DNA of 64,000 nt from Salinibacterium xinjiangense (lineage in GTDB: Bacteria; Actinomycetota; Actinomycetes; Actinomycetales; Microbacteriaceae): positions 124,001 to 188,000 of the forward strand of contig NZ_BMLC01000004.1 of assembly GCF_014645015.1 (NCBI RefSeq), read 5' to 3'. This document shows, in pieces, positions 1-64,000 of this stretch; within the stretch, counting starts at the first letter, position 1, and each line of letters begins with the position of its first letter. The notes beneath the pieces are model-generated. The model made no database searches, was not told where the DNA came from, and saw nothing but the letters and a program-made list of their open reading frames with translations. The position numbers and the translations under genes were made by a program.

Positions 1-541
1 CGGCTATGCGACTGGAGGCGAGTTCCAGCGCAAGCCTGACCAGTGATCGATCCCGGCCGCCGATCGAGGTGAGGTTCTTCACCCCGCGGCTCGTGCGCGT
101 GGCGCGCTGGAACAGCTGCTCGAGCTCACGTGTCGTCGTCTTACCGATGCGAGCCCGATCCAGTGCGCGACCGACCTGACCGGCGATCTCGTCTTCTCCG
201 ACCACGACAGACTCAAGCCCGGAGGTGACGGAGAAGAGATGCGCGGCGACATCCGCGTCCTCATGCACGGTGATCGACGCGCGCAGGGTCTCGGCGCTGA
301 GCCCACTGGCTTCGCTCAGCGCTGCGAGAGTGGATGCCACGGCGATTCCCGCGGGTGCACCCGCGGCTTCATCGATGTCGAGGTATGCCTCGAAGCGGTT
401 GCAGGTCGCCAGCACAACAGCTCCGGTGACGACGGCGCTCGAACTCAACAGTGCGTCGGTGGCTCCGGGAGCGGCGAGGGAGAGGCTTTCGAGTAGCTCG
501 AAGCTCGCGTTGCGATGATTTGAGCTGAGGCACAGGAGCAC
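1..541 (-). CDS. hemA: Glutamyl-tRNA reductase, N-terminal part (cut by window edge)
   Basis: Reduces glutamyl-tRNA(Glu) to glutamate-1-semialdehyde, the first committed step of the C5 route to heme; HemL downstream uses the product. About 180 N-terminal residues are present and the gene runs off the left edge. Visible family motifs are the catalytic-cysteine motif ATCNRFEAY (Cys about residue 47), a His in VAAHLFSV, and GEDEIAGQV. The start is GTG at 541-539, giving VLLCLSSNHRNASFELLE, which matches the usual first strand and helix of actinobacterial HemA; AGGA lies just upstream. It diverges from hemE with only 17 bp between start codons. Family assignment is secure; the rest of the protein is not visible. 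Confidence 0.93.
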   Translation of the reverse strand, partial: MLLCLSSNHRNASFELLESLSLAAPGATDALLSSSAVVTGAVVLATCNRFEAYLDIDEAAGAPAGIAVASTLAALSEASGLSAETLRASITVHEDADVAAHLFSVTSGLESVVVGEDEIAGQVGRALDRARIGKTTTRELEQLFQRATRTSRGVKNLTSIGGRDRSLVRLALELASSRIA

Positions 542-558
542 GTCCTAATGTTAACCCC

Positions 559-1614
559 GTGCCACTGTCAAGCGATCATCCACTTCTCGACGGCCGAACT
601 GGCCAGTCAGCGCTCGTTCGGGCGTATCGCGGCGAACGACCGGAAGTGACCCCGGTCTGGTTCATGCGCCAGGCGGGTCGATCTTTGCCGGAATACCGGG
701 AGATCCGGGTCGGAAACGCGATGCTCGACGCCTGCCTCACACCAGAACTCGCGAGCGAGATCACGCTCCAGCCTGTGCGACGCCACAGGGTCGACGCCGC
801 GATCTTCTTCAGCGACATCGTGATTCCCGTGAAACTCGCAGGAATCGATGTCGAAATAGTGCCCGGTCGCGGGCCCGTGATCGCAAATCCGATCCGGAGC
901 GCCTCTGATGTGGCGGCACTCCGGCCGATCGACCCTGCTGCCCTCGACCCAATCCGTAAGGCCGTGGCGCTGACCGTGGCACAGCTTGGCACCACCCCGC
1001 TGATCGGCTTCGCCGGAGCCCCATTTACGCTCGCCTCGTACCTCGTCGAGGGCGGACCGTCGAAAGACCAGCAGCGTGCCCGCACGATGATGTACTCGGA
1101 CCCGCAGAGCTGGGCAATGCTGCTCAACTGGTGCGCAGACGTGTCAGGCGAGTTCCTGAAAGCCCAGGTCGAGGCCGGCGCCTCCGCAGCGCAACTCTTC
1201 GACTCGTGGGTCGGTTCACTCAGCGAACAACAGTACGTGCGCCGGGTGGCCCCGCACTCCAAGCGTGCCCTGTCACACCTTCGCGGTCTCGACGTGCCGA
1301 AGGTGCACTTCGGGGTCGGAAGCGGGGAGGTGCTCAAGGCCATGCACGACATCGGCGCCGACGTCATGGGGGTGGATTGGCGCATCCCGCTCGATGAGGC
1401 CTCTCGGCGGCTCGGGGGGGACGTCCCCCTGCAGGGGAACATCGACCCTGCCCTGCTCGGCGCGCCCCGGCACATTCTCGAAGCCCACGTTCGGGACGTC
1501 ATGGATCGTGGCCTCTCCGCCCCCTCCCATGTCGTCAACCTCGGCCACGGCGTGCCCCCGGACACCGATCCCGATGTGCTCAGCCACATCGTCGGTCTCG
1601 TGCACGGTGACTGA
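559..1614 (+). CDS. hemE: Uroporphyrinogen decarboxylase
   Basis: Decarboxylates the four acetate side chains of uroporphyrinogen III to give coproporphyrinogen III in the cytoplasm. The 351-residue length is normal. WFMRQAGRSLPEYR (residues 34-47) is the substrate-binding signature, FFSDI (near 83-87) carries the catalytic Asp, and GHGVPPDTDPDVL near the C-terminus carries the conserved His. The start is GTG 559; no clear Shine-Dalgarno precedes it, so the message may be leaderless or nearly so. It heads the heme operon and overlaps hemY by 8 bp. Confidence 0.96.
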   Translation: MPLSSDHPLLDGRTGQSALVRAYRGERPEVTPVWFMRQAGRSLPEYREIRVGNAMLDACLTPELASEITLQPVRRHRVDAAIFFSDIVIPVKLAGIDVEIVPGRGPVIANPIRSASDVAALRPIDPAALDPIRKAVALTVAQLGTTPLIGFAGAPFTLASYLVEGGPSKDQQRARTMMYSDPQSWAMLLNWCADVSGEFLKAQVEAGASAAQLFDSWVGSLSEQQYVRRVAPHSKRALSHLRGLDVPKVHFGVGSGEVLKAMHDIGADVMGVDWRIPLDEASRRLGGDVPLQGNIDPALLGAPRHILEAHVRDVMDRGLSAPSHVVNLGHGVPPDTDPDVLSHIVGLVHGD

Positions 1615-2812
1615 CGTCACGGTCGTCGGCGGAGGCGTCGCCGGCATGGTGGTGGCGCGACGCCTGGCGATGGCCGGCCGATCGGTGACCCTGATTGAGG
1701 CTTCGGACCACCTCGGTGGCACTGTGAGCAGGCACACCGTCGGAGATATCGACCTCGACGCCGGTGCCGAGAGTTTCGCGAACCGCGGTGGGACAGTCGC
1801 GGCGCTCGCAGCAGAGATCGGGCTCGGGGATGAGGTGGTGAGCCCCTCGGCCGCTGGCGCCTGGCTCCAGCCGGTCTCCGGACCGGCCGTGCCCATGCCG
1901 GCCACCAACCTGCTCGGAATTCCCGGCACACCCCTCGCCGCCGATGTGATCGCCGTGATCGGCCAGCGAGCCGCCATCCGCGCGGAGCTCGACGCGATCA
2001 TCCCCTCCCTCTGGGCGAGTAAATCGCTTACCCTCGGAACTTTGGTCAGGCGCAGAATGGGCTCTGGCGTGCTCGAAAAACTCGTCGCGCCTATCGTGCA
2101 CGGGGTGCACTCGCTGCATCCGGACGACATTCAGCTCGACCGCGCCGCCCCTGGCCTGCGCGCCGCATTCGCGCGCGAAGGCTCATTGGCCGCTGCCGTG
2201 AGGTTCATGCGCGATGCCGCTCCCGCCGGATCCAGCATCGCGGGAATCCGGGGAGGGATGCACCGCCTGGCCACCGAGCTCGCCGCCGACCTTCAGACAT
2301 ACGGCGTGGATGTGCAGCTCGGGCGCACCGCACAGCCGGGCTCGATCGGCGGCACCGTCGTCATGGCAGCTCCGACCGACCCCACCGCCGGCCGCAGGAT
2401 CGTGCTCGCCACCCTGGTCGTGAATGCGCCAGAACTCGACTCGGCCCCCAGGGGCACGGGGTTGCTCGTTGCGGCAGGAGCCGCCGGGATCAGCGCGCGG
2501 GCCCTGACCCACTCCACTGCCAAGTGGGAGTGGCTTCGTGAGCGTGCCGGCGGACGGCACGTGCTGCGGTTGTCCTATGACGTGGAACCGGAGCAATTGC
2601 AGGCCACAGCGCTGCAGGATGCCTCGACGCTGCTGGGGGTGCGCCTCGGTGACTCGAGCGTGGTCGACTTTGCGCGAGTCGAATGGCTTCGGCCGGCGGC
2701 ATCCAGCGCAGGAGACAAAATCATCCAGGTCGGCGAGAGCGTCGCAGGGTCGGGGCTCGCCGGGGTTATCCGCCAGGCCGAGGCCGCGGCGGCAGAGCTG
2801 CTCGCCGGGTAG
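1607..2812 (+). CDS. hemY: Coproporphyrinogen III oxidase, FAD-dependent (HemY/CgoX type)
   Basis: Oxidises a porphyrinogen to the porphyrin. In actinobacteria with chdC the enzyme works on coproporphyrinogen III (CgoX), and chdC is the next gene, so that activity is inferred here. The N-terminus TVVGGGVAGMVVARRL is an FAD-binding Rossmann motif, followed by the LIEASDHLGG stretch typical of the family; a second dinucleotide-binding element lies near the C-terminus (GLAGVIRQAE). I chose GTG 1607, which overlaps the hemE stop by 8 bp; the reading frame is open further back but lies inside hemE. At 401 residues it is somewhat shorter than many HemY proteins (about 450-480), with no visible frameshift. 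Confidence 0.9.
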   Translation: MTDVTVVGGGVAGMVVARRLAMAGRSVTLIEASDHLGGTVSRHTVGDIDLDAGAESFANRGGTVAALAAEIGLGDEVVSPSAAGAWLQPVSGPAVPMPATNLLGIPGTPLAADVIAVIGQRAAIRAELDAIIPSLWASKSLTLGTLVRRRMGSGVLEKLVAPIVHGVHSLHPDDIQLDRAAPGLRAAFAREGSLAAAVRFMRDAAPAGSSIAGIRGGMHRLATELAADLQTYGVDVQLGRTAQPGSIGGTVVMAAPTDPTAGRRIVLATLVVNAPELDSAPRGTGLLVAAGAAGISARALTHSTAKWEWLRERAGGRHVLRLSYDVEPEQLQATALQDASTLLGVRLGDSSVVDFARVEWLRPAASSAGDKIIQVGESVAGSGLAGVIRQAEAAAAELLAG

Positions 2813-2890
2813 TTCTCCCGCGCGCGAATTCACAGCGCCCTATGAGCGTGAGGATTCGCTAACCGGCTGGGCAAAAGGGAGGATAGAGGT

Positions 2891-3574
2891 ATGACTGAGA
2901 GTGCTGCCCCGCCTGTCGCAAAATCCGATTCCGAACCCCTCGGCTACACGCTGTGGGCGGTGCTGCGCCGCGATCCGTCGCGCGAGACCGGAGTCGTCGA
3001 TCTGGCCCCGGCCGTCGCATCAGTCGAGAGCGCCGGGGTGACCGTGCGTGGCTTCTACGACGTCTCGTCGATGAGGGCGGATGCCGACCTGATGATCTGG
3101 CTGCACGGAGCCGAGCCCGAGAAACTGCAGTGGGCGCTGCGAGAGTTGCGCCGCGCCCTGCCGACCCTGCTGCCCACCTGGAACGCGATGGGCGTGCATC
3201 GCGATGCCGAGTTCTCATCGAGCCACCTCCCGGCGTTCATGCTCGGCAAGGAGCCGGAGTCGTGGCTGACTGTGTACCCCTTCGTGCGCAGCTACGAGTG
3301 GTACCTGCTGCCGGATGACGAGCGCAGGGCCATGCTCGGAGACCACGGCCGCAAGGGCAGTGAGTACCGGCAGGTGCTCGCGAACACGGTCGCCAGTTTC
3401 GCCCTCGGAGACTACGAGTGGATTCTCGCCCTCGAGGCACCGGAACTCGTTGACCTCGTTGACCTCATGCGCCGCTTGCGGCAGACCGATGCGCGCATGC
3501 ATGTGCGCGAGGAGGTTCCGTTCTACACGGGCCGTCGCATCACCCTTTCAGAAGTTTCGGAGATCCTGTCATGA
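2891..3574 (+). CDS. hemQ: Coproheme decarboxylase (HemQ/ChdC)
   Basis: Converts coproheme to heme b with peroxide, the last step of the coproporphyrin-dependent pathway. The 227-residue protein belongs to the chlorite-dismutase-like family. TVYPFVRSYEWYLLP holds the Tyr (about residue 129) that aligns with the catalytic Tyr of Listeria ChdC, and GDHGRKGSEYR holds the conserved heme-ligand His (about 152). The start ATG is preceded by AGGATAGAGG. Its stop overlaps the hemH start (ATGA), so the two enzymes are probably translationally coupled. This gene is the diagnostic marker that the organism makes heme through coproporphyrin rather than protoporphyrin. Confidence 0.95.
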   Translation: MTESAAPPVAKSDSEPLGYTLWAVLRRDPSRETGVVDLAPAVASVESAGVTVRGFYDVSSMRADADLMIWLHGAEPEKLQWALRELRRALPTLLPTWNAMGVHRDAEFSSSHLPAFMLGKEPESWLTVYPFVRSYEWYLLPDDERRAMLGDHGRKGSEYRQVLANTVASFALGDYEWILALEAPELVDLVDLMRRLRQTDARMHVREEVPFYTGRRITLSEVSEILS

Positions 3575-4797
3575 CGATTACCAACGGCCAGCCCAGTGCC
3601 GACCCGCAGTCCGGTGCCGACGCACAGTCCGGTGCCACCACGGCCGCACCGCTGGTGCGAAACGCCACCCCCGCAGCCCAGAGCGGTCTGGCGCATGTCG
3701 AAGAGGCTGTCGCGTACGACGCCATCCTGCTGGCCAGCTTCGGTGGGCCCGAGGGGCAGGATGACGTCATCCCGTTCCTCAGGAACGTGACCCGCGGGCG
3801 CGGAATCCCCGAGGAGCGGCTGGAGGAGGTCGCGCACCACTACCGTGCGTTCGGCGGAGTGAGCCCGATCAACGACCAGAACCGCGAACTGAAGGCGGCC
3901 CTCGAGGCAGAGCTCGCGAGCCGCGGGATCGATCTTCCCGTGCTGTGGGGCAACCGCAACTGGGACCCGTACCTGCGCGACGCCCTCACCGAGGCGAACG
4001 AGCGCGGGTTCACCAAGCTGATCGCGATCGGCACGAGTGCCTACAGTTCCTACTCCAGCTGCCGCCAGTACCGGGAGGACTACGCGATAGCGCTCGAGCA
4101 GACCGGTCTCGGCGATGTGCTGCAGATCGATAAGATCCGCCAGTTCTTCGACCACCCCGGCTTCGTCGAACCCTTCATCCAGGGCGTGAGGCAGGGGCTC
4201 GCGGATGTCGCGGCACAGGGCATCGCGCCCGAGCAGACCCACATCCTCTTCTCCACCCACTCCATCCCCTCCAGTGACGCCGACCGCTCGGGCCCCCCCG
4301 AGCGCGGATTCGGACCGGATGGCGCATACGCGGCCCAGCACCTCGCCGTGGCCGAGGTCGTCATCGCGGCGCAGGACCACGCCGTCAACTGGGATCTCGT
4401 CTACCAGTCCCGCTCGGGCCCGCCCACCCAGCCGTGGTTGGAGCCCGATGTGAATGACAGGATCGCGCAGCTCGGTGCCCAGGGCATCACGGGCGTCGTC
4501 ATCGTGCCGCTCGGGTTCATCTCCGACCACATGGAGGTCAAATGGGATCTCGATACTGAGGCCATGGAGAGCGCACAAGAGAACGGGATCTTCGCCGTTC
4601 GCGTGCCCACTCCCGGCGTCCACGCCGCCTTCGTGACCGGGCTCGTCGATCTCGTGCTGGAGCGCCGCGACGGCATCCCGACCGCTGACCGTCCCGCACT
4701 CACCGAACTCGGCCCGTGGTATGACGTCTGCCGCACGGGTTGCTGCGAGAACGTGCGCCTGGGCTTCAAGCCGGCGGTCGCCGGTCTGGCTCCCTAG
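3571..4797 (+). CDS. hemH: Coproporphyrin ferrochelatase (HemH/CpfC)
   Basis: Inserts Fe2+ into coproporphyrin III. The core begins at about residue 48 (YDAILLASFGGPEG) after a low-complexity Ala/Ser/Thr/Gln N-terminal extension of about 45 residues, which makes the protein long (408 residues). HSIPSSDAD carries the catalytic His. Cys in YSSCRQY (about 164) and three Cys in VCRTGCCENV (387, 391, 392) fall where actinobacterial ferrochelatases ligate a [2Fe-2S] cluster, so a cluster is likely. It starts in a 4-bp ATGA overlap with hemQ and its TAG shares one base with the hemC GTG. Confidence 0.95.
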   Translation: MTITNGQPSADPQSGADAQSGATTAAPLVRNATPAAQSGLAHVEEAVAYDAILLASFGGPEGQDDVIPFLRNVTRGRGIPEERLEEVAHHYRAFGGVSPINDQNRELKAALEAELASRGIDLPVLWGNRNWDPYLRDALTEANERGFTKLIAIGTSAYSSYSSCRQYREDYAIALEQTGLGDVLQIDKIRQFFDHPGFVEPFIQGVRQGLADVAAQGIAPEQTHILFSTHSIPSSDADRSGPPERGFGPDGAYAAQHLAVAEVVIAAQDHAVNWDLVYQSRSGPPTQPWLEPDVNDRIAQLGAQGITGVVIVPLGFISDHMEVKWDLDTEAMESAQENGIFAVRVPTPGVHAAFVTGLVDLVLERRDGIPTADRPALTELGPWYDVCRTGCCENVRLGFKPAVAGLAP

Positions 4798-5711
4798 TGG
4801 CGACGACCCTGCGCGTCGGCACCAGGGGCAGCGCGCTCGCGATGGCACAGTCGACTTCGATGGCGAGCGCGATCTCGGCGAAGACGGGTGTCGAGTGCGA
4901 ACTCGTGCCGATCAGCACCGAGGGTGACACCTCCACCGAGTCCCTGTCGAGCCTCGGCGGCACCGGCGTCTTCGCCAGTGCTCTTCGTGAGGCCCTCCGC
5001 GACGGCCGCTGCGACGTCGTGGTGCACTCGCTGAAAGACCTTCCGACTGCGCCGGAGCCCGGGCTCGTCATCGCTGCGGTGCCCAAGCGGGTGGATGCCC
5101 GCGACGCCCTCTGCGCGCGTGACGAGTTGACCCTCGACACCCTCCCCGAGGGTGCCCGGGTCGGCACGGGTTCGCCCCGCCGTGTCGCCCAGTTGCGCGC
5201 TCGCAGGCCGGACCTCACGGTCGTCGATATCCGGGGCAACGTCGACACACGGCTGCGCAGGGTCGCCGACGGCGACCTCGACGCCGTGGTGCTCGCCGCG
5301 GCGGGGCTCCAGAGGCTCGGCCGGCTCGACGCGATCACCGAGTACCTCGGCATCGACGGCTGGCCGACAGCGCCCGGCCAGGGTGCGCTCGCCCTCGAGG
5401 TGCGTGCCGGCGACGAGAAGCTCGTGAAATCGCTCGAGCACGCGACATCCAGAATCATCGTCGATGCCGAGCGGCAGGTGCTCTCGATCCTCGAGGCGGG
5501 ATGTTCCGCTCCGCTCGGTGCGCACGGTGACGTCGATGACGGCATGCTCTTCCTGTCGGCTCGCGTCTACTCGGCTGACGGCTCCGAGCGCCTCACGAGT
5601 TCGCACGCGCTCTACGTCTCAGACTCGAAGGATCCAGCTGGGGACCTGGCGGCCAGGGTGGCGAAGGAGCTGTTCGACCAGGGTGCCGCGGCACTGATGG
5701 GTGCATCATGA
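4797..5711 (+). CDS. hemC: Porphobilinogen deaminase (hydroxymethylbilane synthase)
   Basis: Polymerises four porphobilinogens into hydroxymethylbilane. N-terminus TLRVGTRGSALAMAQ, the VVHSLKDLPT motif and GTGSPRRVAQL are family signatures; EAGCSAPLGAH near residue 235 carries the Cys that holds the dipyrromethane cofactor. I place the start at GTG 4797, overlapping the hemH stop by one base (TAGTG). An upstream in-frame start at 4740 would overlap hemH by 58 bp and adds residues that do not fit the family. About 304 residues. The 3' end overlaps hemB by 4 bp (ATGA). Confidence 0.95.
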   Translation: MATTLRVGTRGSALAMAQSTSMASAISAKTGVECELVPISTEGDTSTESLSSLGGTGVFASALREALRDGRCDVVVHSLKDLPTAPEPGLVIAAVPKRVDARDALCARDELTLDTLPEGARVGTGSPRRVAQLRARRPDLTVVDIRGNVDTRLRRVADGDLDAVVLAAAGLQRLGRLDAITEYLGIDGWPTAPGQGALALEVRAGDEKLVKSLEHATSRIIVDAERQVLSILEAGCSAPLGAHGDVDDGMLFLSARVYSADGSERLTSSHALYVSDSKDPAGDLAARVAKELFDQGAAALMGAS

Positions 5712-6670
5712 TCATCCGTCCGCGGCGCCTGCGGGTGACTCCGGCGATGCGCCGGCTGGTCGCCGAGACCAGGGTGCATCCGTCACAGCTGATCCTGCCG
5801 ATGTTCGTGCGTGAGGGCCTGACGGAGCCGATCCCGATCTCGTCGATGCCAGGGGTCGTGCAGCATTCGCTCGACTCGATGCGCCGCGCGATCTCCGAGG
5901 CGGCCGAGCTGGGCGTCGGGGGAGTGATGCTGTTCGGCGTCCCAGAGCATAAGGATGCGGTGGGCAGCGGAGCCACCGACCCGAACGGCATTCTGAATGT
6001 GGCGACGCGCGCAGCCGTTGCCGAGGCTGGCGATGCGCTCGTCGTGCAGACCGATCTCTGCCTCGATGAGTTCACCGATCACGGCCATTGTGGCGTGCTG
6101 GATGCCCGCGGCAGGGTCGACAACGACGCCTCTCTTGTGCGCTACAGGGACATGGGAGTTGCGCAGGCTGAGGCCGGATCGCAGCTCCTGGGCCTGAGCG
6201 GGATGATGGATGGCCAAGTTGCGGCGGTTCGAGATGCCCTTGATTCCGCGGATTTTGCCCAAACCCCCATACTCGGTTACGCGGCCAAGTACGCGTCAGC
6301 CTTCTACGGCCCCTTCCGCGAAGCCGTGCAGTCGACCCTGCAGGGAGACCGCCGCTCGTACCAACTCGACGCGGGCAACCGACGCGAGGGCGCACGCGAA
6401 GTGCTGCTCGATGTTGAGGAGGGAGCAGACGTCGTGATGGTCAAGCCCGCCATGAGCTACCTCGACGTGCTCGCCGATGCCGCAGCGATCAGCCCCGTGC
6501 CCGTCTGGGCGTACCAGGTGTCTGGTGAATACGCGATGATCGAGGCTGCTGCGGCCAATGGATGGATCGACCGCGAGCGAGCCGTCGCCGAATCGGTGAC
6601 CAGCATCGTGCGCGCGGGAGCCGACGCCGTTCTCACCTACTACGCGAGCGAACTCGCGCGAAACTTATAG
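5708..6670 (+). CDS. hemB: Delta-aminolevulinic acid dehydratase (porphobilinogen synthase)
   Basis: Condenses two 5-aminolevulinates to porphobilinogen. The two Schiff-base lysines are visible in GYAAKYASAF (near 195) and VMVKPAMSYLD (near 245). The metal-site region reads DLCLDEFTDHGHCGVLD. Compared with the three-Cys zinc site of E. coli (C-x-C ... HGHC), the middle Cys is Asp here, so the site is a Cys/Asp/Cys hybrid. Length 320 residues. It overlaps hemC by ATGA and sits 21 bp before hemL. Confidence 0.96.
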   Translation: MIIRPRRLRVTPAMRRLVAETRVHPSQLILPMFVREGLTEPIPISSMPGVVQHSLDSMRRAISEAAELGVGGVMLFGVPEHKDAVGSGATDPNGILNVATRAAVAEAGDALVVQTDLCLDEFTDHGHCGVLDARGRVDNDASLVRYRDMGVAQAEAGSQLLGLSGMMDGQVAAVRDALDSADFAQTPILGYAAKYASAFYGPFREAVQSTLQGDRRSYQLDAGNRREGAREVLLDVEEGADVVMVKPAMSYLDVLADAAAISPVPVWAYQVSGEYAMIEAAAANGWIDRERAVAESVTSIVRAGADAVLTYYASELARNL

Positions 6671-6691
6671 CCGGTCCGGGAGGGACAACAG

Positions 6692-7987
6692 ATGACTACC
6701 AACGAAGAAGCCTTCGCCCGCGCCAAGGCCGTGCTGCCCGGCGGGGTGAACTCCCCGGTTCGCGCCTATGGTTCGGTCGGTGGCGTACCGCGCTCGGTGG
6801 TCTCGGCTCGCGGAGCGTACGTGACAGACATCGAGGGTCGCGAATACGTCGATCTCATCACCTCGTGGGGCCCGGCGATCCTCGGCCACGCGCATCCTTC
6901 GGTGATCGAGGCCGTGCAGGCGGCGGCCGCCCGCGGGCTGAGCTTCGGGGCATCCACGTCGGGTGAAGCAGAACTCGCGGAACTCGTCATCGGCAGGGTC
7001 GGGTCGCTGGTGGAGCGCCTTCGTCTTGTGTCGACGGGGACCGAGGCCACCATGACGGCGATCCGCCTCGCGCGCGGGGCGACCGGTCGTGACCTGCTCG
7101 TGAAGTTCGCTGGCCACTACCACGGCCACTCTGACGGACTGCTCGCCGAGGCGGGATCGGGGCTGGCGACGCTGTCGATCCCGGGGTCGGCCGGAGTGCC
7201 GGCCGCGATCGCCGCGCAGACGATCGTGATCCCCTATAACGACATCGCGGCAGTAGAGGCGCTGTTCGCCGAGCGAGGCAGCGAGATCGCGGCCGTGATC
7301 ACCGAAGCGGCGGCGGCGAATATGGGTGTCGTCGCACCTCAGCCCGGATTCAACCAGGAGCTGACCCGCATCGCCCACGAGCACGGCGCCCTCGTCATCA
7401 TCGATGAGGTGCTCACCGGATTCCGGGTCGGCCCCGGCGGATGGTGGGGACTCGACAGGTCGTACCAGCCCGACCTGGTCGCCTATGGAAAGGTGATCGG
7501 CGGAGGACTGCCACTTGCCGCACTCGGCGGTCGAGCCGACGTGATGAACCTGCTCGCACCGCTCGGCCCGGTCTACCAGGCAGGCACACTCAGCGGCAAC
7601 CCGGTGGCCGTCGCCGCGGGCATCGCGACGCTCAGGGCTGCGGATGCCGCGGTCTACAGCCACATCGACGCGACGGCATCCATCATCTCGACGGCAGTCT
7701 CGGCAGCCCTGGCGGCGGAGGGCGTCGCCCACAGCATCCAGCACGCCGGAAACCTGTTCTCGGTGGCCTTCCGCGACAGCGCTCCAGTGAACTACGCCGA
7801 CGTGAAGGCGCAGGATTCGTTCCGCTTCCCGCCGTTCTTCCACGCGATGCTGGCAGCGGGCGTCTCACTACCGCCGAGCGTATTCGAGGCGTGGTTCGTC
7901 TCGGCCGCGCACGACGACACGGCCGTGTCGCGCATCCTTGATGGCCTGCCAGCGGCGGCGAAGGCCGCAGCCGCAGCTACCGCATAG
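6692..7987 (+). CDS. hemL: Glutamate-1-semialdehyde 2,1-aminomutase
   Basis: Isomerises glutamate-1-semialdehyde to 5-aminolevulinate, directly after HemA. It is a class-III PLP aminotransferase-fold enzyme of 431 residues. N-terminal [18 protein letters not shown] is the family signature, [15 protein letters not shown] binds PLP phosphate, [12 protein letters not shown] carries the PLP-ring Asp, and [16 protein letters not shown] (Lys about 267) carries the Schiff-base lysine. A good ribosome site (GGGAGGGA) lies upstream of the ATG. It is the last gene of the contiguous heme operon; a 166-bp gap follows. Confidence 0.96.
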
Positions 7988-8040
7988 GACGGGCGCATAC
8001 CGCCACGGGCATGCGAACCTTAGCGCCAGAGCACCAATGA

Positions 8041-8086
8041 GGGAACCCCGGCGCCTCCCACAGGCGGGCTCCCGGCTCCGGGGCTA
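8041..8086 (+). terminator. Possible hairpin after hemL
   Basis: Nested complementary blocks follow hemL: CCCCGG with CCGGGG as outer arms and CGCCT (8052-8056) with AGGCG (8062-8066) inside. There is no U-tract. It would separate the heme operon from the small membrane-protein genes, but the fold is imperfect. Confidence 0.35.
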
Positions 8087-8153
8087 TGTTTGGAATAGAC
8101 ACCGATAGTGGGCGTTCCAGGTTTCGTACCGCCAACAGGAATGGAGAGTACGC

Positions 8154-8432
8154 ATGAAAGGCAAGATTTTGCTTCTCACAGGGATAGGTATCGGATACGT
8201 GTTGGGAGCCCGCGCTGGGCGCGAGAGCTACGACAGGATCGCCAAGGCCGCAGACAAGTTCTGGAGCAGCCCGCGCGTACAGAAGCAGGTCGACACCGCC
8301 GAAGACTTCGTCAAAGACAGGGCTCCGGATGTCGCGGACTTCTTCGCCGACGGTGCGAAGCGTGTAGTGCGCCAGGTTGCAGGCAACAAGACCACCACGA
8401 AGTCGACTCGCTCGTCGACGTCGTCGAAGTAG
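8154..8432 (+). CDS. Small YtxH-like membrane-anchored protein
   Basis: A 92-residue protein with an N-terminal hydrophobic segment (ILLLTGIGIGYVLGARAG) followed directly by GRESYDRIAKAADKFW, then a charged amphipathic stretch and a Ser/Thr/Lys tail. This glycine-rich anchor plus 'GARAGRERY' pattern is that of YtxH-type stress/envelope proteins, whose function is not well defined. A clear start follows GGAATGGAGAGTACGC. It is the first of three closely packed envelope genes, 7 bp before the next one. Confidence 0.7.
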   Translation: MKGKILLLTGIGIGYVLGARAGRESYDRIAKAADKFWSSPRVQKQVDTAEDFVKDRAPDVADFFADGAKRVVRQVAGNKTTTKSTRSSTSSK

Positions 8433-8439
8433 GAGCGCT

Positions 8440-8856
8440 ATGACTGGCGAACGCGGCGACACTTCCAGGCGCTCGCTCTTCACCCTCATCGGGTCGATTC
8501 CGACGCTGTTGATCGATCTCGTGCGCAGTGAGATCGAATCCCTCAAGGACGAGATCGCTGGCAAGCTCAAGAGTGCTGGAATCGGAATCGGCCTGCTGGC
8601 AGGTGCTGTCTTCTTCGCGCTCTTCGCGGTCATGGTGCTGATCGCCACCGCGATTCTCGGCCTCGCGACGGTCCTGCCCGCTTGGCTGGCTGCCCTTATC
8701 GTCGGTGTGGTGATTCTTCTGGTCGCGGCGATCCTCGCGATCGTGGGCATCCGCTCCCTCAAAAAGGGCGTCCCGCCAGCGCCCACCCACACCATCGAGA
8801 GCATCAAGAAAGATGTCCGCACCATCAAGGGCACCGAAAGGGTAGTGAGCTCATGA
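8440..8856 (+). CDS. Holin-X-like integral membrane protein
   Basis: A 138-residue protein: a soluble N-terminal amphipathic helix (SIPTLLIDLVRSEIESLKDE), two strong membrane spans (about 48-75 and 80-105), then a charged tail. This matches the 'actinobacterial putative holin-X' family, a common non-phage membrane protein; actual holin activity is not implied. The start ATG follows AGGAGC. The 3' end overlaps the next gene by ATGA, so they are probably made together. An in-frame start further upstream would lie inside the preceding gene. Confidence 0.75.
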   Translation: MTGERGDTSRRSLFTLIGSIPTLLIDLVRSEIESLKDEIAGKLKSAGIGIGLLAGAVFFALFAVMVLIATAILGLATVLPAWLAALIVGVVILLVAAILAIVGIRSLKKGVPPAPTHTIESIKKDVRTIKGTERVVSS

Positions 8857-9077
8857 GCGACGTCGACAGCCGCATCGCAGCATCCAGGGCCGAACTGGAG
8901 GCAACCCTCGATGCCATCGAAGACAAACTGAACGTTCCCAAGCGCATGGGCGAACTGTCGAAAAACGCCCGAACGTCATATGAGTCGAACCCGATGCCAT
9001 GGATTATCGGTGGATTGTCCGCCGCTGCCGTCGTGATCGGTGTCGTCGCCTGGGCGATCCTCAGCAACGACGACTGA
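8853..9077 (+). CDS. DUF3618-type small membrane protein
   Basis: A 74-residue protein with an N-terminal helix of the form SRAELEATLDAIEDKLN(V)PKRMGEL, typical of DUF3618, and one C-terminal membrane span (PWIIGGLSAAAVVIGVVAWAIL). The family habitually sits beside Holin-X-like genes in actinobacteria, as here (4-bp overlap). No enzymatic residues are visible; a role in envelope organisation is a guess. Confidence 0.75.
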   Translation: MSDVDSRIAASRAELEATLDAIEDKLNVPKRMGELSKNARTSYESNPMPWIIGGLSAAAVVIGVVAWAILSNDD

Positions 9078-9167
9078 CCAGACGCGACTGACCAGAAGCG
9101 ACGACTGGCCTGCAGCGGCCAGTCGCCTCGATTAGCATGTGCCTTCGAGGTCGTGGAAGATAGTGTC

Positions 9168-9956
9168 ATGACAGCCAAGCCGCTCGGCGGTTGGCGTGTG
9201 CTCGTTCCCCGAGGCGGAAAATGGGGCGATGGAGTCGCGGCGACACTACGAACCCTCGGTGCGATCCCGGTCGTTGCCCCCATGATCAATTTCGCGTGCG
9301 CCGACGACGGGCCAGCGCTCGCTAACGCCATGCACGAACTGTCTGACGGACAGTTCGACTGGGTCGTCATCACCAGTGCAACGACGGTGGATGTTCTCGT
9401 CGGCCAGGGAGCGAAAATCCCGGTCAACACGCGGATTGCCGCAGTGGGGGAGACCACGGCGGCGGCTCTCGCGCTTGCCGGCTACCAGGCAGATTTCGTA
9501 CCTGCGGTCGACAATTCGGCTCGCGGTCTTGTCAAGGAGTGGCCGAAGGCCGCGGTGAGCGGCCGCGTGCTCGTGCCGCAGTCCGACATCGCCGAGCCCA
9601 ACCTCGTGAGCGGGCTCGGCGCGCTCGGCCTCGACGTGAAGTTCGTGGCGGCGTACCGCACAGTCGGGGTTCCCGTGTCCGACGCGGTACGTGCCGACGT
9701 GGCATCCGGTCGGATCAGGGCACTGCTGGTCAGCTCCGGATCTGTGGCGCGACAGATCGCCAGCCAGCTGACACCGCTGCCCGAAGGTACCGTGGTCGCC
9801 TGCATCGGCCCACGCACGGCGTTCGATGCGCGTGCGGCCGGGCTTGTGGTCGATGTGATCGCCGACTACCGGTCTGCGGAATCGCTCATTGCCGCGCTCG
9901 CCGAGTACGCGGATCCGGAAAGTGCGGATATCAGCGTGGACATCAGCGTGGATTAG
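9168..9956 (+). CDS. hemD: Uroporphyrinogen-III synthase
   Basis: Cyclises hydroxymethylbilane to uroporphyrinogen III with D-ring inversion. The protein (about 262 residues) has the two-domain alpha/beta layout of the family: WRVLVPRGGKWGDGVA at the start, DWVVITSATTVDVLV, RIAAVGETTAAAL, VLVPQSDIAEPNLVSGL, LLVSSGSVARQI and VACIGPRTAFDARAAGL. HemD sequences diverge strongly, so these motifs plus the heme context make the call. I prefer ATG 9168; GTG 9153 is an in-frame alternative. It is separated from the rest of the heme operon by three membrane-protein genes. Confidence 0.85.
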   Translation: MTAKPLGGWRVLVPRGGKWGDGVAATLRTLGAIPVVAPMINFACADDGPALANAMHELSDGQFDWVVITSATTVDVLVGQGAKIPVNTRIAAVGETTAAALALAGYQADFVPAVDNSARGLVKEWPKAAVSGRVLVPQSDIAEPNLVSGLGALGLDVKFVAAYRTVGVPVSDAVRADVASGRIRALLVSSGSVARQIASQLTPLPEGTVVACIGPRTAFDARAAGLVVDVIADYRSAESLIAALAEYADPESADISVDISVD

Positions 9957-9980
9957 CAGGATCGACGAGCAGCGCCGGCC

Positions 9981-10008
9981 AGCGGTACCGCTCAGCCGTC
10001 GTACCGCT
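9981..10008. terminator. Bidirectional hairpin between hemD and pfkA
   Basis: AGCGGTAC (9981-9988) and GTACCGCT (10001-10008) form a perfect 8-bp stem with a 12-nt loop. It lies between the converging hemD and pfkA and reaches the pfkA stop codon. It has no U-tract, as is common for actinobacterial terminators. Confidence 0.65.
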
Positions 10009-11032
10009 AACCGAAGAGGATCGCGGCCTCGTCGTAGCGTGACTGGGGCACCGTGTTGAGTTTGCCTAGCGCGTCCTCGAAGGCGACGTGCGTGATGGTC
10101 GTGCCGCTGAGCGAAACCATGCGACCCCACCGACCGTGGATGACCGAGTCGACAGCGGCCATGCCATAGCGGGTGGCGAGAACCCTGTCATAGGCGGTGG
10201 GGGTTCCACCGCGTTGGATGTGTCCGAGCGTGGTCGAGCGGGTCTCGATGTTCAGTCTCGTCTCGATCTCCTGCGCCAGGATGTCCCCGATCCCACCGAG
10301 TCGCGGCCGCCCGAACGCATCGAGGCCGCGCTCGGAGTGCGCGTCATCCATCGTGTCCAGTTTGAAGCCCTCCGCGACGACGATGAGCGGAGCGCGCTTG
10401 CGATCCATGACGGACTTCACCCACACGCAGATCTGCTCGATGCTGGTCTTCTGCTCCGGAATCAGGATTGCATGGGCGCCCGCGGCCATCCCGGAGTGCA
10501 GGGCGATCCAGCCGACGTGACGGCCCATCACCTCGGCGACCATGCAGCGGCCGTGCGAATCGCCGGTGGTGCGAAGGCGATCCATCGCGTCGGTGGCGAT
10601 CTGGGTGGCTGTGTCGAAACCGAAGGTGTAATCGGTGGCCGAAAGGTCGTTGTCGACGGTCTTGGGGACGCCCACGATCTTGATGCCGGCATCCGTCAGC
10701 CGCTTGGCGGCCGCCAGTGTGCCCTCTCCGCCGATGGCGATGAGCGAGTCGATGCCGAGGCGCTCCATGTTCGCGCGCACGACTTCGGCGCCACCGCTGC
10801 CTTCAAAGGGATTCGTGCGGGAGGTGCCGAGGATCGTGCCACCCTGCTTGCCGATGCCCTGAATGTCTTTGCGCTCCAACGGGATCACGTCGCCGTCGAC
10901 GACACCGCGCCATCCGTCGCGGAAACCGACGAACTCACGGCCGTAGATCTGCGTGCCCTTGAGTACGGCACCGCGGATGACAGCATTCAGGCCGGGGCAG
11001 TCGCCCCCGCTGGTGAGGATTCCGATCTTCAT
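10007..11032 (-). CDS. pfkA: 6-phosphofructokinase
   Basis: Phosphorylates fructose 6-phosphate in glycolysis. KIGILTSGGDCPGLNAVIRG, FVGFRDGWRG, IGGEGTLAAAKRL, PKTVDNDL and VMGRHVGWIAL are PFK signatures; length 341 residues. In the nucleotide site the position equivalent to E. coli Gly104 is Gly (GGEGT) but that of Gly124 is Lys (PKTVDND). This Gly/Lys combination is seen in actinobacterial group III PFKs, some using ATP and some PPi, so the donor cannot be read from sequence. I start at ATG 11032 (MKIGIL); ATG 11044 adds four residues. Confidence 0.94.
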   Translation of the reverse strand: MKIGILTSGGDCPGLNAVIRGAVLKGTQIYGREFVGFRDGWRGVVDGDVIPLERKDIQGIGKQGGTILGTSRTNPFEGSGGAEVVRANMERLGIDSLIAIGGEGTLAAAKRLTDAGIKIVGVPKTVDNDLSATDYTFGFDTATQIATDAMDRLRTTGDSHGRCMVAEVMGRHVGWIALHSGMAAGAHAILIPEQKTSIEQICVWVKSVMDRKRAPLIVVAEGFKLDTMDDAHSERGLDAFGRPRLGGIGDILAQEIETRLNIETRSTTLGHIQRGGTPTAYDRVLATRYGMAAVDSVIHGRWGRMVSLSGTTITHVAFEDALGKLNTVPQSRYDEAAILFG

Positions 11033-11166
11033 GGACTCAATCATGGCGTATCGGCAAGGTTACGCCGCGACGGGCAGCGCTACCCATCGAGTTCGGGGCT
11101 TTCCCAGCGATAGAGTCGGGCCATTGAATTTTCTGCAGAGGAATTACTTATCACCAGGAGCTAATA

Positions 11167-11523
11167 GTGACTGATCCCACCATCCCACCGGCGCAGCCGA
11201 CACCCCCCGCCTACGCAGCGACAGGCACTCCGGCAACCTTCCCCGGCAAGACGCTCGGCATCGTCGCGATCCCGGTCGCGATCTTCTTCTCTGTCGTCGG
11301 GATCATTCTCGGGTTCGTTGCCAGGAGCCAGTCGAAAGGTGCTGGCATCAAGAACACCCCGGCCACCATCGCCATCATCGTCGGTTTCATCGTGTTGGTT
11401 CTCACGATCATCGGCCTCGTCGTGGGCATCGTGCTGGCCGCTGCGCTGCTGTCGTCGACGTGTGCTGGCCTCGAGCCTGGCGTCTATACGACCGACACCG
11501 GCGTGACCGTCGCCTGCCCGTAG
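11167..11523 (+). CDS. DUF4190-like small membrane protein
   Basis: A 118-residue protein with a Pro/Thr-rich N-terminus, then two membrane spans (about 38-60 and 75-97) joined by VARSQSKGAGIKNTPAT, the linker typical of DUF4190-like proteins. A short C-terminal tail has two Cys (STCAGLEPG and VACP) and would face outside. GTG 11167 is preceded by CAGGAGCT. Function unknown. It is divergent from pfkA and followed by a hairpin. Confidence 0.7.
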   Translation: MTDPTIPPAQPTPPAYAATGTPATFPGKTLGIVAIPVAIFFSVVGIILGFVARSQSKGAGIKNTPATIAIIVGFIVLVLTIIGLVVGIVLAAALLSSTCAGLEPGVYTTDTGVTVACP

Positions 11524-11531
11524 TTCTTGCG

Positions 11532-11565
11532 GACGTATCGCCTTGGGCAGTGCGGGCGATACGTC
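11532..11565 (+). terminator. Hairpin terminator
   Basis: GACGTATCGCC (11532-11542) and GGCGATACGTC (11555-11565) pair perfectly over 11 bp with a 12-nt loop, starting 8 bp after the stop of the DUF4190-like gene. No U-tract follows. Confidence 0.75.
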
Positions 11566-11852
11566 GTGAGACAGCGACTGTCGTGCTGAAGCACCGGAGG
11601 CTGTGCACCTGCCGATGAGGGCGGCATCTGCGCTGGAGTCTGCGGCCATCCGGCTGTGGAACACGCAGGGCGAGCTGTCCTGCAGCTCCCTATCGCCGAA
11701 CGCCTGCCCGTCTCGCCGAACGCGTGTCCTCTCCCCTGACGCCTGCCCGTCGGGGTTGGCGAGGGCGTGAAAACGGAGAAGAGCAGGATTTTCAGAACGG
11801 CCACGTTCGAGGTTGCGCGGCGAGTATCGGTGGGCCGACGTAAAGTCGACCC
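11566..11852. other. Intergenic stretch without a recognised gene
   Basis: About 290 bp between the hairpin and the AlkA-like gene. It contains the near-repeated phrase CGCCTGCCCGTC (around 11700 and 11740) and the related CGCCGAACGC. Open frames here have no recognisable domain. I see no supported gene. Confidence 0.5.
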
Positions 11853-12794
11853 GTGACTATCGCCTTCGATCGTGCCGCGGATGCCCCGCTCACGACCACG
11901 TATGCGCCGATCCAGCCCGTGGACCTGTCACAGACCCTTCGGCCGCTGATTCGCGGGCGGTTCGACCCCACCCTGCGGGTAGAGCCGACCGGCCACTGGC
12001 GCACCCTGCGCACACCCCAGGGTGCCGCGACCATGCACCTGCAGCGGCAGCAGCACGGCATCAGGGTCATAGCGTGGGGGCCAGGAGCCGAGTGGGCGAT
12101 CGACGGTGTGCCGGAGCTTCTCGGCAGTGGTGACGACTGGAGCGAGCTGGATGTCGCGGGCATCCCTCTTCTCGCTGACTCGCTGCGGCGCAATCCGGGG
12201 TTGCGCCTGCTGCGCACCCGCCAGGTGTTCGAGATGCTGCTCGCGGCCATCCTCGAGCAGAAGGTTACGGGCAAGGAGGCCAGGCACGCGTGGCGGGTGC
12301 TGATCACGAAGTATGGCGAACCCGCTCCCGGCCCCGCGCCGGAGGGGATGATGGTCTTTCCTGCCGCTGAGACGTGGCGACGGGTGCCGTCGTGGGATTG
12401 GCATCGCGCGGCTGTCGGCCCGGAGCGCTCGGCCACCATTATGCGGGCGGCGGTAGTCGCGGCATCCCTCGAGCGCACCCTCGATCATGGTCGGGATGGA
12501 GCTGCGGTTGCCACGAAGTTGCGGAGCATCCCCGGCATCGGCGTGTGGACGGCGGCCGAGACCACCCAACGGGCGCACGGTGACGCGGATTCGCCGAGTG
12601 TCGGCGACTATCACCTTCCTGCGGTTGTCGGCTGGGCGCTCATCGGTAAACCTGTAGACGACGACGGGATGCTCGAGCTGCTGGCCCCCTGGGCCGGTCA
12701 CCGCCAGCGTGTGATGCGGCTGATCGAAGCCAGCGGATTTGAGAAACCGCGCTTCGGGCCCCGGATGACCGTTCAGGATCATCGCGGGCACTGA
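11853..12794 (+). CDS. DNA-3-methyladenine glycosylase II-like (HhH-GPD family)
   Basis: Probably removes alkylated purines from DNA. The C-terminal half has the helix-hairpin-helix LRSIPGIGVWTAAET and the catalytic Asp in SVGDYHLP (about residue 251), the HhH-GPD hallmark. MLLAAILEQKVTGKEA earlier matches the family 'ILxQQVS' helix, with Lys-Val replacing Gln-Val. The 313-residue length fits AlkA-like enzymes without an Ada domain. GTG 11853 begins MTIAFDR. The gene stands alone. Confidence 0.82.
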   Translation: MTIAFDRAADAPLTTTYAPIQPVDLSQTLRPLIRGRFDPTLRVEPTGHWRTLRTPQGAATMHLQRQQHGIRVIAWGPGAEWAIDGVPELLGSGDDWSELDVAGIPLLADSLRRNPGLRLLRTRQVFEMLLAAILEQKVTGKEARHAWRVLITKYGEPAPGPAPEGMMVFPAAETWRRVPSWDWHRAAVGPERSATIMRAAVVAASLERTLDHGRDGAAVATKLRSIPGIGVWTAAETTQRAHGDADSPSVGDYHLPAVVGWALIGKPVDDDGMLELLAPWAGHRQRVMRLIEASGFEKPRFGPRMTVQDHRGH

Positions 12795-12846
12795 GCGGTG
12801 AGGTCGGGCGGGGAAAGCGGGGCCAGTCGTCAGTTAGCGTGATGGG

Positions 12847-13395
12847 GTGCACATGATCTTCAGGACGCTCACCCACATGCTCCGCAGCCGCGGTCGATCC
12901 GCGCTCGGGCTGCATGATGTGGGCCGGGTGGCGATGCGGGTGCTTCCGACCGACCTCGACGTGCTCCAGCACATGAACAACGGTGTCTACTTCTCGATCA
13001 TGGACCTCGGGCGGATGGACCTGATGATCCGGTCCGGCCTGTGGCCGAAGATGCGGGCGAGAGGCTACTACTCCGTCATGGCCAACGAGACCGCAACGTT
13101 CCGCAAATCGCTGCACCCCTGGCAGAAGTTCGACCTCGAGACGAAGATCGTCGGTTACGACGCGAAAGCCGCCTACCTCGAGCAGCGTTTCGTGGTCGAC
13201 GGCGAGATCTTCACGAGTGCCATGACGAGGTTACGGTTCCTGAAGAAGGGCGGAGGCGCCGTCAGCATGCAGGAGCTCGCTGAGCTCGCGGGCGTCGACG
13301 TCTCGACGATGTCGCCACCGGAATGGACAGCGCACTGGAACGACAACATCACCCTGCCGCCAACCCGTGGCCCCGCCCCGAGCGACTGGAACTGA
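12847..13395 (+). CDS. Hotdog-fold acyl-CoA thioesterase-like protein
   Basis: A 182-residue protein with LPTDLDVLQHMNNGVYFSIMDLGR (residues about 34-57), the signature of 4-hydroxybenzoyl-CoA/THEM6-type hotdog thioesterases; the Asp and the HMNN helix are at the expected catalytic place. Substrate unknown. Start GTG 12847 (VHMIF) or ATG 12853; neither has a strong ribosome site. It converges on the following FAD oxidoreductase with a 7-bp gap. Confidence 0.75.
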   Translation: MHMIFRTLTHMLRSRGRSALGLHDVGRVAMRVLPTDLDVLQHMNNGVYFSIMDLGRMDLMIRSGLWPKMRARGYYSVMANETATFRKSLHPWQKFDLETKIVGYDAKAAYLEQRFVVDGEIFTSAMTRLRFLKKGGGAVSMQELAELAGVDVSTMSPPEWTAHWNDNITLPPTRGPAPSDWN

Positions 13396-13402
13396 CGCCG
13401 GA

Positions 13403-14941
13403 TCAGGATGCCTCGAGCACGGCCATAGCCGCATTGTGGCCGCCGATCGCGCTCACGCCGCCGCCACGCTGGGCGCCGGCTCCGCACAGCAGGATCCGCG
13501 GATGAGCGGTCGCGACACCCCAGCGCTGCGCGGGCGTCTGCAGTTCCGCGTCATCCTCGGCGAATGGCCACGCGAGCGGCCCGTGGAAGATGTTGCCACC
13601 GGGCAGGTTCAGCGCATGCTGCAGGTCGAGAGTGGTCTTCGTCTCGATGGTCGGGTTGCCCGCGGCATCCACCAGCAAAAGCTCTTCGATCGGTTCGGCG
13701 AGAACCGAGTTCAGAGAATCGATCGCTGCGCGCTGCAACGTCTCCCGCATCGCATCGTTGGTGCGCTCGGTGAGCAGGCGATCCGGGGTGTGCAACCCGA
13801 AGATGGTCAGGGTCTGGGCGCCCGAGGCCTGCAGCTCCGGGGACAGGATGCTCGGATCGGTCAGCGAGTGGCAGTAGATCTCGCTCGGCAACGGGCTCGG
13901 CACAAAGCCGGCGCTCGCCGCATCGAACGCGGTATCGAGCTGTGACCACGACTCGTTGATGTGGAACGTTCCACCGAAGGCTGCCGCTGGATCCACTCGA
14001 GAATCGCGCAGGCGGGGGAGTCGAGACACCAACAGGTTGACCTTCACCTGCGAGCCCTCCGGTCGCGGCTCCGGTGTCTCGCCCAGAAGTTTCTGTAATT
14101 CGAACGGCGCAACGTTGGCCAGCACCCACGTCGCGTTGACGGTGCTCTCGACGTCGTGCTGGAGGTAGGTAACCTCCCCGTCCGGGGTGATCGAGGTGAC
14201 CGTCGCGTCGGTGATGATCTCGGCCCCGGCATTCAGGGCGGCCCGAGCCAGTTCCCCGGTGACGGCGCCCATGCCTCCGACCGGCACATCCCAGTCGCCG
14301 GTGCCGCCGCCGATGACGTGGTACGCAAAGCACCGGTTGGCCGCCATCGACTCGTCGACGTTCGGGGCGAACGTGCCGATCAACGCGTCGGTGAGCACAA
14401 CCCCGCGTACGAGGTCGCCGGTGAAGGCCTCCGCGATCGTGGAGCCGATCGGCTCGTCAACGAAACTCGACCAGAGGGCCGCGTTCCCCACGGCGGCGCG
14501 CGCTTCGGTGCGGGTCAGCAGTGGATGGGTGACCGTCGGGAAGAGTGCCCTCGCGAATGTGGACGCTCCCGAGTAGAAGGATTCCCAGGCCGCAGAATCG
14601 GCGCCGAGCGCTGCCGCGGTGGCGGCGGCATCCGCGGTGTCGATGAGGAGCCCGTCGGTTCCTCCGGGGGCGGGGGTGTACGACGAGTAGCGGCGGCGTG
14701 CGAGGGTGATCGAAAGACCGAGATCCCGGATGACGCGCTCCGGCAGTAGCGAGACGAGGTACGAGTATCGCGACAGGCGGGCATCCACCCCCTCGAAGGC
14801 CGACGCCGACACCGCCGCGCCACCGATGTGGGGCAACCGTTCGAGCAGGGTGACCTTCTTGCCGGCGAGGGCGAGGTAGGCCGCCGCGGCGAGACCGTTG
14901 TGGCCGCCGCCGACGATGATGACGTCGCAGTGATCAGGCAT
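13403..14941 (-). CDS. Phytoene-desaturase-like FAD oxidoreductase
   Basis: A 512-residue flavoprotein. CDVIIVGGGHNGLAAAAYLALAG is the N-terminal FAD fingerprint, followed by LLERLPHIGGAAVSA; the C-terminus LCGAGAQRGGGVSAIGGHNAA closes the FAD site. This layout is shared by carotenoid desaturases and PYROXD2-like proteins; no crtB or other carotenoid gene is near, so the substrate is unknown. I start at ATG 14941 with GAGG 7 nt upstream; the frame stays open upstream without homologous sequence. Confidence 0.8.
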   Translation of the reverse strand: MPDHCDVIIVGGGHNGLAAAAYLALAGKKVTLLERLPHIGGAAVSASAFEGVDARLSRYSYLVSLLPERVIRDLGLSITLARRRYSSYTPAPGGTDGLLIDTADAAATAAALGADSAAWESFYSGASTFARALFPTVTHPLLTRTEARAAVGNAALWSSFVDEPIGSTIAEAFTGDLVRGVVLTDALIGTFAPNVDESMAANRCFAYHVIGGGTGDWDVPVGGMGAVTGELARAALNAGAEIITDATVTSITPDGEVTYLQHDVESTVNATWVLANVAPFELQKLLGETPEPRPEGSQVKVNLLVSRLPRLRDSRVDPAAAFGGTFHINESWSQLDTAFDAASAGFVPSPLPSEIYCHSLTDPSILSPELQASGAQTLTIFGLHTPDRLLTERTNDAMRETLQRAAIDSLNSVLAEPIEELLLVDAAGNPTIETKTTLDLQHALNLPGGNIFHGPLAWPFAEDDAELQTPAQRWGVATAHPRILLCGAGAQRGGGVSAIGGHNAAMAVLEAS

Positions 14942-14948
14942 GCTGCCT

Positions 14949-15113
14949 CTATTCCTGGCTGGTTGGCGAATTGAGCGCATCGACGATCTCGAAGTCGGCC
15001 GACGGGGCACCGGCGGCGTCCGGTCGCCGCTCGAGGGTGAGTTCAGGTTGGCGGCGCATGACGAAGAAGCGTCGCCACAGCTCACGCTCCTGCCCGGAAG
15101 TAGTGCGCTGCAT
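14949..15113 (-). CDS. Putative 54-residue small protein
   Basis: A short open frame ending 7 nt upstream of the FAD oxidoreductase start, on the same strand. It begins MQRTTSGQERELWRRFFV, is rich in Arg/Glu with aromatic residues, and keeps G or C at roughly three quarters of third positions. No family is recognised and no strong ribosome site precedes the ATG. Its stop lies just before the downstream Shine-Dalgarno spacing, suggesting possible coupling. It may also be chance. Confidence 0.4.
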   Translation of the reverse strand: MQRTTSGQERELWRRFFVMRRQPELTLERRPDAAGAPSADFEIVDALNSPTSQE

Positions 15114-15192
15114 GTGACCATCATGCCCGGCTCGCTGCCAGCGGGCACTGGCAGGATGGGTCCAGCCGACATCCGCAGCCAGAAAGAAGCCC

Positions 15193-15519
15193 ATGACCGT
15201 CATCAAGATAAACGCCATCACCGTCGCCGCCGACAGTGGGAACGAGCTCGCCAAACGATTCGCAGCCCGCGCCGGAGCTGTCGATGGCCAGGCCGGTTTC
15301 GAAGGTTTCGAGCTGCTGCAGCCCACCGATGACCGCACCACCTGGCTCGTCATTACACGCTGGGCCGATGAAGACTCGTTCCAGTCGTGGGTGAATTCGC
15401 CGGCGTTCAGCCACGGCCACCGCAGTGAGGCCGAGCGCTCTGATGCCCCTGCCCCTGCACATGTCGGTATGAGCAGCGAGTTGTGGTCGTACGAGATTGC
15501 CGGGGGCACAGCCTCCTGA
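15193..15519 (+). CDS. mhuD: MhuD/IsdG-like heme-degrading monooxygenase (ABM domain)
   Basis: Predicted to open heme oxidatively and free iron. The 108-residue protein resembles M. tuberculosis MhuD along its length: KINAI with Asn7, AGFEGFELLQP, and FQSWVNSP with Trp66. Asn7 and Trp66 fall at the same numbers as the MhuD heme-pocket residues, and a His (74; MhuD His75) follows with a one-residue gap. The ABM fold also occurs in unrelated monooxygenases, but these residues favour heme degradation. It is divergent from the preceding genes and about 5 kb from the heme-synthesis cluster. Confidence 0.75.
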   Translation: MTVIKINAITVAADSGNELAKRFAARAGAVDGQAGFEGFELLQPTDDRTTWLVITRWADEDSFQSWVNSPAFSHGHRSEAERSDAPAPAHVGMSSELWSYEIAGGTAS

Positions 15520-15551
15520 CCTGACGTAGCCGGTCGAGGTTGACCGGCAGG

Positions 15552-16451
15552 TCAGACGAACTCGACGGCACGCGCGAGTACGTCGCGACATGCCTTGACC
15601 GCGGGACGGCTGGCGCTGGCTTCCCTCGCCGCTGTGAAGATCGTTCGGCGGGGCGATCCATGAAGATCCAGCAATCGGATGCCCGGCTCGCGTCCAGCCC
15701 AGACGAGGTCCGGCAGCACGGCGACCGCGTGGCCGCTCTCAATCAACCTGATCTGGGCCTGCAGGTCAGCGGTCTCGAATCTCACGTCGGGCTCGAATCC
15801 GGCCTGGCGACACAGTTGCTCAGCCCAGTGCCGGGACGCCGTGCCCCTCGGTTCCATCACCCAGGCGCTGCTGCGCGCGGCGGCGAGGCTCGACCCATCG
15901 AACGTCGCGGGCACGCCGAGCCTCAGCTGGTCCCGGAACAGGCTGACCCTGTCGAGATCGACCTGGCGCGGAGCAGCGTGCCCCGGATACTGCTCGGCGA
16001 TCACCAGGTCGAACTCTCGGGTCCACGTCTCGAAGAGGGCGCTCTCGGGTTCGCGCTGGGTTACCTCGACGCGCAACTGCGGATACTCCTCGCCGAAGAT
16101 CGTGAGCGCTTGCGGAATGATGCCGAGTGCGGCGGACTGGAACACCGCGAGTCTGACGGTGCCCGTCACCTCGGTGAGCGACTGGTCGAGTTCGGATTCC
16201 ATCAGTTCGAGCCGATCGAGCAGCACCGCGGTGTGCCGCACGAGCAACTCGGCCTGGGGCGTGAGCTGCACCCGGCGTCCCGATTTTTCGAGCAGGGATA
16301 CGCCAGCCTCGGTCTCCAGCAGGGCGAGCTGCTGCGACACGGAGGATGGGGTGTACGACAGTGCCGCTGCGACGGCGGCGATGGTGCCGCGCAGCTTGAG
16401 TTCGCGCAGCAGGCGCAATCGTCGCACGTCGAGCACGGGGCATCCATTCAT
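15552..16451 (-). CDS. LysR-family regulator, probably of putA
   Basis: A 299-residue LysR-type protein. The N-terminal winged helix-turn-helix is RRLRLLRELKLRGTIAAVAAALSYTPSSVSQQLALLE (split: recognition helix around SSVSQQLALLE, residues 37-47), followed by a periplasmic-binding-like effector domain from about residue 90 (TGTVRLAVFQSAALG). It is divergent from putA with 105 bp between starts, the classic LysR target arrangement, so proline or a downstream metabolite is a likely effector (inference). ATG 16451 chosen; GTG 16436 is possible. Confidence 0.85.
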   Translation of the reverse strand: MNGCPVLDVRRLRLLRELKLRGTIAAVAAALSYTPSSVSQQLALLETEAGVSLLEKSGRRVQLTPQAELLVRHTAVLLDRLELMESELDQSLTEVTGTVRLAVFQSAALGIIPQALTIFGEEYPQLRVEVTQREPESALFETWTREFDLVIAEQYPGHAAPRQVDLDRVSLFRDQLRLGVPATFDGSSLAAARSSAWVMEPRGTASRHWAEQLCRQAGFEPDVRFETADLQAQIRLIESGHAVAVLPDLVWAGREPGIRLLDLHGSPRRTIFTAAREASASRPAVKACRDVLARAVEFV

Positions 16452-16455
16452 TCGG

Positions 16456-16496
16456 TTTTGCTAATGGATATTCTGCACTAACCATCGCTTTTGCTA
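16456..16496. promoter_or_regulatory. TTTTGCTA direct repeats between LysR gene and putA
   Basis: TTTTGCTA occurs at 16456-16463 and again at 16489-16496, 33 bp apart (about three helical turns), in the divergent intergenic region. Spaced repeats on one DNA face suit a LysR tetramer, but no T-N11-A box is clear-cut. Confidence 0.35.
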
Positions 16497-16556
16497 TTCA
16501 TACTCTGAAGAGCACACTGAAGGCTCCAGCTGTACTCATCCGCAAGGAATATCCTC

Positions 16557-19500
16557 ATGAGCATGTCACTCGAGCATTCGAACGCGAGCACCCGCCATAC
16601 AGACCTCGCGGATGAGACGATCGCCACGGTGCGCCGCTGGCTCGCCGAGAGCGCCGAGGTGAAGCCAGACGCCAGCGCAGAGCGGCTGGCGGGAGTGCTC
16701 AAAGACCCAAAGGGCCTCGCGTTCACGATCGGATTCGTCGACAGGGTCGTGCGCCCGCACGACCTCAGGGTCGCCGGCCGCAACCTCGAGAAGCTCAGCC
16801 ACAGCATCCCCGCTTTCCTGCCCTGGTACCTTCGCGCCGCCATCGTGGCGGGCGGCGGATTCGCACTGCTCGCGCCGTGGCCTATCGTCCCGATCTCGCG
16901 CTGGGTGCTTCGGGGGATGGTGTCGCACCTTGTCGTGGATGCCACGCCGCAAAAGCTCACCAAGACTCTCCACTCCCTGCGCGGCAAGGGCACCAGGCTC
17001 AACCTGAACCTGCTCGGAGAAGCCGTGCTCGGTGATGACGAGGCGAATCGCCGACTTCAGGGAACCCACGAGTTGCTCGCGCGCGACGACGTGGACTACG
17101 TCTCGATCAAGGTCTCGTCCGTGGCGAGCCAGCTCTCGATGTGGGCTTTCGACGAGATGGTGACGGAGATTGTGGAGCGGCTGACTCCGCTGTACGAGCT
17201 GGCCGCGGCATCCCCCACCTCGAAATTCATCAACCTCGACATGGAGGAGTTCAAAGACCTCGACCTCACCATCGCCGTCTTCGAGAAGCTGCTCGACCAG
17301 CCGAAGCTGCACGGCCTCGACGCCGGCATCGTGCTGCAGGCGTACCTGCCCGATGCGCTCTCGGCGCTGCAGGGACTCACCCGGTGGGCGACAGCGCGGC
17401 GGAGCAACGGCGGAGCGGGCATCAAGGTGCGCGTCGTCAAGGGCGCCAACCTCGCGATGGAGCAGGTCGACGCGGCCATGCACGACTGGCCGCTCGCGAC
17501 CTGGGGGTCGAAACAGCAGAGCGACACGAACTACAAGCGCGTGCTCGACTGGGCATTCACCCCGGAGCGCACGGATGCCGTGCGCATCGGAGTCGCGGGT
17601 CACAACCTGTTCGACGTGGCATACGCCTGGTTGCTCGCGAAGCAGCGCCGCGTCACCCACCGGGTCGAATTCGAGATGCTGCTCGGCATGGCAACAGGCC
17701 AGGCCGATGCCGTCAGGCGTGACGTCGGCGGGCTGTTGCTCTACACCCCCGTCGTGCATCCCCATGAGTTCGATTCCGCCATCAGCTACCTGATCCGCAG
17801 GCTCGAGGAGAACGCGAGCACCGAGAACTTCATGTCGGGTGTGTTCGAGCTCGCCGACAATCCCGACGTCTTTGCTCGCGAGGAGCGGCGCTTTCTCAAT
17901 TCGCTCGAGGCGCTGGATGACTCGGTGCCATCGTCCCACCGCGTCCAGGATCGCGCACACGGCATCGACGTGCCGACCGGTGCCGGGTTCGCAAACGAGC
18001 CCGACACCGATCCCTCCATCGCCGCCAACCGTGAGTGGGCTCGCGGGGTACTGGCCCGGAGCGCGAACTCCATCCTCGGTCTCGCCACCATCGATGCGGC
18101 GAGGATCACCGACCTCGACGCTCTCAACAAGTGCATCGCCGACACCGTCAGGGCCGGAGACCGCTGGGGTGCCCTGAGCGCAGCCGAGCGGGCGATCGTG
18201 CTCAGGGACGCTGGCGACGTGCTTTCCGCCTACCGCGGCCGACTGGTCGAGGTCATGGCGAGCGAGACGGGCAAGACCATCGCGGAGGGTGATGTCGAGG
18301 TCAGCGAGGCAATCGACTTCGCCCGCTATTACGCCGAGCGCGCCCTCGAGCTCGACCAGATCCCGGATGCCACGTACACCCCGCCACGACTGACCGTCGT
18401 GACGCCCCCATGGAACTTCCCCGTCGCCATCCCCGCCGGGTCGGTGCTCGCTGCCCTCGCGGCGGGCAGTGGAGTCATTATCAAACCGGCCGGGCTCGCA
18501 CGCCGCACCGGTGCAGTCATGGTCGAGGCACTGTGGGAGGCCGGCGTGCCGCGCGACGTTCTCTCGCTCGTCGACGTGAGCGAGCATGCGCTCGGCCAGC
18601 AGCTCGTGTCGCACCCCGCAGTGGATCGGGTCATCCTCACCGGCGGATATGAGACGGCTGAGCTGTTCCGTTCCTGGCGCGCCGACCTGCCCCTGGTCGC
18701 CGAGACCAGCGGCAAGAACGCCATCATCGTGACCCCCAGCGCCGACCTCGATCTCGCTGTGGCTGACGTCGTGCGGAGCGCGTTCGGCCATGCCGGCCAG
18801 AAGTGCTCTGCCGCGTCTCTCGTGATCCTGGTCGGTTCCGTCGGGTCGAGCGAGCGGTTCCGCCGCCAGCTCGTCGACGCCGTGACCACCCTGCGGGTCG
18901 GGTATCCGCAGGATCCGGCCACCCAGATGGGCCCGATCGTCGAGCCAGCCCACGGCAAGCTGTTGCATGCCCTGACCACACTGTCGGAGGGCGAGCACTG
19001 GCTCGTCCAGCCGAAGAAGCTCGACGAGACGGGCGCGCTCTGGTCTCCAGGGGTGCGTGGCGGCGTCGCCGCTGCAAGCGAATTCCACCTGACCGAGTAC
19101 TTCGGCCCCGTCCTGGGCATCATGACCGCCGCCACCCTCGACGACGCGATCGCTCTGCAGAACGCCGTGGATTACGGGCTGACGGCGGGCATCCACTCCC
19201 TGAATCCTGCCGAGGTAGAACTCTGGCTCGCCACGGTCGAGGCCGGCAACCTCTACGTCAACCGCGGCACGACCGGTGCGATCGTGCGTCGGCAGCCTTT
19301 CGGTGGCTGGAAGCGCTCCACTGTGGGTGCGTCCGCAAAGGCGGGTGGGCCGAACTACCTGCTCACGCTCGGAACGTGGGGCGCTGTCGAGGCCGAACCA
19401 CGCAACGACATCCTGCTTCCGGGGATCTCTGAGCGCGTGGCATCCGTCATCAAGAAGGCTCAGCCGGGGCTCGACTTCCCCGAATTCGATCGCGTGCGCC

Positions 19501-20030
19501 GGGCGGCCCAGAGCGACGAGAGGGCGTGGGCTGCAGAATACGGTGTGGCGCGGGATGTCTCGGCTCTCGGTGTCGAACGCAACATCTTCCGCTACCGCCC
19601 GATGCCCGTCACCCTGCGTCTCAGCGAAGGCGAATCGCTCGGCCACCTCGTGCGGCTGCTCGCTGCCGCAAGTCGCGCCGGAGCCACCGTCGACATCAGC
19701 TCGGCGGTTCCCCTCCCGACGCCACTCGTGCAGACTTTCGCCGATCCGTCGGCACCCGTGATGGTGCGCGAACTCCTCGTGGAGTCGGATGAGGCGTGGC
19801 TGGGCCGGGTGCGCACCCTTGACAGCCCACGCGTGCGGCTCATCGGAGGCGACCCGCTCGCCCTCGCCGAGGCGCTTCGTGGAAGCGTGGATGTGGCGAT
19901 CTGGAGCGGGCCCGTGACGACGTCGGGTCGCGTCGAGCTGTTGCCGTTCCTGCACGAACAGGCGATCAGCATCACGGCGCACCGGTTCGGCAATCCCGAC
20001 CCGGAGATGGCCGCACTCAGGGTCGAATAG
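16557..20030 (+). CDS. putA: Bifunctional proline dehydrogenase / glutamate-semialdehyde dehydrogenase
   Basis: Oxidises L-proline to glutamate in two coupled steps. The N-terminal half (about 40-450) is the FAD TIM barrel: VDYVSIKVSS, KFINLDMEEFKDL and GIKVRVVKGAN, with RVEFEMLLGM near its end. The second half (from about 510) is an aldehyde dehydrogenase: TPPWNFPVAIPAGS, catalytic Glu in VAETSGKN (about 715) and catalytic Cys in GQKCSA (about 749). A C-terminal domain of roughly 200 residues follows. At 1157 residues it lacks the E. coli ribbon-helix-helix DNA-binding domain, so control probably comes from the divergent LysR protein. A long antisense open frame over this gene is a composition artefact. 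Confidence 0.95.
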   Translation: MSMSLEHSNASTRHTDLADETIATVRRWLAESAEVKPDASAERLAGVLKDPKGLAFTIGFVDRVVRPHDLRVAGRNLEKLSHSIPAFLPWYLRAAIVAGGGFALLAPWPIVPISRWVLRGMVSHLVVDATPQKLTKTLHSLRGKGTRLNLNLLGEAVLGDDEANRRLQGTHELLARDDVDYVSIKVSSVASQLSMWAFDEMVTEIVERLTPLYELAAASPTSKFINLDMEEFKDLDLTIAVFEKLLDQPKLHGLDAGIVLQAYLPDALSALQGLTRWATARRSNGGAGIKVRVVKGANLAMEQVDAAMHDWPLATWGSKQQSDTNYKRVLDWAFTPERTDAVRIGVAGHNLFDVAYAWLLAKQRRVTHRVEFEMLLGMATGQADAVRRDVGGLLLYTPVVHPHEFDSAISYLIRRLEENASTENFMSGVFELADNPDVFAREERRFLNSLEALDDSVPSSHRVQDRAHGIDVPTGAGFANEPDTDPSIAANREWARGVLARSANSILGLATIDAARITDLDALNKCIADTVRAGDRWGALSAAERAIVLRDAGDVLSAYRGRLVEVMASETGKTIAEGDVEVSEAIDFARYYAERALELDQIPDATYTPPRLTVVTPPWNFPVAIPAGSVLAALAAGSGVIIKPAGLARRTGAVMVEALWEAGVPRDVLSLVDVSEHALGQQLVSHPAVDRVILTGGYETAELFRSWRADLPLVAETSGKNAIIVTPSADLDLAVADVVRSAFGHAGQKCSAASLVILVGSVGSSERFRRQLVDAVTTLRVGYPQDPATQMGPIVEPAHGKLLHALTTLSEGEHWLVQPKKLDETGALWSPGVRGGVAAASEFHLTEYFGPVLGIMTAATLDDAIALQNAVDYGLTAGIHSLNPAEVELWLATVEAGNLYVNRGTTGAIVRRQPFGGWKRSTVGASAKAGGPNYLLTLGTWGAVEAEPRNDILLPGISERVASVIKKAQPGLDFPEFDRVRRAAQSDERAWAAEYGVARDVSALGVERNIFRYRPMPVTLRLSEGESLGHLVRLLAAASRAGATVDISSAVPLPTPLVQTFADPSAPVMVRELLVESDEAWLGRVRTLDSPRVRLIGGDPLALAEALRGSVDVAIWSGPVTTSGRVELLPFLHEQAISITAHRFGNPDPEMAALRVE

Positions 20031-20082
20031 CCCCGGGTTTCGCTGGGTGCCGCGAAAAGGACGGAAAATGCGCTCTCGATCG

Positions 20083-20107
20083 CGCCAACAGCCGGTATCG
20101 GCTGGCG
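20083..20107 (+). terminator. Imperfect hairpin after putA
   Basis: CGCCA plus GCC pair with GGC plus TGGCG around the loop GGTATC, with a 3-nt bulge (ACA) on the 5' arm. It lies about 50 bp after the putA stop and has no U-tract. Confidence 0.4.
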
Positions 20108-20176
20108 ACGGGGTGTGAGAAATCCCATACCGCGATCCCGATTGTGGTTGTCGGTGCACCGTCCTACCCTGAATTC

Positions 20177-20734
20177 ATGACTACCCTGTATGACCGGTTC
20201 GCTACCGCCCTGATCGTCGTCGACGTGCAGGTGGGGGTGGTCGCAGGGGCATTCAATCGCGATGTCGTCATCGGCAATATCTCCACCCTGGTCGCCAAGG
20301 CCAGGGAGGCGGGCGTGCCCGTGGTGTGGGTGCAGCATTCCGACGAGGAGATGGTGAAAGACGGCGATGCCTGGCAGCTTGCTCCGGGGCTGGAACGCCG
20401 CGAATCCGAACCGCTCGTGCATAAGCAATACGGCGACTCCTTCGAGGGCACGGACCTCGAACAGGTGCTCGCCGGGGCTGGAGTGGGTGCACTGGTCGTC
20501 GCCGGAGCTGAGACTGATGCGTGCATCCGGTCGACAATCCATGGCGCATTCACGAGGGGATACGACGTGACCCTCGTGGGCGATGCTCACACCATGAACG
20601 ACAGGTCGGCCTGGGGCGCCCCCACTGCCGATCTGTCCATCGCGAACGTGAACCTGTACTGGCAGTTCCAGTCGGCCCCGGGCCGCACGGCGGCGGTCTC
20701 CACCGTCGAGGATGTCTTCAGCAAGAACAGCTAG
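20177..20734 (+). CDS. Isochorismatase-family cysteine hydrolase
   Basis: A 185-residue hydrolase of the isochorismatase/nicotinamidase fold. The Asp-Lys-Cys triad is visible: ALIVVDVQVG (Asp about 16), VHKQYGDSFEGT (Lys about 78) and AGAETDACIRSTI (Cys about 115). Substrate unknown; many relatives are general amidases. I start at ATG 20177 (MTTLYDRF); a GTG 11 codons upstream is less likely. The next gene begins immediately after the stop, suggesting an operon. Confidence 0.85.
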   Translation: MTTLYDRFATALIVVDVQVGVVAGAFNRDVVIGNISTLVAKAREAGVPVVWVQHSDEEMVKDGDAWQLAPGLERRESEPLVHKQYGDSFEGTDLEQVLAGAGVGALVVAGAETDACIRSTIHGAFTRGYDVTLVGDAHTMNDRSAWGAPTADLSIANVNLYWQFQSAPGRTAAVSTVEDVFSKNS

Positions 20735-20735
20735 C

Positions 20736-22175
20736 GTGAACAGTGTGACCGATACCCCTGACCTCGTAAAGAACTATGATCTCGTCGTGATCGGGGCCGG
20801 CCCTGCTGGTACGTCCGCGGCCCTCAGGGCGGCGGAGCTCGGAGCCCGGGTGGCGGTGGTCGAGGCATCTCGCACCGGGGGAACCTGTGTCAACACCGGC
20901 TGCGTTCCGACCCGCGTGCTGGCGAAAGCGGCCAGGCTCGTGCGCGAGGTGCGGGTCGCCCACAAGTACGGCATCGTGATCGGTGCGCCGGAGGTGCAGT
21001 GGGGTGCGACGGTCGCGCGCGTGCGTGCCACCGTCGACCAGGTTCGCTCACTCAAAGACGAAGCCGGTCGTTTCGCCGCATCGGGAGTCGAGCTCATCCT
21101 CGAAGGCAAAGCCAGGTTCGTGGATGCCACCACCCTCGAGCTCGACAGCGGACGGCGCATCACCGCAGAGTCCGTGATCATCGCCGTGGGCGGCCACTCA
21201 CGGCGCCTGCCGATCCCCGGTGCCGAGCTCGCGACGGTGCCCGAACACGTGCTCGAACTACCGACACTTCCGCGCAGGGTCGGCATCATCGGGGCGGGAA
21301 ACACCGGCGCACAGCTCGTGACGGTCTTCAGCGCGTTCGGCTCTGAAGTGACCCTGCTGGATCTCGCCCCGAGAGTGCTGGCGGCATCGGACGCGGATAT
21401 CTCCGCCGCCGTGTCCACCGCTTTTGTTGCGCAGGGTGTCTCGGTTCATACGGGCCTGGATGGCGTCGAGAGCCTGACCTCGGCCGCCGATGGCTCGATC
21501 ACCCTCCAGTGGCGTTCGGGCGGGAATCCGGTATCCGGCGATTTCGACGCCGTCATCATGGCCACCGGCTGGCCCGCCGATGTCGACGATCTCGGGCTGG
21601 CCAATGCCGGCATCACGACGGAACGGTCTTCCATCCCGGTGGACCAGTACTTCCGCAGCGTCGTGCCGCACATCTACGCGGTGGGGGATGCGAACGGACG
21701 GGACATGCTCGTCCAGGCTGCGCATTTCGAAGGCGAGGCGGCGGCAGAGAATGCCGTGCTCGACGCGAACCGCCGCACGCCCCACCACCTCCTTCCCGCG
21801 GGCGGGTTCACCGACCCCGACTATGCCGGGGTGGGCCTGACCGAGGAGCAGGCGCGGCAACGAGACCCGCACTGCGTGGTTGCGACCGTGCCGTATACCC
21901 AGCTCGACCGGGCGGTGATCGATGATCGCTCGCTCGGTTTCCTGAAACTGATCGCCGATCGCCGTCGCGAGCTGATCCTGGGCGCGCACGCGGTCGGGGA
22001 AAACGCGATCGAGGTCGTGCAGTCCGTCACGACAGCGATGGCAGCGGGTGTCGACCTCTCCACCCTCGCGGGAGTGAAGTTTGCGTACCCGACCTACAGC
22101 GCGGTCATCGGGCTCGCTGCCCGCGCGCTACTCACAGAGCGAGCAACCCCCGTGGAGGCGGAGCTCCAGGGCTGA
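20736..22175 (+). CDS. Disulfide-reductase-like flavoprotein lacking the C-terminal His-Glu pair
   Basis: A 479-residue class-I pyridine nucleotide-disulfide oxidoreductase. It has the FAD motif DLVVIGAGPAGTSAA, the redox pair in GGTCVNTGCVPTR, an NAD(P) motif VGIIGAGNTGAQL and IYAVGDANG. The C-terminal interface usually carries HAHPTxSE (catalytic His-Glu); here it reads KFAYPTYSA, so His becomes Tyr and Glu becomes Ala. It therefore is probably not lipoamide dehydrogenase or mycothione reductase; it may be a MerA-like or NAD(P)H oxidoreductase with another acceptor. GTG 20736 follows the previous stop by 1 bp; GTG 20745 is possible. Confidence 0.85.
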   Translation: MNSVTDTPDLVKNYDLVVIGAGPAGTSAALRAAELGARVAVVEASRTGGTCVNTGCVPTRVLAKAARLVREVRVAHKYGIVIGAPEVQWGATVARVRATVDQVRSLKDEAGRFAASGVELILEGKARFVDATTLELDSGRRITAESVIIAVGGHSRRLPIPGAELATVPEHVLELPTLPRRVGIIGAGNTGAQLVTVFSAFGSEVTLLDLAPRVLAASDADISAAVSTAFVAQGVSVHTGLDGVESLTSAADGSITLQWRSGGNPVSGDFDAVIMATGWPADVDDLGLANAGITTERSSIPVDQYFRSVVPHIYAVGDANGRDMLVQAAHFEGEAAAENAVLDANRRTPHHLLPAGGFTDPDYAGVGLTEEQARQRDPHCVVATVPYTQLDRAVIDDRSLGFLKLIADRRRELILGAHAVGENAIEVVQSVTTAMAAGVDLSTLAGVKFAYPTYSAVIGLAARALLTERATPVEAELQG

Positions 22176-22266
22176 GATTCCGGGCCACTTCGCAGTCGGC
22201 GCGATCGACACCGAAAAGTGGCGGGTCGGCGCGGTCATCCGAGCGCGCGTTATGACGGATGCGACC

Positions 22267-22617
22267 TCAGAGCCCCAGGGCCGATCGCGCGAACTGCAGT
22301 GCTTCGGCGGGCGGGACGCCGAGTTCCGTCGCTCGTGTCGCGTACGCGCTGGCCATGGCCTGGAGTGATTCGCCGGCCGTGCCCTTCGTGCCGCTAATGA
22401 CCGTGCCGTTTCGGCCCCGGGTCTCGACAAAGCCGTCGTTCTCGAGGATTCGGTAGACGCGCGCCACGGTGTACGGCGCTACCCCGAGTTCGGTCGCGAG
22501 CTGGCGCACCGGGGGGAGTTTGGTACCGACGATCAACTCGCCGTTGTCGATCTGCCCGATGATCTGCGTGCGCAACTGTTCGTAGAGGGTCACGGGGGAT
22601 TCGGGATCGATCTTCAC
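22267..22617 (-). CDS. GntR-family regulator, YtrA type
   Basis: A 116-residue protein with an N-terminal GntR winged helix (VTLYEQLRTQIIGQI, LPPVRQLATELGVAPYTVARVYR, VETRGRNGTVIS) and only a short alpha-helical tail, which defines the YtrA subgroup that usually controls transporters or its own operon. It is divergent from the next FAD oxidoreductase with 44 bp between starts, so that gene is the most likely target (inference). Confidence 0.85.
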   Translation of the reverse strand: MKIDPESPVTLYEQLRTQIIGQIDNGELIVGTKLPPVRQLATELGVAPYTVARVYRILENDGFVETRGRNGTVISGTKGTAGESLQAMASAYATRATELGVPPAEALQFARSALGL

Positions 22618-22661
22618 CGCACCACGCTACCGCGGCGCTGGAACCGCCGTACGATCGAAAG

Positions 22662-24116
22662 ATGGTTGACGTGGATGCGGTGGTCGTCGGGTCGGGACCG
22701 AACGGGCTTGCGGCGGCGGTCACTCTCGCGCGCGCCGGGCTTTCGGTGCAGGTGGTCGAGCGTGCAGACACGATCGGCGGCGGGGCGAGGACGGCCGAGC
22801 TGACGCTGCCCGGCTTCCACCACGACGTCTGCTCGGCGGTGCATCCGATGGCCCTCGCGAGCGGTTTCTTCCGTCGGTTCGAGCTGGAGCGGCGCGTAGA
22901 GCTCGTCGTTCCTGAACTCTCTTACGGACATCCGCTCGACGGGGGGCGCGCCGGACTAGCGTGGCATGACCTCGAGCGCACGGTCGACGGGCTCGGTCGT
23001 GACGGCGACGCTTATCGGCGGATCATGGGGCCTCTTGTCGACAGGGCCGACCGGATGGCGCAATTCACCCTTTCTCCCCTGCTGCAGCTTCCGCGGCATC
23101 CACTGACTGCCATTCTCTTCGGCCTGGCCGCTCTCGAACAGGGCTCACCGGCGTGGAACGCGCGCTTCTCTGAGGAGGCGGCGCCGGCGATGCTGACCGG
23201 TGTCGCGGCACACGCCATCCAGCGCATGCCGAGTCTCGGCACCGCGGCCGTCGCGCTCTCTCTTGGAGCGCATGCCCACGCTCGCGGCTGGCCGGTTCCG
23301 ATCGGCGGCAGCCAGAGCATCGTGGATGCCATGGTCGACGACCTGCGGGCCCACGGGGCAACCATCACCACCGGGGTCGACGTCGCGTCGCTGAGCGAGC
23401 TTCCGCGCTCGACGGCCGTGCTGCTCGATGTGAACGCGCATGCCATGCTCGACATCGCCGGGGATCGTCTTCCCGATGCATACCGCCGGCGGGTGCGGCG
23501 GTTCCGGTTCGGCAACGCGGCCGCGAAAGTCGACTTCGCGCTCTCGGGGCCCGTGCCGTGGACCAACACCGCGCTCGCCGGGGCGGGAACCCTTCACGTG
23601 GGCGGAACCCGAAGCGAGATCGCCCACACCGAGGCTGAGGTGGCCGCGGGCAGGCACAGCGCGAACCCGTACGTGCTCGTATCGCAGCCGTCAGCCGCCG
23701 ACCCCGGCCGTGCTCCCGCTGGCCAGCACGTCCTGTGGGCGTACACGCATGTTCCGAGTGGATCGGATGTCGACCAGACCGAAGCCGTCACCGCCCAGAT
23801 CGAGCGGTTCGCGCCGGGGTTCCGTGACCTCATCCTCGCCACCGCGAGCAGGACCGCTGTGCAGATGCAGCAGGACAACCCGAACTACGTCGGTGGGGAT
23901 ATTGCGGCCGGTGCGGCCACCTTCGCCCAGCTCATCGCCCGACCGGTGCTCTCGACAGATCCGTGGCGGACTCCCGCAGAGGGGCTCTACCTCTGCTCGT
24001 CATCCACGCCCCCGGGCCCGGGGGTGCACGGACTTCCCGGCTATTACGCTGCTCGCAGCGCCCTGAGGCACGAATTCGGTATCGACAGCGGGCCATCGCT
24101 GGCCCTCGGAAGGTAA
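22662..24116 (+). CDS. Phytoene-desaturase-like NAD(P)/FAD oxidoreductase
   Basis: A 484-residue flavoprotein with DAVVVGSGPNGLAAAVTLARAG at the N-terminus (FAD Rossmann), VVERADTIGGGARTAEL, FHHDVCSAVHPMA and a C-terminal FAD-closing stretch PPGPGVHGLPGYYAA. It is a relative of the enzyme at 13403-14941, with the same unknown substrate question. The conserved PYVLVSQPS and WAYTHVPSG strands are typical of this non-carotenoid subgroup. Likely controlled by the divergent YtrA-type regulator. Confidence 0.8.
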   Translation: MVDVDAVVVGSGPNGLAAAVTLARAGLSVQVVERADTIGGGARTAELTLPGFHHDVCSAVHPMALASGFFRRFELERRVELVVPELSYGHPLDGGRAGLAWHDLERTVDGLGRDGDAYRRIMGPLVDRADRMAQFTLSPLLQLPRHPLTAILFGLAALEQGSPAWNARFSEEAAPAMLTGVAAHAIQRMPSLGTAAVALSLGAHAHARGWPVPIGGSQSIVDAMVDDLRAHGATITTGVDVASLSELPRSTAVLLDVNAHAMLDIAGDRLPDAYRRRVRRFRFGNAAAKVDFALSGPVPWTNTALAGAGTLHVGGTRSEIAHTEAEVAAGRHSANPYVLVSQPSAADPGRAPAGQHVLWAYTHVPSGSDVDQTEAVTAQIERFAPGFRDLILATASRTAVQMQQDNPNYVGGDIAAGAATFAQLIARPVLSTDPWRTPAEGLYLCSSSTPPGPGVHGLPGYYAARSALRHEFGIDSGPSLALGR

Positions 24117-24218
24117 CCGTCGCATCCAAAATCCGCGCCATGAACCGCTCGGGTGCCAGCCTTGTCGCGATGGTCGCCGGCGGCTGGCTGTTTCCCAACC
24201 TGGTGGCCGGCGCGTAAC

Positions 24219-24250
24219 GAATGCGGGGCGTCATGAATGCGGCGCGTCAT
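24219..24250. repeat. Two-copy 16-bp tandem repeat
   Basis: GAATGCGGGGCGTCAT (24219-24234) is followed directly by GAATGCGGCGCGTCAT (24235-24250), one mismatch apart. It lies in a 290-bp gap between convergent genes that otherwise shows no supported gene. Confidence 0.7.
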
Positions 24251-24406
24251 GACTCCTGGCCAGCAGTCGGTTCGCGGCTCAACCATTCGTTCGAGGTATG
24301 GCCAGCGCTGATCAACGACACGGCGCCGGTAGGCTCCACGGCGGATCATACCCACCAGCACGCCACGAACCTTGCCTGCCGCGAACCGTGCCCGCGATGA
24401 GGGCAG

Positions 24407-25117
24407 TTATCTCTCGTCTTCTGCGGCGAGGAGTGCGACCTCAGAGACGAGGATGATGTGATCCCTCATGGCTTTGGCTGCGGCCTCTGCGTTGCCCTGT
24501 CGGATGGCGTCGGCGATGGCCCGGTGCGATTTCAGGGACTGCTCTGGTCGGCCGGGCTGCCCCAGCGACTCGATCCGGGTCTCGAGAATCATTTCGTGGA
24601 TCAGCGCCATCATCCTTGCCAGCACAGACGACTGCGCCGCGGCGGTGACTGCCGCGTGGAACCGTTCATCTCCGGCAACGCCGCGCCCTCCATCGGCGAT
24701 CTCGGCTGCCATCGCGTCGAGTGCGTCGTCAATGTTCGCCAGGTCCTCCTCGGTGCGCCGGGCGGCTGCGAGTTCAGCGAGTTTCACCTCCAGTGTGCTG
24801 CGGGCCTCGATGATGTCGGGCAGTCGACTGCGGTGCTCGCGGAAGCCCTGGATCACCGATGCGAGCGTCGGGCGCGCGATGATGGTCGCGCCGGTACCGT
24901 GCTGCACGTCGATGACACCGAGGACCTCGAGCGCGACGAGCGCCTGGGAGAGGGTGGCCCGGGACACCCCGAGCTTCTCAGCCAGCTCCCGTTCCGGTGG
25001 AAGCCTGTCTCCCGGAACGAGTTCGTCGGCTTCCATGAACTGCACGAGTTGCTCGACGAGTTGCTCGTAGAGGCGCGGTCGGGCGATGCGTTGGAGTCGG
25101 GCAGGTGCAACGGACAT
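24407..25117 (-). CDS. GntR-family regulator with FCD domain (MatR-like)
   Basis: A 236-residue FadR-type repressor. The N-terminal winged helix includes LPPERELAEKLGVSRATLSQALVALEVLG; the C-terminal helical FCD domain carries the metal-binding pattern EIADGG...DERFHAAV...SHRAIADAIR with conserved His residues. I choose ATG 25117, which has GAGGAAG 6 nt upstream; ATG 25147 lacks a ribosome site. It is divergent from the MatC-type transporter, and rhizobial MatR, which controls malonate genes, has the same architecture. Malonate or its CoA ester as effector is inferred. Confidence 0.85.
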   Translation of the reverse strand: MSVAPARLQRIARPRLYEQLVEQLVQFMEADELVPGDRLPPERELAEKLGVSRATLSQALVALEVLGVIDVQHGTGATIIARPTLASVIQGFREHRSRLPDIIEARSTLEVKLAELAAARRTEEDLANIDDALDAMAAEIADGGRGVAGDERFHAAVTAAAQSSVLARMMALIHEMILETRIESLGQPGRPEQSLKSHRAIADAIRQGNAEAAAKAMRDHIILVSEVALLAAEDER

Positions 25118-25161
25118 CGTGGACTTCCTCACTGGACTTGTCACCATTATGCCGCGTCGAA

Positions 25162-25191
25162 TTGACAGGGTGGCTGATTCTCCCAGATACT
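25162..25191 (+). promoter_or_regulatory. Sigma-70-like promoter for the matC operon
   Basis: TTGACA at 25162-25167 and GATACT at 25186-25191 are 18 bp apart, 70 bp upstream of the matC start. The -35 is perfect and the -10 matches 4 of 6. Confidence 0.5.
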
Positions 25192-25242
25192 AGGCCACTG
25201 AACCAATTGCTGATCGTCGCACTTGCGCCTAAATGCGAGTCA

Positions 25243-25260
25243 CAACTCAAAGGAGAGTTG
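25243..25260 (+). promoter_or_regulatory. Hairpin enclosing the matC ribosome-binding site
   Basis: CAACTC (25243-25248) and GAGTTG (25255-25260) flank AAAGGA, so the Shine-Dalgarno AAAGGAG sits in the loop and first stem base, directly before ATG 25262. It could tune translation or be an operator half-site pair. Confidence 0.45.
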
Positions 25261-25261
25261 C

Positions 25262-26626
25262 ATGTCACCGGAAGTCATCTCGATCATTGCCTTGGCGGCA
25301 ATGTTTATTCTTGCCACGATCTTCCCGATCAACATGGGTGCGCTTGCCTTCGTCGGCGCATTTCTCGTCGGGACGCTTGCGGTCGGGATGACGACGACCG
25401 AGATTCTCGACGGATTTCCCGGGGACCTGTTCCTCACGATCGTCGGTGTCACCTACCTCTTCGCCATCGCGCAGAACAATGGCACGATCGACGTCCTGGT
25501 CAGTGGCGCCGTTCGACTGGTGCGAGGTCATATCGCCCTGATCCCGTGGGTGATGTTCTTTGTCACAGCCGCGATAACCGCCCTGGGTGCGCTTTCGCCC
25601 GCTGCGGTCGCAATCATCGCGCCCATCGCTCTGGGCTTCGCCGCTCGCTACAAGATCAACCCCATGATGATGGGGATGATGGTTATCCACGGGGCGCAGG
25701 CCGGCGGATTCTCACCGATCGCGGTCTACGGCGTGACAGTCAACAGCATCATGGCGAGCACGCCGCTCGAACAGAGTCCGCTAGCGGTATTCCTGGCGAG
25801 CCTGATCTTCAACCTCGGCATCGCCACCGTGCTGTTCGTGGTCTTCGGCGGCCGCAAACTGATCGGGCTCAAGGCTCGCGACTTCGAGTCAGTCGATGGA
25901 TCACCATCGATGGCTGGCGGTGCCGATGTGGCGTACAAGGGATTCGGTTCCGGCATGTATGGGCCCCGCGACCCTGCAGGGGGCGCGATTGTCGCTACGG
26001 AGCTCAAGTCGCTGACCGAGACACGGCGACTCGTCTTGCCCCAACTCCTCACCATCATCGGACTGCTTGTGCTTGCGGTCGTCGCTCTCGGCTTCCAGAT
26101 CAATGTCGGATTCGTGTCCATCGTCATCGCTGTCCTGCTCGCTATCGCGTCACCGAAGGGCCAGAAGGGTGCGGTCAACCAGATCAGCTGGTCGACGGTT
26201 CTCCTTGTCTGCGGCATGCTGACATTCGTCGGAGTGCTGCAGGCGGCAGGTACGATCCAGTTCGTCTCGGAGGCAGTGGCCTCCATCGGCTTCCCCCTTC
26301 TCGTCGCCCTGCTGATCTGCTACATCGGCGCCGTAGTCTCTGCATTCGCCTCGTCGACCGCGATTATCGCGGTGCTGATCCCACTGGCAGTGCCGTTCCT
26401 CCTCGACGGGAACATCGGTGCGATCGGCGTGATCTGTGCGCTCGCCGTCTCGGCCACCATCGTCGATGTCTCGCCGTTCTCAACCAACGGCGCTCTCGTC
26501 CTGGCCAACTCGCCAGAGGTAGGCCGGGACGTGTTCTACAAGAAAATCCTCAGTTACAGCGGAGTGGTGGTGGTCTTCGGGCCGCTCCTCGCCTGGTTGG
26601 TCTTCGTCGTACCCGGATGGCTGTGA
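25262..26626 (+). CDS. MatC-type dicarboxylate/malonate carrier
   Basis: A 454-residue integral membrane carrier with about 12 hydrophobic segments. The first 140 residues match the MatC N-terminal domain (MSPEVISIIALAAMF, LDGFPGDLFLTIVGVTYLFAI, NNGTIDVLVSGAV, GALSPAAVAIIAPIAL), found in the malonate carrier of Rhizobium and in SLC13/DASS-like permeases. The second half repeats the fold (SASTAIIAVLIP-like ASSTAIIAVLIPLAV, DVSPFSTNGALVLAN). The start is ATG 25262 with AGGAG 8 nt upstream. The stop overlaps the CoA-transferase start (TGATG). Substrate malonate is inferred from family and neighbours; other C3-C4 diacids are possible. Confidence 0.85.
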   Translation: MSPEVISIIALAAMFILATIFPINMGALAFVGAFLVGTLAVGMTTTEILDGFPGDLFLTIVGVTYLFAIAQNNGTIDVLVSGAVRLVRGHIALIPWVMFFVTAAITALGALSPAAVAIIAPIALGFAARYKINPMMMGMMVIHGAQAGGFSPIAVYGVTVNSIMASTPLEQSPLAVFLASLIFNLGIATVLFVVFGGRKLIGLKARDFESVDGSPSMAGGADVAYKGFGSGMYGPRDPAGGAIVATELKSLTETRRLVLPQLLTIIGLLVLAVVALGFQINVGFVSIVIAVLLAIASPKGQKGAVNQISWSTVLLVCGMLTFVGVLQAAGTIQFVSEAVASIGFPLLVALLICYIGAVVSAFASSTAIIAVLIPLAVPFLLDGNIGAIGVICALAVSATIVDVSPFSTNGALVLANSPEVGRDVFYKKILSYSGVVVVFGPLLAWLVFVVPGWL

Positions 26627-27810
26627 TGCGCGGGCCGCTCGTCGGCGTCGTGGTCGTAGATCTCAGCCGAGCACTTGCGGGGCCGCACGCCGCCATGATG
26701 CTCGGGGACCTCGGCGCTCGAGTCGTGAAGGTCGAGAGCCCAGCCGGAGGTGACGACGCTAGGTCATGGGGGCCACCGTTCGTCGGCCCCGAGGACGACG
26801 AACAGTCGACCTACTTCCTCTCCTGCAACAGGAACAAGGAGTCGATCGCACTCGACCTTAAGTCGGAAGACGGAAAAGACGTGCTGCGCGCACTGCTCCG
26901 GAAAGCGGATGTCGTCATCGAGAACTTCCGCGCCGGCGTGATGACACGCCTGGGGTTCTCGACCTCCGAGCTGCACGAGATTAATCCGGGCCTGGTCATA
27001 CTGTCGATCACGGGCTTCGGGCACGATGGCCCCGAAGCGCTTCGAGCGGGGTACGACCAGATCGTGCAGGGCGAAGCCGGGTTGATGTCGGTCACCGGGT
27101 CCGGCCCCGACGACGTGCAGCGCGTCGGGGTTCCGGTCGCCGATTTGCTGTCGGGAATCTACGGCGCTTTCGGGGTCGTCTCTGCGCTGTTCGAACGGGC
27201 CGGCTCGGGCCGCGGGCAGGTTGTCCGCACCTCGCTCCTGTCGTCGATCGTGGGAATCCACGCGTTCCAGGGCACCATGGCGACGGTCGCTCACGCGGTG
27301 CCGCTGGCCCAGGGCAATCACCACCCCTCGATAGCTCCCTATGGTCTCTTTCGCTGCCGTGACGGGTCTGTTCAGATCAGTGTCGGCAACAACAGCCTGT
27401 GGCAGCGACTCTGCGAGAATTTCGGCATCGATCCTGCCACCCCGGGTCTCGAGACGAACGCGATGCGGGTGACGAACCGGGCTCGCACGATCGCGACCGT
27501 CGAAGAGGCGTTCAGCGAGTTCGACGCTGAGGAGCTGCTACTGATGCTCGATGCCGCCGGCATTCCTGCCGGCAAGGTGAGAACGCTCGACGAGGTCTAC
27601 AAGTGGCCGCAGCTTCTTTCCCAGGGGCTCAAGATCAGCGTCGACCACAGCACTCTCGGCCCCATCGACCTCCCGGGCCCGCCCATCCGCTTCTTCGATG
27701 CCGCCGACGGCGCCGAGGTCGAGACAACCCGCACCGAACACACCGCGCCACCCACGCTGGGCGAGCACGCCGCGACGATCAAGGCCTGGCTCGACGAGTC
27801 AGCCGAGTGA
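26626..27810 (+). CDS. CaiB/BaiF-family CoA-transferase (type III)
   Basis: A 394-residue type III CoA-transferase: VVVVDLSRALAGPHAAMMLGDLGA, VVKVESPAGGD, NRNKESIALDLK, VVIENFRAG and SITGFGHDGP are class signatures. VGVPVADLLSGIYG carries the Asp (about 173) that forms the aspartyl-CoA anhydride intermediate. It would move CoA onto the imported acid. The start at ATG 26626 overlaps the carrier stop by one base; ATG 26617 (MAVMRG) is an in-frame alternative. Operon partner: the carboxyltransferase 9 bp downstream. Acceptor identity is not encoded in visible motifs. Confidence 0.88.
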   Translation: MRGPLVGVVVVDLSRALAGPHAAMMLGDLGARVVKVESPAGGDDARSWGPPFVGPEDDEQSTYFLSCNRNKESIALDLKSEDGKDVLRALLRKADVVIENFRAGVMTRLGFSTSELHEINPGLVILSITGFGHDGPEALRAGYDQIVQGEAGLMSVTGSGPDDVQRVGVPVADLLSGIYGAFGVVSALFERAGSGRGQVVRTSLLSSIVGIHAFQGTMATVAHAVPLAQGNHHPSIAPYGLFRCRDGSVQISVGNNSLWQRLCENFGIDPATPGLETNAMRVTNRARTIATVEEAFSEFDAEELLLMLDAAGIPAGKVRTLDEVYKWPQLLSQGLKISVDHSTLGPIDLPGPPIRFFDAADGAEVETTRTEHTAPPTLGEHAATIKAWLDESAE

Positions 27811-27819
27811 GCAGGAACA

Positions 27820-29319
27820 ATGCCTGACCGCAGGAAAAGCCCGAGCGCCTCCGAGCTCATATCGCTGCTGACCGATCCAGGCACCTTCGTTTCCTGGGAT
27901 TCGACGCCGATCGATGTCCACCCGACACCCGCCTATGCCATCGCGCTCGCCGCTGCGCGGGAGAAGGCCGGCACCGATGAGGCCGTGATAACCGGCGAGG
28001 GCCGCATCCGGGGCCGCCGAGTGGCGATCATCGCCTGCGAGTTCAGGTTCCTTGCCGGATCCATCGGTGTCGCGTCAGCGCAGCGACTCGTCGAAGCGAT
28101 CGAACGCGCGACCCTAGAGGGCCTGCCCCTCCTCGCGGGACCGGCCTCCGGGGGAACCCGCATGCAGGAGGGGACCCTTGCGTTCCTGTCGATGGTCAAG
28201 ATCTCCGCGGCGATCTCGAAGCACAAGGCTGCGCGACTCCCGTACCTTGTCTACCTGCGGCATCCGACGACGGGCGGCGTGATGGCATCCTGGGCCTCTC
28301 TCGGACACGTGACCGTCGCCGAGCCCGGAGCGCTCGTCGGATTCCTCGGCCCGCGCGTGTACGAGGCCATCTATGGCGAGAAGTTTCCGGACGGAGTCCA
28401 GACATCCGAGAATCTCTTCCGGATGGGAATCATCGACGGCATCGTCAGCGCTGAGAATCTCCCCGATGTCGTCGAGCGCGTCCTTTCCGTGCTGGAACCT
28501 CCTCGGTCCAGGCCCGCTGTGCCACGCCCCGATGTCTGGGCCGGCAAGCGAAGCACGACCTGGGAGTCCATCGAGTTGTCCCGTCGCCCCGACAGGCCGG
28601 GCATCCGTGCACTGCTGCACCATGGCGCGCGATCTGTGCTGCCCCTCAACGGCACGGGTCAGGGTGAAAAGGAGCCGGGTCTCGTGCTCGCCCTGGCGCA
28701 ATTCGGTAACACCTCCTGCGTCGTCATGGGACAGGATCGCAACTCGCAGCGAAACAGGGCCCCTTTGGGCCCTGCGGCACTGCGCGAGGCTCGACGTGGG
28801 ATGCGACTCTCGCACGAACTCGGACTTCCGCTCGTCACCATCATCGACACTCCGGGCGTCGCGATGTCGCGAGAGGCCGAAGAGGGTGGCCTGTCCGGCG
28901 AGATCGCCCGCTGCCTCGCCGAGCTGGTGATGCTACCGAGTCTCACCGTCTCGCTCATCCTCGGGGAAGGCACCGGGGGAGGGGCGCTCGCGCTTCTGCC
29001 AGCGGACCGGACGCTTGCCTCCGAACACGCCTGGCTTTCCCCACTCCCACCGGAAGGCGCGAGCGCGATCATGCATCGCGACACGCTCCACGCCTCCGAA
29101 ATGGCCGAGGAGCAGGGCGTCGGGGCCGCCGCCCTGCTTGCCAACAAGATCATCGACTGGGTCATCCCCGAGGAGACGGACGCCTCACAGGAGGTCTCGG
29201 CGTTCTGCGCCCGCGTAAGCCAATCGCTCGAATACTTCCTCTCCGAACTCGCAGGCCAGAACCCCCGGGCGCGCCTCGATGCGCGGCTCGAACGCTACCG
29301 TTCGCTCGGCCTCCGCTGA
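27820..29319 (+). CDS. Fused AccD-AccA-type carboxyltransferase
   Basis: A 499-residue acyl-CoA carboxyltransferase made of two crotonase-like halves. The N-half resembles AccD (ASGGTRMQEG near 112, PTTGGVMASWASLG, AEPGALVGFLGPRV) but lacks the AccD zinc finger. The C-half resembles AccA (TIIDTPGVAMSREAEEGG near 345, GEGTGGGALAL). The AccD-AccA fusion occurs in actinobacteria, yet no biotin carboxylase or biotin-carrier gene is near. With a malonate-type carrier and a CoA-transferase upstream, it may transfer the carboxyl group off malonyl-CoA, in the manner of MdcD/MdcE (inference). It is the last gene of the operon. Confidence 0.85.
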   Translation: MPDRRKSPSASELISLLTDPGTFVSWDSTPIDVHPTPAYAIALAAAREKAGTDEAVITGEGRIRGRRVAIIACEFRFLAGSIGVASAQRLVEAIERATLEGLPLLAGPASGGTRMQEGTLAFLSMVKISAAISKHKAARLPYLVYLRHPTTGGVMASWASLGHVTVAEPGALVGFLGPRVYEAIYGEKFPDGVQTSENLFRMGIIDGIVSAENLPDVVERVLSVLEPPRSRPAVPRPDVWAGKRSTTWESIELSRRPDRPGIRALLHHGARSVLPLNGTGQGEKEPGLVLALAQFGNTSCVVMGQDRNSQRNRAPLGPAALREARRGMRLSHELGLPLVTIIDTPGVAMSREAEEGGLSGEIARCLAELVMLPSLTVSLILGEGTGGGALALLPADRTLASEHAWLSPLPPEGASAIMHRDTLHASEMAEEQGVGAAALLANKIIDWVIPEETDASQEVSAFCARVSQSLEYFLSELAGQNPRARLDARLERYRSLGLR

Positions 29320-29443
29320 CCGTCCGCCTACTGTGAAGTGAGCCGGATCAACCGCTCAAGGCTGGGATGCAGGGTGCCTGGGCCTTCGACCGGCCGAGGA
29401 AGCGCGAACACGGTCCAGCACCGCGGCGACGGCGGTAATCGGT

Positions 29444-30670
29444 TCAGTTGGCTGGGGAGAATTTACGCTCCAGCCAATTGGCGAGCGGCACCACATCGCT
29501 TATCAGGATCCCGAAGTGATCGCCAAGACTGGCCGACGCCGCTGGCGCGACCTTGCGGTATTCGATCCATTCGACGGTGACGGCGGGGTTTCTGCGCTTG
29601 AGCTGCTTCCACAGTCTTCTGGTCGCAGCCGCTGACACTCGACGGTCGTTGAGAGCCTGGGATATCCGGATGGGCACCTGGATGTCCAAATCTGGGTGCA
29701 TCCGGGTCAGTGCGGCTCTCAGCCTCGGTTTGCGGGAGAGAACGCGGAAGTATTTGCGCCCAGGTAATGCACCCCAGGAATCGGGCCCACTCAATTCGAC
29801 TCTGGTTTGCACGTCGATCGTGTCTCTGAAGAGCTGGAGCCCGAGCGGTGTGAAGACCTTTTGTTCCAGCTCAGGGGCCAGGCCAGGGTCGCTGGCGAGG
29901 GCACCGGCGATGGCCAGCGGTAAGAACGCCAGGTCGGGCGCGGCCGGCAACAGGGACAGCATGAGAAGGCGCTCCTGCGCAGACGCTGGCGCGATCGCGG
30001 CGACAGCGAGAAGTGTGAGCTCAGCGGTCCAGGTTGGGGCGAGGTGCGCGGCGAATAACGCAGCCTGCCCGCCTTGCGAGTGACCGACGATCACGAAACG
30101 TCGAGAGATTGTTTCCTGTCCGGTCGCAGTGTCGCGATTATGAAGGGCACGAGCTGCTCGGACGATGTCCAGCACTCCACGCGCTTCCGACGTCCCGAAG
30201 AGGTAAGGATGCTGGCCGCGAGTGCCGAGCCCCTCGTAATCGGTCATAACGACGGCCCAGCCGCGGTTGAGGAATTCGTTCAACAGCCCATGAGGGGCCG
30301 CGTTGATCTTGCGGTGAACGGTCATGGGCGGGTCGGTCGGGTCACCGATGTCAGCCAGCTCTTCCGAGTCCAGCGAGGGAGCACCGCGATCTGCGACACC
30401 GACGGTTCCGTGCGACCAACTCACGACTGGCCAGCCACCCGTCGGCGGGTTTCCCTGGGGGATTGCAACGATTCCCGAGACAGCTATCGGCGCTCCATCA
30501 GACACGCGCATGGACTGATAGATCACGAGTTCGCACGCTGCGGCGGATTCCAACGCGGCAGGTCCCGACATCGTGCGCACACGGATCACGTCACCATGTG
30601 CGCCCATCAGGTCGGTGGCGACGACGCGATAGAACGGGTCCACAGGCTCCGTGTCTGGCAGGAGACTCAT
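29444..30670 (-). CDS. Secretory-lipase-like alpha/beta hydrolase
   Basis: A 408-residue alpha/beta hydrolase of the LIP (secretory lipase) type. VIVGHSQGGQAALFA is the nucleophile elbow (Ser about 199); VVSWSHGTVGVAD is the oxyanion-hole strand and WAVVMTDYEGLGTRG a family signature; catalytic His is likely in SLGDHFGIL near the C-terminus. No signal peptide is visible at the chosen ATG 30670; a TTG at 30736 would add 22 residues without making one. Ester substrate unknown; stands alone. Confidence 0.8.
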   Translation of the reverse strand: MSLLPDTEPVDPFYRVVATDLMGAHGDVIRVRTMSGPAALESAAACELVIYQSMRVSDGAPIAVSGIVAIPQGNPPTGGWPVVSWSHGTVGVADRGAPSLDSEELADIGDPTDPPMTVHRKINAAPHGLLNEFLNRGWAVVMTDYEGLGTRGQHPYLFGTSEARGVLDIVRAARALHNRDTATGQETISRRFVIVGHSQGGQAALFAAHLAPTWTAELTLLAVAAIAPASAQERLLMLSLLPAAPDLAFLPLAIAGALASDPGLAPELEQKVFTPLGLQLFRDTIDVQTRVELSGPDSWGALPGRKYFRVLSRKPRLRAALTRMHPDLDIQVPIRISQALNDRRVSAAATRRLWKQLKRRNPAVTVEWIEYRKVAPAASASLGDHFGILISDVVPLANWLERKFSPAN

Positions 30671-30854
30671 CGGGGTCGAGAGCAGGCGTCGATAGCAAGA
30701 CGGCTGCGTGAAGGCGAACAAGAACTCATCTGGCAACTATGGTGGGCGACCACCACGAGCGTCAATACGGCCGATAGCGGACTTAGCGGGTCCTTGCACG
30801 CGGCCAAGACCGGGTGCTAAACGAGTTTGTTCAGCTGGGACCGACGCCAACGAG

Positions 30855-31409
30855 TCAGTGCGTGAGGAAGATCTTCGCGCCGACAATGATCGAGCTCAAT
30901 CCGGCGAGCGCAACACCAGACCAGAGTATGCCGAACGTTGATTTGCGAGCTGTCAATTTCTCAACCAGGATCCCTAGAAACGCCAGCCGCCCCACGATGA
31001 TCAAGGCCGCGATCAGTTGAGCCCAGAGCGGCGGGACGATCGCCATTGCGCCAAGCGACATCATCAGCGCCGGAATGCTTCCTGAGCTTGCAATCGGCAA
31101 TGAGTCACGAATCTCATCCCTGATATGCAGCTGCGCCTCCTTGCCGGTACGACCGAGATGTTGACCGATTGAGTTGGCGAGAATATGGGCCAGAAAGGTT
31201 GTGATCGTTGTTCCGCCGACCACGAAGAACGCGGTCCAATCCAGGATGTCTGCCGCATTCACCCCCGCAACGGCGGTAAGTACGAGAATGTTGCCGTAAA
31301 CGTAAGCGGATATGCGGCTCCGGGCACGGTCGAGGGTCACATCAGGGCCGACACGGCGTCGGATTCGGTCACGGAGGTGGTCCAGTCGGGATTGAGACTC
31401 GGAAGACAT
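30855..31409 (-). CDS. Four-helix membrane protein of unknown function
   Basis: A 184-residue protein. An Arg-rich cytoplasmic N-terminus (HLRDRIRRRVGPDVTLDRARSRI, split around residues 9-31) precedes four membrane segments (about 35-55, 58-78, 110-135 and 160-182), with HIRDEIRDSLPIAS between the second and third. It resembles small actinobacterial integral membrane proteins with no assigned role. I start at ATG 31409; the frame is open upstream but carries no recognisable sequence. Third-position GC looks lower than in neighbouring genes. Confidence 0.6.
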   Translation of the reverse strand: MSSESQSRLDHLRDRIRRRVGPDVTLDRARSRISAYVYGNILVLTAVAGVNAADILDWTAFFVVGGTTITTFLAHILANSIGQHLGRTGKEAQLHIRDEIRDSLPIASSGSIPALMMSLGAMAIVPPLWAQLIAALIIVGRLAFLGILVEKLTARKSTFGILWSGVALAGLSSIIVGAKIFLTH

Positions 31410-32116
31410 GGCCCGAGCGTAGCGACAGACACGGCGGAGCACCGGATCGAATGACCCCAAACCAGCTTTCACCCTCCGTGTGTGTCGATGGCGGTTCCCT
31501 TTCGAGCCGCGTATGTATTCCGCGATTTGTGGCTGGCAGCGAGCTGTGGTGGCTATTGGGCGGCATCGCTTGCCAAAGCACCATCGGCAGAATGACCTGG
31601 CAGTAATCCGAGGGCCCGCGCCCGGCGGTAGAAGGTCGCTCTGGGCATTCCGAGATCGAGCACGACCTGCGTGACCGTCTCTCCATCCGCGAGGACCTGA
31701 CGATGGTGTTGCTGTCGACACATCGAACGGCGACCAGAATATTTTTTCAAGGTCACGGGCCAGACAACATTTTCGACACGACCATCACCTGCCTGTCGTC
31801 ACTCCCTGTGAGGACGTCGAGCAGGCGGGACAGGTTTGCTCCCGTTCGCCGTGCAGATCCATCACGCTTCCGCGGACAAGTGTCATACCGACCGCCTCAT
31901 CAACGAGCTTCACGAGTTCTCCGACGCCTCCGCACGCTGGCTCGCATAGGTCCAGACACCATTTCTTGCATGGCATCCTCGTGCGGGTGGGACCGCATCG
32001 GGATGTCTCGGTTTTCGCCGGACCGCTCTGCTCCAGAGAAGTATGGTGAAGCGCATGCTCCCTGCACTGCCGGTCCGTATCTCGGCCCATCGCCCACCTC
32101 CATCGAAGCCAGGAAC
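31410..32116. other. Gene-poor, possibly degraded stretch
   Basis: About 700 bp with only short, overlapping open frames and locally lower GC (for example a run of T at 31741-31747). Apart from the helix-turn-helix fragment listed separately, no frame gives a recognisable domain. It reads like a remnant of lost or decayed genes. Confidence 0.5.
31553..31756 (-). pseudogene. Resolvase-type helix-turn-helix fragment
   Basis: The open frame contains HRQVLADGETVTQVVLDL then GMPRATFYRRARALG, the pattern of the C-terminal helix-turn-helix of Hin/Tn3-type serine recombinases. No recombinase catalytic domain (with its N-terminal Ser) precedes it: the same frame meets a stop at about 31799-31801. It may be a recombinase relic or a tiny HTH protein starting at GTG 31756 or ATG 31723. 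Composition and surroundings favour a relic. Confidence 0.4.
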
Positions 32117-32545
32117 GTGTCGAATCGGTATTACGAAGACATTGTGGCTCGGTATCATCGGCGTCCCGCCACTCGTGAGGAAGTTCTGGATGCTGAAGCC
32201 GGATACCCCTACAGTGACCTCATCGCCCCCACGGGCCTCCTCTTGCTCGCCCGCAAGGGGCTCGCGGTGCTCGGCTGCGCAGGGATGCGGGTACGTCCGG
32301 ACGCCATCGGAGAGGTGACCCGGGTCTTCGTGGAATCGGCGGCACGAGGTAAGGGTTTGGGGCGTCTGCTGATGGAAGAACTGGAACGCACATCCCGCGA
32401 AATGGGAATTCGTACCCTGCGGCTGGACACCCGCACCGACCTCATCGAGGCGCGCGGCCTCTACGCGTCCCTCGGCTTCGTCGAGGGAGACGCGCACAAC
32501 TCGGACCCATACGCGAATCACTGGTTCCGAAAGGATCTGGCGTAA
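32117..32545 (+). CDS. GNAT-family N-acetyltransferase
   Basis: A GNAT of about 142 residues. GEVTRVFVESAARGKGLGRLLMEELE is the acetyl-CoA-binding core (R-G-K-G-L-G pyrophosphate loop; split around residues 75-100), followed by RTLRLDTRTDLIEARGLYASLGF and NHWFRKDL, all normal for this branch. The N-terminus RYYEDIVARYHRR lacks the usual first strand, and GTG 32117 has a ribosome site too close (AGGAAC), so the true start may be upstream or the gene may be 5'-truncated. Acceptor substrate unknown. Confidence 0.65.
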   Translation: MSNRYYEDIVARYHRRPATREEVLDAEAGYPYSDLIAPTGLLLLARKGLAVLGCAGMRVRPDAIGEVTRVFVESAARGKGLGRLLMEELERTSREMGIRTLRLDTRTDLIEARGLYASLGFVEGDAHNSDPYANHWFRKDLA

Positions 32546-33004
32546 ATCATGCCAGGCAGGAATGGCCTGCAGCGGCCGGACCTGATGCAGTAGCCGCGGT
32601 GTCGACGGCAGTTGAGCATCTACCCAAGATGCTGCTACTGGCCCGTAAGAGGAACCCTCGACGGGACGCCGCACTAGTCACGTTGGACGACCAACAGCTG
32701 GCCACGGCATTGGTGATCGCATCCGCAATAGCGGCAGGAACGGTTCAGCACGCAATGGTCTCCGCGATCGAGGACGTGACCGTGAAGTCGGCGGCGGCGC
32801 CCGCGTTTCGCCGAGAGGTTCACCAGGCCACCGAAATAATTCTGGTGTAGTCGAAGACGACCGCAACTATCGCATATGCGCGATTGCAGGCCTACGCTTT
32901 CGCCAACGGAATAACCGTTCACACCGTCGCCGCGATGTGCGGTCCAGCTCGCTGACCTTCGAAATCTCGCCCCCGTGACAATAAACCAGGAAAGGAAGGC
33001 GATC
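32546..33004. other. Intergenic stretch without a supported gene
   Basis: About 460 bp before the GAF-ANTAR gene. One open frame (GTG 32599 to 32850, 83 codons) has no recognisable domain and no ribosome site. The only clear element is the ribosome site AGGAAGG at the end of the gap. Confidence 0.4.
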
Positions 33005-33793
33005 ATGACGACCGGGACACGGGAGAGCAGGCTTAGTTCGGCGTTCGTCAAACTCGCCGACACCCTCGTCACTGAATTCGATGTCGTTGACCTGCTGCAC
33101 TGGCTTGTCGAGCGATGCACCGAGATTCTCGATACCCAAGCGGGTGGGCTGATGCTGACCGACCTTACGGGTCAGCTCCGGGTGGTGGCCTCCACGAGCG
33201 AAGAGGCTGAGCTGCTGGAAATCTTTCAACTCGCCGTAGGGGAGGGACCATGCCTTGACTGTTTCCGCACCGGCATCCCGGTGACCGTGGGTAATATCGA
33301 GATCGACGGGGGGTCCTGGCCGACGTTCTCAAGAGAGGCGTTGAAACAAGGCTTCAAATCCGTTCATGCGACCCCGTTGCGACTTCGCGGGCAAGTCATA
33401 GGCACGATGAACCTGTTCAGCCATCATGTCGGGGCGCTCGTTCCGGAGGACATTGCCGTTGCGCAGGCGTTGGCCGATGTTGCGACGATCGGCATCCTGC
33501 AGGAACGCCACATTCGCAGCGCCAACCTTGTGACTGTGCAGCTGCAACGCGCGCTCGGTTCCAGGGTTCTGATCGAGCAGGCCAAGGGCGTCCTTGCCGC
33601 CACGTTGAACACCACCATGAACGACGCCTTCGCCATCATGCGCACCTACGCCCGCGACCGGAACCTCCGCTTGCGCGAGGTGGCCGGTGATGTCGTTTCC
33701 GGCCGGATCGACGTACAAAACCCGCCTAGATTGATGGGTCAAAGTCCCCCAGCGCAGGGCCGCAGCGCAGGATTCCCTGCGCAGATTCCCTGA
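33005..33793 (+). CDS. GAF-ANTAR transcription antitermination regulator
   Basis: A 262-residue cytoplasmic regulator. Residues about 15-165 form a GAF domain (TEILDTQAGGLMLTD, VGEGPCLDCFRTG, VHATPLRLRGQVIGTMNLF); about 175-235 form an ANTAR RNA-binding domain (LGSRVLIEQAKGVLAA then MNDAFAIMRTYARDRNLRLREVA). ANTAR proteins bind paired hairpins in nascent RNA and prevent termination. The start ATG has AGGAAGG upstream. A poorly conserved Pro-rich tail follows the ANTAR. The target is not evident nearby. Confidence 0.85.
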   Translation: MTTGTRESRLSSAFVKLADTLVTEFDVVDLLHWLVERCTEILDTQAGGLMLTDLTGQLRVVASTSEEAELLEIFQLAVGEGPCLDCFRTGIPVTVGNIEIDGGSWPTFSREALKQGFKSVHATPLRLRGQVIGTMNLFSHHVGALVPEDIAVAQALADVATIGILQERHIRSANLVTVQLQRALGSRVLIEQAKGVLAATLNTTMNDAFAIMRTYARDRNLRLREVAGDVVSGRIDVQNPPRLMGQSPPAQGRSAGFPAQIP

Positions 33794-33976
33794 ACACGTC
33801 CGAGACTGCCCCGGTCTGACTGACGTGATGCAGCGCCCCTGTCGGCGCGCACACAGCATGGCCCGGGGCAAACGCTGACGATTCGCTGGGCGCCCTCAGG
33901 CAAGGTCGTGATGACGAGAGAGTCGCTGGCCTCGGGCGGCCAGAGCGCGATCGAAGTGTTTGCCGGACGAATTCGA

Positions 33977-34378
33977 TCATCGAGCCCCCTGAGAGGGATG
34001 GGGGCATGGTTTCCCCAAGGGCATCGCGGCCCCAAACCTGTTCAGGGCGACATCAACGCGTTCTTGGCGGAGGGCTGGATGGCGTGACCACCGATACGGG
34101 AGTTCGGCCATGGTGTAAGTGCGTCCCGTCGTGCGGGATAGTGACGCGGCGAGCGTGGTCAGCTCGTTGAACGCCGCCTGGCGGCGGAGGTCCCATCGTC
34201 GAACGATGGTCGCGTCGGTCGTGAATCCCATTCGCGGCCACGGAAGCGCGATAACAACGTGACCGTCTCCGCGCGAGATATCGGCGGAGTGTAGGTTCAT
34301 CGTTCTCTTCGCGTCAGCAATGTCGTCGACAAGGAGCAAATTCAACTGGGGAAGACCGTTCCTACTTTCGTCGGTCAT
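33977..34378 (-). CDS. Hypothetical protein downstream of terC
   Basis: An open frame of 133 codons on the terC strand whose ATG overlaps the 3' end of terC by 17 bp. The product has mixed composition with a plausible strand-helix pattern (LNLLLVDDIADAKRTM, GHVVIALPWPRMGF, FNELTTLAASLSR). No family recognised. The overlap with terC and the protein-like composition favour a real gene; other frames overlap it on both strands. Confidence 0.45.
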   Translation of the reverse strand: MTDESRNGLPQLNLLLVDDIADAKRTMNLHSADISRGDGHVVIALPWPRMGFTTDATIVRRWDLRRQAAFNELTTLAASLSRTTGRTYTMAELPYRWSRHPALRQERVDVALNRFGAAMPLGKPCPHPSQGAR

Positions 34379-35432
34379 GATCAACATCGTTTTCGGTGCC
34401 GGTGCCGGTGCCGGTGCTGGTGCTGGTGCGCGGTTTGCGCCAAACGGACTCGACGCGGGCCAGTTCGTCGTCGGTGGCCATTCGGAACGGTCCGGCGCTT
34501 GTTGTCTCGACCGATCGACGGGTTTGACCGCGGGTAGCCATGAGGCTGGCGACGATCGACACGGTCAGGATGGTCGCGATGACGAGCAGCGACATCGTGG
34601 TCGGGATGTAGAACACCTCGAGAAGCAGCATCTTCACGCCAACCCAGACCAGGAGTACGGCGAGACCGATCTTCAGGTAAATGAATCGGTGCATCAGGTC
34701 AGCGAGCAAAAAGTACATCGCGCGAAGCCCGAGGATCGCGAACGCGTTGGCGGTGAAGACGAGGAACGGTTCGGAGGTGACGGCGAATATCGCGGGAATG
34801 GAGTCGACGGCGAAGACGATGTCGGTAACCTCGACGAGCACCAATACCGCGAGCAACGGCGTTGCCAGCAGCAGCCCACCCTTCCTGATGAGCAGGCGCT
34901 GCCCGTAGAAGGCGTCCGTCATAGGCACGTGCCCGCGGAACCAGGTGTAGGTACGGGACTTCTCAGGGTCGAACTGCTGGTTCCGGTGGCGGAGCATCTG
35001 GATGCCGGTGAGCACGAGGAATGCACCGAAAATGTAGAGCACCCAGCTGAAGTTCTCGATCAGGGCAGCGCCTGCTGCAATGAAGATGCCGCGGAACACC
35101 AATGCTCCGAGCACGCCGAGAAACAAGACGCGGTGCTGAAACTGTGGTGGTACGGCGAACGCGGTGAAGATGATCGCCCAGACGAACACGTTGTCGACGG
35201 CGAGCGATTTTTCGATGACGAAGCCGGCGAAGTACTGCTGGCCGAACTCCGCTCCGAACAGCCGCCAGATGATTATGCCGAAGGTGATGCCGGATGCGAC
35301 CCAGAAAATCGACCATCCCGCGGCCTCCTTCACACCGATGACGTGCGCCGTTCGGTGGGCGATGAGGTCGATGGCGAGCATGAGGATGATGACACCGAGT
35401 ACGGTCAGCCAGGCCCAGAGAGGAACGTTCAT
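34362..35432 (-). CDS. TerC/Alx-family membrane protein, likely Mn2+ exporter
   Basis: A 356-residue integral membrane protein with eight to nine spans and the TerC signatures EKSLAVDNVFVWAIIF, GALVFRGIFI and VEVTDIVFAVDSIPAIFAVT; the acidic membrane residues in EKSLAVDN and EVTDIVFAVDS are the proposed metal site. The C-terminal tail ends in a Thr/Ser/Gly repeat encoded by a hexanucleotide repeat. I start at ATG 35432 (MNVPLWAW). A manganese riboswitch and promoter lie directly upstream, which supports manganese export as the role; TerC proteins have also been linked to tellurite resistance and to metalation of secreted enzymes. Confidence 0.9.
   Translation of the reverse strand: MNVPLWAWLTVLGVIILMLAIDLIAHRTAHVIGVKEAAGWSIFWVASGITFGIIIWRLFGAEFGQQYFAGFVIEKSLAVDNVFVWAIIFTAFAVPPQFQHRVLFLGVLGALVFRGIFIAAGAALIENFSWVLYIFGAFLVLTGIQMLRHRNQQFDPEKSRTYTWFRGHVPMTDAFYGQRLLIRKGGLLLATPLLAVLVLVEVTDIVFAVDSIPAIFAVTSEPFLVFTANAFAILGLRAMYFLLADLMHRFIYLKIGLAVLLVWVGVKMLLLEVFYIPTTMSLLVIATILTVSIVASLMATRGQTRRSVETTSAGPFRMATDDELARVESVWRKPRTSTSTGTGTGTENDVDHDRRK
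34395..34430. repeat. Six-copy GGTGCC hexanucleotide repeat
   Basis: Six consecutive hexamers (three GGTGCC, two GGTGCT, one GGTGCG) lie inside the 3' end of terC and encode the Ser/Thr/Gly-Thr repeat of its tail. In-frame copy changes would lengthen or shorten the tail without a frameshift. Confidence 0.9.
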
Positions 35433-35443
35433 GGTGGATACTG

Positions 35444-35469
35444 CCTTCCGAGGTAGATTCACTCGGAGG
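35444..35469 (-). promoter_or_regulatory. Anti-Shine-Dalgarno hairpin (riboswitch expression platform)
   Basis: In RNA sense CCUCCGAG (35469-35462) can pair with CUCGGAAGG (35452-35444), with one bulged A and a 9-nt loop. The second arm includes GGAAGG, the ribosome site of terC, 11 nt before its AUG. The first arm CCUCC is also the 3' strand of riboswitch helix P1, so the two pairings exclude each other. Confidence 0.7.
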
Positions 35470-35557
35470 TCTGGTCCAGCCTGGTGGGGCCAACTTCGCC
35501 GGATACCGATGGCGGGATCGAATTGACGACGAAGTTTTTGGGGATTACTCCCCTCCT
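35465..35557 (-). ncRNA. yybP-ykoY manganese riboswitch
   Basis: The terC leader matches the yybP-ykoY class. In RNA sense: P1 5' strand GGAGG (35556-35552) continues into GGGGAGUA, the class-defining box; helix AACUUCG pairs with CGAAGUU; the inner loop carries GUCGUCAAUUCG on one side and CCGG on the other, as in the crystallised Lactococcus lactis riboswitch; the 3' end reads CCAGACCUCC, closing P1. Ligand binding should stabilise P1, which uses the CCUCC that otherwise masks the ribosome site, giving an ON switch for translation (inference). Confidence 0.88.
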
Positions 35558-35563
35558 TTCATC

Positions 35564-35592
35564 AGTAAACCAGACTTCATCAGGGAAGTCGA
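35564..35592 (-). promoter_or_regulatory. Promoter of the terC riboswitch transcript
   Basis: In transcript sense TCGACT and TTTACT are separated by 17 bp, each matching the sigma-70 consensus at 4 of 6. The predicted start, about 7 nt after the -10, falls at the first base of the riboswitch. Confidence 0.55.
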
Positions 35593-35777
35593 TATGTTCA
35601 CCAGGGCCTCACTGACTGTGGCCGCGCTCCCGGTGTGGCCTGATTGGAGGGAAGGCCATGTCGCCATCTGCGGTCACGTCCTGACAGGAATCTTCGGCCT
35701 TCGTCGAAGTGGCCTCCGTTTTCGGTTCGCCCAGGAAGGACGGCCCTGGCCGTGAACCCCAGCTCCCGCAGGGATTT
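35593..35777. other. Intergenic stretch without a supported gene
   Basis: Roughly 185 bp between the terC promoter and the 3' end of the next gene. I see no supported gene or strong hairpin. Confidence 0.4.
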
Positions 35778-36260
35778 TCAGTCGGTCCTGGCGTCGGCGG
35801 CGGTAGCGGCGGCGGCGGCGTCGTCGTTCGGGCGGGATTCGTGGTGGCGGGCGCCGGCGGTGCGCCGCTGCTCTTTCATCTCAGCTTCGAACAGGTGTCG
35901 CTTCCCGTCGACCAGCGCCACCCTCGCGTCGCGCTCTGCGTCGACGAAGGGTTGGTAATAGTTCGCGTCGTAGTCCTCGACCACCTGGAACGTCCAGCGG
36001 CCCTCGATCACGTTGCGACCGACGATGTCATGGTCCAGTTGGTCGGCGAGTTCGGTGTGTCCCGCATCGCGCAGCATGTCGACCGCTTCACCGAGGGCCA
36101 GGTCGGCCCTGCCGGTGAGTCGGTGGAAGGCGTACAGCAGGCCCCGGGCATTCTCGACTACCTCGAGGGCCTCGCTCAGTTTGCCGAGGGCCGCGACCGT
36201 GTCGTTGCTCACGCCAGCGGGGCGGATGTGAGCGTCATCCGGAACGTCATTCGTTGGCAC
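35778..36260 (-). CDS. Hypothetical protein, helical
   Basis: A 160-residue predicted soluble alpha-helical protein: KLSEALEVVENARGLLYAF, TGRADLALGEAVDML and HTELADQLDHDIVGRNVIEG, with several His/Asp/Glu, then a charged Ala-rich tail. I do not recognise a named family. The start ATG 36260 has GGGCCC-type sequence upstream but no clear ribosome site. It stands alone between terC and the Lrp gene on the same strand. Confidence 0.65.
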   Translation of the reverse strand: MPTNDVPDDAHIRPAGVSNDTVAALGKLSEALEVVENARGLLYAFHRLTGRADLALGEAVDMLRDAGHTELADQLDHDIVGRNVIEGRWTFQVVEDYDANYYQPFVDAERDARVALVDGKRHLFEAEMKEQRRTAGARHHESRPNDDAAAAATAADARTD

Positions 36261-36339
36261 AGGCAGGGCCCCTTTCGTTGCCTCTCACCATTCGTAGTTG
36301 GTGCCCGATCCTGCGTCAAGCAGTTGCCGGGGTGCAGGG

Positions 36340-36777
36340 TCAGTCGTGCTGGCGGTGGATGAGCCTCGACAGCACTATCGCACTGCGCGTGTGGTCGACG
36401 TTGGGGGCGAGTCTCAACTTCTCGAGCGCGACCTCGAGCGACGCGATATCTCTCGAGCGCATGTGCACTATCGCGTCGGCCGACCCGGTCACGGTGCCGG
36501 CATCCACTACCTCCGGAACGTCGAGGAGAATGCGCTTCAGTTCGTCGGGAGCCACGGTTCCCCGGCAGAACAGCTCGACGTACGCCTCTGTCGCGAGCCC
36601 ATCTACGGCCGGATCCACCTGGATCGTGAAGCCGCGAATCACCCCGTCGCCCACCAGCCGATCGACGCGGCGTTTAACTGCGGACGCCGAAAGGCCGATC
36701 ACGTCGCCGATATCCCCGTATCCGGCGCGTGCATTGAGCCTCAGCAGATCGATAATGCCGTGATCGAGGTTGTCCAT
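36340..36777 (-). CDS. Lrp/AsnC-family regulator
   Basis: A 145-residue feast/famine regulator: an N-terminal winged helix (LDHGIIDLLRLNARAGYGDIG, recognition helix around LSASAVKRRVDRL) and a C-terminal RAM effector domain (GTVTGSADAIVHMRSRDI). It is divergent from the dimethylargininase-like gene with about 100 bp between starts. Lrp proteins often bind amino acids, so control of arginine-derivative metabolism next door is likely (inference). Confidence 0.88.
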   Translation of the reverse strand: MDNLDHGIIDLLRLNARAGYGDIGDVIGLSASAVKRRVDRLVGDGVIRGFTIQVDPAVDGLATEAYVELFCRGTVAPDELKRILLDVPEVVDAGTVTGSADAIVHMRSRDIASLEVALEKLRLAPNVDHTRSAIVLSRLIHRQHD

Positions 36778-36880
36778 GGCGCCAGACTAGGGCGAAAATC
36801 TGCGGAATGGCACCCAAAGACGCGAGTTCTGTGCGCATCAAGCCATGAAAGTGCGGATAGGTGCGTGGAACACTGGATGG

Positions 36881-37729
36881 ATGACCGCTACAGACCAGCA
36901 CCCCGCCCAGGACTCCACTACACCGACGCGCACCGCCACGAAGCGCACGGTGCTGATGTGCCGCCCGAGCTTCTTCACCGTCGTGTACCGGATCAACCCA
37001 TGGATGGATCCGGAACTGCCCACAGACACCGCGCTCGCTGTGCGCCAATGGGAGACCCTGTACCAGGCGTACCTCGATCTCGGCTTCGACGTCGAACTCG
37101 TCGATCCGATCGATGGCCTGCCCGACATGGTCTACGCCGCAAACGGTGGCTTCGTGATCGACAACATCGCCTATGGCGCCAGGTTCACCCACACCCAGCG
37201 CCAGCCCGAAGGCCCCGCATACATGGACTGGTTCGGCGCGAACGGCTTCGACGTGCGGGTGCCGGTCGAGGTCAACGAGGGCGAGGGCGACTTCCTGCTG
37301 GTGGGTGGAGTGATTCTCGCGGGCACGGGTTTCCGCAGTGCATCCGACAGCCACCGTGAGCTCGCCGAGATCTCGGGCCGCGAGGTGGTCTCCCTGCACC
37401 TGGTCAACCCGAGTTTCTACCACCTCGACACCGCGATCGCGATCCTCGACGATTCGAACATCGCCTACCTGCCGTCGGCTTTCGACGAGCCATCGCTCGA
37501 CATTCTGCGTGCGCGCTTTCCCAACGCGATCATCGTGACCGAAGAGGACGCGGCCGTGCTGGGGCTCAACTCGTTCAGCGATGGATACAACGTGGTCATC
37601 GCCGCGCGCGCGAAAGACTTCGAGCGCCAGCTGCGCGAGCGCGGCTACAACCCGATCGGTGTCGACCTGTCTGAACTGCTGCTCGGTGGGGGCGGCGTGA
37701 AGTGCTGCACGCTGGAGCTGCGCCGCTGA
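36881..37729 (+). CDS. Dimethylargininase-like amidinotransferase-fold hydrolase
   Basis: A 282-residue member of the amidinotransferase superfamily (DDAH/arginine deiminase fold). The catalytic elements are visible: EGEGDFLLVGG (acidic residues), VSLHLVNPSFYHLDTA (His) and GGGGVKCCTLELRR at the C-terminus (nucleophilic Cys, about 275). It would hydrolyse an arginine derivative to citrulline or a related product. I start at ATG 36881 (MTATDQ) rather than the open frame at 36845. In actinobacteria such genes often neighbour ornithine aminotransferase, which is absent here. Confidence 0.85.
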   Translation: MTATDQHPAQDSTTPTRTATKRTVLMCRPSFFTVVYRINPWMDPELPTDTALAVRQWETLYQAYLDLGFDVELVDPIDGLPDMVYAANGGFVIDNIAYGARFTHTQRQPEGPAYMDWFGANGFDVRVPVEVNEGEGDFLLVGGVILAGTGFRSASDSHRELAEISGREVVSLHLVNPSFYHLDTAIAILDDSNIAYLPSAFDEPSLDILRARFPNAIIVTEEDAAVLGLNSFSDGYNVVIAARAKDFERQLRERGYNPIGVDLSELLLGGGGVKCCTLELRR

Positions 37730-37739
37730 TCCACGAGCG

Positions 37740-40292
37740 CTAGTCGTTCAACTCCGCCGTCTCGAACTCGGGCGCCCAGCTGATGGGGACGGATGCGGTG
37801 ATCAGGCTTCCGTCAGCGCGCCGGGCGTCTCCGACGGTGATGGTCTTCGGGGCGCCCGGGGTGCGTGGCCCGTGGTGGTCCAGCGAGACCGTCACGGGTG
37901 CAGCCCCGGTGACGACGACCTCGAGACCACGGACGGTGAACGACACGATCGCACCGGCCGCGGTCGTGACGACCTCGGAGGTGAAAGTGACGTCGTGCTC
38001 CGTGACATCGACGCGCACCCGGGTGCCGTTGATCATGATCCTGTAGCTGAGCCTGTCCCAGCCCTCGGGCAGCCGAGGGTCGATGGTGAAGCGACCTTCG
38101 TGGTCGCGCAGGCCACCGAATCCGAAGACCAGGGCACTCCACATGCCGCCGGTGGAGGCGATGTGCACCCCGTCTGCTGAGTTCTTGTGCAGGTCGGCGA
38201 GGTCGACGAACAGGCCGTCCATGAAGTACTTCAGGGCCAGCTCGCTGTAGCCGACCTCGGCAGCGATGATCGACTGCACCACGGCAGACAGGGTGGAGTC
38301 TCCCGTGGTGATCGGGTCGTAGTAGTCGAAGTCCGACTTCTTCTCTTCAGCCGAGAACTTGTCGCCCTGCAGGAACAGCGCGAGCACGACATCGGCCTGC
38401 TTGATCACCTGGAAGCGGTAGATGACGAGCGGGTGGTAGTGCAGCAGCAGCGGTCGCTGGTCGGCGCCGGTCTTGGAGAGATCCCACATTTCCTTCTCCA
38501 GGAACTGCGCATCCTGCGGGTGGATGCCCAGCACCGGGTCGAACGGAATGAACATGGCCGCGGCGGCGGCCGTCCACTCCTCCACCTCCGCCTCCCCGAG
38601 GGAGAGCCGCGCCACCATGTGTGCGTAGCTGGCCGGATCGAGTTCACGCAGTGACTGCACCGCAAGCGCTGCGCACCGCAGGTTCGCACCGGCCATCACG
38701 TTCGTGTACAGGTTGTCGTTGACGACGGTCGTGTACTCATCCGGGCCGGTCACGCCGTGGATGTGGAACTTCGGGGTGCCGTTCGAACGCCAGAACCCGA
38801 GATCCGCCCACATGCGTGCGGTCTCGACGAGGATGTCGATCGCGCCCCTCACCAGGAAGTCGGTGTCGCCGGTGGCCGCGACGTACTGCGTGAGCGCGAA
38901 GGCGATGTCGGCATCGATGTGGTACTGCGCGGTGCCAGCGGCGTAGTACGCAGATGACTCCTCGCCGCTGATCGTCCGCCACGGGAACAGGGCGCCATGC
39001 TGGTTGAGTTCGCCCGCGCGCATCCGCGCATCCTCGAGGATGGAATATCGGAAGCGGAGGGCATTCCTGGCAGCGATCGGCGAGGTGTAGGTCAATACGG
39101 GAAGCACGTAGATCTCGGTGTCCCAGAAGTAGTGCCCGCCGTATCCGGTGCCGCTGACACCCTTGGCTGCGACACCCTGCCCGTCGGCGCGCGCCGACGC
39201 CTGTGCGAGCTGGAACAGATTCCAGCGCACGGCCTGCTGCACGACGGGCTGGCCGTGTATTTCGACGTCTGTGCGATCCCAGAAGTCAGCCAGCCACTCG
39301 CGCTGCTGTTGCGCGGCGAACTCGTGGCCTTCCGCTGCCGCACGGTCGAGGGTTCGGTCACTGCGGTCCGCAAGCTCGCGCGTGGGCACGCCCCGCGAGC
39401 TGTGGTAGCTGATGTTCTTCACGATCCTGATGCGCTGGCCGGCTTTCGCCTTCACGCGATATACGTGCTTCGCGAGGTCGTCGCTGAGGGAGGTCGACTC
39501 CTCCCACTCGTTCTCGGTGTCGATGGTGTGATCGATGCCGGCCACGACAGTCATGCCGGAGTTGGTGCAGCGGAAGCCGAGCGTGTATCGGGCGCCGATC
39601 ACCCGCTTGAGCCTCGGTCGCAGCACGCGCTCGGTGAGAGCCTCGGCCTTTCTCGGGTCGAAATCGGCCTTGGTGGCGCGACCCTTCTCGAACTCCGCCG
39701 GGGGCTGGTCGAACTCGTCGATGCCATCCTGCCGGTTGAAGAGCTGGCTGGAAATGGCGACCGATGCGTCAGCGTCGAGCACGGTTACGTCGTAGACGAT
39801 GACCCCGAGGTGGCGGTCGACGAACGAGACCATACGCCGGGAATCCACCTGCACCTGCTTACCGGATGCCGTGCGCCACAGTAGCGAACGGGTCAGCGCG
39901 CCCTCCTCGAAGTCGAGGCGGCGGCGGAAGTCGAGCAGGTCTGCTTCGGGCAGGATGAACGGCTCATCGTCGACGTAGAGCCTGATGATCTTGGCGTCGG
40001 GCACGTTGACGATGGTCTGGCCGACACGTGCGAAGCCGAAGGCCTCCTCGGCGTGCCGGATGGGCCACGTCTCATGGAGGCCGTTGATGAAGGTGCCGTG
40101 GACGTGGCCGGCACGGCCCTCATCCATGTTGCCGCGCATGCCGACGTAGCCGTTGCCGACCGCGAACAGTGTCTCGGTGTTGCCCATGTCGTCGGAACTC
40201 GGGGTGATCTCGACGAGCGCCCACTCGTCGACGGGGAATCGGGTTCGATCGAGCGGATCGCTCCAGTCACTTTCACTCGCTGTTTCACTCAT
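37740..40292 (-). CDS. Glycoside hydrolase family 65 disaccharide phosphorylase
   Basis: An 850-residue GH65 enzyme that phosphorolyses an alpha-glucosidic disaccharide to beta-glucose 1-phosphate plus glucose or another sugar. LFAVGNGYVGMRGNMDEG opens the N-terminal sandwich; GYGGHYFWDTEIYVLPVL, the general-acid Glu in GVTGPDEYTTVVNDN (about 518) and the phosphate-binding STGGMW (about 714) mark the (alpha/alpha)6 barrel. Motifs do not separate maltose, trehalose, kojibiose or nigerose phosphorylase. It shares a 4-bp overlap with the beta-phosphoglucomutase gene upstream, so the product is channelled to glucose 6-phosphate. Confidence 0.93.
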   Translation of the reverse strand: MSETASESDWSDPLDRTRFPVDEWALVEITPSSDDMGNTETLFAVGNGYVGMRGNMDEGRAGHVHGTFINGLHETWPIRHAEEAFGFARVGQTIVNVPDAKIIRLYVDDEPFILPEADLLDFRRRLDFEEGALTRSLLWRTASGKQVQVDSRRMVSFVDRHLGVIVYDVTVLDADASVAISSQLFNRQDGIDEFDQPPAEFEKGRATKADFDPRKAEALTERVLRPRLKRVIGARYTLGFRCTNSGMTVVAGIDHTIDTENEWEESTSLSDDLAKHVYRVKAKAGQRIRIVKNISYHSSRGVPTRELADRSDRTLDRAAAEGHEFAAQQQREWLADFWDRTDVEIHGQPVVQQAVRWNLFQLAQASARADGQGVAAKGVSGTGYGGHYFWDTEIYVLPVLTYTSPIAARNALRFRYSILEDARMRAGELNQHGALFPWRTISGEESSAYYAAGTAQYHIDADIAFALTQYVAATGDTDFLVRGAIDILVETARMWADLGFWRSNGTPKFHIHGVTGPDEYTTVVNDNLYTNVMAGANLRCAALAVQSLRELDPASYAHMVARLSLGEAEVEEWTAAAAAMFIPFDPVLGIHPQDAQFLEKEMWDLSKTGADQRPLLLHYHPLVIYRFQVIKQADVVLALFLQGDKFSAEEKKSDFDYYDPITTGDSTLSAVVQSIIAAEVGYSELALKYFMDGLFVDLADLHKNSADGVHIASTGGMWSALVFGFGGLRDHEGRFTIDPRLPEGWDRLSYRIMINGTRVRVDVTEHDVTFTSEVVTTAAGAIVSFTVRGLEVVVTGAAPVTVSLDHHGPRTPGAPKTITVGDARRADGSLITASVPISWAPEFETAELND

Positions 40293-41065
40293 GAGCGGGC
40301 TCCTGATGGGTAGGCGGTGATGGGCAGCATGTCTTCGAGGTCGGAGACCACGATGTCAGCTCCGGAGTCGAGCAGTTGCCGGGCTCCGGCGCCGCGATCG
40401 ACGCCCAGCACGAGACCGAAGTCTCCAGCGCGGCCCGCCTGCACGCCGGAGTGTGCGTCCTCGATGACGACGCACTCGGCGGCCGTCAGGCCGAGCAACC
40501 CGGCCGCGCGCAGATAGGTGTCGGGGGCGGGCTTGCCGGCGATGTTCTGATCGGCGGCGACTATCCCATCGACGACGACCTCGAACCGGGAGGCGATTCC
40601 CGCGGCCTCCAGTACGGCCGGTGCGTTGCGTGAGCTCGAGACGACCGCGACCTTCAGGCCAGCCTCGGTGACGGCATCCAGGAACAAAATCGAGCCGGGG
40701 TATGGCGAGACGCCATCCTCCGCCAGCATGCGGCTGACGGTGTCGTTCTTCCGGTTGCCGAGCCCACAGATGGTGCCAGCCGTGGCAGGATCTGTTCGCT
40801 CACCCTCGGGCAATTCAATACCGCGCGCCGCCAGCATCGAACGGACCCCGTCGTAGCGGGGTTTGCCGTCGATGAAGTCGAAGTAGTCCTGTTCGGTATA
40901 TGGATCGACTCCCCGCTCATCGAGGTAGGGAGTGAACAGCCGAGCCCACGCTGCCATGTGCACGTCAGTGGTCGGGGTGAGCACGCCGTCGAGATCGAAG
41001 AGCACCCCGCGGATTCCGTCGAGCGGAGGCGCTGGCGAATGAGGCTGGATGTCGGCCAAGGGCAC
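40289..41065 (-). CDS. pgmB: Beta-phosphoglucomutase (HAD family)
   Basis: Converts beta-glucose 1-phosphate to glucose 6-phosphate. GVLFDLDGVLTPT has the nucleophile Asp and acid/base Asp of the HAD/beta-PGM class; VAVVSSSRNAPAVLEAAG gives motif II (Ser), GKPAPDTYL motif III (Lys) and VIEDAHSGVQAG motif IV. About 258 residues from GTG 41065 (preceded by GGAAAG); TTG 41059 is possible. Overlap with the GH65 gene makes the pairing functional. Confidence 0.92.
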   Translation of the reverse strand: MPLADIQPHSPAPPLDGIRGVLFDLDGVLTPTTDVHMAAWARLFTPYLDERGVDPYTEQDYFDFIDGKPRYDGVRSMLAARGIELPEGERTDPATAGTICGLGNRKNDTVSRMLAEDGVSPYPGSILFLDAVTEAGLKVAVVSSSRNAPAVLEAAGIASRFEVVVDGIVAADQNIAGKPAPDTYLRAAGLLGLTAAECVVIEDAHSGVQAGRAGDFGLVLGVDRGAGARQLLDSGADIVVSDLEDMLPITAYPSGARS

Positions 41066-41195
41066 GCTTTCCGTGAGTGGTGAAGAGTCGCGGTGACAGG
41101 TGGAGCGGCGACGCCGTCGGACCGTAGCTGCAATTGAACAGCATTCGCGGCCACAGTCCAACACGAAGAATCGTCGGCGCGATTAGATTCGAACT

Positions 41196-42236
41196 ATGAG
41201 CTCCTTTCCTTCTGCGCTGCCCGAATCTTCAGCGATCCCTGTGAGGGGCGGCCCCACCCTCAACTGGGGCGTGCTGGGGCCTGGCGGAATCGCCGATGCA
41301 TTCGTCAGTACCCTGCACGCCAATAGCGACCAGAGGGTGCTCGGGGTCGGTTCCCGATCGCCGGAACGCGCTGCAGCGTTTGCGGCGAAACACGGCATCC
41401 CGAACTCCTACGGATCCTATGAGGCGCTTGTCGGCAGCCCCGACATCGATGTCGTTTACATCGCAGCCCCGCACAGTGAGCACCGCGACCTCGCACTGCT
41501 GGCGCTCGCCGCGGGCAAGCATGTGCTCGTCGAGAAGCCGATCGCGCTGAGCGCTGCCGAAGCGCGGGAGATCGCGGCCGCGGCTGCCGCGGCTGGCCTG
41601 TTCGCCATGGAGGCACTGTGGACGCGGTTCCAGCCGAAGTCGACAGTGATCAGGCAACTGCTCGACGACGGTGTGCTCGGAGAGCTACGCCTCAGCACGG
41701 CCGACCTGGGCTTCAGGTTCGAGTTCGACCCGAATCACCGCCTCTACAACATGGAGCTTGGTGGTGGTGCGTTGCTCGACCTCGGCGTCTACCCGGTGTG
41801 GTTCAACCACTTCGTCATGGGTGTTCCGGATGCCGTTCGCGCCTCGGGATCCCTCGGATCGACGGGCGTCGACGACCAGGCGGCCCTCACGCTCGAATAC
41901 GCAAACGGGGCGCGGGGCATCGCCGTCGCCACCATGCTGGCCCAGACCCGTTCCGGTGCGGAGATCGCCGGAACTGCCGCACGCATCGAGGTCGAGCCGA
42001 ACTTCATAGCGGCGGGAGGATTCACCCTCCACGGAGCAGACGGTGCGCGCCTCGACTGGCGTGACAACCACGAGTTTTCGCAGTTCAGTGGCGGGCTGGT
42101 GTGGCAGGCCGCCGCGGTCGCGAAGCACATCTCGGATGGGCGCATCGAAGCGCCGGAGCATCCGCTTTCCACCACCATCGCCATGCTCGAGACGATCGAC
42201 GACGCGCGAACACAGCTCGGGTATCCGCCCCGCTGA
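41196..42236 (+). CDS. Gfo/Idh/MocA-family oxidoreductase
   Basis: A 346-residue NAD(P)-dependent oxidoreductase. LNWGVLGPGGIADAFV is the Rossmann motif, followed by VVYIAAPHSEHRD and the catalytic-lysine motif HVLVEKPIALS. C-terminal half has the usual open beta sheet (GGGALLDLGVYPVW). Substrate is probably a sugar, cyclitol or dihydrodiol; nothing nearby decides it. The stop overlaps the next start (TGATG), suggesting co-expression. Confidence 0.88.
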   Translation: MSSFPSALPESSAIPVRGGPTLNWGVLGPGGIADAFVSTLHANSDQRVLGVGSRSPERAAAFAAKHGIPNSYGSYEALVGSPDIDVVYIAAPHSEHRDLALLALAAGKHVLVEKPIALSAAEAREIAAAAAAAGLFAMEALWTRFQPKSTVIRQLLDDGVLGELRLSTADLGFRFEFDPNHRLYNMELGGGALLDLGVYPVWFNHFVMGVPDAVRASGSLGSTGVDDQAALTLEYANGARGIAVATMLAQTRSGAEIAGTAARIEVEPNFIAAGGFTLHGADGARLDWRDNHEFSQFSGGLVWQAAAVAKHISDGRIEAPEHPLSTTIAMLETIDDARTQLGYPPR

Positions 42237-43330
42237 TGACAGTTCTCACCCAGGATCTGCTCGAGCGCATTCGTTCGAGGGCGGCCGGCTACGACCGTGA
42301 CAATTCGTTCTTCACCGAAGACCTCGACGAGCTGCGGGCGGCCGGATACCTCGCCCCGCGCTCGCTTCTCGACACCGCGCGCGACCAGCGCCTGCTCGCT
42401 GCGTACGCCCCGGCGACCGCCCTCGGCATCAACATGCACCTGGTCTGGGTGGGCGTGGCCCGGGCGCTCGCCGAACGGGGCGATCGCAGCCTCGACTGGC
42501 TGCTCGACGAGGCAGCGGCGGGAGAGCTGTTCGCGTTCGGGATAAGCGAGCCGGGCAACGACTCCGTGCTCTGGGATTCGAACACCATCGCCGAGCCCAT
42601 CGACGGCGGATACACGTTCACCGGCACGAAGGTCTTCACCTCGCTCACGCCGGCGTGGACGAGGCTCGGCGTGTTCGGCCGCCACGGCGACACCCTCGTG
42701 CACGGGTTCATCACCCGCGACACCCCGGGATGGCGGTCTCTCGGTGACTGGGACATGCTCGGCATGCGCGCGACCCAGAGCCACACGACGGTGCTGGATG
42801 CCGTGTTTGTACCGACGTCGCGCATCGTGAGGACCCTGCCCATCGGGCCGAACGCCGACCCCTTCGTGTTCGGCATCTTTGCGAACTTCCTGCTTCTCAT
42901 CGGCTCGGTCTACGCCGGCGTCGCCGACCGCGGGCTCGAGCTCGCCGTCGAAGCGGTGAAGCGCCGCACAGCTATGCACACCGGCTCGTCATACGCCCAG
43001 AATCCGGACTTCCGTTGGCGGATCGCGGATGCTGCCATCGCCCTCGACTCACTCGCCCCGCAGCTGGAAGGCCTCGCAGCGGACGTCGACGGGCTCGTCG
43101 ACCACGGTGCATCCTGGTTCAGGAAGCTCACGGGCGCGCGGTACAGGTCGACCGAGACGGCACGGTACGTACTCGACCAGGCGATGCGCTCGGCAGGCGG
43201 CGGCGGATTCCGCGCCACGGGCGAGCTGGCGCGGCTGCAGCGCGATGTGCTCGCGGGCCTCTACCACCCGAGCAACTCGGAGGCGGTGCACTCGACGGTC
43301 GCGGCGAACCTGCTTGGCGCGCTGGAGTAG
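42236..43330 (+). CDS. Acyl-CoA dehydrogenase-like flavoprotein
   Basis: A 364-residue protein of the acyl-CoA dehydrogenase fold: FAFGISEPGNDSVLWDSNT (flavin/substrate loop), YTFTGTKVFTSL, WDMLGMRATQSHTTVLDAVFVP and a helical C-terminal domain with GGGGFRATGELARLQRDV. The sequence lacks an obvious catalytic Glu in the expected C-terminal place, so it may be a DszC-like flavin-dependent monooxygenase or another divergent member. Start ATG 42236 shares a base with the previous stop. Confidence 0.8.
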   Translation: MTVLTQDLLERIRSRAAGYDRDNSFFTEDLDELRAAGYLAPRSLLDTARDQRLLAAYAPATALGINMHLVWVGVARALAERGDRSLDWLLDEAAAGELFAFGISEPGNDSVLWDSNTIAEPIDGGYTFTGTKVFTSLTPAWTRLGVFGRHGDTLVHGFITRDTPGWRSLGDWDMLGMRATQSHTTVLDAVFVPTSRIVRTLPIGPNADPFVFGIFANFLLLIGSVYAGVADRGLELAVEAVKRRTAMHTGSSYAQNPDFRWRIADAAIALDSLAPQLEGLAADVDGLVDHGASWFRKLTGARYRSTETARYVLDQAMRSAGGGGFRATGELARLQRDVLAGLYHPSNSEAVHSTVAANLLGALE

Positions 43331-43410
43331 AGACGCCCCAGCGTTTCGATAGGTAGGGCGAAGCCTGCGACCGAGTGATGCGCTGGCCTTGCTTGATAGT
43401 GGGTGCAGCG

Positions 43411-46400
43411 CTACGCCAGGGCTCGCTCGAGCGCTGGCCGCCCGAGCTTCGCGGGGATGTCGCCGGGCAGCTTCTCGTCTGGATGGTGGCTGACGAGCAC
43501 GACGATGCGGTCGGCGAGGGCGGCCCGAAGGTTCAGCATGAGCCGCTCGGCGTTGGCTGCATCGAGGTGGGCGGTGGGTTCATCCAGCAACACCAGGTCA
43601 GAGCGGGTGAGCAGCATCCTCGCCACAGCGAGCCTCTGGCGCTCGCCGCCGGAGAGCCTGTCGCCCAGCGAACCCGTGCGCGTGTCGAGCCCGAGGGGGA
43701 GCGAATCGACGAGAGCGCCGAGCCCGGCGGTCTGCAGGGCCTCGAACATCTGGGCGTCGGTGGGACGATCCGTGTGCTCGCGGGCGAGCATGAGATTTCC
43801 GCGGATGGTCGAATCGAACAGGTGCGCTTCCTGCGGGCACCACGAGATGCGCGACCGTAGTGATGCCGGGTCGATGGTGGCGGCATCCACTCCGTTGATG
43901 GATAAGGTGCCGGATGCCGGCGCGAGGAACCCCATGAGCGTGGCGAGCAGGGTCGACTTGCCGGAGCCCGACGGGCCCTCTGCGACGATCCAGTCGCCGC
44001 GGGTCGCTGTCGCCGTGATCGGTCCGAAGTTCGCGGAGTCGCCCCAGCCCACGGCCAGCGCGTCGAGCTGCAGTGTGTCGATCTGGCTGATGGAGACCGT
44101 GCCTGCCGTCTCGTTGCGAGCCTTCGTGATCAGACGCACCTTCGCGAGTGCGCCGGCCAGGGCCGGCCACTGCTGCACGGCCTCGACCATGCCGGTGAGT
44201 GGTTCGATGAGAGCGATCGGCAGCAGCACGAGAACGGCGACGATGCCCGGCTCGAGGGTTCCGGCGGCCGCGGCGGGTGCGGTGGCTGCCAGCATCGCGA
44301 TGGATGCCGCACCGCAGGCCAGTACGACGACGCCGTTACCGAGCCCCAGCGCTGCCGCACCCCGGCGAGCGTGCCCGCCAGCAGCGGTGTCGAGTGCCGA
44401 AAGCCTCGCGAGCATCCTGTCACCGATGCCGTTCGCCCGCAGGTCGCTCGCCGCGCCGACCATCGAGCTGAACTGGCGCACGACGGCGGTCTGGGTGTCG
44501 GCGAGACCGCGAGCGGCTGAGCGGTCTGCCGTCGCCGCGAGCAGCGGGGCGACGATGAGGCTGAGGAAGATCGCCCCGAGCACGACGGGCACGGCGGGCT
44601 GATGGAGGGAGGCCGTGGCGATGATGGCGGCGGCGGCGGTGGTGACGGCGACGCTGGCCGGCATGATCACCCTGGGTACGAGATCGCGCACGCGATCGGC
44701 CGCTGCGACCAGGTGGTCGAGTGCGTTGGCGCCGGTCGCGACCGAGCGTGAGCCGACCCCTGCAGCGGCGAGTCCGCTCCAGAGTCGCCCTCTGAGACCT
44801 GTCACGGAGCCGAGCACGGCGTCGTGCGTGACCAATCGTTCGCAATACCGCAGGGCCGCGCGGCCGAGGCCGAAGAAACGCACTCCGACGATCGCCACAG
44901 TGAGGTACATGATGGGCGGCTGTTCGCTGGCCCGCACGATCAGCCAACCGGAGAGTGCCGTCAGGCTGACGGCGAAGATGGATGCTCCCGTTCCGAGGGC
45001 TACAGCGGCAAGCATCCGGCCGGCAGTAGGTCGCAGGAATGCGAGGAGCTCGGCAAGTATGCCGCTGGAGGCATACGTGGTTTCGTGCATCGCTGGCACC
45101 TCCACGGTGGGCAGCTCGGCCTCGACGACCGCGCGGAATCCGCCCTGCTCGCCGAGCAACACGCGGCGGTCGGCGAGGCGCCTCATGCCCTCCTCGTGTG
45201 ACGCGAAAATGATGGTCACGGTGCCACGGATCTCGGCGATCGCGCGCTCGACCTGCATCGCGTGTGCGGGGTCGAGGTGAGCGGTCGGCTCATCCAACAG
45301 CAGCACGGCAGCGCCACCAGCGACCCGCGCGAGTGCCCGCGCCACACCGACCCTGCGCAGTTCGCCAGGGCTCAGTCGATCAGGGTCATCCTCCGCCACA
45401 GCCGACAGCCCGAGCTGTTCGATGATGCGGGAGACGGCGGATGGATCATCCGAATACAGCGCGATCTCATCGCGAACCGTCGCGGCAATGGTGTGCGGAT
45501 GCTGTGGGGCCCACGCGACAGATTCGGGATCGAATCCCGTGACGATGCCATCGCTGGCGGGAACGATACCCGCCAGCACACCGAGCACCGTCGACTTGCC
45601 CGCCCCACTGGGACCCTCGATCGAGGTCACCGAGCCGCGGTCGAAGATGATGTCGAGACCGTGGACGGCGGCATCGACTCGGTCGGGATAGAGCACTGAG
45701 ATGCCGACCATGCGCAGCGTGGTCCCGGCCAACCGCACGTCGGTGGGCACCGGCTCGTCGATGATCGCGCGGGCGCGGCGCCGTGCAGACAGGCCGTCCT
45801 GTGAGGCGTGGAAGGCGGAGCCGAGCTCGCGGAATGGTGCGTAGCATTCGGGGGCGAGGATGAGCGCGACGAGCCCGACCGCGAGCGGCATGTCCCCGTT
45901 GACGAGCCGCAGTCCCACGAAGACGGCCACCACGGCGACCGAGATCGTGGAGATGATCTCGAGCACGAGAGACGACAGGAACGCGGTGCGCAGCGTCAGC
46001 ATCGTGGTGGCGCGATGTTCGTCCGAAACCCTGCGCAACGCCTCCGACTGCTCATCGACACGACCGAGACCCACGAGCACCGGGAGCCCGCGAGCGAGCT
46101 CGACGAGGTGATCCGAGAGTCGCTGCAGAGTGGCGGATGCGGCATCAGCCCGATCCCGGGTGTGCATGCCGACCAACGCCATGAAGAGCGGCACGAGCGG
46201 CACAGTGATGATGACGACCAGTGCGCTGACCCAGTCGGCAAACAGGATGCGCGCACCGATGAGCAGCGGAATGGTCGCCGCCGTGACTACCGCGGGCAGG
46301 GCCGTGCGGTAGTAGTTGTCGAGCTGGTCGAGCCCCACTGTGGCGACGGCGGTCGCCGATCCCGTTCCGACGTCGGTGCCCGCGAGCATCCTGCCAGCGA

Positions 46401-46647
46401 GCTCTCGGCGCAGCGCCTCCTTGGCTCCGATGGCCGCCCGGGTGGCATAGGACTGCGCGGCCCAGGTCACGAGTGCGCGCACCAGTGCCGCCACGAGACC
46501 GAGGGTGACGGCATCCTGCCACCGGTCGTCGCCGTCGATGACCGAGACGATGCCGCGAGACAGCGCTTCGGCCATGCCGACCAGCGCCGTCGCCTTGAGC
46601 GCGGCAAGCACGCCGAAGACGAAGGTGCGGCGCCGATCGATGGTCAT
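43411..46647 (-). CDS. cydDC: Fused thiol-reductant ABC exporter CydDC
   Basis: Exports cysteine/glutathione-type thiols and is needed to assemble cytochrome bd. The 1078-residue protein joins two complete ABC half-transporters. Half one has six membrane spans (to about 290), Walker A GPSGAGKST (about 347), LSPGELRR signature and LLLDEPTAHLD; half two has spans from about 540, Walker A GPSGSGKST (about 893), LSGGERQRLAV and LLDEPTAHLD. E. coli has cydD and cydC separately; the fusion is known in actinobacteria. It overlaps cydB by 4 bp. Confidence 0.94.
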   Translation of the reverse strand: MTIDRRRTFVFGVLAALKATALVGMAEALSRGIVSVIDGDDRWQDAVTLGLVAALVRALVTWAAQSYATRAAIGAKEALRRELAGRMLAGTDVGTGSATAVATVGLDQLDNYYRTALPAVVTAATIPLLIGARILFADWVSALVVIITVPLVPLFMALVGMHTRDRADAASATLQRLSDHLVELARGLPVLVGLGRVDEQSEALRRVSDEHRATTMLTLRTAFLSSLVLEIISTISVAVVAVFVGLRLVNGDMPLAVGLVALILAPECYAPFRELGSAFHASQDGLSARRRARAIIDEPVPTDVRLAGTTLRMVGISVLYPDRVDAAVHGLDIIFDRGSVTSIEGPSGAGKSTVLGVLAGIVPASDGIVTGFDPESVAWAPQHPHTIAATVRDEIALYSDDPSAVSRIIEQLGLSAVAEDDPDRLSPGELRRVGVARALARVAGGAAVLLLDEPTAHLDPAHAMQVERAIAEIRGTVTIIFASHEEGMRRLADRRVLLGEQGGFRAVVEAELPTVEVPAMHETTYASSGILAELLAFLRPTAGRMLAAVALGTGASIFAVSLTALSGWLIVRASEQPPIMYLTVAIVGVRFFGLGRAALRYCERLVTHDAVLGSVTGLRGRLWSGLAAAGVGSRSVATGANALDHLVAAADRVRDLVPRVIMPASVAVTTAAAAIIATASLHQPAVPVVLGAIFLSLIVAPLLAATADRSAARGLADTQTAVVRQFSSMVGAASDLRANGIGDRMLARLSALDTAAGGHARRGAAALGLGNGVVVLACGAASIAMLAATAPAAAAGTLEPGIVAVLVLLPIALIEPLTGMVEAVQQWPALAGALAKVRLITKARNETAGTVSISQIDTLQLDALAVGWGDSANFGPITATATRGDWIVAEGPSGSGKSTLLATLMGFLAPASGTLSINGVDAATIDPASLRSRISWCPQEAHLFDSTIRGNLMLAREHTDRPTDAQMFEALQTAGLGALVDSLPLGLDTRTGSLGDRLSGGERQRLAVARMLLTRSDLVLLDEPTAHLDAANAERLMLNLRAALADRIVVLVSHHPDEKLPGDIPAKLGRPALERALA

Positions 46648-47675
46648 CGTGAAGCTATCGCGGGCTCGACGATGTGAGCTTCCGGCAGGTGGGTTTCAGA
46701 CAGCCGACGGCGGAACACCCAGTAGGTGTAGCCCTGATAGACGAACACCAGTGGCAGGCCGACCGCGGTCACGACGCTCATCACGCCGAGCGTGTACGCG
46801 CCGCTGGAGGCGTTGGCGACGGTCAGGTCGAATGCGCTGTCGATCGTCGATGGGATCAGCACGGGGAAGGCCGCAGCGAAGATGGATGCGGCGCCCAGCA
46901 CGAGGAATGCCGCAATTCCCGCGAAGGCCCTGCCTTCCCGGCCGGCGCGGGCGGCGGTCCAGCCGTAGACGACGGCGACGACGGCCAGCACGACGAGACC
47001 CCACGTAATGACGGTACCGGTGGTGAATTGCACGGCGAGCACCCAGCCCACGATCGGCAGCAGCGCCACCGGGGCCCAGCGCACCACGAAGGCGCGCGAG
47101 CGCTCCCGCACAGGCCCGAGCGTCTTCAGTGAGAGGAACACGGCTCCGTGCACGAGGCAGAACCCGACCACTGCGAGCCCACCGAGCACGGCGTATCCGT
47201 TCAACCACGCGAACGGTCCGCCGACCCTGTCGCCATTGGCGTTGATGGGAAGGCCGGTCGTGGTGAGGGTCAGCATGGCGCCGACACCGAAGGCTGCGAC
47301 GAACGAGCCGATGCCGAGCGCGCGGTCCCACCAGGCGCGCCAGCGGTCGGTGGCGCCCTTGCCGCGGTATTCGATGGCGACCGCTCGGAAGATCAAGCCA
47401 AGCAGCGTGAGGGTCAGCGGGATGTAGAGCGTCGAGAAAAGCGATGCATACCAGAGCGGGAATGCCGCAAAGGTGGCGGCTCCCACGGTGATGAGCCAGA
47501 CCTCGTTACCATCCCAGACCGGACCGATGCTGTTCAGCATGAGTCGGCGCTGGTTCTCGGTGCGCGCAGACACGAGCATGTGCATCCCGACGCCGAGATC
47601 GAAGCCCTCGAGCAGCAGATAGCCGATCCAGAGTGCCGCAATCGCGACGAACCAGATGGTGGGAAGAAGTTCCAT
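46644..47675 (-). CDS. cydB: Cytochrome bd ubiquinol/menaquinol oxidase subunit II
   Basis: The 343-residue membrane subunit has nine hydrophobic spans. WIGYLLLEGFDLGVGMH, RRLMLNSIGPVWDGNEVWLI (split: residues about 43-62), AFPLWYASLFSTLYIPL and IFRAVAIEYRGK are CydB signatures. It partners CydA, 9 bp upstream in the operon, and overlaps cydDC downstream by ATGA. Confidence 0.95.
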   Translation of the reverse strand: MELLPTIWFVAIAALWIGYLLLEGFDLGVGMHMLVSARTENQRRLMLNSIGPVWDGNEVWLITVGAATFAAFPLWYASLFSTLYIPLTLTLLGLIFRAVAIEYRGKGATDRWRAWWDRALGIGSFVAAFGVGAMLTLTTTGLPINANGDRVGGPFAWLNGYAVLGGLAVVGFCLVHGAVFLSLKTLGPVRERSRAFVVRWAPVALLPIVGWVLAVQFTTGTVITWGLVVLAVVAVVYGWTAARAGREGRAFAGIAAFLVLGAASIFAAAFPVLIPSTIDSAFDLTVANASSGAYTLGVMSVVTAVGLPLVFVYQGYTYWVFRRRLSETHLPEAHIVEPAIASR

Positions 47676-47684
47676 GTCAGCCTC

Positions 47685-49271
47685 CTAGTAGGCGAACGCG
47701 AGAACGTCGCGCTTGCCCGGGTCGTCGGAATCGTCGGGGTGGTCGCTGTCATCGGCAGGATGCGCGAGCTCGGGCATCGCTGACGCGACTCCGCCGCGCA
47801 CGTACTTCACCAGCAGCTTCAGCTCGAACACGAGGATCACGGCGTAGACCAGGGCGAAGGCGATCAGGGAGAAGACGATCTCTTCACCGGTGACGCCCGG
47901 CGAGACGGCGGCGGCGGTGAACATGAACACCCCGTCGACACCACCTGGCGTCGGGTTGGGGGCGACCACGAACGGCTGCCTGCCCATCTCGGTGAAGACC
48001 CAGCCGGAGATGTTGGCAGCGAAGGGGGCCGCGATGCTGAGTAGCGCTGTCACCATCATGATCTTCGACTTGGGCACTGTGCCCTTGCGGGTGAGCCAGA
48101 GGGTCAGCACGGCGAATCCTGCCGCCAGGATCCCGAACCCGATCATCAGCCTGAAGCCCCAGTATGTGACCTCCATGAGCGGGAGGTAGTTGATGGCCTG
48201 GCCTGCGCGCTCACCGTAAAGCGGGTTATCTGGAAGGTTGGTTCCGTACTTCGCCTGGTATTCGGGAATCAGGGTGTTGACGCCTTTGATCTCGGTCGTG
48301 AAATCACCGTGGGCGAGGAATGACAGGATGCCCGGAATCTCGATGATCCCCACCACCTCGTCACAGTTCTGCGAGCCGAGGTTGCCGATGGACAGCACGG
48401 AGAAGCTCGTGCCGTCCTGGCAGGCGGCCTCGGCGGCGGCCATCTTCAGTGGCTGCTGCTCGAACATGAGCTTGGCCTGCAGGTCGCCGGTCAGTGCTAC
48501 TCCACCGAATCCGATGATCGCTACCACGCCTCCGATGCGCAGGCTCTTGATCCAGACCGAGTGGTCGGCGCGGTCGCGGCCCCGGATGTCCTGTCGTTCG
48601 CCGACGACGACCCGGCCGCGGGCATCCACGGTGTCGATTCCGTCACGACGGCGCTGCCAGAGCTGGTACCAGGAGATGCCTACCAGGAAGCCGGCACCGA
48701 CCGCGAGCGCACCCATGATGGTGTGGCTGTAGGCGGTGAGTGCGGTGTTATTGGTCAGCACGGCCCAGATGTCGTTGAGCACGGGTCGACCGTCGACGAG
48801 TTCGACGCCGACCGGGTGCTGCATCCACGAGTTCGCGACGATGATGAAGAAGGCGGAGGCGATGGAACCGGCCACGGCGATCCACAGCGTGGCGAGGTGG
48901 ATTTTCTTGGGAAGTCGATCCCATCCGAAGATCCACAGGCCGAGGAAGGTGGATTCGAAGAAGAACGCGAGCAGGCCCTCCATCGCGAGGGGTGCGCCGA
49001 ACACATCGCCGACGAACCTGGAGTATTCGCTCCAGGCCATTCCGAACTGGAATTCCTGCACGAGGCCCGTTGCGACACCGATGATGAAGTTGATCAGGTA
49101 GAGCTTTCCCCAGAACTTCGTCATGCGGAGGTACTTCTCGTTACCGGAGCGCACCCACATGGTCTGCATGATCGCCACCAGTGGGCCGAGGCCCAGCGTC
49201 AGGGGCACCATGACGAAGTGATACACGGTGGTGATGCCGAACTGCCAGCGTGCGATTTCAAGCGGGTCCAT
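47685..49271 (-). CDS. cydA: Cytochrome bd oxidase subunit I
   Basis: Oxidises quinol and reduces O2 with high affinity. The 528-residue protein has nine spans. Heme ligands are in TVYHFVMVPLT (His about 18), AYSHTIMGALAVG (His about 185) and LMEVTYWGFRLM (Met about 366). GLVQEFQFGMAWSEYSRFVGDVFG and GWVFTEMGRQPFVV are family motifs; the Q-loop is short. I start at ATG 49271 (MDPLEIARWQ), not the upstream open frame. First gene of cydA-cydB-cydDC; divergent from a BlaI-type repressor whose dyad operators lie 112-172 bp upstream. Confidence 0.96.
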   Translation of the reverse strand: MDPLEIARWQFGITTVYHFVMVPLTLGLGPLVAIMQTMWVRSGNEKYLRMTKFWGKLYLINFIIGVATGLVQEFQFGMAWSEYSRFVGDVFGAPLAMEGLLAFFFESTFLGLWIFGWDRLPKKIHLATLWIAVAGSIASAFFIIVANSWMQHPVGVELVDGRPVLNDIWAVLTNNTALTAYSHTIMGALAVGAGFLVGISWYQLWQRRRDGIDTVDARGRVVVGERQDIRGRDRADHSVWIKSLRIGGVVAIIGFGGVALTGDLQAKLMFEQQPLKMAAAEAACQDGTSFSVLSIGNLGSQNCDEVVGIIEIPGILSFLAHGDFTTEIKGVNTLIPEYQAKYGTNLPDNPLYGERAGQAINYLPLMEVTYWGFRLMIGFGILAAGFAVLTLWLTRKGTVPKSKIMMVTALLSIAAPFAANISGWVFTEMGRQPFVVAPNPTPGGVDGVFMFTAAAVSPGVTGEEIVFSLIAFALVYAVILVFELKLLVKYVRGGVASAMPELAHPADDSDHPDDSDDPGKRDVLAFAY

Positions 49272-49382
49272 CCGTGGTGCCTTCCTGCTGTTGGTCGGCG
49301 TTCTAGCCGGCCGCGTCCCCATGCCTCGGGTGGGCCGTCTACACCGGCAGGGCCTTGCTCCCGCCCGGTATCCCAAGGCGAT

Positions 49383-49443
49383 TTCTACAGTCCGTAGAAC
49401 TATTTCTACACCCTTGTAGAAAACATTTCTACTCGGGGTAGAA
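49383..49443. promoter_or_regulatory. Triple BlaI-type operator array
   Basis: Three dyads in tandem: TTCTAC-N5-GTAGAA (49383-49399), TTCTACA-N4-TGTAGAA (49404-49421) and TTCTAC-N5-GTAGAA (49427-49443). Centres are about 22 bp apart. They fill the region just upstream of the BlaI-type gene, and their TACA/TGTA cores match BlaI/MecI half-sites. Confidence 0.85.
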
Positions 49444-49450
49444 TTCACAC

Positions 49451-49813
49451 ATGCAATCCCTAGGTGAACTCGAACGAAGTGTCATGGATCTGCTCTGGGC
49501 GAAAGGGGAGACCCTCTCCGCTTACGACCTCCAGGCGAGACTCGCGGAGCCCGCCACCACCGGCAGGGAACTCGCAGCCACCACTATCCTCACCGTGTTG
49601 TCACGACTCGAGAAGAAGAATTTCGTCGTGCGCGAGCGCGATTCGCGGCCGCACCGCTATCGCGCAGCCGCTGGTCGCGAAGCGCACATGGCAGATCTCA
49701 TGCATGAGGTGTTGGGGGGGGCATCGAACCGTACGGCAGTACTCGAGCGGTTCGTCGGCCAGGTCAGCGCCGAGGAGGCGGAGACCCTCCGCCGGATACT
49801 CAACGGTCGCTGA
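49451..49813 (+). CDS. BlaI/MecI-family transcriptional repressor
   Basis: A 120-residue winged-helix repressor: LGELERSVMDLLWAKGETLSAYDLQ, ATTILTVLSRLEKKNFVVRERD (recognition helix and wing) and a C-terminal dimerisation helix ending ETLRRILNGR. The start ATG is 8 bp after the third operator dyad, so autoregulation is almost certain. The metallopeptidase gene 5 bp downstream is the usual BlaR-type partner that cleaves the repressor. The divergent cydA may also be controlled. Confidence 0.9.
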   Translation: MQSLGELERSVMDLLWAKGETLSAYDLQARLAEPATTGRELAATTILTVLSRLEKKNFVVRERDSRPHRYRAAAGREAHMADLMHEVLGGASNRTAVLERFVGQVSAEEAETLRRILNGR

Positions 49814-49818
49814 CCGCG

Positions 49819-50742
49819 ATGATCGCGCCTCTGGCGCTCGCCGCACTTGCCATAGCCCTCGCGTGGCCGATCCCCCTGCTGCTCGCGCGCGCGACGTGGC
49901 CCGCCCGTGCTCCCGCCGCCGCGCTACTGCTCTGGCAGTCGATAGCGATCGCTGGCGGGCTGTCGATGATCGGCGCGCTACTCACCTTCGGGCTGGCCCC
50001 GTTCGGTGACAATCTCGTGTCGGGCGCAATCGGTTTGGCGACCCGAGGGGTGCTCGAAGTGTCATTGCCCCACGCCCTCGCGCTCGCCGGGGCGGCCCTC
50101 TTCGCTTTCCACCTGCTGCTCAACTTCACGCTCACCATCGTCAGGTCTGAGCGTCAACGGCGGCGGCATGCCCAGCTTCTCTTCCTGCTCAGTTCGCCGC
50201 TGCCCTCCGGCTCGCGCATGCTCGATAGTCCTGCACCGGTCGCGTATTGCCTTCCCGGAGCCGTGACATCGGTCACGGTGGTCTCCGCCGGACTCGTGGA
50301 GTTGCTCGATGACGACGAGATGACCGCAGTTATCGAACACGAGAAGGCGCACGTCACCCAGCGGCACGACGTCGTGCTCATTGCCTTCCGCGCCTGGTAC
50401 GCCTCGCTCCCGTGGTTTCCGATCGCCTTCCGGGCCCAGCGTGAGGTCGGCCTGCTGATCGAGATGCTGGCGGATGACCGTGCCCGCCGAGTCGTGCCAG
50501 ACTCCGTGCTGGCACGAGCGATCGTGCTTGTCGGTGCGGAGCGAGGGAGCGAGCCAGTGACGGCGTCGCTTCCGGACTGGGGAGATGCGGCATCCATCGA
50601 CCAGTTGCGCAACCGGCTAGCGCGGCTCGACACGCGCCCGCTCTCAGATGCCGCGGAAGCCGCCGTCGTCGTCGCGGCGGTCGCCCTCCTTACCGTGCCC
50701 ACTGTGCTGCTGTTCGCACCGGGAGCGGCTGCGCTGCTCTAG
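49819..50742 (+). CDS. BlaR1/MecR1-like membrane metallopeptidase (M56)
   Basis: A 307-residue membrane protein with about four spans: two N-terminal, one near 85-110 and one at the C-terminus. The zinc-peptidase motif AVIEHEKAHVTQRHD (HEKAH near 173) and a downstream LADDRARR acid motif match M56/M48 peptidases. It lacks the extracellular penicillin-binding domain of true BlaR1, so the inducing signal is not a beta-lactam bound in that domain. Likely role: proteolysis of the BlaI-type repressor encoded just upstream. Confidence 0.85.
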   Translation: MIAPLALAALAIALAWPIPLLLARATWPARAPAAALLLWQSIAIAGGLSMIGALLTFGLAPFGDNLVSGAIGLATRGVLEVSLPHALALAGAALFAFHLLLNFTLTIVRSERQRRRHAQLLFLLSSPLPSGSRMLDSPAPVAYCLPGAVTSVTVVSAGLVELLDDDEMTAVIEHEKAHVTQRHDVVLIAFRAWYASLPWFPIAFRAQREVGLLIEMLADDRARRVVPDSVLARAIVLVGAERGSEPVTASLPDWGDAASIDQLRNRLARLDTRPLSDAAEAAVVVAAVALLTVPTVLLFAPGAAALL

Positions 50743-51069
50743 CCGCCCGGCGCCCGCCGCCGTTGCCCTCCGCCCGCCGCCCGCCGTTGCCCCCGTTGCC
50801 CGCAGCTGCTTCGCCCGTCCGCCGTTGCCCACCCTTCCGAAATGACGGAAGTCAGGATGCCCCGGCACGGGATTGCGGGGGCGCACAGCCTGTCACAGCC
50901 AAGTTCTCCGTCATTTCGGAAGGGCCGGGAGGGGGGTCACGATGGGCGACGTATGGCGGAATGCCGTACATCCGGGGATTGCAAGCCGCCAGCCCGGCTG
51001 CTTACCGCGCGACACGCCGTGCCGATAACATCAGCCGCGTTGCCCACCACGACCAGCGCGGCTGAGGCG
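50743..51069. other. Intergenic stretch holding an inverted-repeat element
   Basis: About 330 bp after the BlaR-like gene and before the 3' end of lldD. It opens with a CCGCC/CGTTGCCC-rich low-complexity run (50743-50830), then holds the inverted repeat at 50832-50924. No supported gene. Confidence 0.6.
50832..50924. repeat. 18-bp perfect inverted repeat around a 57-bp core
   Basis: CCCTTCCGAAATGACGGA (50832-50849) is repeated in exact inverse as TCCGTCATTTCGGAAGGG (50907-50924), with 57 bp between. The size and symmetry resemble a REP- or MITE-like intergenic element; it could also end converging transcripts. Confidence 0.8.
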
Positions 51070-52398
51070 TCAGGCCTGGGAGCGCGTCTTACGGACCGCA
51101 GGCCTGCGCGGGGCCGGGGACGTGCGCGAGACCTTCGCGGGCACAGCGGCAGCTGCGGCGGGCGACACCGCACGCGGGGCGAGTCGCTGCAACTGGGTGA
51201 CGTGCTTCGGCTCCAGCTCGCCGATGCTTGTGACCTCGAGCAGCTTCATGGTGCGCAGCAGCTGGTCGGACAGGATCTGGATTGTGCGGTCCACGCCCTC
51301 GCGGCCCCCGGCCATGAGCCCGTAAAGGTAGGCGCGACCAATGAGTGTGAACTTCGCGCCCAGGGCCATGGATGCCACGATGTCCGCGCCGTTCATGATG
51401 CCGGTATCGACCATCACCTCGACATCGTTTCCGACCTCGCGCACCACCTCGGGCAGCAGGTGGAACGGGATGGGTGCGCGATCGAGCTGGCGACCGCCGT
51501 GATTGGAGAGCAGGATGCCGTCGACGCCGAGGGCCGCGAGTCGTTTTGAGTCCTCCAGATTCTGCACACCCTTGACGACGATCCGGCCGGGCCACATATT
51601 GCGGATGATCTGCAGGTCGTCGTAGTTGATCGACGGGTCCATGGCGGAGTCGAGCAGTTCACCGACCGTGCCTCCCGTCGAGGCGAGGGAAGCGAACTCC
51701 AGCGGCGGGGTGGTGAGGAAGTCGAACCACCACCACGGCCGGGGAATAGCGTTGATGATCGTGCCGGCCGTCAGTTGGGGTGGAATGGAGAACCCGTTGC
51801 GCTTATCGCGCAGGCGCGCGCCAGCCACCGGGGTGTCGACGGTGAACATGAGGGTGTCGAATCCAGCCGCAGCTGCACGCTCGATGAGCCCGTACGAGAT
51901 CTCGCGCTGGCGCATCACATAGAGCTGGAACCAGTTCCGACCGTGAGGGTTGGCTGCCTTCACATCCTCGATGGATGTCGTCCCCAGGGTCGACAGCGTG
52001 AACGGGATGCCCGCCGCCGCCGCCGCGCCCGCACCCGCTATCTCGCCCTCGGTGTGCATGAGCCGGGTGAATCCGGTCGGCGCAATTCCGAAGGGCAGCG
52101 CCGACGTTCCACCGAGAACCGTGGTGGTCGTGTCGACGGTGGACGCGTCCCGCAGGATCGACGGATGAAACTCGATGTCTTCGAACGCCTGGCGGGCACG
52201 GGCCAGGGACAGCTCGCCCTCAGCCGCGCCATCCGTGTAATCGAAGGCAGCCTTCGGGGTGCGGCGCTTCGCTATCGCCTTGAGGTCGTAGATGGTGAGA
52301 GCACCCTCGAGGCGGCGCTTCTTCCCGTTGAGTTCGGGCGCCTTGAACTTCATGAGCTTTGCGAGCTCGACGGGGTTGGGAAACTGGCGCTTAACCAT
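51070..52398 (-). CDS. lldD: FMN-dependent L-lactate dehydrogenase
   Basis: Oxidises L-lactate to pyruvate, passing electrons to the quinone pool. A 442-residue alpha-hydroxyacid dehydrogenase: [51 protein letters not shown] (Lys) and [13 protein letters not shown] (catalytic His about 299), then [16 protein letters not shown] basic Ala/Pro tail of about 50 residues follows. Start ATG 52398 overlaps the upstream GntR gene by 8 bp. Beside the rhamnose genes it would consume lactate formed from L-lactaldehyde. Confidence 0.9.
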
Positions 52399-53032
52399 GC
52401 TGTGTCCTGTCCAGGTTGTGAAGGAGGCGGTCTCGAGCCCCGGCAATATGAGCTCTGGTCAGTCGCGCCGCGAGGGTGGAGTCTCCGGTGAGGATGGCAT
52501 CGAGGATGCCCTGGTGCTGCCCTGCGATGTCCTGTGCACTGAGCAATTGGGCAACCTGCACCTGCCCGATGCAGAGCTCGATCTCGCCCATGAGCAGTGA
52601 GTGCATGCGGGTGAGTCGTGGACTTGGCTGGGCATCGACGAGAGCGCGGTGGAAGTCGATGTCGTGCCGGGCGAAGTCGGTCGCGGTGGTGATGGCGTCG
52701 TTGGCGGTGACAGCCGAGAGGGGCACGGTCGACAGGGCGGCCAGCGCGGTCACGGCCTCAGCTTCGATGATGGCCCGGTTGTAATACAGGTCGGCGATGT
52801 CGTCGTGGCCCAGCACCGGCACGCGCGCGGCATGGTGCGGCTCACGTCGCAGCAGTCCGTCGACAACGAGTCTCTCGATGGCGAGACGGGCGGTAGGGCG
52901 GGCGACACCGAAGCGCAGGGCGACCACCGATTCCGTGATGGCGGAGCCCGGCGCATCAAGCTGGCAGAGGATGCTGGCGCGAAGCTGATCGTAGATCGCG
53001 TCCGGAAGCACCGTGGTGGTGTCGATCGACAT
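52391..53032 (-). CDS. GntR-family regulator, FCD type (LldR-like)
   Basis: A 213-residue FadR/FCD regulator with a winged helix ([43 protein letters not shown]) and a C-terminal FCD ligand domain ([32 protein letters not shown]). It overlaps lldD by 8 bp and is preceded by two TTGTCTGACAA-type operator boxes, the LldR/FadR pattern. Likely a lactate- or rhamnose-metabolite-responsive repressor of its own operon. Confidence 0.87.
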
Positions 53033-53064
53033 CGCGCTCCCGCTTTATTGTGGTTGTGCCGTAC

Positions 53065-53100
53065 AGATTGTCTGACAATCTAGCAGGTTGTCAGACGATC
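53065..53100 (-). promoter_or_regulatory. Two GntR (FCD-type) operator boxes
   Basis: AGATTGTCTGACAATCT (53065-53081) is a perfect 17-bp palindrome. GGTTGTCAGACGATC (53086-53100) is a second copy of the GTCTGAC core in the other orientation, 20 bp centre to centre. They lie 33 bp upstream of the GntR start and touch the rhaB stop codon. Confidence 0.8.
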
Positions 53101-54487
53101 AGTGCGGTGAATATCGCTTCGGTGAGAACGCGGTCGCGACGAGGGCGCGCAGCGACTCGAGCGAACCCGTCACGAGACCCTGCGCGCGCGCCTGGACGAG
53201 CACATTGCCGATGGCCGTGGCCTCGACGGGACCGGCAAGCACCGGCATACCGCTGCGATCGGCGAGGAGCTGGCACAGCAGCTCGTTCTGCGAGCCACCA
53301 CCGACGATATGGATGACGCTGATCGGCTTGCCCGAGAGCTCCGAGGCCGCACGCACCGCCGTCACGAACGCGACGCTGAGGCTCTCGATGATGCTACGCA
53401 CGAACTCCACGCGGGATTGGGGCGGCTGCAGGCCTCGAGAAACGCACCAGTGCGCAATCCGCTCGGGCATGTCGCCGGGAGCCAGGAAGCCGGGGTCGTC
53501 CGCGTCGAACATCGCGACGGGGGTGGTGAGCGCCGCCGCCGCACCCAGCAGGGCCTGAAGCCGCAGGGTCGGATCGTGCTCCTGCCATTCACGCACACAC
53601 TCGCTCAGCAGCCAGAGCCCCATGACGTTGTGCAGGTAGCGCACGCGAGAATCGACGCCACTCTCGTTGGTGAAGTTGGCCGACCGCGACGCCGCCGTGA
53701 GCACGGGAGCATCGAGTTCGACGCCCACGAGTCCCCAGGTTCCGCAGGAGATGTAGGCGAAATCCTCTTGAGTCGCCGGCACGGCCACGACCGCCGACGC
53801 GGTGTCGTGCGAGCCGACCGCAGTCACCGTGCCGGGCAGCCTGAGTTCGGGCCGCGGCACGCCGATCGTCGTGCCGGGCGCGACGAGGTCGGGGAAGATG
53901 CGTCTCGGCAGGCCCAGACGTTCGATGAGCGAGTCATCCCAGCCACCGGTGGTGATATTCAGCAGCCCTGTCGTCGAGGCGTTGGTCTGTTCGACCGCCT
54001 GGCGGCCGGTGAGCCAGAAGTTGATGAGGTCGGGCACGAGAAGGAACGAGTCAGCTTCTTTCAGGTCAATCTCTGCGGCGAGCTGGTAAAGCGTGTTGAA
54101 CGGGAGGAACTGCAGCCCGTTCGCAGCGTAGAGCTCTTCGGGCGGTACGAGAGCGTGCACTCGCTCAATAGCCGGTAAGGTTCGGTCGTCGCGGTAGTGG
54201 AACGGGGCTGCGAGCATGCGGCCGCCCCTGATGAGGGCATAGTCGACGGCCCACGAGTCGACGCCGATGCTGCAGATCTCCGGATCTTCGTGTGCGGCGG
54301 CGGCCAGGCCGTCGAGCACGTGACCGTAGAGCCCATCGATGTTCCAGTGCAGGCCGTCATCGAGCTGCACCGGACCGTTCGGGAACCGAGCAACGGGCCG
54401 CACGCTGAGTTCGTTGGGGCCGACATGGCCGAGCATGACTCGACCGCTCGTGGCACCGAGATCGACGGCGGCTACCGCCCTGGTCAT
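53099..54487 (-). CDS. rhaB: Rhamnulokinase
   Basis: Phosphorylates L-rhamnulose at C1. A 462-residue FGGY-family kinase: AVAAVDLGATSGRVMLG (phosphate loop 1), SIGVDSWAVDYALI with the catalytic Asp, PFHYRDDRT, SHDTASAVVAVP, ISCGTWGLVG and VHIVGGGSQNELLCQ (adenosine site). It follows the bifunctional aldolase gene with a one-base overlap and is the last kinase/aldolase gene of the operon before the GntR-lldD pair. Confidence 0.92.
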   Translation of the reverse strand: MTRAVAAVDLGATSGRVMLGHVGPNELSVRPVARFPNGPVQLDDGLHWNIDGLYGHVLDGLAAAAHEDPEICSIGVDSWAVDYALIRGGRMLAAPFHYRDDRTLPAIERVHALVPPEELYAANGLQFLPFNTLYQLAAEIDLKEADSFLLVPDLINFWLTGRQAVEQTNASTTGLLNITTGGWDDSLIERLGLPRRIFPDLVAPGTTIGVPRPELRLPGTVTAVGSHDTASAVVAVPATQEDFAYISCGTWGLVGVELDAPVLTAASRSANFTNESGVDSRVRYLHNVMGLWLLSECVREWQEHDPTLRLQALLGAAAALTTPVAMFDADDPGFLAPGDMPERIAHWCVSRGLQPPQSRVEFVRSIIESLSVAFVTAVRAASELSGKPISVIHIVGGGSQNELLCQLLADRSGMPVLAGPVEATAIGNVLVQARAQGLVTGSLESLRALVATAFSPKRYSPH

Positions 54488-56541
54488 CAGCGCAGGAAGG
54501 CCGCAGCAACACCCGCGTCGACGGGGATGTGCAGGCCGGTCGTGTGGCTGAGGTCTGACGTGCAGAGCACGAAGACGGCGTTGGCGACGTTCTCAGGGAG
54601 CACCTCGCGCTTGAGCAGGGTGCGCTGCGCGTAGTACTTTCCGAGGTCATCTTCGGCCACGCCGTAGACGGCCGCCCGCTTGGCTCCCCATCCGCCGGCG
54701 AAGATGCCGGAGCCACGAACGACGCCATCCGGATTGATCCCGTTGACCTTCACGCCATATTCACCGAGCTCGGCCGCCAGCAATCGCACCTGGTGGGCCT
54801 GGTCGGCCTTCGTCGCCGAGTACGCGATGTTGTTGGGCCCGGCGAACACCGAGTTCTTCGAAGAGATGTAGATGATGTCGCCACCGAGCTTCTGGTCGAT
54901 CAGCACCGTCGCGGCCGCGCGCGAGACGAGGAACGAGCCCCTGGCCATCACGTTGTGTTGGAGATCCCAGTCTGCGACCGTGGTCTCGAGCAGGCTTTTC
55001 GACAGCGACAGCCCCGCATTGTTGACGACCAGGTCGAGGCCCCCGAAGGCGAGCAGCGTCTGGTCGATGGCAGACTGCACCGCGACTTCGTCGGTCACGT
55101 TTGCGACTATGCCGATGGCGACATCCTCGGGCCGGGCAAGCCCAGCGCCGAGTTCGGCGGCGGCCTCCTGTGCCTTCGGGAGGTCGAGGTCGGCGATGAC
55201 GACGCAGGCCCCCTCGGCGGCGAGGCGCGTCGCGATGGCCTTGCCGATTCCAGATGCTGCCCCGGTGACGAGCGCGATCCTGCCGGCGAGCGGCTTCGGC
55301 TGGGGCATCCGCCTCAGCTTCGCGTCCTCGAGCAGCCAGTATTCGATCGCGAACTTCTCGGCGTCGGAGATCGGGGAGTATGTCGAGATGCCCTCGGCTC
55401 CGCGCATCACGTTGATGGCGTTGATATAGAACTCGCCAGCGACGCGTGCGGTCTGCTTATTTGCACCGTAACTGAACATGCCGACGCCCGGGATGAGCAC
55501 GATCGCCGGATCTGCGCCGCGCATTGCCGGGCTGCTGTCGATCCTGTGTTTCTCGTAATAGGCCGTGTAGTCCTCGCGGTAGGCGGCATGAAGCTCGTCG
55601 AGCCTGGCGATGGATGCCTCGATCGTGGCGTCGGCCGGAAGATCGAGTACGAGCGGCTTCACCTTGGTGCGCAGGAAGTGGTCAGGGCAGCTCGTGCCGA
55701 GCGCGCCCAGTCGCTGGTGCTCGGCGGCGGCGAGGAAGTCGGTGACCACCGCGGCATCGGTGAAGTGGCCGACCTGCGCACGGTCGGTCGATGCGATGCC
55801 CCGGATGTGGGCCGCCAACGCCGCCGCCTTCTCGAGTCGTTGTTCCGCGGGAAGTGCGGCATAGCCGTCGAGGGCCGGCCCGAACGGCTCCGGTGTGCTG
55901 TTGGCGGCGATGAACTCTTCTGCGGTCGCGATGATCCATAGGCTGTTGGTCTCGACCTCATCACTCGTGTCGCCCCAGGCGGTGATGCCGTGTCCACCGA
56001 GAATGCAGCCGATCGCCTTCGGGTTCGCTGCCCTGATCGCGGCGATGTCGAGCCCGAGCTGGAAGCCGGGGCGACGCCACGGCACCCAGACAACGCGGTC
56101 GCCGTAGGCCTTCGCGGTGAGAGCTTCGCCGTCGGCGGAGGTGGCGAAAGCGATGCCCGAGTCTGGATGCAGGTGGTCGACGTGGGCCGCATCCACCAGT
56201 CCATGCATGGCCGTGTCGATGGATGGAGCCGCACCACCCTTGCCGTGCAGCGTGTAGTCGAGGGCTCCAACCATCTCGTCTTCGCGGTCGAGCCCTGGGT
56301 AGACGTCGACGAGCGCCCGCATCCGGTCGAGGCGCAGCACCGCGAGACCGGATGCGGCCAGGGTGCCGAGGTCGCCTCCCGAGCCCTTCACCCAGAGCAA
56401 CTCGACGGGTTTGCCCGTGACGGGGTCGATCTCGCTTCCCTTGGCCGAGGTGTTGCCACCGGCGTAGTTCGTGATGCGCGGATCTGAGCCAAGCCGGTTG
56501 GAGCGGGCGACGAGTTGTTCGGCGGTGGTTGTCACGCTCAC
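54487..56541 (-). CDS. Bifunctional rhamnulose-1-phosphate aldolase / L-lactaldehyde dehydrogenase
   Basis: A 684-residue fusion. The N-terminal part (to about 415) is a class-II aldolase: ITNYAGGNTSAKG, DHLHPDSGIAFATS with zinc-ligand His, and LGGHGITAWGD. The C-terminal part (from about 430) is a short-chain dehydrogenase: ALVTGAASGIGKAIA (NAD-binding), LVVNNAGLS, ISSKNS and YSATKADQ (Tyr-Lys). It matches the RhaD/RhaE-type enzyme that cleaves rhamnulose 1-phosphate to DHAP and lactaldehyde and oxidises the latter to lactate. The start is GTG 56541, overlapping the rhaI stop as GTGA. Confidence 0.92.
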   Translation of the reverse strand: MSVTTTAEQLVARSNRLGSDPRITNYAGGNTSAKGSEIDPVTGKPVELLWVKGSGGDLGTLAASGLAVLRLDRMRALVDVYPGLDREDEMVGALDYTLHGKGGAAPSIDTAMHGLVDAAHVDHLHPDSGIAFATSADGEALTAKAYGDRVVWVPWRRPGFQLGLDIAAIRAANPKAIGCILGGHGITAWGDTSDEVETNSLWIIATAEEFIAANSTPEPFGPALDGYAALPAEQRLEKAAALAAHIRGIASTDRAQVGHFTDAAVVTDFLAAAEHQRLGALGTSCPDHFLRTKVKPLVLDLPADATIEASIARLDELHAAYREDYTAYYEKHRIDSSPAMRGADPAIVLIPGVGMFSYGANKQTARVAGEFYINAINVMRGAEGISTYSPISDAEKFAIEYWLLEDAKLRRMPQPKPLAGRIALVTGAASGIGKAIATRLAAEGACVVIADLDLPKAQEAAAELGAGLARPEDVAIGIVANVTDEVAVQSAIDQTLLAFGGLDLVVNNAGLSLSKSLLETTVADWDLQHNVMARGSFLVSRAAATVLIDQKLGGDIIYISSKNSVFAGPNNIAYSATKADQAHQVRLLAAELGEYGVKVNGINPDGVVRGSGIFAGGWGAKRAAVYGVAEDDLGKYYAQRTLLKREVLPENVANAVFVLCTSDLSHTTGLHIPVDAGVAAAFLR

Positions 56542-57704
56542 GCACCCCATCCGGCCTGCACGCCGCCGACGCGGTCTTCGGCGATCTTCTCCTGGTAGCC
56601 GGATGCCGCATAGGCCGCCATCGGGTCGCTTGCGATCCCGCGCGACACACGCCACGACGCGAGGTCTGCCCGGACGTCGGTATAGAAGGCATCCATGAGG
56701 ATGCCGTTGGCGCCGAGCACGTCACCGGCGTCCTGTGCGGCCGACAGCGCCGCGGAGTCGACCAGCAGGGCACGAGCCGTCATCTCCTGCACGTTCAGCA
56801 CGGAACGGATCTGCCCGGGGATTTTATCTTCGACGTTGTGGCACTGGTCGAGCATGAAGGCAACGTCGCTGTTCGCGCCGTAGCCTCCACCGCGGACAAC
56901 CTCGAACAGGATGCGGAACAGCTGGAACGGGTCGGCGGCACCCACGATGAGGTCGTCGTCCGCGTAGAAGCGCGAGTTGAAGTCGAACGAACCGAGCTTC
57001 CCGAGACGAAGCAGCTGCATCACGATGAATTCGATGTTCGTGCCGGGCGCGTGGTGGCCCGTGTCCAGGCAGACGAGCGCGCGATCGCCGAGGGCCGATA
57101 CCTGGGCATACGACGTGCCCCAGTCCGGGATGTCGGTGTGATAAAAAGCGGGCTCGAAGAATTTGTACTCCAGAACCAGCCGCTGCTCATCACCGATGCG
57201 CGCATAGATCTTCGCGAGCGAGTCGGCCAGGCGATCCTGGCGGCCTCGGATATCGCCCTGGCCGGGGTAATTCGTGCCGTCGGCGAGCCAGATCTTCAGG
57301 TCGCGAGACCCGGTCGCATCCATCACATCGATGCACGAGAAGTGGTGATCGATGGCTTTCTGGCGAACCGCGGCGTCGGTGTGGGTGAGCGATCCGTACT
57401 TATATTCGTCATCCTGGAAGGTGTTCGAGTTGACGGTTCCGAGCTCGACTCCGAGGTCCTGGGAGTATGAACGCAGCGCTGAGTAGTCGTCGACCCTGTC
57501 CCAGGGAATGTGGATCGCCACACTCGGGGAGAGCGCCGTGTATTTATTGACCTGGGCCGCATCCGCGATCTTCTCCTGCGGGGTGCGAGGCGTTCCGGGG
57601 GTGCCGAACACTTTGAAGCGTGTACCGGAGTTGCCGAAGGCCCACGACGGAAGTTCGATCGCCTGTTCCGCGAGCCGCGGGGCGATTTCTTTGAAAGTGG
57701 GCAT
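56538..57704 (-). CDS. rhaI: L-rhamnose isomerase (actinobacterial type)
   Basis: Isomerises L-rhamnose to L-rhamnulose. A 388-residue TIM-barrel sugar isomerase: VAIHIPWDRVDDYSAL, GSLTHTDAAVRQKAIDHH, VLEYKFFEPAFYHTDIPDWGTSY (split at about 178-200; metal ligands Glu, Asp and His), VCLDTGHHAPGTNIEF and FDFNSRFYADDDLIVGAADPF. This is the RhaI class found in actinobacteria and Pseudomonas, unrelated in sequence to E. coli RhaA. AGAGG precedes the ATG. First enzyme gene of the operon. Confidence 0.92.
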   Translation of the reverse strand: MPTFKEIAPRLAEQAIELPSWAFGNSGTRFKVFGTPGTPRTPQEKIADAAQVNKYTALSPSVAIHIPWDRVDDYSALRSYSQDLGVELGTVNSNTFQDDEYKYGSLTHTDAAVRQKAIDHHFSCIDVMDATGSRDLKIWLADGTNYPGQGDIRGRQDRLADSLAKIYARIGDEQRLVLEYKFFEPAFYHTDIPDWGTSYAQVSALGDRALVCLDTGHHAPGTNIEFIVMQLLRLGKLGSFDFNSRFYADDDLIVGAADPFQLFRILFEVVRGGGYGANSDVAFMLDQCHNVEDKIPGQIRSVLNVQEMTARALLVDSAALSAAQDAGDVLGANGILMDAFYTDVRADLASWRVSRGIASDPMAAYAASGYQEKIAEDRVGGVQAGWGA

Positions 57705-57754
57705 GAGACCTCTCTGTCCTCAAGGGATGCCGATCCGACGGCATTGTTCTAACG

Positions 57755-57782
57755 CGTGAAACGTAACAACAAAAGTTTCACG
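57755..57782 (-). promoter_or_regulatory. Inverted repeat upstream of rhaI
   Basis: CGTGAAAC (57755-57762) and GTTTCACG (57775-57782) form an 8-bp inverted repeat with a 12-bp spacer, 51 bp upstream of the rhaI start and 17 bp past the DeoR-family stop codon. It may be the rhamnose operator or a terminator of the regulator gene. Confidence 0.5.
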
Positions 57783-57798
57783 ATGCAACATTCTCGAT

Positions 57799-58560
57799 TC
57801 AGAGCAGCGTGACACGATCGCGGAACTCGTCGAGCCGCGAGTCAGACGGAGAGAGCTCCGTGACGAGAACGGTCACGTCGGTCAGCTGCAGGCAGGCCGC
57901 CGTCGATTGCTGGTGGAGCTTCGATGAATCGATGCACAGCACCAGCTCTTTGGCCATCCTGAAGAACGTGCGCTTCATCTCCGCCTCGCGCAGCGATACC
58001 TCCGATGTGCCGTAGTCGGTGTCGATGGCCGACGCCGACGCGAACAGCCGGGTGTATCGCAGTGACTCGGCCGCGTGCACGGCTATCGGCCCGACGAAGC
58101 TGTCGGTGATCTCCTCCGTCTCGCCCCCGATGAGAATCGCGTTCACCCCGTGTGATGAGCGCATCGCACCGTAGGTCTGGTAAGAGTTCGTCGCCACCGT
58201 CAGGCCCGATCGCACGCCGAAGCGCGCCGCAAGCGTGGCGACAGTCGTGGAGGCATCGAGAGCGATGGATCCGGTGTGGGGCACGAGCGACAGGGCCTTC
58301 TCGGCGATGGCCTCTTTGGCGTGCAGGCGAACCGCGCGCCGATCGCTGAACGGGCGGGGTCCGATGACGGAGATGGCACCGCCGCGCACCCGCCGCAACA
58401 GCCCCTCGCCCTCCAGTGACTCCAGGTCTCGTCGGATCGTCATCGTCGACACACCGAACTCGTCGGCAGCGACAGAGAGGCTGATGACGTTCTCGCTGGT
58501 GACCGTCGCCAGGAGGCGAGCCCGTCGATCCTCGGAGTCCGCCGTGCTGCTGGTCGCCAT
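57799..58560 (-). CDS. DeoR-family regulator, probably of rhamnose genes
   Basis: A 253-residue DeoR-type repressor: HTH (VISLSVAADEFGVSTMTIRRDLESLEGEG) then RVRGGAI, and a C-terminal sugar-phosphate-binding domain (SIALDASTTVATLAAR, AILIGGETEEITDSFVGP, LFASASAIDTDYGTSE, VLCIDSSKL). It lies upstream of rhaI on the same strand and is divergent from the cupin gene. I start at ATG 58560, with AAAGGCG upstream; the open frame continues back without homologous sequence. Confidence 0.88.
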   Translation of the reverse strand: MATSSTADSEDRRARLLATVTSENVISLSVAADEFGVSTMTIRRDLESLEGEGLLRRVRGGAISVIGPRPFSDRRAVRLHAKEAIAEKALSLVPHTGSIALDASTTVATLAARFGVRSGLTVATNSYQTYGAMRSSHGVNAILIGGETEEITDSFVGPIAVHAAESLRYTRLFASASAIDTDYGTSEVSLREAEMKRTFFRMAKELVLCIDSSKLHQQSTAACLQLTDVTVLVTELSPSDSRLDEFRDRVTLL

Positions 58561-58592
58561 TTTTTCGCCTTTGAACGATGATGCTTCATGTG

Positions 58593-58609
58593 ATGTTTTT
58601 TGAAAACAT
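58593..58609. promoter_or_regulatory. 7-3-7 dyad upstream of the DeoR-family gene
   Basis: ATGTTTT-TTG-AAAACAT is a perfect dyad 32 bp upstream of the DeoR-family start. It may be an operator for that regulator or for the divergent gene. Confidence 0.5.
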
Positions 58610-58670
58610 AACACACTGGTGTTCAGTGAGCCCGAAGTATCGGCATTGACAAATGTCGCAGCCACATCGT

Positions 58671-58699
58671 TTGACACACGTGAGAGCCGGTGCTACTTT
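58671..58699 (+). promoter_or_regulatory. Sigma-70-like promoter of the cupin gene
   Basis: TTGACA (58671-58676) and TACTTT (58694-58699) are 17 bp apart, a near-ideal promoter. A second TTGACA lies at 58646-58651 without a matching -10. Confidence 0.7.
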
Positions 58700-58707
58700 C
58701 CTCACAT

Positions 58708-58728
58708 AACCGGTTCAATGAACCAGTT
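58708..58728 (+). promoter_or_regulatory. Operator dyad over the cupin transcription start
   Basis: AACCGGTTC (58708-58716) and GAACCAGTT (58720-58728) are inverted copies with one mismatch and a 3-bp spacer. They begin 9 bp after the -10 box, so a bound repressor would block initiation. The half-site resembles LacI-family operators. Confidence 0.65.
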
Positions 58729-58783
58729 GGAGAACAGACAGCGACGCCCACGATGGCAGCGCCTCAGCAGGGGAGCACAGCCG

Positions 58784-60028
58784 ATGGCATCCGAGGCTTA
58801 CCGCAACATCGCATCGACCGCATCCGGCATGGATCGTTCCCTCGAGGCAGGAGCCGGTATCGTGCGCCTCGCCCCCGCCTGGGTTCCACGAGCGTTCTGC
58901 ACTCCCGGCCGTCGCATCCGACTCCACCCCGACGACTATTTTCCGTTCGCGCAGACCCGCGGCGGGATCGATGAACGCTGGCTCTCCTCAGCGGTGCGCG
59001 CTGATAACGGGCCTCTGACGGGTGCGAACGAGGGTCTCAGCCTCGTGGTCGACCCTGATGGCAAGAACCTGCTTCCTTTCGACGATTTCATCAGCCACCA
59101 CAGAGGCGACGTCATCGGAGACCGGCTCTGGGAGCGCCACAACAAGTGGCCCATGTACTCGAAGTTCTTCGATAACCAGCAGGCGCTCCCTTTCCACGTT
59201 CACCACACTGATGAGAAGGCCGCGCTCGTCGACAAGCTGGGCAAGCCTGAGGCCTATTACTACTCGCCCCACATGAACAACCACATGGGCGACCAGCCGA
59301 TCTCATTCCTCGGGTTCCAGCCGAACGTGAGCAGGGAGCAGGTGCGAGAGCGACTGGCGCGATTCTCCCAGGGTGGAGACAACCACATCACTGACCTGGC
59401 GTTCGGCTACCGCACCCAGCTCGGCACCGGATGGGACATCCCGTCGGGTGTGTTGCACGCCCCCGCGAGCGTCGCTACGTACGAACCGCAGGCAGCATCC
59501 GACGTCCTCTGCATGTGTGAGTCGTGGAGCAACAATCGGGAGGTACCGGAGGAGCTGCTCTGGAAGGATGTGCCGGCCGACAAGCACGGAGACCTCGACT
59601 TCATCATCGGCCTGCTGGAGTGGGAGCTTAATGTCGATCCGCATTTCGTCGCCAATCGCTTCATGGTGCCGTATTCCACCGAACAGTCGAAGGCCGACGG
59701 CGAGACCGCGTACGTCGAGAAATGGGTCGTGTTCCGCTCCCCGCATTTCAGCGCAAAGGAGCTGGCGGTGAAGCCGGGCCAGACGGTGACGATCACCGAT
59801 CAGGATGCCTACGGCATCATCGCCGTGCAGGGGCACGGATCGTTCGGTGCGCATGAGGTCGCTGCGGCAACGCTGATCCGATTCGGCCAGCTGAGCCAGG
59901 ATGAATTCTTCGTCTCGGAGTCTGCAGCACGCTTTGGTGTCAGGATTACCAATTCCAGCCCCACCGATGACCTCGTGATTCTCAAGCACTTCGGTCCGGA
60001 GAACTCGGAACTGGGGCTGCATGTCTGA
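58784..60028 (+). CDS. Cupin protein of the phosphomannose-isomerase-like type
   Basis: A 414-residue protein with a PMI-like cupin core. ALPFHVHHTDEKAAL (near 145) corresponds to the metal-binding QVHPDDE box of type I mannose-6-phosphate isomerases, followed by KPEAYYY; GTGWDIPSGVLHAPASV is the second box with a His. A C-terminal beta domain (KPGQTVTITDQDAYG) matches a second cupin barrel. Substrate is probably a sugar or sugar phosphate, by motif and by position beside rhamnose genes; lyxose or rhamnose-related isomerisation is possible. The start ATG has GGGGAG upstream; clean promoter and operator precede it. Confidence 0.75.
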   Translation: MASEAYRNIASTASGMDRSLEAGAGIVRLAPAWVPRAFCTPGRRIRLHPDDYFPFAQTRGGIDERWLSSAVRADNGPLTGANEGLSLVVDPDGKNLLPFDDFISHHRGDVIGDRLWERHNKWPMYSKFFDNQQALPFHVHHTDEKAALVDKLGKPEAYYYSPHMNNHMGDQPISFLGFQPNVSREQVRERLARFSQGGDNHITDLAFGYRTQLGTGWDIPSGVLHAPASVATYEPQAASDVLCMCESWSNNREVPEELLWKDVPADKHGDLDFIIGLLEWELNVDPHFVANRFMVPYSTEQSKADGETAYVEKWVVFRSPHFSAKELAVKPGQTVTITDQDAYGIIAVQGHGSFGAHEVAAATLIRFGQLSQDEFFVSESAARFGVRITNSSPTDDLVILKHFGPENSELGLHV

Positions 60029-60065
60029 CGTTCGGATCGGCGGCGTGAGCCCGTCACGATGAAGC

Positions 60066-61046
60066 TCAGAGCGCGGCCAGTGTGTCCCAGGCCGCGTCGA
60101 TGGTGGGGTCGACGACCTGGCGGGATGGCTTCGACAGGTACCAGTCCACGATGTCGCGCGCACCTGTGGAGAAGGGGGTCGTCGCCGTCCAGCCGGGTAC
60201 GAGGGTCTTGATCCGTGTGTTGTCGAAGATCACGGAGTGTGACGAGTCCCCGAGCAGCCACGAACCCAGGTCGGGAAGCTCGCGTGCGATGCGTTCGCTC
60301 GCGACATGTGCGAGCACCGGCTCGACACCGATCGCCGTTCCGAGCTGCCGGGCGATGTCATCCCAGGTCAGGTGCTCGTCTGATGTGATGTGCACCGCCG
60401 ACCCGAGGGCGTGCGAATTGCCGAACAGGCCGACGAATGCGCGGGCGAAATCGCGGGAGTGGGTCAGCGACCACCAGCTCGTACCATCCCCATGCACGAC
60501 GATCGGCTTGCCATCGAGCATCCGCTGAAATGCAGTCCAGCCGCCCGGGAGAGGCATGTTGCCGCCGTCGTACGTGTGCGAGGGCCGCACGATCGTCATG
60601 GGGAAGCCGCTCTGTCGATAGGCATCGACAAGCACGTCTTCGCAGGCGATCTTGTCGCGGGAGTATTCCCAAAACGGGTTGTGAAGCGGGGTCGACTCCA
60701 CGATCGGGAGCATGGCGATCGGCGTCTGGTACGCGGATGCGGATGAGACGAACAGGTACTGCCTCGTCCGACCGGCGAACAGCTCGATGTCTGCTTGAAC
60801 CTGTTCGGGCTTGAATGCGCGGAAGTTCGCGACGACGTCGAAATCAGTGTCGCCGATGGCGGCACGAATCGAGGCCGGATCGTCGGCATCCCCCCGTAAT
60901 GTTGTCACACCGTCAATCGGCGCGCGGTCGGAGGTGAGGCCTCGTGTGACCTGCGTCACGTCGTATCCGAGTTCGACGGCCAACCTGCTGACCCACCACG
61001 AGATGATGCCGTTTCCGCCAATGATGAGCACCCGCTGAGCTGTCAT
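60066..61046 (-). CDS. NAD-dependent epimerase/dehydratase-family protein
   Basis: A 326-residue extended short-chain dehydrogenase-like protein: [18 protein letters not shown] (NAD-binding GxxGxxS variant), [15 protein letters not shown] (Ser), [12 protein letters not shown] (the YxxxK pair, with Tyr-Ser-Arg-Asp-Lys) and [12 protein letters not shown]. It resembles the NAD-dependent epimerases of chloroplast-RNA-binding-like and sugar-nucleotide groups. It converges on the cupin gene with 37 bp between, so a linked sugar role is possible. Confidence 0.82.
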
Positions 61047-61141
61047 GTGCCAACACTACGTCTACCGACTGTCCGATTAGGGCAAAGCTGTCGTGCTGGT
61101 TCACTCGCCCGGAGGCCGCCGGGGCGATGCACAATGGATTC

Positions 61142-61582
61142 ATGCCACTCACAGGAGAATACGAACCGAGCACGTCTGACTGGGCGCGCAAGCAGGCCGA
61201 ACTATATGAAGCGACGGGCGGGGCCGAGGGGGGCGAGCTGCGCGGCATGCCCGTCATCGTGCTGACGACGGTGGGCGCAAAGTCGGGCAAACTGCGCAAA
61301 ACTGCGCTCATGCGGGTCGAGCACGACGGCGAGTATGCCGTCGTCGCTTCGCTGGGCGGCGCCCCGAAGCATCCGGTGTGGTACTTCAATATGGTGGCGC
61401 ACCCGCACGTGGAGCTGCAGGACGGACCGGAGAAGCTCGACTACCTCGCACGCGAGGTGACCGGGGACGAGAAGGCTGCCTGGTGGGAGCGTGCCGTTGC
61501 TGCATTTCCCGACTACGCCGACTACCAGGAGAAGACCGACCGGGAGATCCCGGTCTTCGTGCTCGAGGCAATCAGCGGCTGA
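61142..61582 (+). CDS. Deazaflavin (F420)-dependent nitroreductase-family protein
   Basis: A 146-residue protein of the Ddn type: [46 protein letters not shown] (split over residues about 38-85), the family's single split-barrel signature, with the [19 protein letters not shown] loop that binds F420. Substrate unknown; relatives reduce quinones or nitroimidazoles. I start at ATG 61142 (MPLTGEY). Confidence 0.85.
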
Positions 61583-61726
61583 CGACATCGGTCATTCGCG
61601 GGCCAACCGTATCGGCCTTCTCGAGGGAAAGCCCGATCATGGACGATCCTGAGCGCTGAAGACCTGGGACGTTCGCCGTCGCATCGCTGAAACACCGCTG
61701 CAACACTGTGGGCCTAGAGTCAGCGT

Positions 61727-63376
61727 ATGGCTGACCTGTTCGATGGTTACGGCACAACGTCCATCAAGCGCACTGGTGCGCCCGCGTGGGATGAGATGTT
61801 CTCCACGCCGGGAACGGCGCGCGACTCGTATCGTGAGATCCATGCGGCGCTCGCCGAGATGACGCAGGATGAGCTCCGCGGTCGCACCGAAGCCCTCGGG
61901 GCGAGCTACCTCGCCCAGGGCGTCACGTTCGACTTCGCCGGTGAGGAACGACCGTTTCCCCTCGATGCCGTGCCCCGCGTCATCGACCAGGCCGAGTGGC
62001 TGACCGTCGAGGCCGGGATCAAGCAGCGGGTGCGAGCGCTCGAAGCCTTCCTGGCCGACATCTACGGTGAGCAGAACGCGGTGAAGGATGGCGTGATCCC
62101 CGCCAGGCTCATCACGTCGTCGAGCCACTTCCACCGCCAGGCCGCCGGCATCGACCCCGCGAACGGCGTGCGCATCCAGGTCAGCGGCATCGACCTGATC
62201 CGCGACGAACAGGGCACGTGGCGCGTGCTCGAAGACAACGTGCGGGTGCCGTCAGGCGTCAGCTACGTGATCTCCAACCGCAGGGTCATGGCCCAGACCC
62301 TGCCCGAACTGTTCGTCAGCATGAGGGTGCGCCCCGTGGGCGATTATCCGCACAAGCTGCTCGGTGCGCTCAGGGCGTCCGCCCCGGCTGGCGTCGAAGA
62401 CCCGACCGTCGTGGTGCTCACACCGGGTGTCTACAACTCGGCGTACTTCGAGCACACGCTGCTCGCGCGACTCATGGGCGTCGAGCTCGTCGAGGGCCGC
62501 GATCTGTTCTGCTCCGGTGGCAGGGTGTGGATGCGCACCACGGCCGGTCCCACCCGGGTGGACGTGATCTATCGCCGGGTCGACGACGAGTTCCTCGATC
62601 CGCTGCAGTTCAGGGCGGACTCGATGCTCGGCAGCCCCGGCCTGATGCTCGCTGCCCGCCTCGGAAACGTGACGATCGCCAACGCTGTAGGAAACGGGGT
62701 CGCCGACGACAAGCTTGTCTACACCTACCTGCCCGAGCTGACGAAATACTATCTGGGCGAGGAAGCGCTGCTGCAGAACGTGCAGACGTGGCGCCTCGAA
62801 GAGCCCGGTCAGCTCGAGGAGGTGCTCGACCGGCTCGATGAACTCGTGGTGAAACCGGTGGACGGTTCCGGCGGCAAGGGGCTCGTCATCGGCCCCGCGG
62901 CATCCGCCGACGAATTGGCGAAGCTGAAAGCGAGCCTGCTGAAAGACCCCAGGGGCTGGATCGCGCAGCCCGTGGTGCAGCTGTCGACCATCCCGACGCT
63001 CGTCGACGATGGCATGCGACCCCGCCACGCCGACCTCAGGCCGTTCGCGGTCAACGACGGCAAAGACATCTGGGTGCTGCCCGGTGGCCTGACCCGGGTC
63101 GCGTTACCCGAGGGCGAACTCGTCGTCAACAGCTCGCAGGGTGGCGGCTCGAAAGACACCTGGGTGGTCGGACAGGATCCGCTGCTGGTGTCGCGCCACA
63201 GCATCCAGGGTCTCGTCGCAGGGCAGGCCGCCGCAACGGAAGCGATCTCGATCATCACACCGGAGATGCTGAAGGCGGCCCAGCAGGATCATGCGCCCCA
63301 TGAGCGACCGCTCGGCCACGGCCAGCAGGAGCAACAGCAGCAAACTTCCACAGAAGCGGAGGTTTCCGAATGCTGA
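61727..63376 (+). CDS. Circularly permuted ATP-grasp type 2 protein
   Basis: A 549-residue protein (DUF404/DUF407-type ATP-grasp): DLIRDEQGTWRVLEDNVRVPSGVSYV (split near 162-187), RRVMAQTLPELF, YRRVDDEFLDPL, ANAVGNGVADDK, LVVKPVDGSGGKGLVIGP and WIAQPVVQLSTIPT are conserved ATP- and metal-binding elements. Such proteins pair with alpha-E proteins and transglutaminase-like proteases in a conserved actinobacterial module thought to ligate or modify peptides; function unproven. A Gln/His-rich tail precedes the stop, which overlaps the next start by 7 bp. Confidence 0.92.
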   Translation: MADLFDGYGTTSIKRTGAPAWDEMFSTPGTARDSYREIHAALAEMTQDELRGRTEALGASYLAQGVTFDFAGEERPFPLDAVPRVIDQAEWLTVEAGIKQRVRALEAFLADIYGEQNAVKDGVIPARLITSSSHFHRQAAGIDPANGVRIQVSGIDLIRDEQGTWRVLEDNVRVPSGVSYVISNRRVMAQTLPELFVSMRVRPVGDYPHKLLGALRASAPAGVEDPTVVVLTPGVYNSAYFEHTLLARLMGVELVEGRDLFCSGGRVWMRTTAGPTRVDVIYRRVDDEFLDPLQFRADSMLGSPGLMLAARLGNVTIANAVGNGVADDKLVYTYLPELTKYYLGEEALLQNVQTWRLEEPGQLEEVLDRLDELVVKPVDGSGGKGLVIGPAASADELAKLKASLLKDPRGWIAQPVVQLSTIPTLVDDGMRPRHADLRPFAVNDGKDIWVLPGGLTRVALPEGELVVNSSQGGGSKDTWVVGQDPLLVSRHSIQGLVAGQAAATEAISIITPEMLKAAQQDHAPHERPLGHGQQEQQQQTSTEAEVSEC

Positions 63377-64000
63377 GCCGCATCGCAGAATCACTGTTCT
63401 GGATCGGGCGTTACATCGAGCGCTCCGACGGCACCGCGCGCATCCTCGATGTGCATCTCCAACTGCTGCTCGAAGACCCGTGGATCGAGGAAGACCTCGC
63501 CTGCCGTTCGCTGCTGAGCGTCATGGGCAGCGAGGTTCCGAAAGATCGCATGCTCAACCGGCAGAGCGTGCTCGAGATCCTGGCCGTCGACCGTTCGGAG
63601 CCGGCATCCATCGCCTACTCACTCGGAGCGGCCCGCGAGAACGCCAGGCGAGCCCGGGAGATCGTCTCCACCGAGCTGTGGGAATGCCTCAATACCACCA
63701 GGGCCAGGATGCCGCGGCGCGTGTCGAGCGACAAGGTGCACGAGTTCTTCGGCTGGGTGCGTGAGCGATCGGCGCTCGCGGTCGGCATCATCGAGTCCGG
63801 CACGAGCCGCGACGAGGCGTGGCAGTTCTTCACGCTCGGCCGCTCCATCGAGCGTGCCGACATGACGGCGAGGCTGCTGGCCACCCGGTCGCTGACCGAG
63901 GCGAGCGGGCCATCCTGGACGACGATCCTGCGCTCCTGTGGCGCGTACGAGGCATACCTCCGCACCTACCGCGGCGTGCCGAGCGCAAAGAATGCCGCCG
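63370..64000 (+). CDS. Alpha-E domain protein (cut by window edge)
   Basis: The first 210 residues of an alpha-E (DUF403) protein: MLSRIAESLFWIGRYIERSDGTAR is the diagnostic N-terminus (split), followed by SLGAARENARRAREIVSTELWE and FFTLGRSIERADMTARLL. These mostly helical proteins accompany circularly permuted ATP-grasp enzymes, with which this gene overlaps by 7 bp (ATGCTGA). The 3' end is outside the window; a transglutaminase-like gene is expected downstream (inference). Confidence 0.92.
   Translation, partial: MLSRIAESLFWIGRYIERSDGTARILDVHLQLLLEDPWIEEDLACRSLLSVMGSEVPKDRMLNRQSVLEILAVDRSEPASIAYSLGAARENARRAREIVSTELWECLNTTRARMPRRVSSDKVHEFFGWVRERSALAVGIIESGTSRDEAWQFFTLGRSIERADMTARLLATRSLTEASGPSWTTILRSCGAYEAYLRTYRGVPSAKNAA

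What the first reader, a model, noticed from the sequence alone, without database searches (positions are those of the whole stretch)
24407..29319. Possible undescribed malonate-type operon: MatC carrier + CaiB/BaiF CoA-transferase + fused carboxyltransferase
The sequence shows a divergent FCD-GntR regulator and a tight operon of a MatC-family carrier, a type III CoA-transferase with its catalytic Asp, and an AccD-AccA fusion without zinc finger or a biotin-carrier neighbour. Known malonate systems use MatB synthetase plus MatA decarboxylase, or the Mdc complex. Here CoA-transfer (malonate + acyl-CoA to malonyl-CoA) followed by carboxyl removal or transfer by the fused enzyme would be a third layout. 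The chemistry is inference; other diacids (methylmalonate, oxalate-like) are possible.
Basis: partly seen in the sequence, partly recalled or inferred. Interest (0 to 1): 0.75.

Follow-up and report, generated by a model that had tools for sequence, protein, structure and literature searches.

The report
Possible biotin-free malonate-breakdown operon
An actinobacterium carries a small gene set that probably imports malonate, tags it with coenzyme A and strips off CO2, using an enzyme that looks like part of a fatty-acid-building enzyme turned to breakdown; in relatives the same transferase sits beside a uracil-degradation gene, which fits malonate as the substrate, but no step has been tested in the laboratory.

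Summary
Observation confirmed: a divergent FCD-GntR regulator, then matC, a type III CoA-transferase (CoAT) and a fused AccD-AccA carboxyltransferase (CT) in one tight operon. It is conserved: of 248 genomes of the order, 54 have the CoAT, 53 the CT, 43 both; CT lies beside CoAT in 41 of 54 fetched CoAT loci. New evidence favours malonate: of 19 barbiturase genes in those 248 genomes, 16 lie within 12 kb of this CoAT; barbiturase starts barbiturate > ureidomalonate > malonate. In the CT clade, 141 of 141 loci show no biotin carboxylase and no zinc finger, and the AccA-side motif is changed; the six fused CTs beside biotin carboxylase differ in all three. Best reading: malonate > malonyl-CoA by CoA transfer, then biotin-free decarboxylation to acetyl-CoA, a CoA-based counterpart of Mdc. 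Against: 11 CoAT genomes have no fused CT, Mdc catalytic residues are not conserved, and a biotin carrier acting in trans is not excluded. By gene order the clade probably includes the orphan mycobacterial AccD3. No chemistry is shown.

The parts
24407..25147 (-). FCD-type GntR regulator, divergent from the operon
   Evidence: PF00392 58 bits and PF07729 99 bits; a relative is present in 31 of 80 CT loci
25148..25261 (.). intergenic control region: promoter-like TTGACA-N18-GATACT at 25162-25191, AAAGGAG ribosome-binding site at 25249-25255, and an inverted repeat CAACTC-N6-GAGTTG at 25243-25260 around it
   Evidence: the repeat, read, corresponds to palindromes seen in 2 of 38 regions; no conserved operator was found
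25262..26626 (+). MatC-family dicarboxylate (malonate) carrier
   Evidence: MatC_N PF07158 211 bits over residues 1-149, CitMHS 90 bits
26626..27810 (+). type III (CaiB/BaiF) CoA-transferase, catalytic Asp173
   Evidence: PF02515 378 bits; nearest solved relatives 4ed9 (284 bits), SUGCT 9br7/9br6 (270/269) and 10uh (265); Asp conserved in 104 of 104
27820..29319 (+). fused AccD-AccA carboxyltransferase without zinc finger; proposed malonyl-CoA decarboxylase
   Evidence: PF01039 171 bits, PF03255 156 bits; accD 185 bits, AccA 155 bits, both below curated cut-offs; model pLDDT 89; clade and motifs

Best explanation
The operon is an inducible malonate-assimilation unit. MatC imports malonate (inferred from family). 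The CoA-transferase moves CoA from acetyl-CoA or succinyl-CoA to malonate, through Asp173 as in other class III enzymes, giving malonyl-CoA (inferred). The fused CT binds malonyl-CoA at its AccD half and removes CO2 without biotin, giving acetyl-CoA (inferred). Net: malonate > acetate + CO2 if acetyl-CoA is the donor, or malonate + succinyl-CoA > acetyl-CoA + succinate + CO2; free CoA does the job that the special acyl-carrier protein does in Mdc. The GntR-FCD protein is probably the effector-responsive regulator (inferred). Shown here: the genes, their conserved linkage, the linkage of the CoAT to barbiturase, and the sequence changes in the CT.
For: CoAT-CT pairing: of 248 genomes 54 have the CoAT, 53 the CT, 43 both (Fisher p 3e-28, not corrected for kinship); adjacent in 41 of 54 CoAT loci. 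Malonate: MatC beside it; barbiturase in 19 of 248 genomes, 18 of which have the CoAT and 16 of which have it within 12 kb; L218 holds GntR-MatC-CoAT-CT-carbamate kinase-barbiturase in a row. The barbiturase of L245 scores 691 bits to the solved chain 5hwe, deposited as barbiturase, against 325 to the best cyanuric acid hydrolase; the published Bar signature segments (PMC3758960) were all found in 9 of 12 copies, two of three segments in L244 and L248, one in L243, which is cut by the locus end. The oxidative pathway yields malonate and urea (PMC3758960 introduction). Not a normal ACC subunit: 0 of 141 window-clade loci have a biotin carboxylase gene in the held flanks, against 6 of 21 other fused CTs; zinc finger 0 of 141 against 6 of 6 in those six; Gly386 in 142 of 142 rows, where those six and the three AccA chains printed have Ser. 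Precedent: MdcD-MdcE, a CT-fold pair, decarboxylates malonyl-CoA without biotin (PMC5534430, sections read). Own genome: no Mdc gamma subunit at E 1e-30 (in which 4 of 296 genomes matched).
Against: The MdcE residues shown to matter (Gln100, Ser142) align with V347 and G386 here, so the Mdc mechanism is not simply inherited. By sequence the CT is nearer to AccDA than to MdcDE. Eleven genomes with the CoAT, nine of them with barbiturase, have no fused CT, so the CT is not needed wherever the CoAT works. Barbiturase goes with the CT less tightly than with the CoAT: 10 of 19 genomes. Ten genomes have the CT and no such CoAT, and Rhodococcus-type loci lack the CoAT beside it. A middle group of 15 fused CTs also lacks zinc finger and biotin carboxylase neighbours yet keeps the AccA-type GGSGG. 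One solved ACC alpha chain (9m70_B) lacks the AYPG motif, so that motif alone proves little. The genome has one biotin carboxylase-carrier protein that could serve in trans and two further class III CoA-transferases. The window's own genome gave no barbiturase match.
Confidence: 0.55

Rival explanations
1. Same operon and substrate, but the CT is biotin-dependent: it moves the carboxyl of malonyl-CoA to the shared biotin carrier (584-aa protein at G000 C2), which then recovers ATP, releases CO2 or carboxylates another acyl-CoA.
For: The CT is AccDA-type by sequence and has the fold of biotin-dependent carboxyltransferases; the genome has one biotin carboxylase-carrier protein that could be shared; GG pairs are kept in both halves in most rows.
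Against: No biotin carboxylase found beside the CT in 141 of 141 loci against 6 of 21 outside the clade; AccA-side Ser replaced in 142 of 142. The own carrier protein lies about 6 kb from the only other CT found in the genome, a PccB-type. Mycobacterial AccD3, probably of this clade, bound none of the partners tested in pull-downs (PMC4347857, passages).
Confidence: 0.2
2. The CoAT acts on another acid: ureidomalonate in the barbiturase clusters, or methylmalonate, glutarate, oxalate or a related diacid where MatC is present; the CT then acts on that acyl-CoA.
For: The CoAT's best curated model is succinate-glutarate CoA-transferase (320 bits, cut-off 750), then CoA:oxalate CoA-transferase (244, cut-off 522), so none is met. 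In 9 genomes CoAT and barbiturase occur without a fused CT. Other partners next to the pair include FAA hydrolase, flavin monooxygenase, carboxylesterase and M20 amidohydrolase.
Against: MatC and barbiturase both point to malonate and are joined with the pair in L218; a CT suits a carboxyl beta to the thioester, which ureidomalonyl-CoA lacks (inference).
Confidence: 0.18
3. The CT runs forward as a second acetyl-CoA carboxylase subunit and the cluster makes or exports malonate.
For: Homology to AccDA; MatC direction cannot be read from sequence.
Against: No carboxylase partner found in the clade's loci, catabolic partners in relatives, a divergent GntR-FCD regulator.
Confidence: 0.05

Closest known systems
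Mdc, biotin-independent malonate decarboxylase (MdcA, C, D, E; Pseudomonas, Acinetobacter, Klebsiella)
   Same: malonate is activated as a thioester by transfer, then decarboxylated by a CT-fold D-E pair without biotin; the thioester product carries the activation to the next malonate (PMC5534430)
   Different: no acyl-carrier protein or its loading genes in the operon; transferase is of the CaiB/BaiF family and not MdcA; D and E halves fused and nearer to AccDA; MdcE Gln100 and Ser142 not conserved
MatABC of rhizobia (recalled)
   Same: MatC-type carrier and a GntR regulator; malonyl-CoA as intermediate
   Different: CoA-transferase in place of the MatB ligase, CT in place of the MatA decarboxylase
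AccD-AccA carboxyltransferase of bacterial acetyl-CoA carboxylase, including the six fused AccDA proteins found beside biotin carboxylase
   Same: domain order, fold and AccD-side motifs
   Different: no zinc finger, no biotin partner genes found, Ser replaced by Gly386, AYPG/AEERG region changed
Mycobacterial AccD3 (MSMEG_5642 and its M. tuberculosis homologue, PMC5311964 and PMC4347857 passages; its locus number Rv0904c and gene order recalled)
   Same: probable member of the same clade by neighbours: enoyl-CoA hydratase, beta-lactamase-fold proteins and PrrA-like regulator
   Different: no CoAT or MatC beside it; function unknown
Succinate-hydroxymethylglutarate CoA-transferase (SUGCT)
   Same: a dicarboxylate CoA-transferase among the closest solved relatives (270 and 269 bits)
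   Different: 4ed9 (284 bits) is nearer and 10uh, named formyl-CoA transferase, almost as near (265); below the curated cut-off of the bacterial model; substrate here untested

Membership tests
Mdc malonate decarboxylase | MdcD and MdcE homologues at family level (TIGR03133, TIGR03134) | tested here: not met
   47 and 32 bits against cut-offs of 278 and 237; no TIGR03134 match in the own genome at E 1e-30, 4 of 296 genomes matched
Mdc malonate decarboxylase | MdcE Gln100 and Ser142 | tested here: not met
   aligned positions are Val347 and Gly386; placed by eye from the alignments
Mdc malonate decarboxylase | acyl-carrier protein MdcC and loading genes in the operon | tested here: not met
   the operon holds only matC, CoAT and CT between 25262 and 29319; not searched elsewhere in the genome
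MatABC malonate system | MatC carrier | tested here: met
   MatC_N 211 bits, cut-off 23
MatABC malonate system | MatB malonyl-CoA ligase beside matC | tested here: not met
   none in the operon. Elsewhere inconclusive: 15 matches to NF005702 in the own genome, none over its cut-off of 558 (best 318), but none of the 14 control genomes passed it either (that this model is malonyl-CoA synthase is recalled)
MatABC malonate system | MatA malonyl-CoA decarboxylase (PF05292) | tested here: inconclusive
   none in the operon; no match in the own genome or in any of 65 genomes, but no control rang either
Acetyl-CoA carboxylase AccDA | Carboxyl_trans and ACCA domains | tested here: met
   171 and 156 bits
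Acetyl-CoA carboxylase AccDA | zinc finger in AccD | tested here: not met
   0 of 141 clade members, 6 of 6 fused AccDA beside biotin carboxylase
Acetyl-CoA carboxylase AccDA | biotin carboxylase and carrier partner genes nearby | tested here: not met
   0 of 141 loci with biotin carboxylase in the held flanks; one unverified carrier-like motif in L122
Class III CoA-transferase | PF02515 family and catalytic Asp | tested here: met
   378 bits; D in 104 of 104 relatives
Class III CoA-transferase | CoA transfer activity on malonate | not testable with these tools
   needs assay

The most novel reading that the evidence does not exclude
A large actinobacterial clade of fused AccD-AccA proteins, including the orphan AccD3 of mycobacteria, has left acetyl-CoA carboxylase and become a biotin-free, carrier-protein-free malonyl-CoA decarboxylase. 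With a CaiB-type malonate CoA-transferase it forms a third malonate route and serves as the last step of oxidative uracil breakdown through barbiturate.
Probability: 0.38. Interest if true: 0.75.

Novelty: new variant of a known kind. Interest (0 to 1): 0.6.

Why it matters
It would add a third genetic layout for malonate use, with free CoA in place of the Mdc carrier protein and without ATP-driven MatB. It would supply candidate genes for what happens to malonate after barbiturase in oxidative pyrimidine breakdown. It would also give a testable function for AccD3, whose role was stated in 2017 to await further study (PMC5311964, passages) and which bound no tested partner (PMC4347857, passages). 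Annotation by similarity would tend to call these proteins acetyl-CoA carboxylase subunits.

Tried and rejected
Rejected: chance neighbours. Rejected: cyanuric acid hydrolase for the neighbouring AtzD-family enzyme, although one NCBIfam model of that name (NF052395) passes its cut-off at 471 bits, because the solved barbiturase scores twice as high as any cyanuric acid hydrolase and the specificity residues are of the Bar type. The idea that loss of AYPG proves loss of biotin use was weakened by 9m70_B. The first gene choices around the loci picked antisense frames and were redone with a codon score; some wrong frames remain there, so counts rest on BLAST hits.

Limits: the 80 named loci (best 80 kept of 192) and the 54 unnamed loci share genomes, as equal contig lengths show. 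Of the 57 CoAT places, 54 were fetched; the other three are the window itself and G062 and G008, held already. Loci 4 to 33, short pieces of some of the same genes, were left out of the motif and tree counts. The window clade was cut at 41% identity to the window; the tree agrees with that cut. Many loci end at contig ends, so absence of a neighbour is weaker there. The tree used the quick method on 134 of 163 rows: L076 and L197 were left out as partial and 27 as near-copies; the tool warns of long branches.
Full report
What is there. The window carries a divergent FCD-GntR regulator (24407-25147, -) and three genes on the + strand: matC (25262-26626), a type III CoA-transferase (26626-27810, its ATG overlapping the matC stop) and a fused AccD-AccA carboxyltransferase (27820-29319), nine bases further on. 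A promoter-like site lies at 25162-25191. The flanking FAD-dependent oxidoreductase (22662-24116) and lipase-like protein (29444-30736, -) did not recur in the loci compared at the scores used, except one distant match to the first (34%, L151).

Conservation. A scan of the GTDB species genomes gave 192 stretches that encode a relative of the CT, of which the best 80 were kept. In these 80, the CoAT lies within 600 bases on the same strand in 45, MatC is present in 32, GntR in 31 and all four in 26. Four loci (L044, L045, L048, L056) have GntR-MatC-CT and no CoAT beside the CT. Agreia and Brevibacterium keep CoAT-CT with other neighbours; Rhodococcus-type loci have the CT without the CoAT. Starting from the CoAT instead, 54 of 248 genomes of the order have a close relative (E at most 1e-120); of 54 loci fetched, 41 have the CT adjacent and 42 have it somewhere in the locus. 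By genome, CoAT 54, CT 53 (E at most 1e-90), both 43; Fisher p 3e-28 without correction for kinship. Eleven CoAT genomes lack any fused CT; their best matches are 24-27% identical and of the PccB kind by my reading, or nothing. Ten genomes have the CT and no such CoAT.

Substrate. In 12 of the 54 fetched CoAT loci a ring-opening amidohydrolase (PF09663) and in 13 a carbamate kinase-like gene lie nearby. The amidohydrolase of L245 scores 691 bits against the solved chain 5hwe, deposited as barbiturase, and 325 against the best cyanuric acid hydrolase. The published Bar signature (Asn195, His321, Lys325, Val345, Ser/Ala346; PMC3758960, section 12) was found complete in 9 of 12 copies; in L244 and L248 my pattern missed the Asn segment, and L243 is cut by the end of the locus. 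A search of the same 248 genomes with this barbiturase gave 19 matches in 19 genomes; 18 of these genomes have the CoAT, and by the coordinates, 16 of the 19 genes lie within 12 kb of it (exceptions: G062 far apart, G299 on another contig, G501 without CoAT). Ten of the 19 have the CT. Barbiturase opens barbiturate and ureidomalonase gives malonate and urea (PMC3758960 introduction). L218 has GntR, MatC, CoAT, CT, carbamate kinase and barbiturase in a row. This is independent of the MatC argument and favours malonate. The window's own genome gave no barbiturase match, so there malonate would come from outside through MatC or from another route.

Is the CT a normal carboxylase subunit? Curated models put it nearest to AccD (185 bits, cut-off 317) and AccA (155 bits, cut-off 300), well above the malonate decarboxylase subunits (47 and 32 bits). 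The tree of 134 fused CTs separates the window clade (113 rows, SH-aLRT 100) from fused AccDA proteins that lie beside biotin carboxylase (6 rows, 100) and from a middle group of 15 (98) (quick method, and the tool warns of long branches). In the window clade no biotin carboxylase gene was found in 141 of 141 loci, against 6 of 21 outside it; one clade locus (L122) has an unverified carrier-like motif 6.6 kb away. All six of those have a Cys4 zinc finger; none of 141 window-clade and none of 15 middle-group proteins has. On the AccA side, the Ser of GEGGSGG is Gly in 142 of 142 window-clade rows (window included) and Ser in 6 of 6 and 15 of 15 of the others; the Tyr/Phe of AYPG is Ala, Ser, Glu, Asp or Val. 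The AccD-side PTTGG motif is kept in nearly all rows. That the AccD side holds the acyl-CoA and the AccA side the biotin is recalled from work on carboxyltransferases; on that basis the thioester site is kept and the biotin side changed. Two cautions: a solved ACC alpha chain (9m70_B) also lacks AYPG, and the middle group lacks the zinc finger and biotin neighbours yet keeps GGSGG.

Precedent and difference. MdcD-MdcE has the CT fold and decarboxylates malonyl-CoA without biotin, with K0.5 100 uM and kcat 2.3 per second; MdcE Q100E and S142A lose about tenfold (PMC5534430, four sections read). These residues correspond here to Val347 and Gly386 by my reading. So the system may work like Mdc but is not a member of it.

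The CoA-transferase. It passes no curated specificity model: best are succinate-glutarate (320 bits, cut-off 750) and oxalate (244, cut-off 522) CoA-transferases. The nearest solved chains are 4ed9, SUGCT and 10uh. So sequence alone says class III, not which acid. The own genome has two more class III members, 42-43% identical to this one.

Own genome. It has two Carboxyl_trans proteins: this one and a PccB-type in the same 16-kb stretch as the biotin carboxylase-carrier protein (584 aa); the other biotin carboxylase domain lies in a 1,176-aa frame, probably pyruvate carboxylase. No Mdc gamma subunit. No match to NF005702 (malonyl-CoA synthase, recalled) over its cut-off, but no control passed it either. 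Malonyl-CoA decarboxylase was not found, but that search rang nowhere.

AccD3. In L146, L148 and L149 the CT is divergent from an enoyl-CoA hydratase of 243-244 aa; L149 adds a metallo-beta-lactamase-fold and a beta-lactamase-family gene, and L148 has the response regulator beside it. From memory this is the order around accD3 (Rv0904c); no named AccD3 sequence was compared. Published work reports that AccD3 bound no partner in pull-downs (PMC4347857, passages), that its deletion in M. smegmatis left fatty and mycolic acids unchanged, and that this species has a second accD3-like gene, MSMEG_2169 (PMC5311964, passages). The name accD3 is also used for a different, mycolic-acid gene in other genera (PMC9592669, passages).

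Structure. A model of the CT from 22 rows reached pLDDT 89 and pTM 0.89. The 50 PDB matches listed are 12S transcarboxylase, PccB-type and similar carboxyltransferases, TM 0.63-0.75 by query length. This confirms the fold and does not decide on biotin.

Literature. Ten searches of the held open-access library listed no paper that I recognised as describing a CaiB-type malonate transferase with a fused CT; I saw listings with abstract starts, and passages or sections of six papers (PMC5534430, PMC3758960, PMC4347857, PMC5311964, PMC9592669, PMC6572756). Subscription papers are mostly not held, so this is weak evidence of novelty. A malonate CoA-transferase activity has an old enzyme entry (EC 2.8.3.3, recalled).

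Verdict. A real, conserved operon, most likely for malonate, with a probable biotin-free decarboxylase of a new type. Linkage and sequence changes are shown; transport direction, CoA transfer, decarboxylation and regulation are inferred.

Noticed in passing
L245:2750-14157, L240, L248, L227, L228: CoAT and CT cluster with barbiturase and a carbamate kinase-like gene; in L245 also hydantoinase A and B and a cytidine-deaminase-like gene, in L248 hydantoinase B. Candidates for ureidomalonate processing.
   Followed up: partly
L213:2629-9208, L223, L039, L049: CoAT-CT next to FAA hydrolase, flavin monooxygenase (L213, L223) and DUF3500 (PF12006), suggesting another degradation route that feeds the pair.
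   Followed up: no
L035:2449-9479 (also L036-L038): Agreia: Opp-like ABC importer with ATPase, carboxylesterase, CoAT and CT in a row; may release malonate from malonyl esters.
   Followed up: no
L104:3769-9491; L221:7673-9310: Leucobacter and another genome: M20 amidohydrolase before CoAT-CT, with a sodium:solute symporter in L104.
   Followed up: no
L128-L132, L134, L135, L137, L138, L140, L154, L155, L158-L160: A middle group of 15 fused CTs at about 33-40% identity without zinc finger or biotin carboxylase neighbour, motif mostly GADP, which keeps GEGGSGG; function unclear.
   Followed up: partly
L219, L222, L224, L232, L243, L244 and genomes G085, G396, G534: CoAT and barbiturase without any fused CT in the genome; what consumes the acyl-CoA there is unknown.
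   Followed up: partly
L076:7986-9479; L197 (G374); G472:C17:42019-42690: CT copies that appear split or cut into pieces, so probably decaying or misassembled; described only.
   Followed up: no
window 25243-25260: Perfect inverted repeat CAACTC-N6-GAGTTG around the matC ribosome-binding site (read); operator or hairpin unknown.
   Followed up: no
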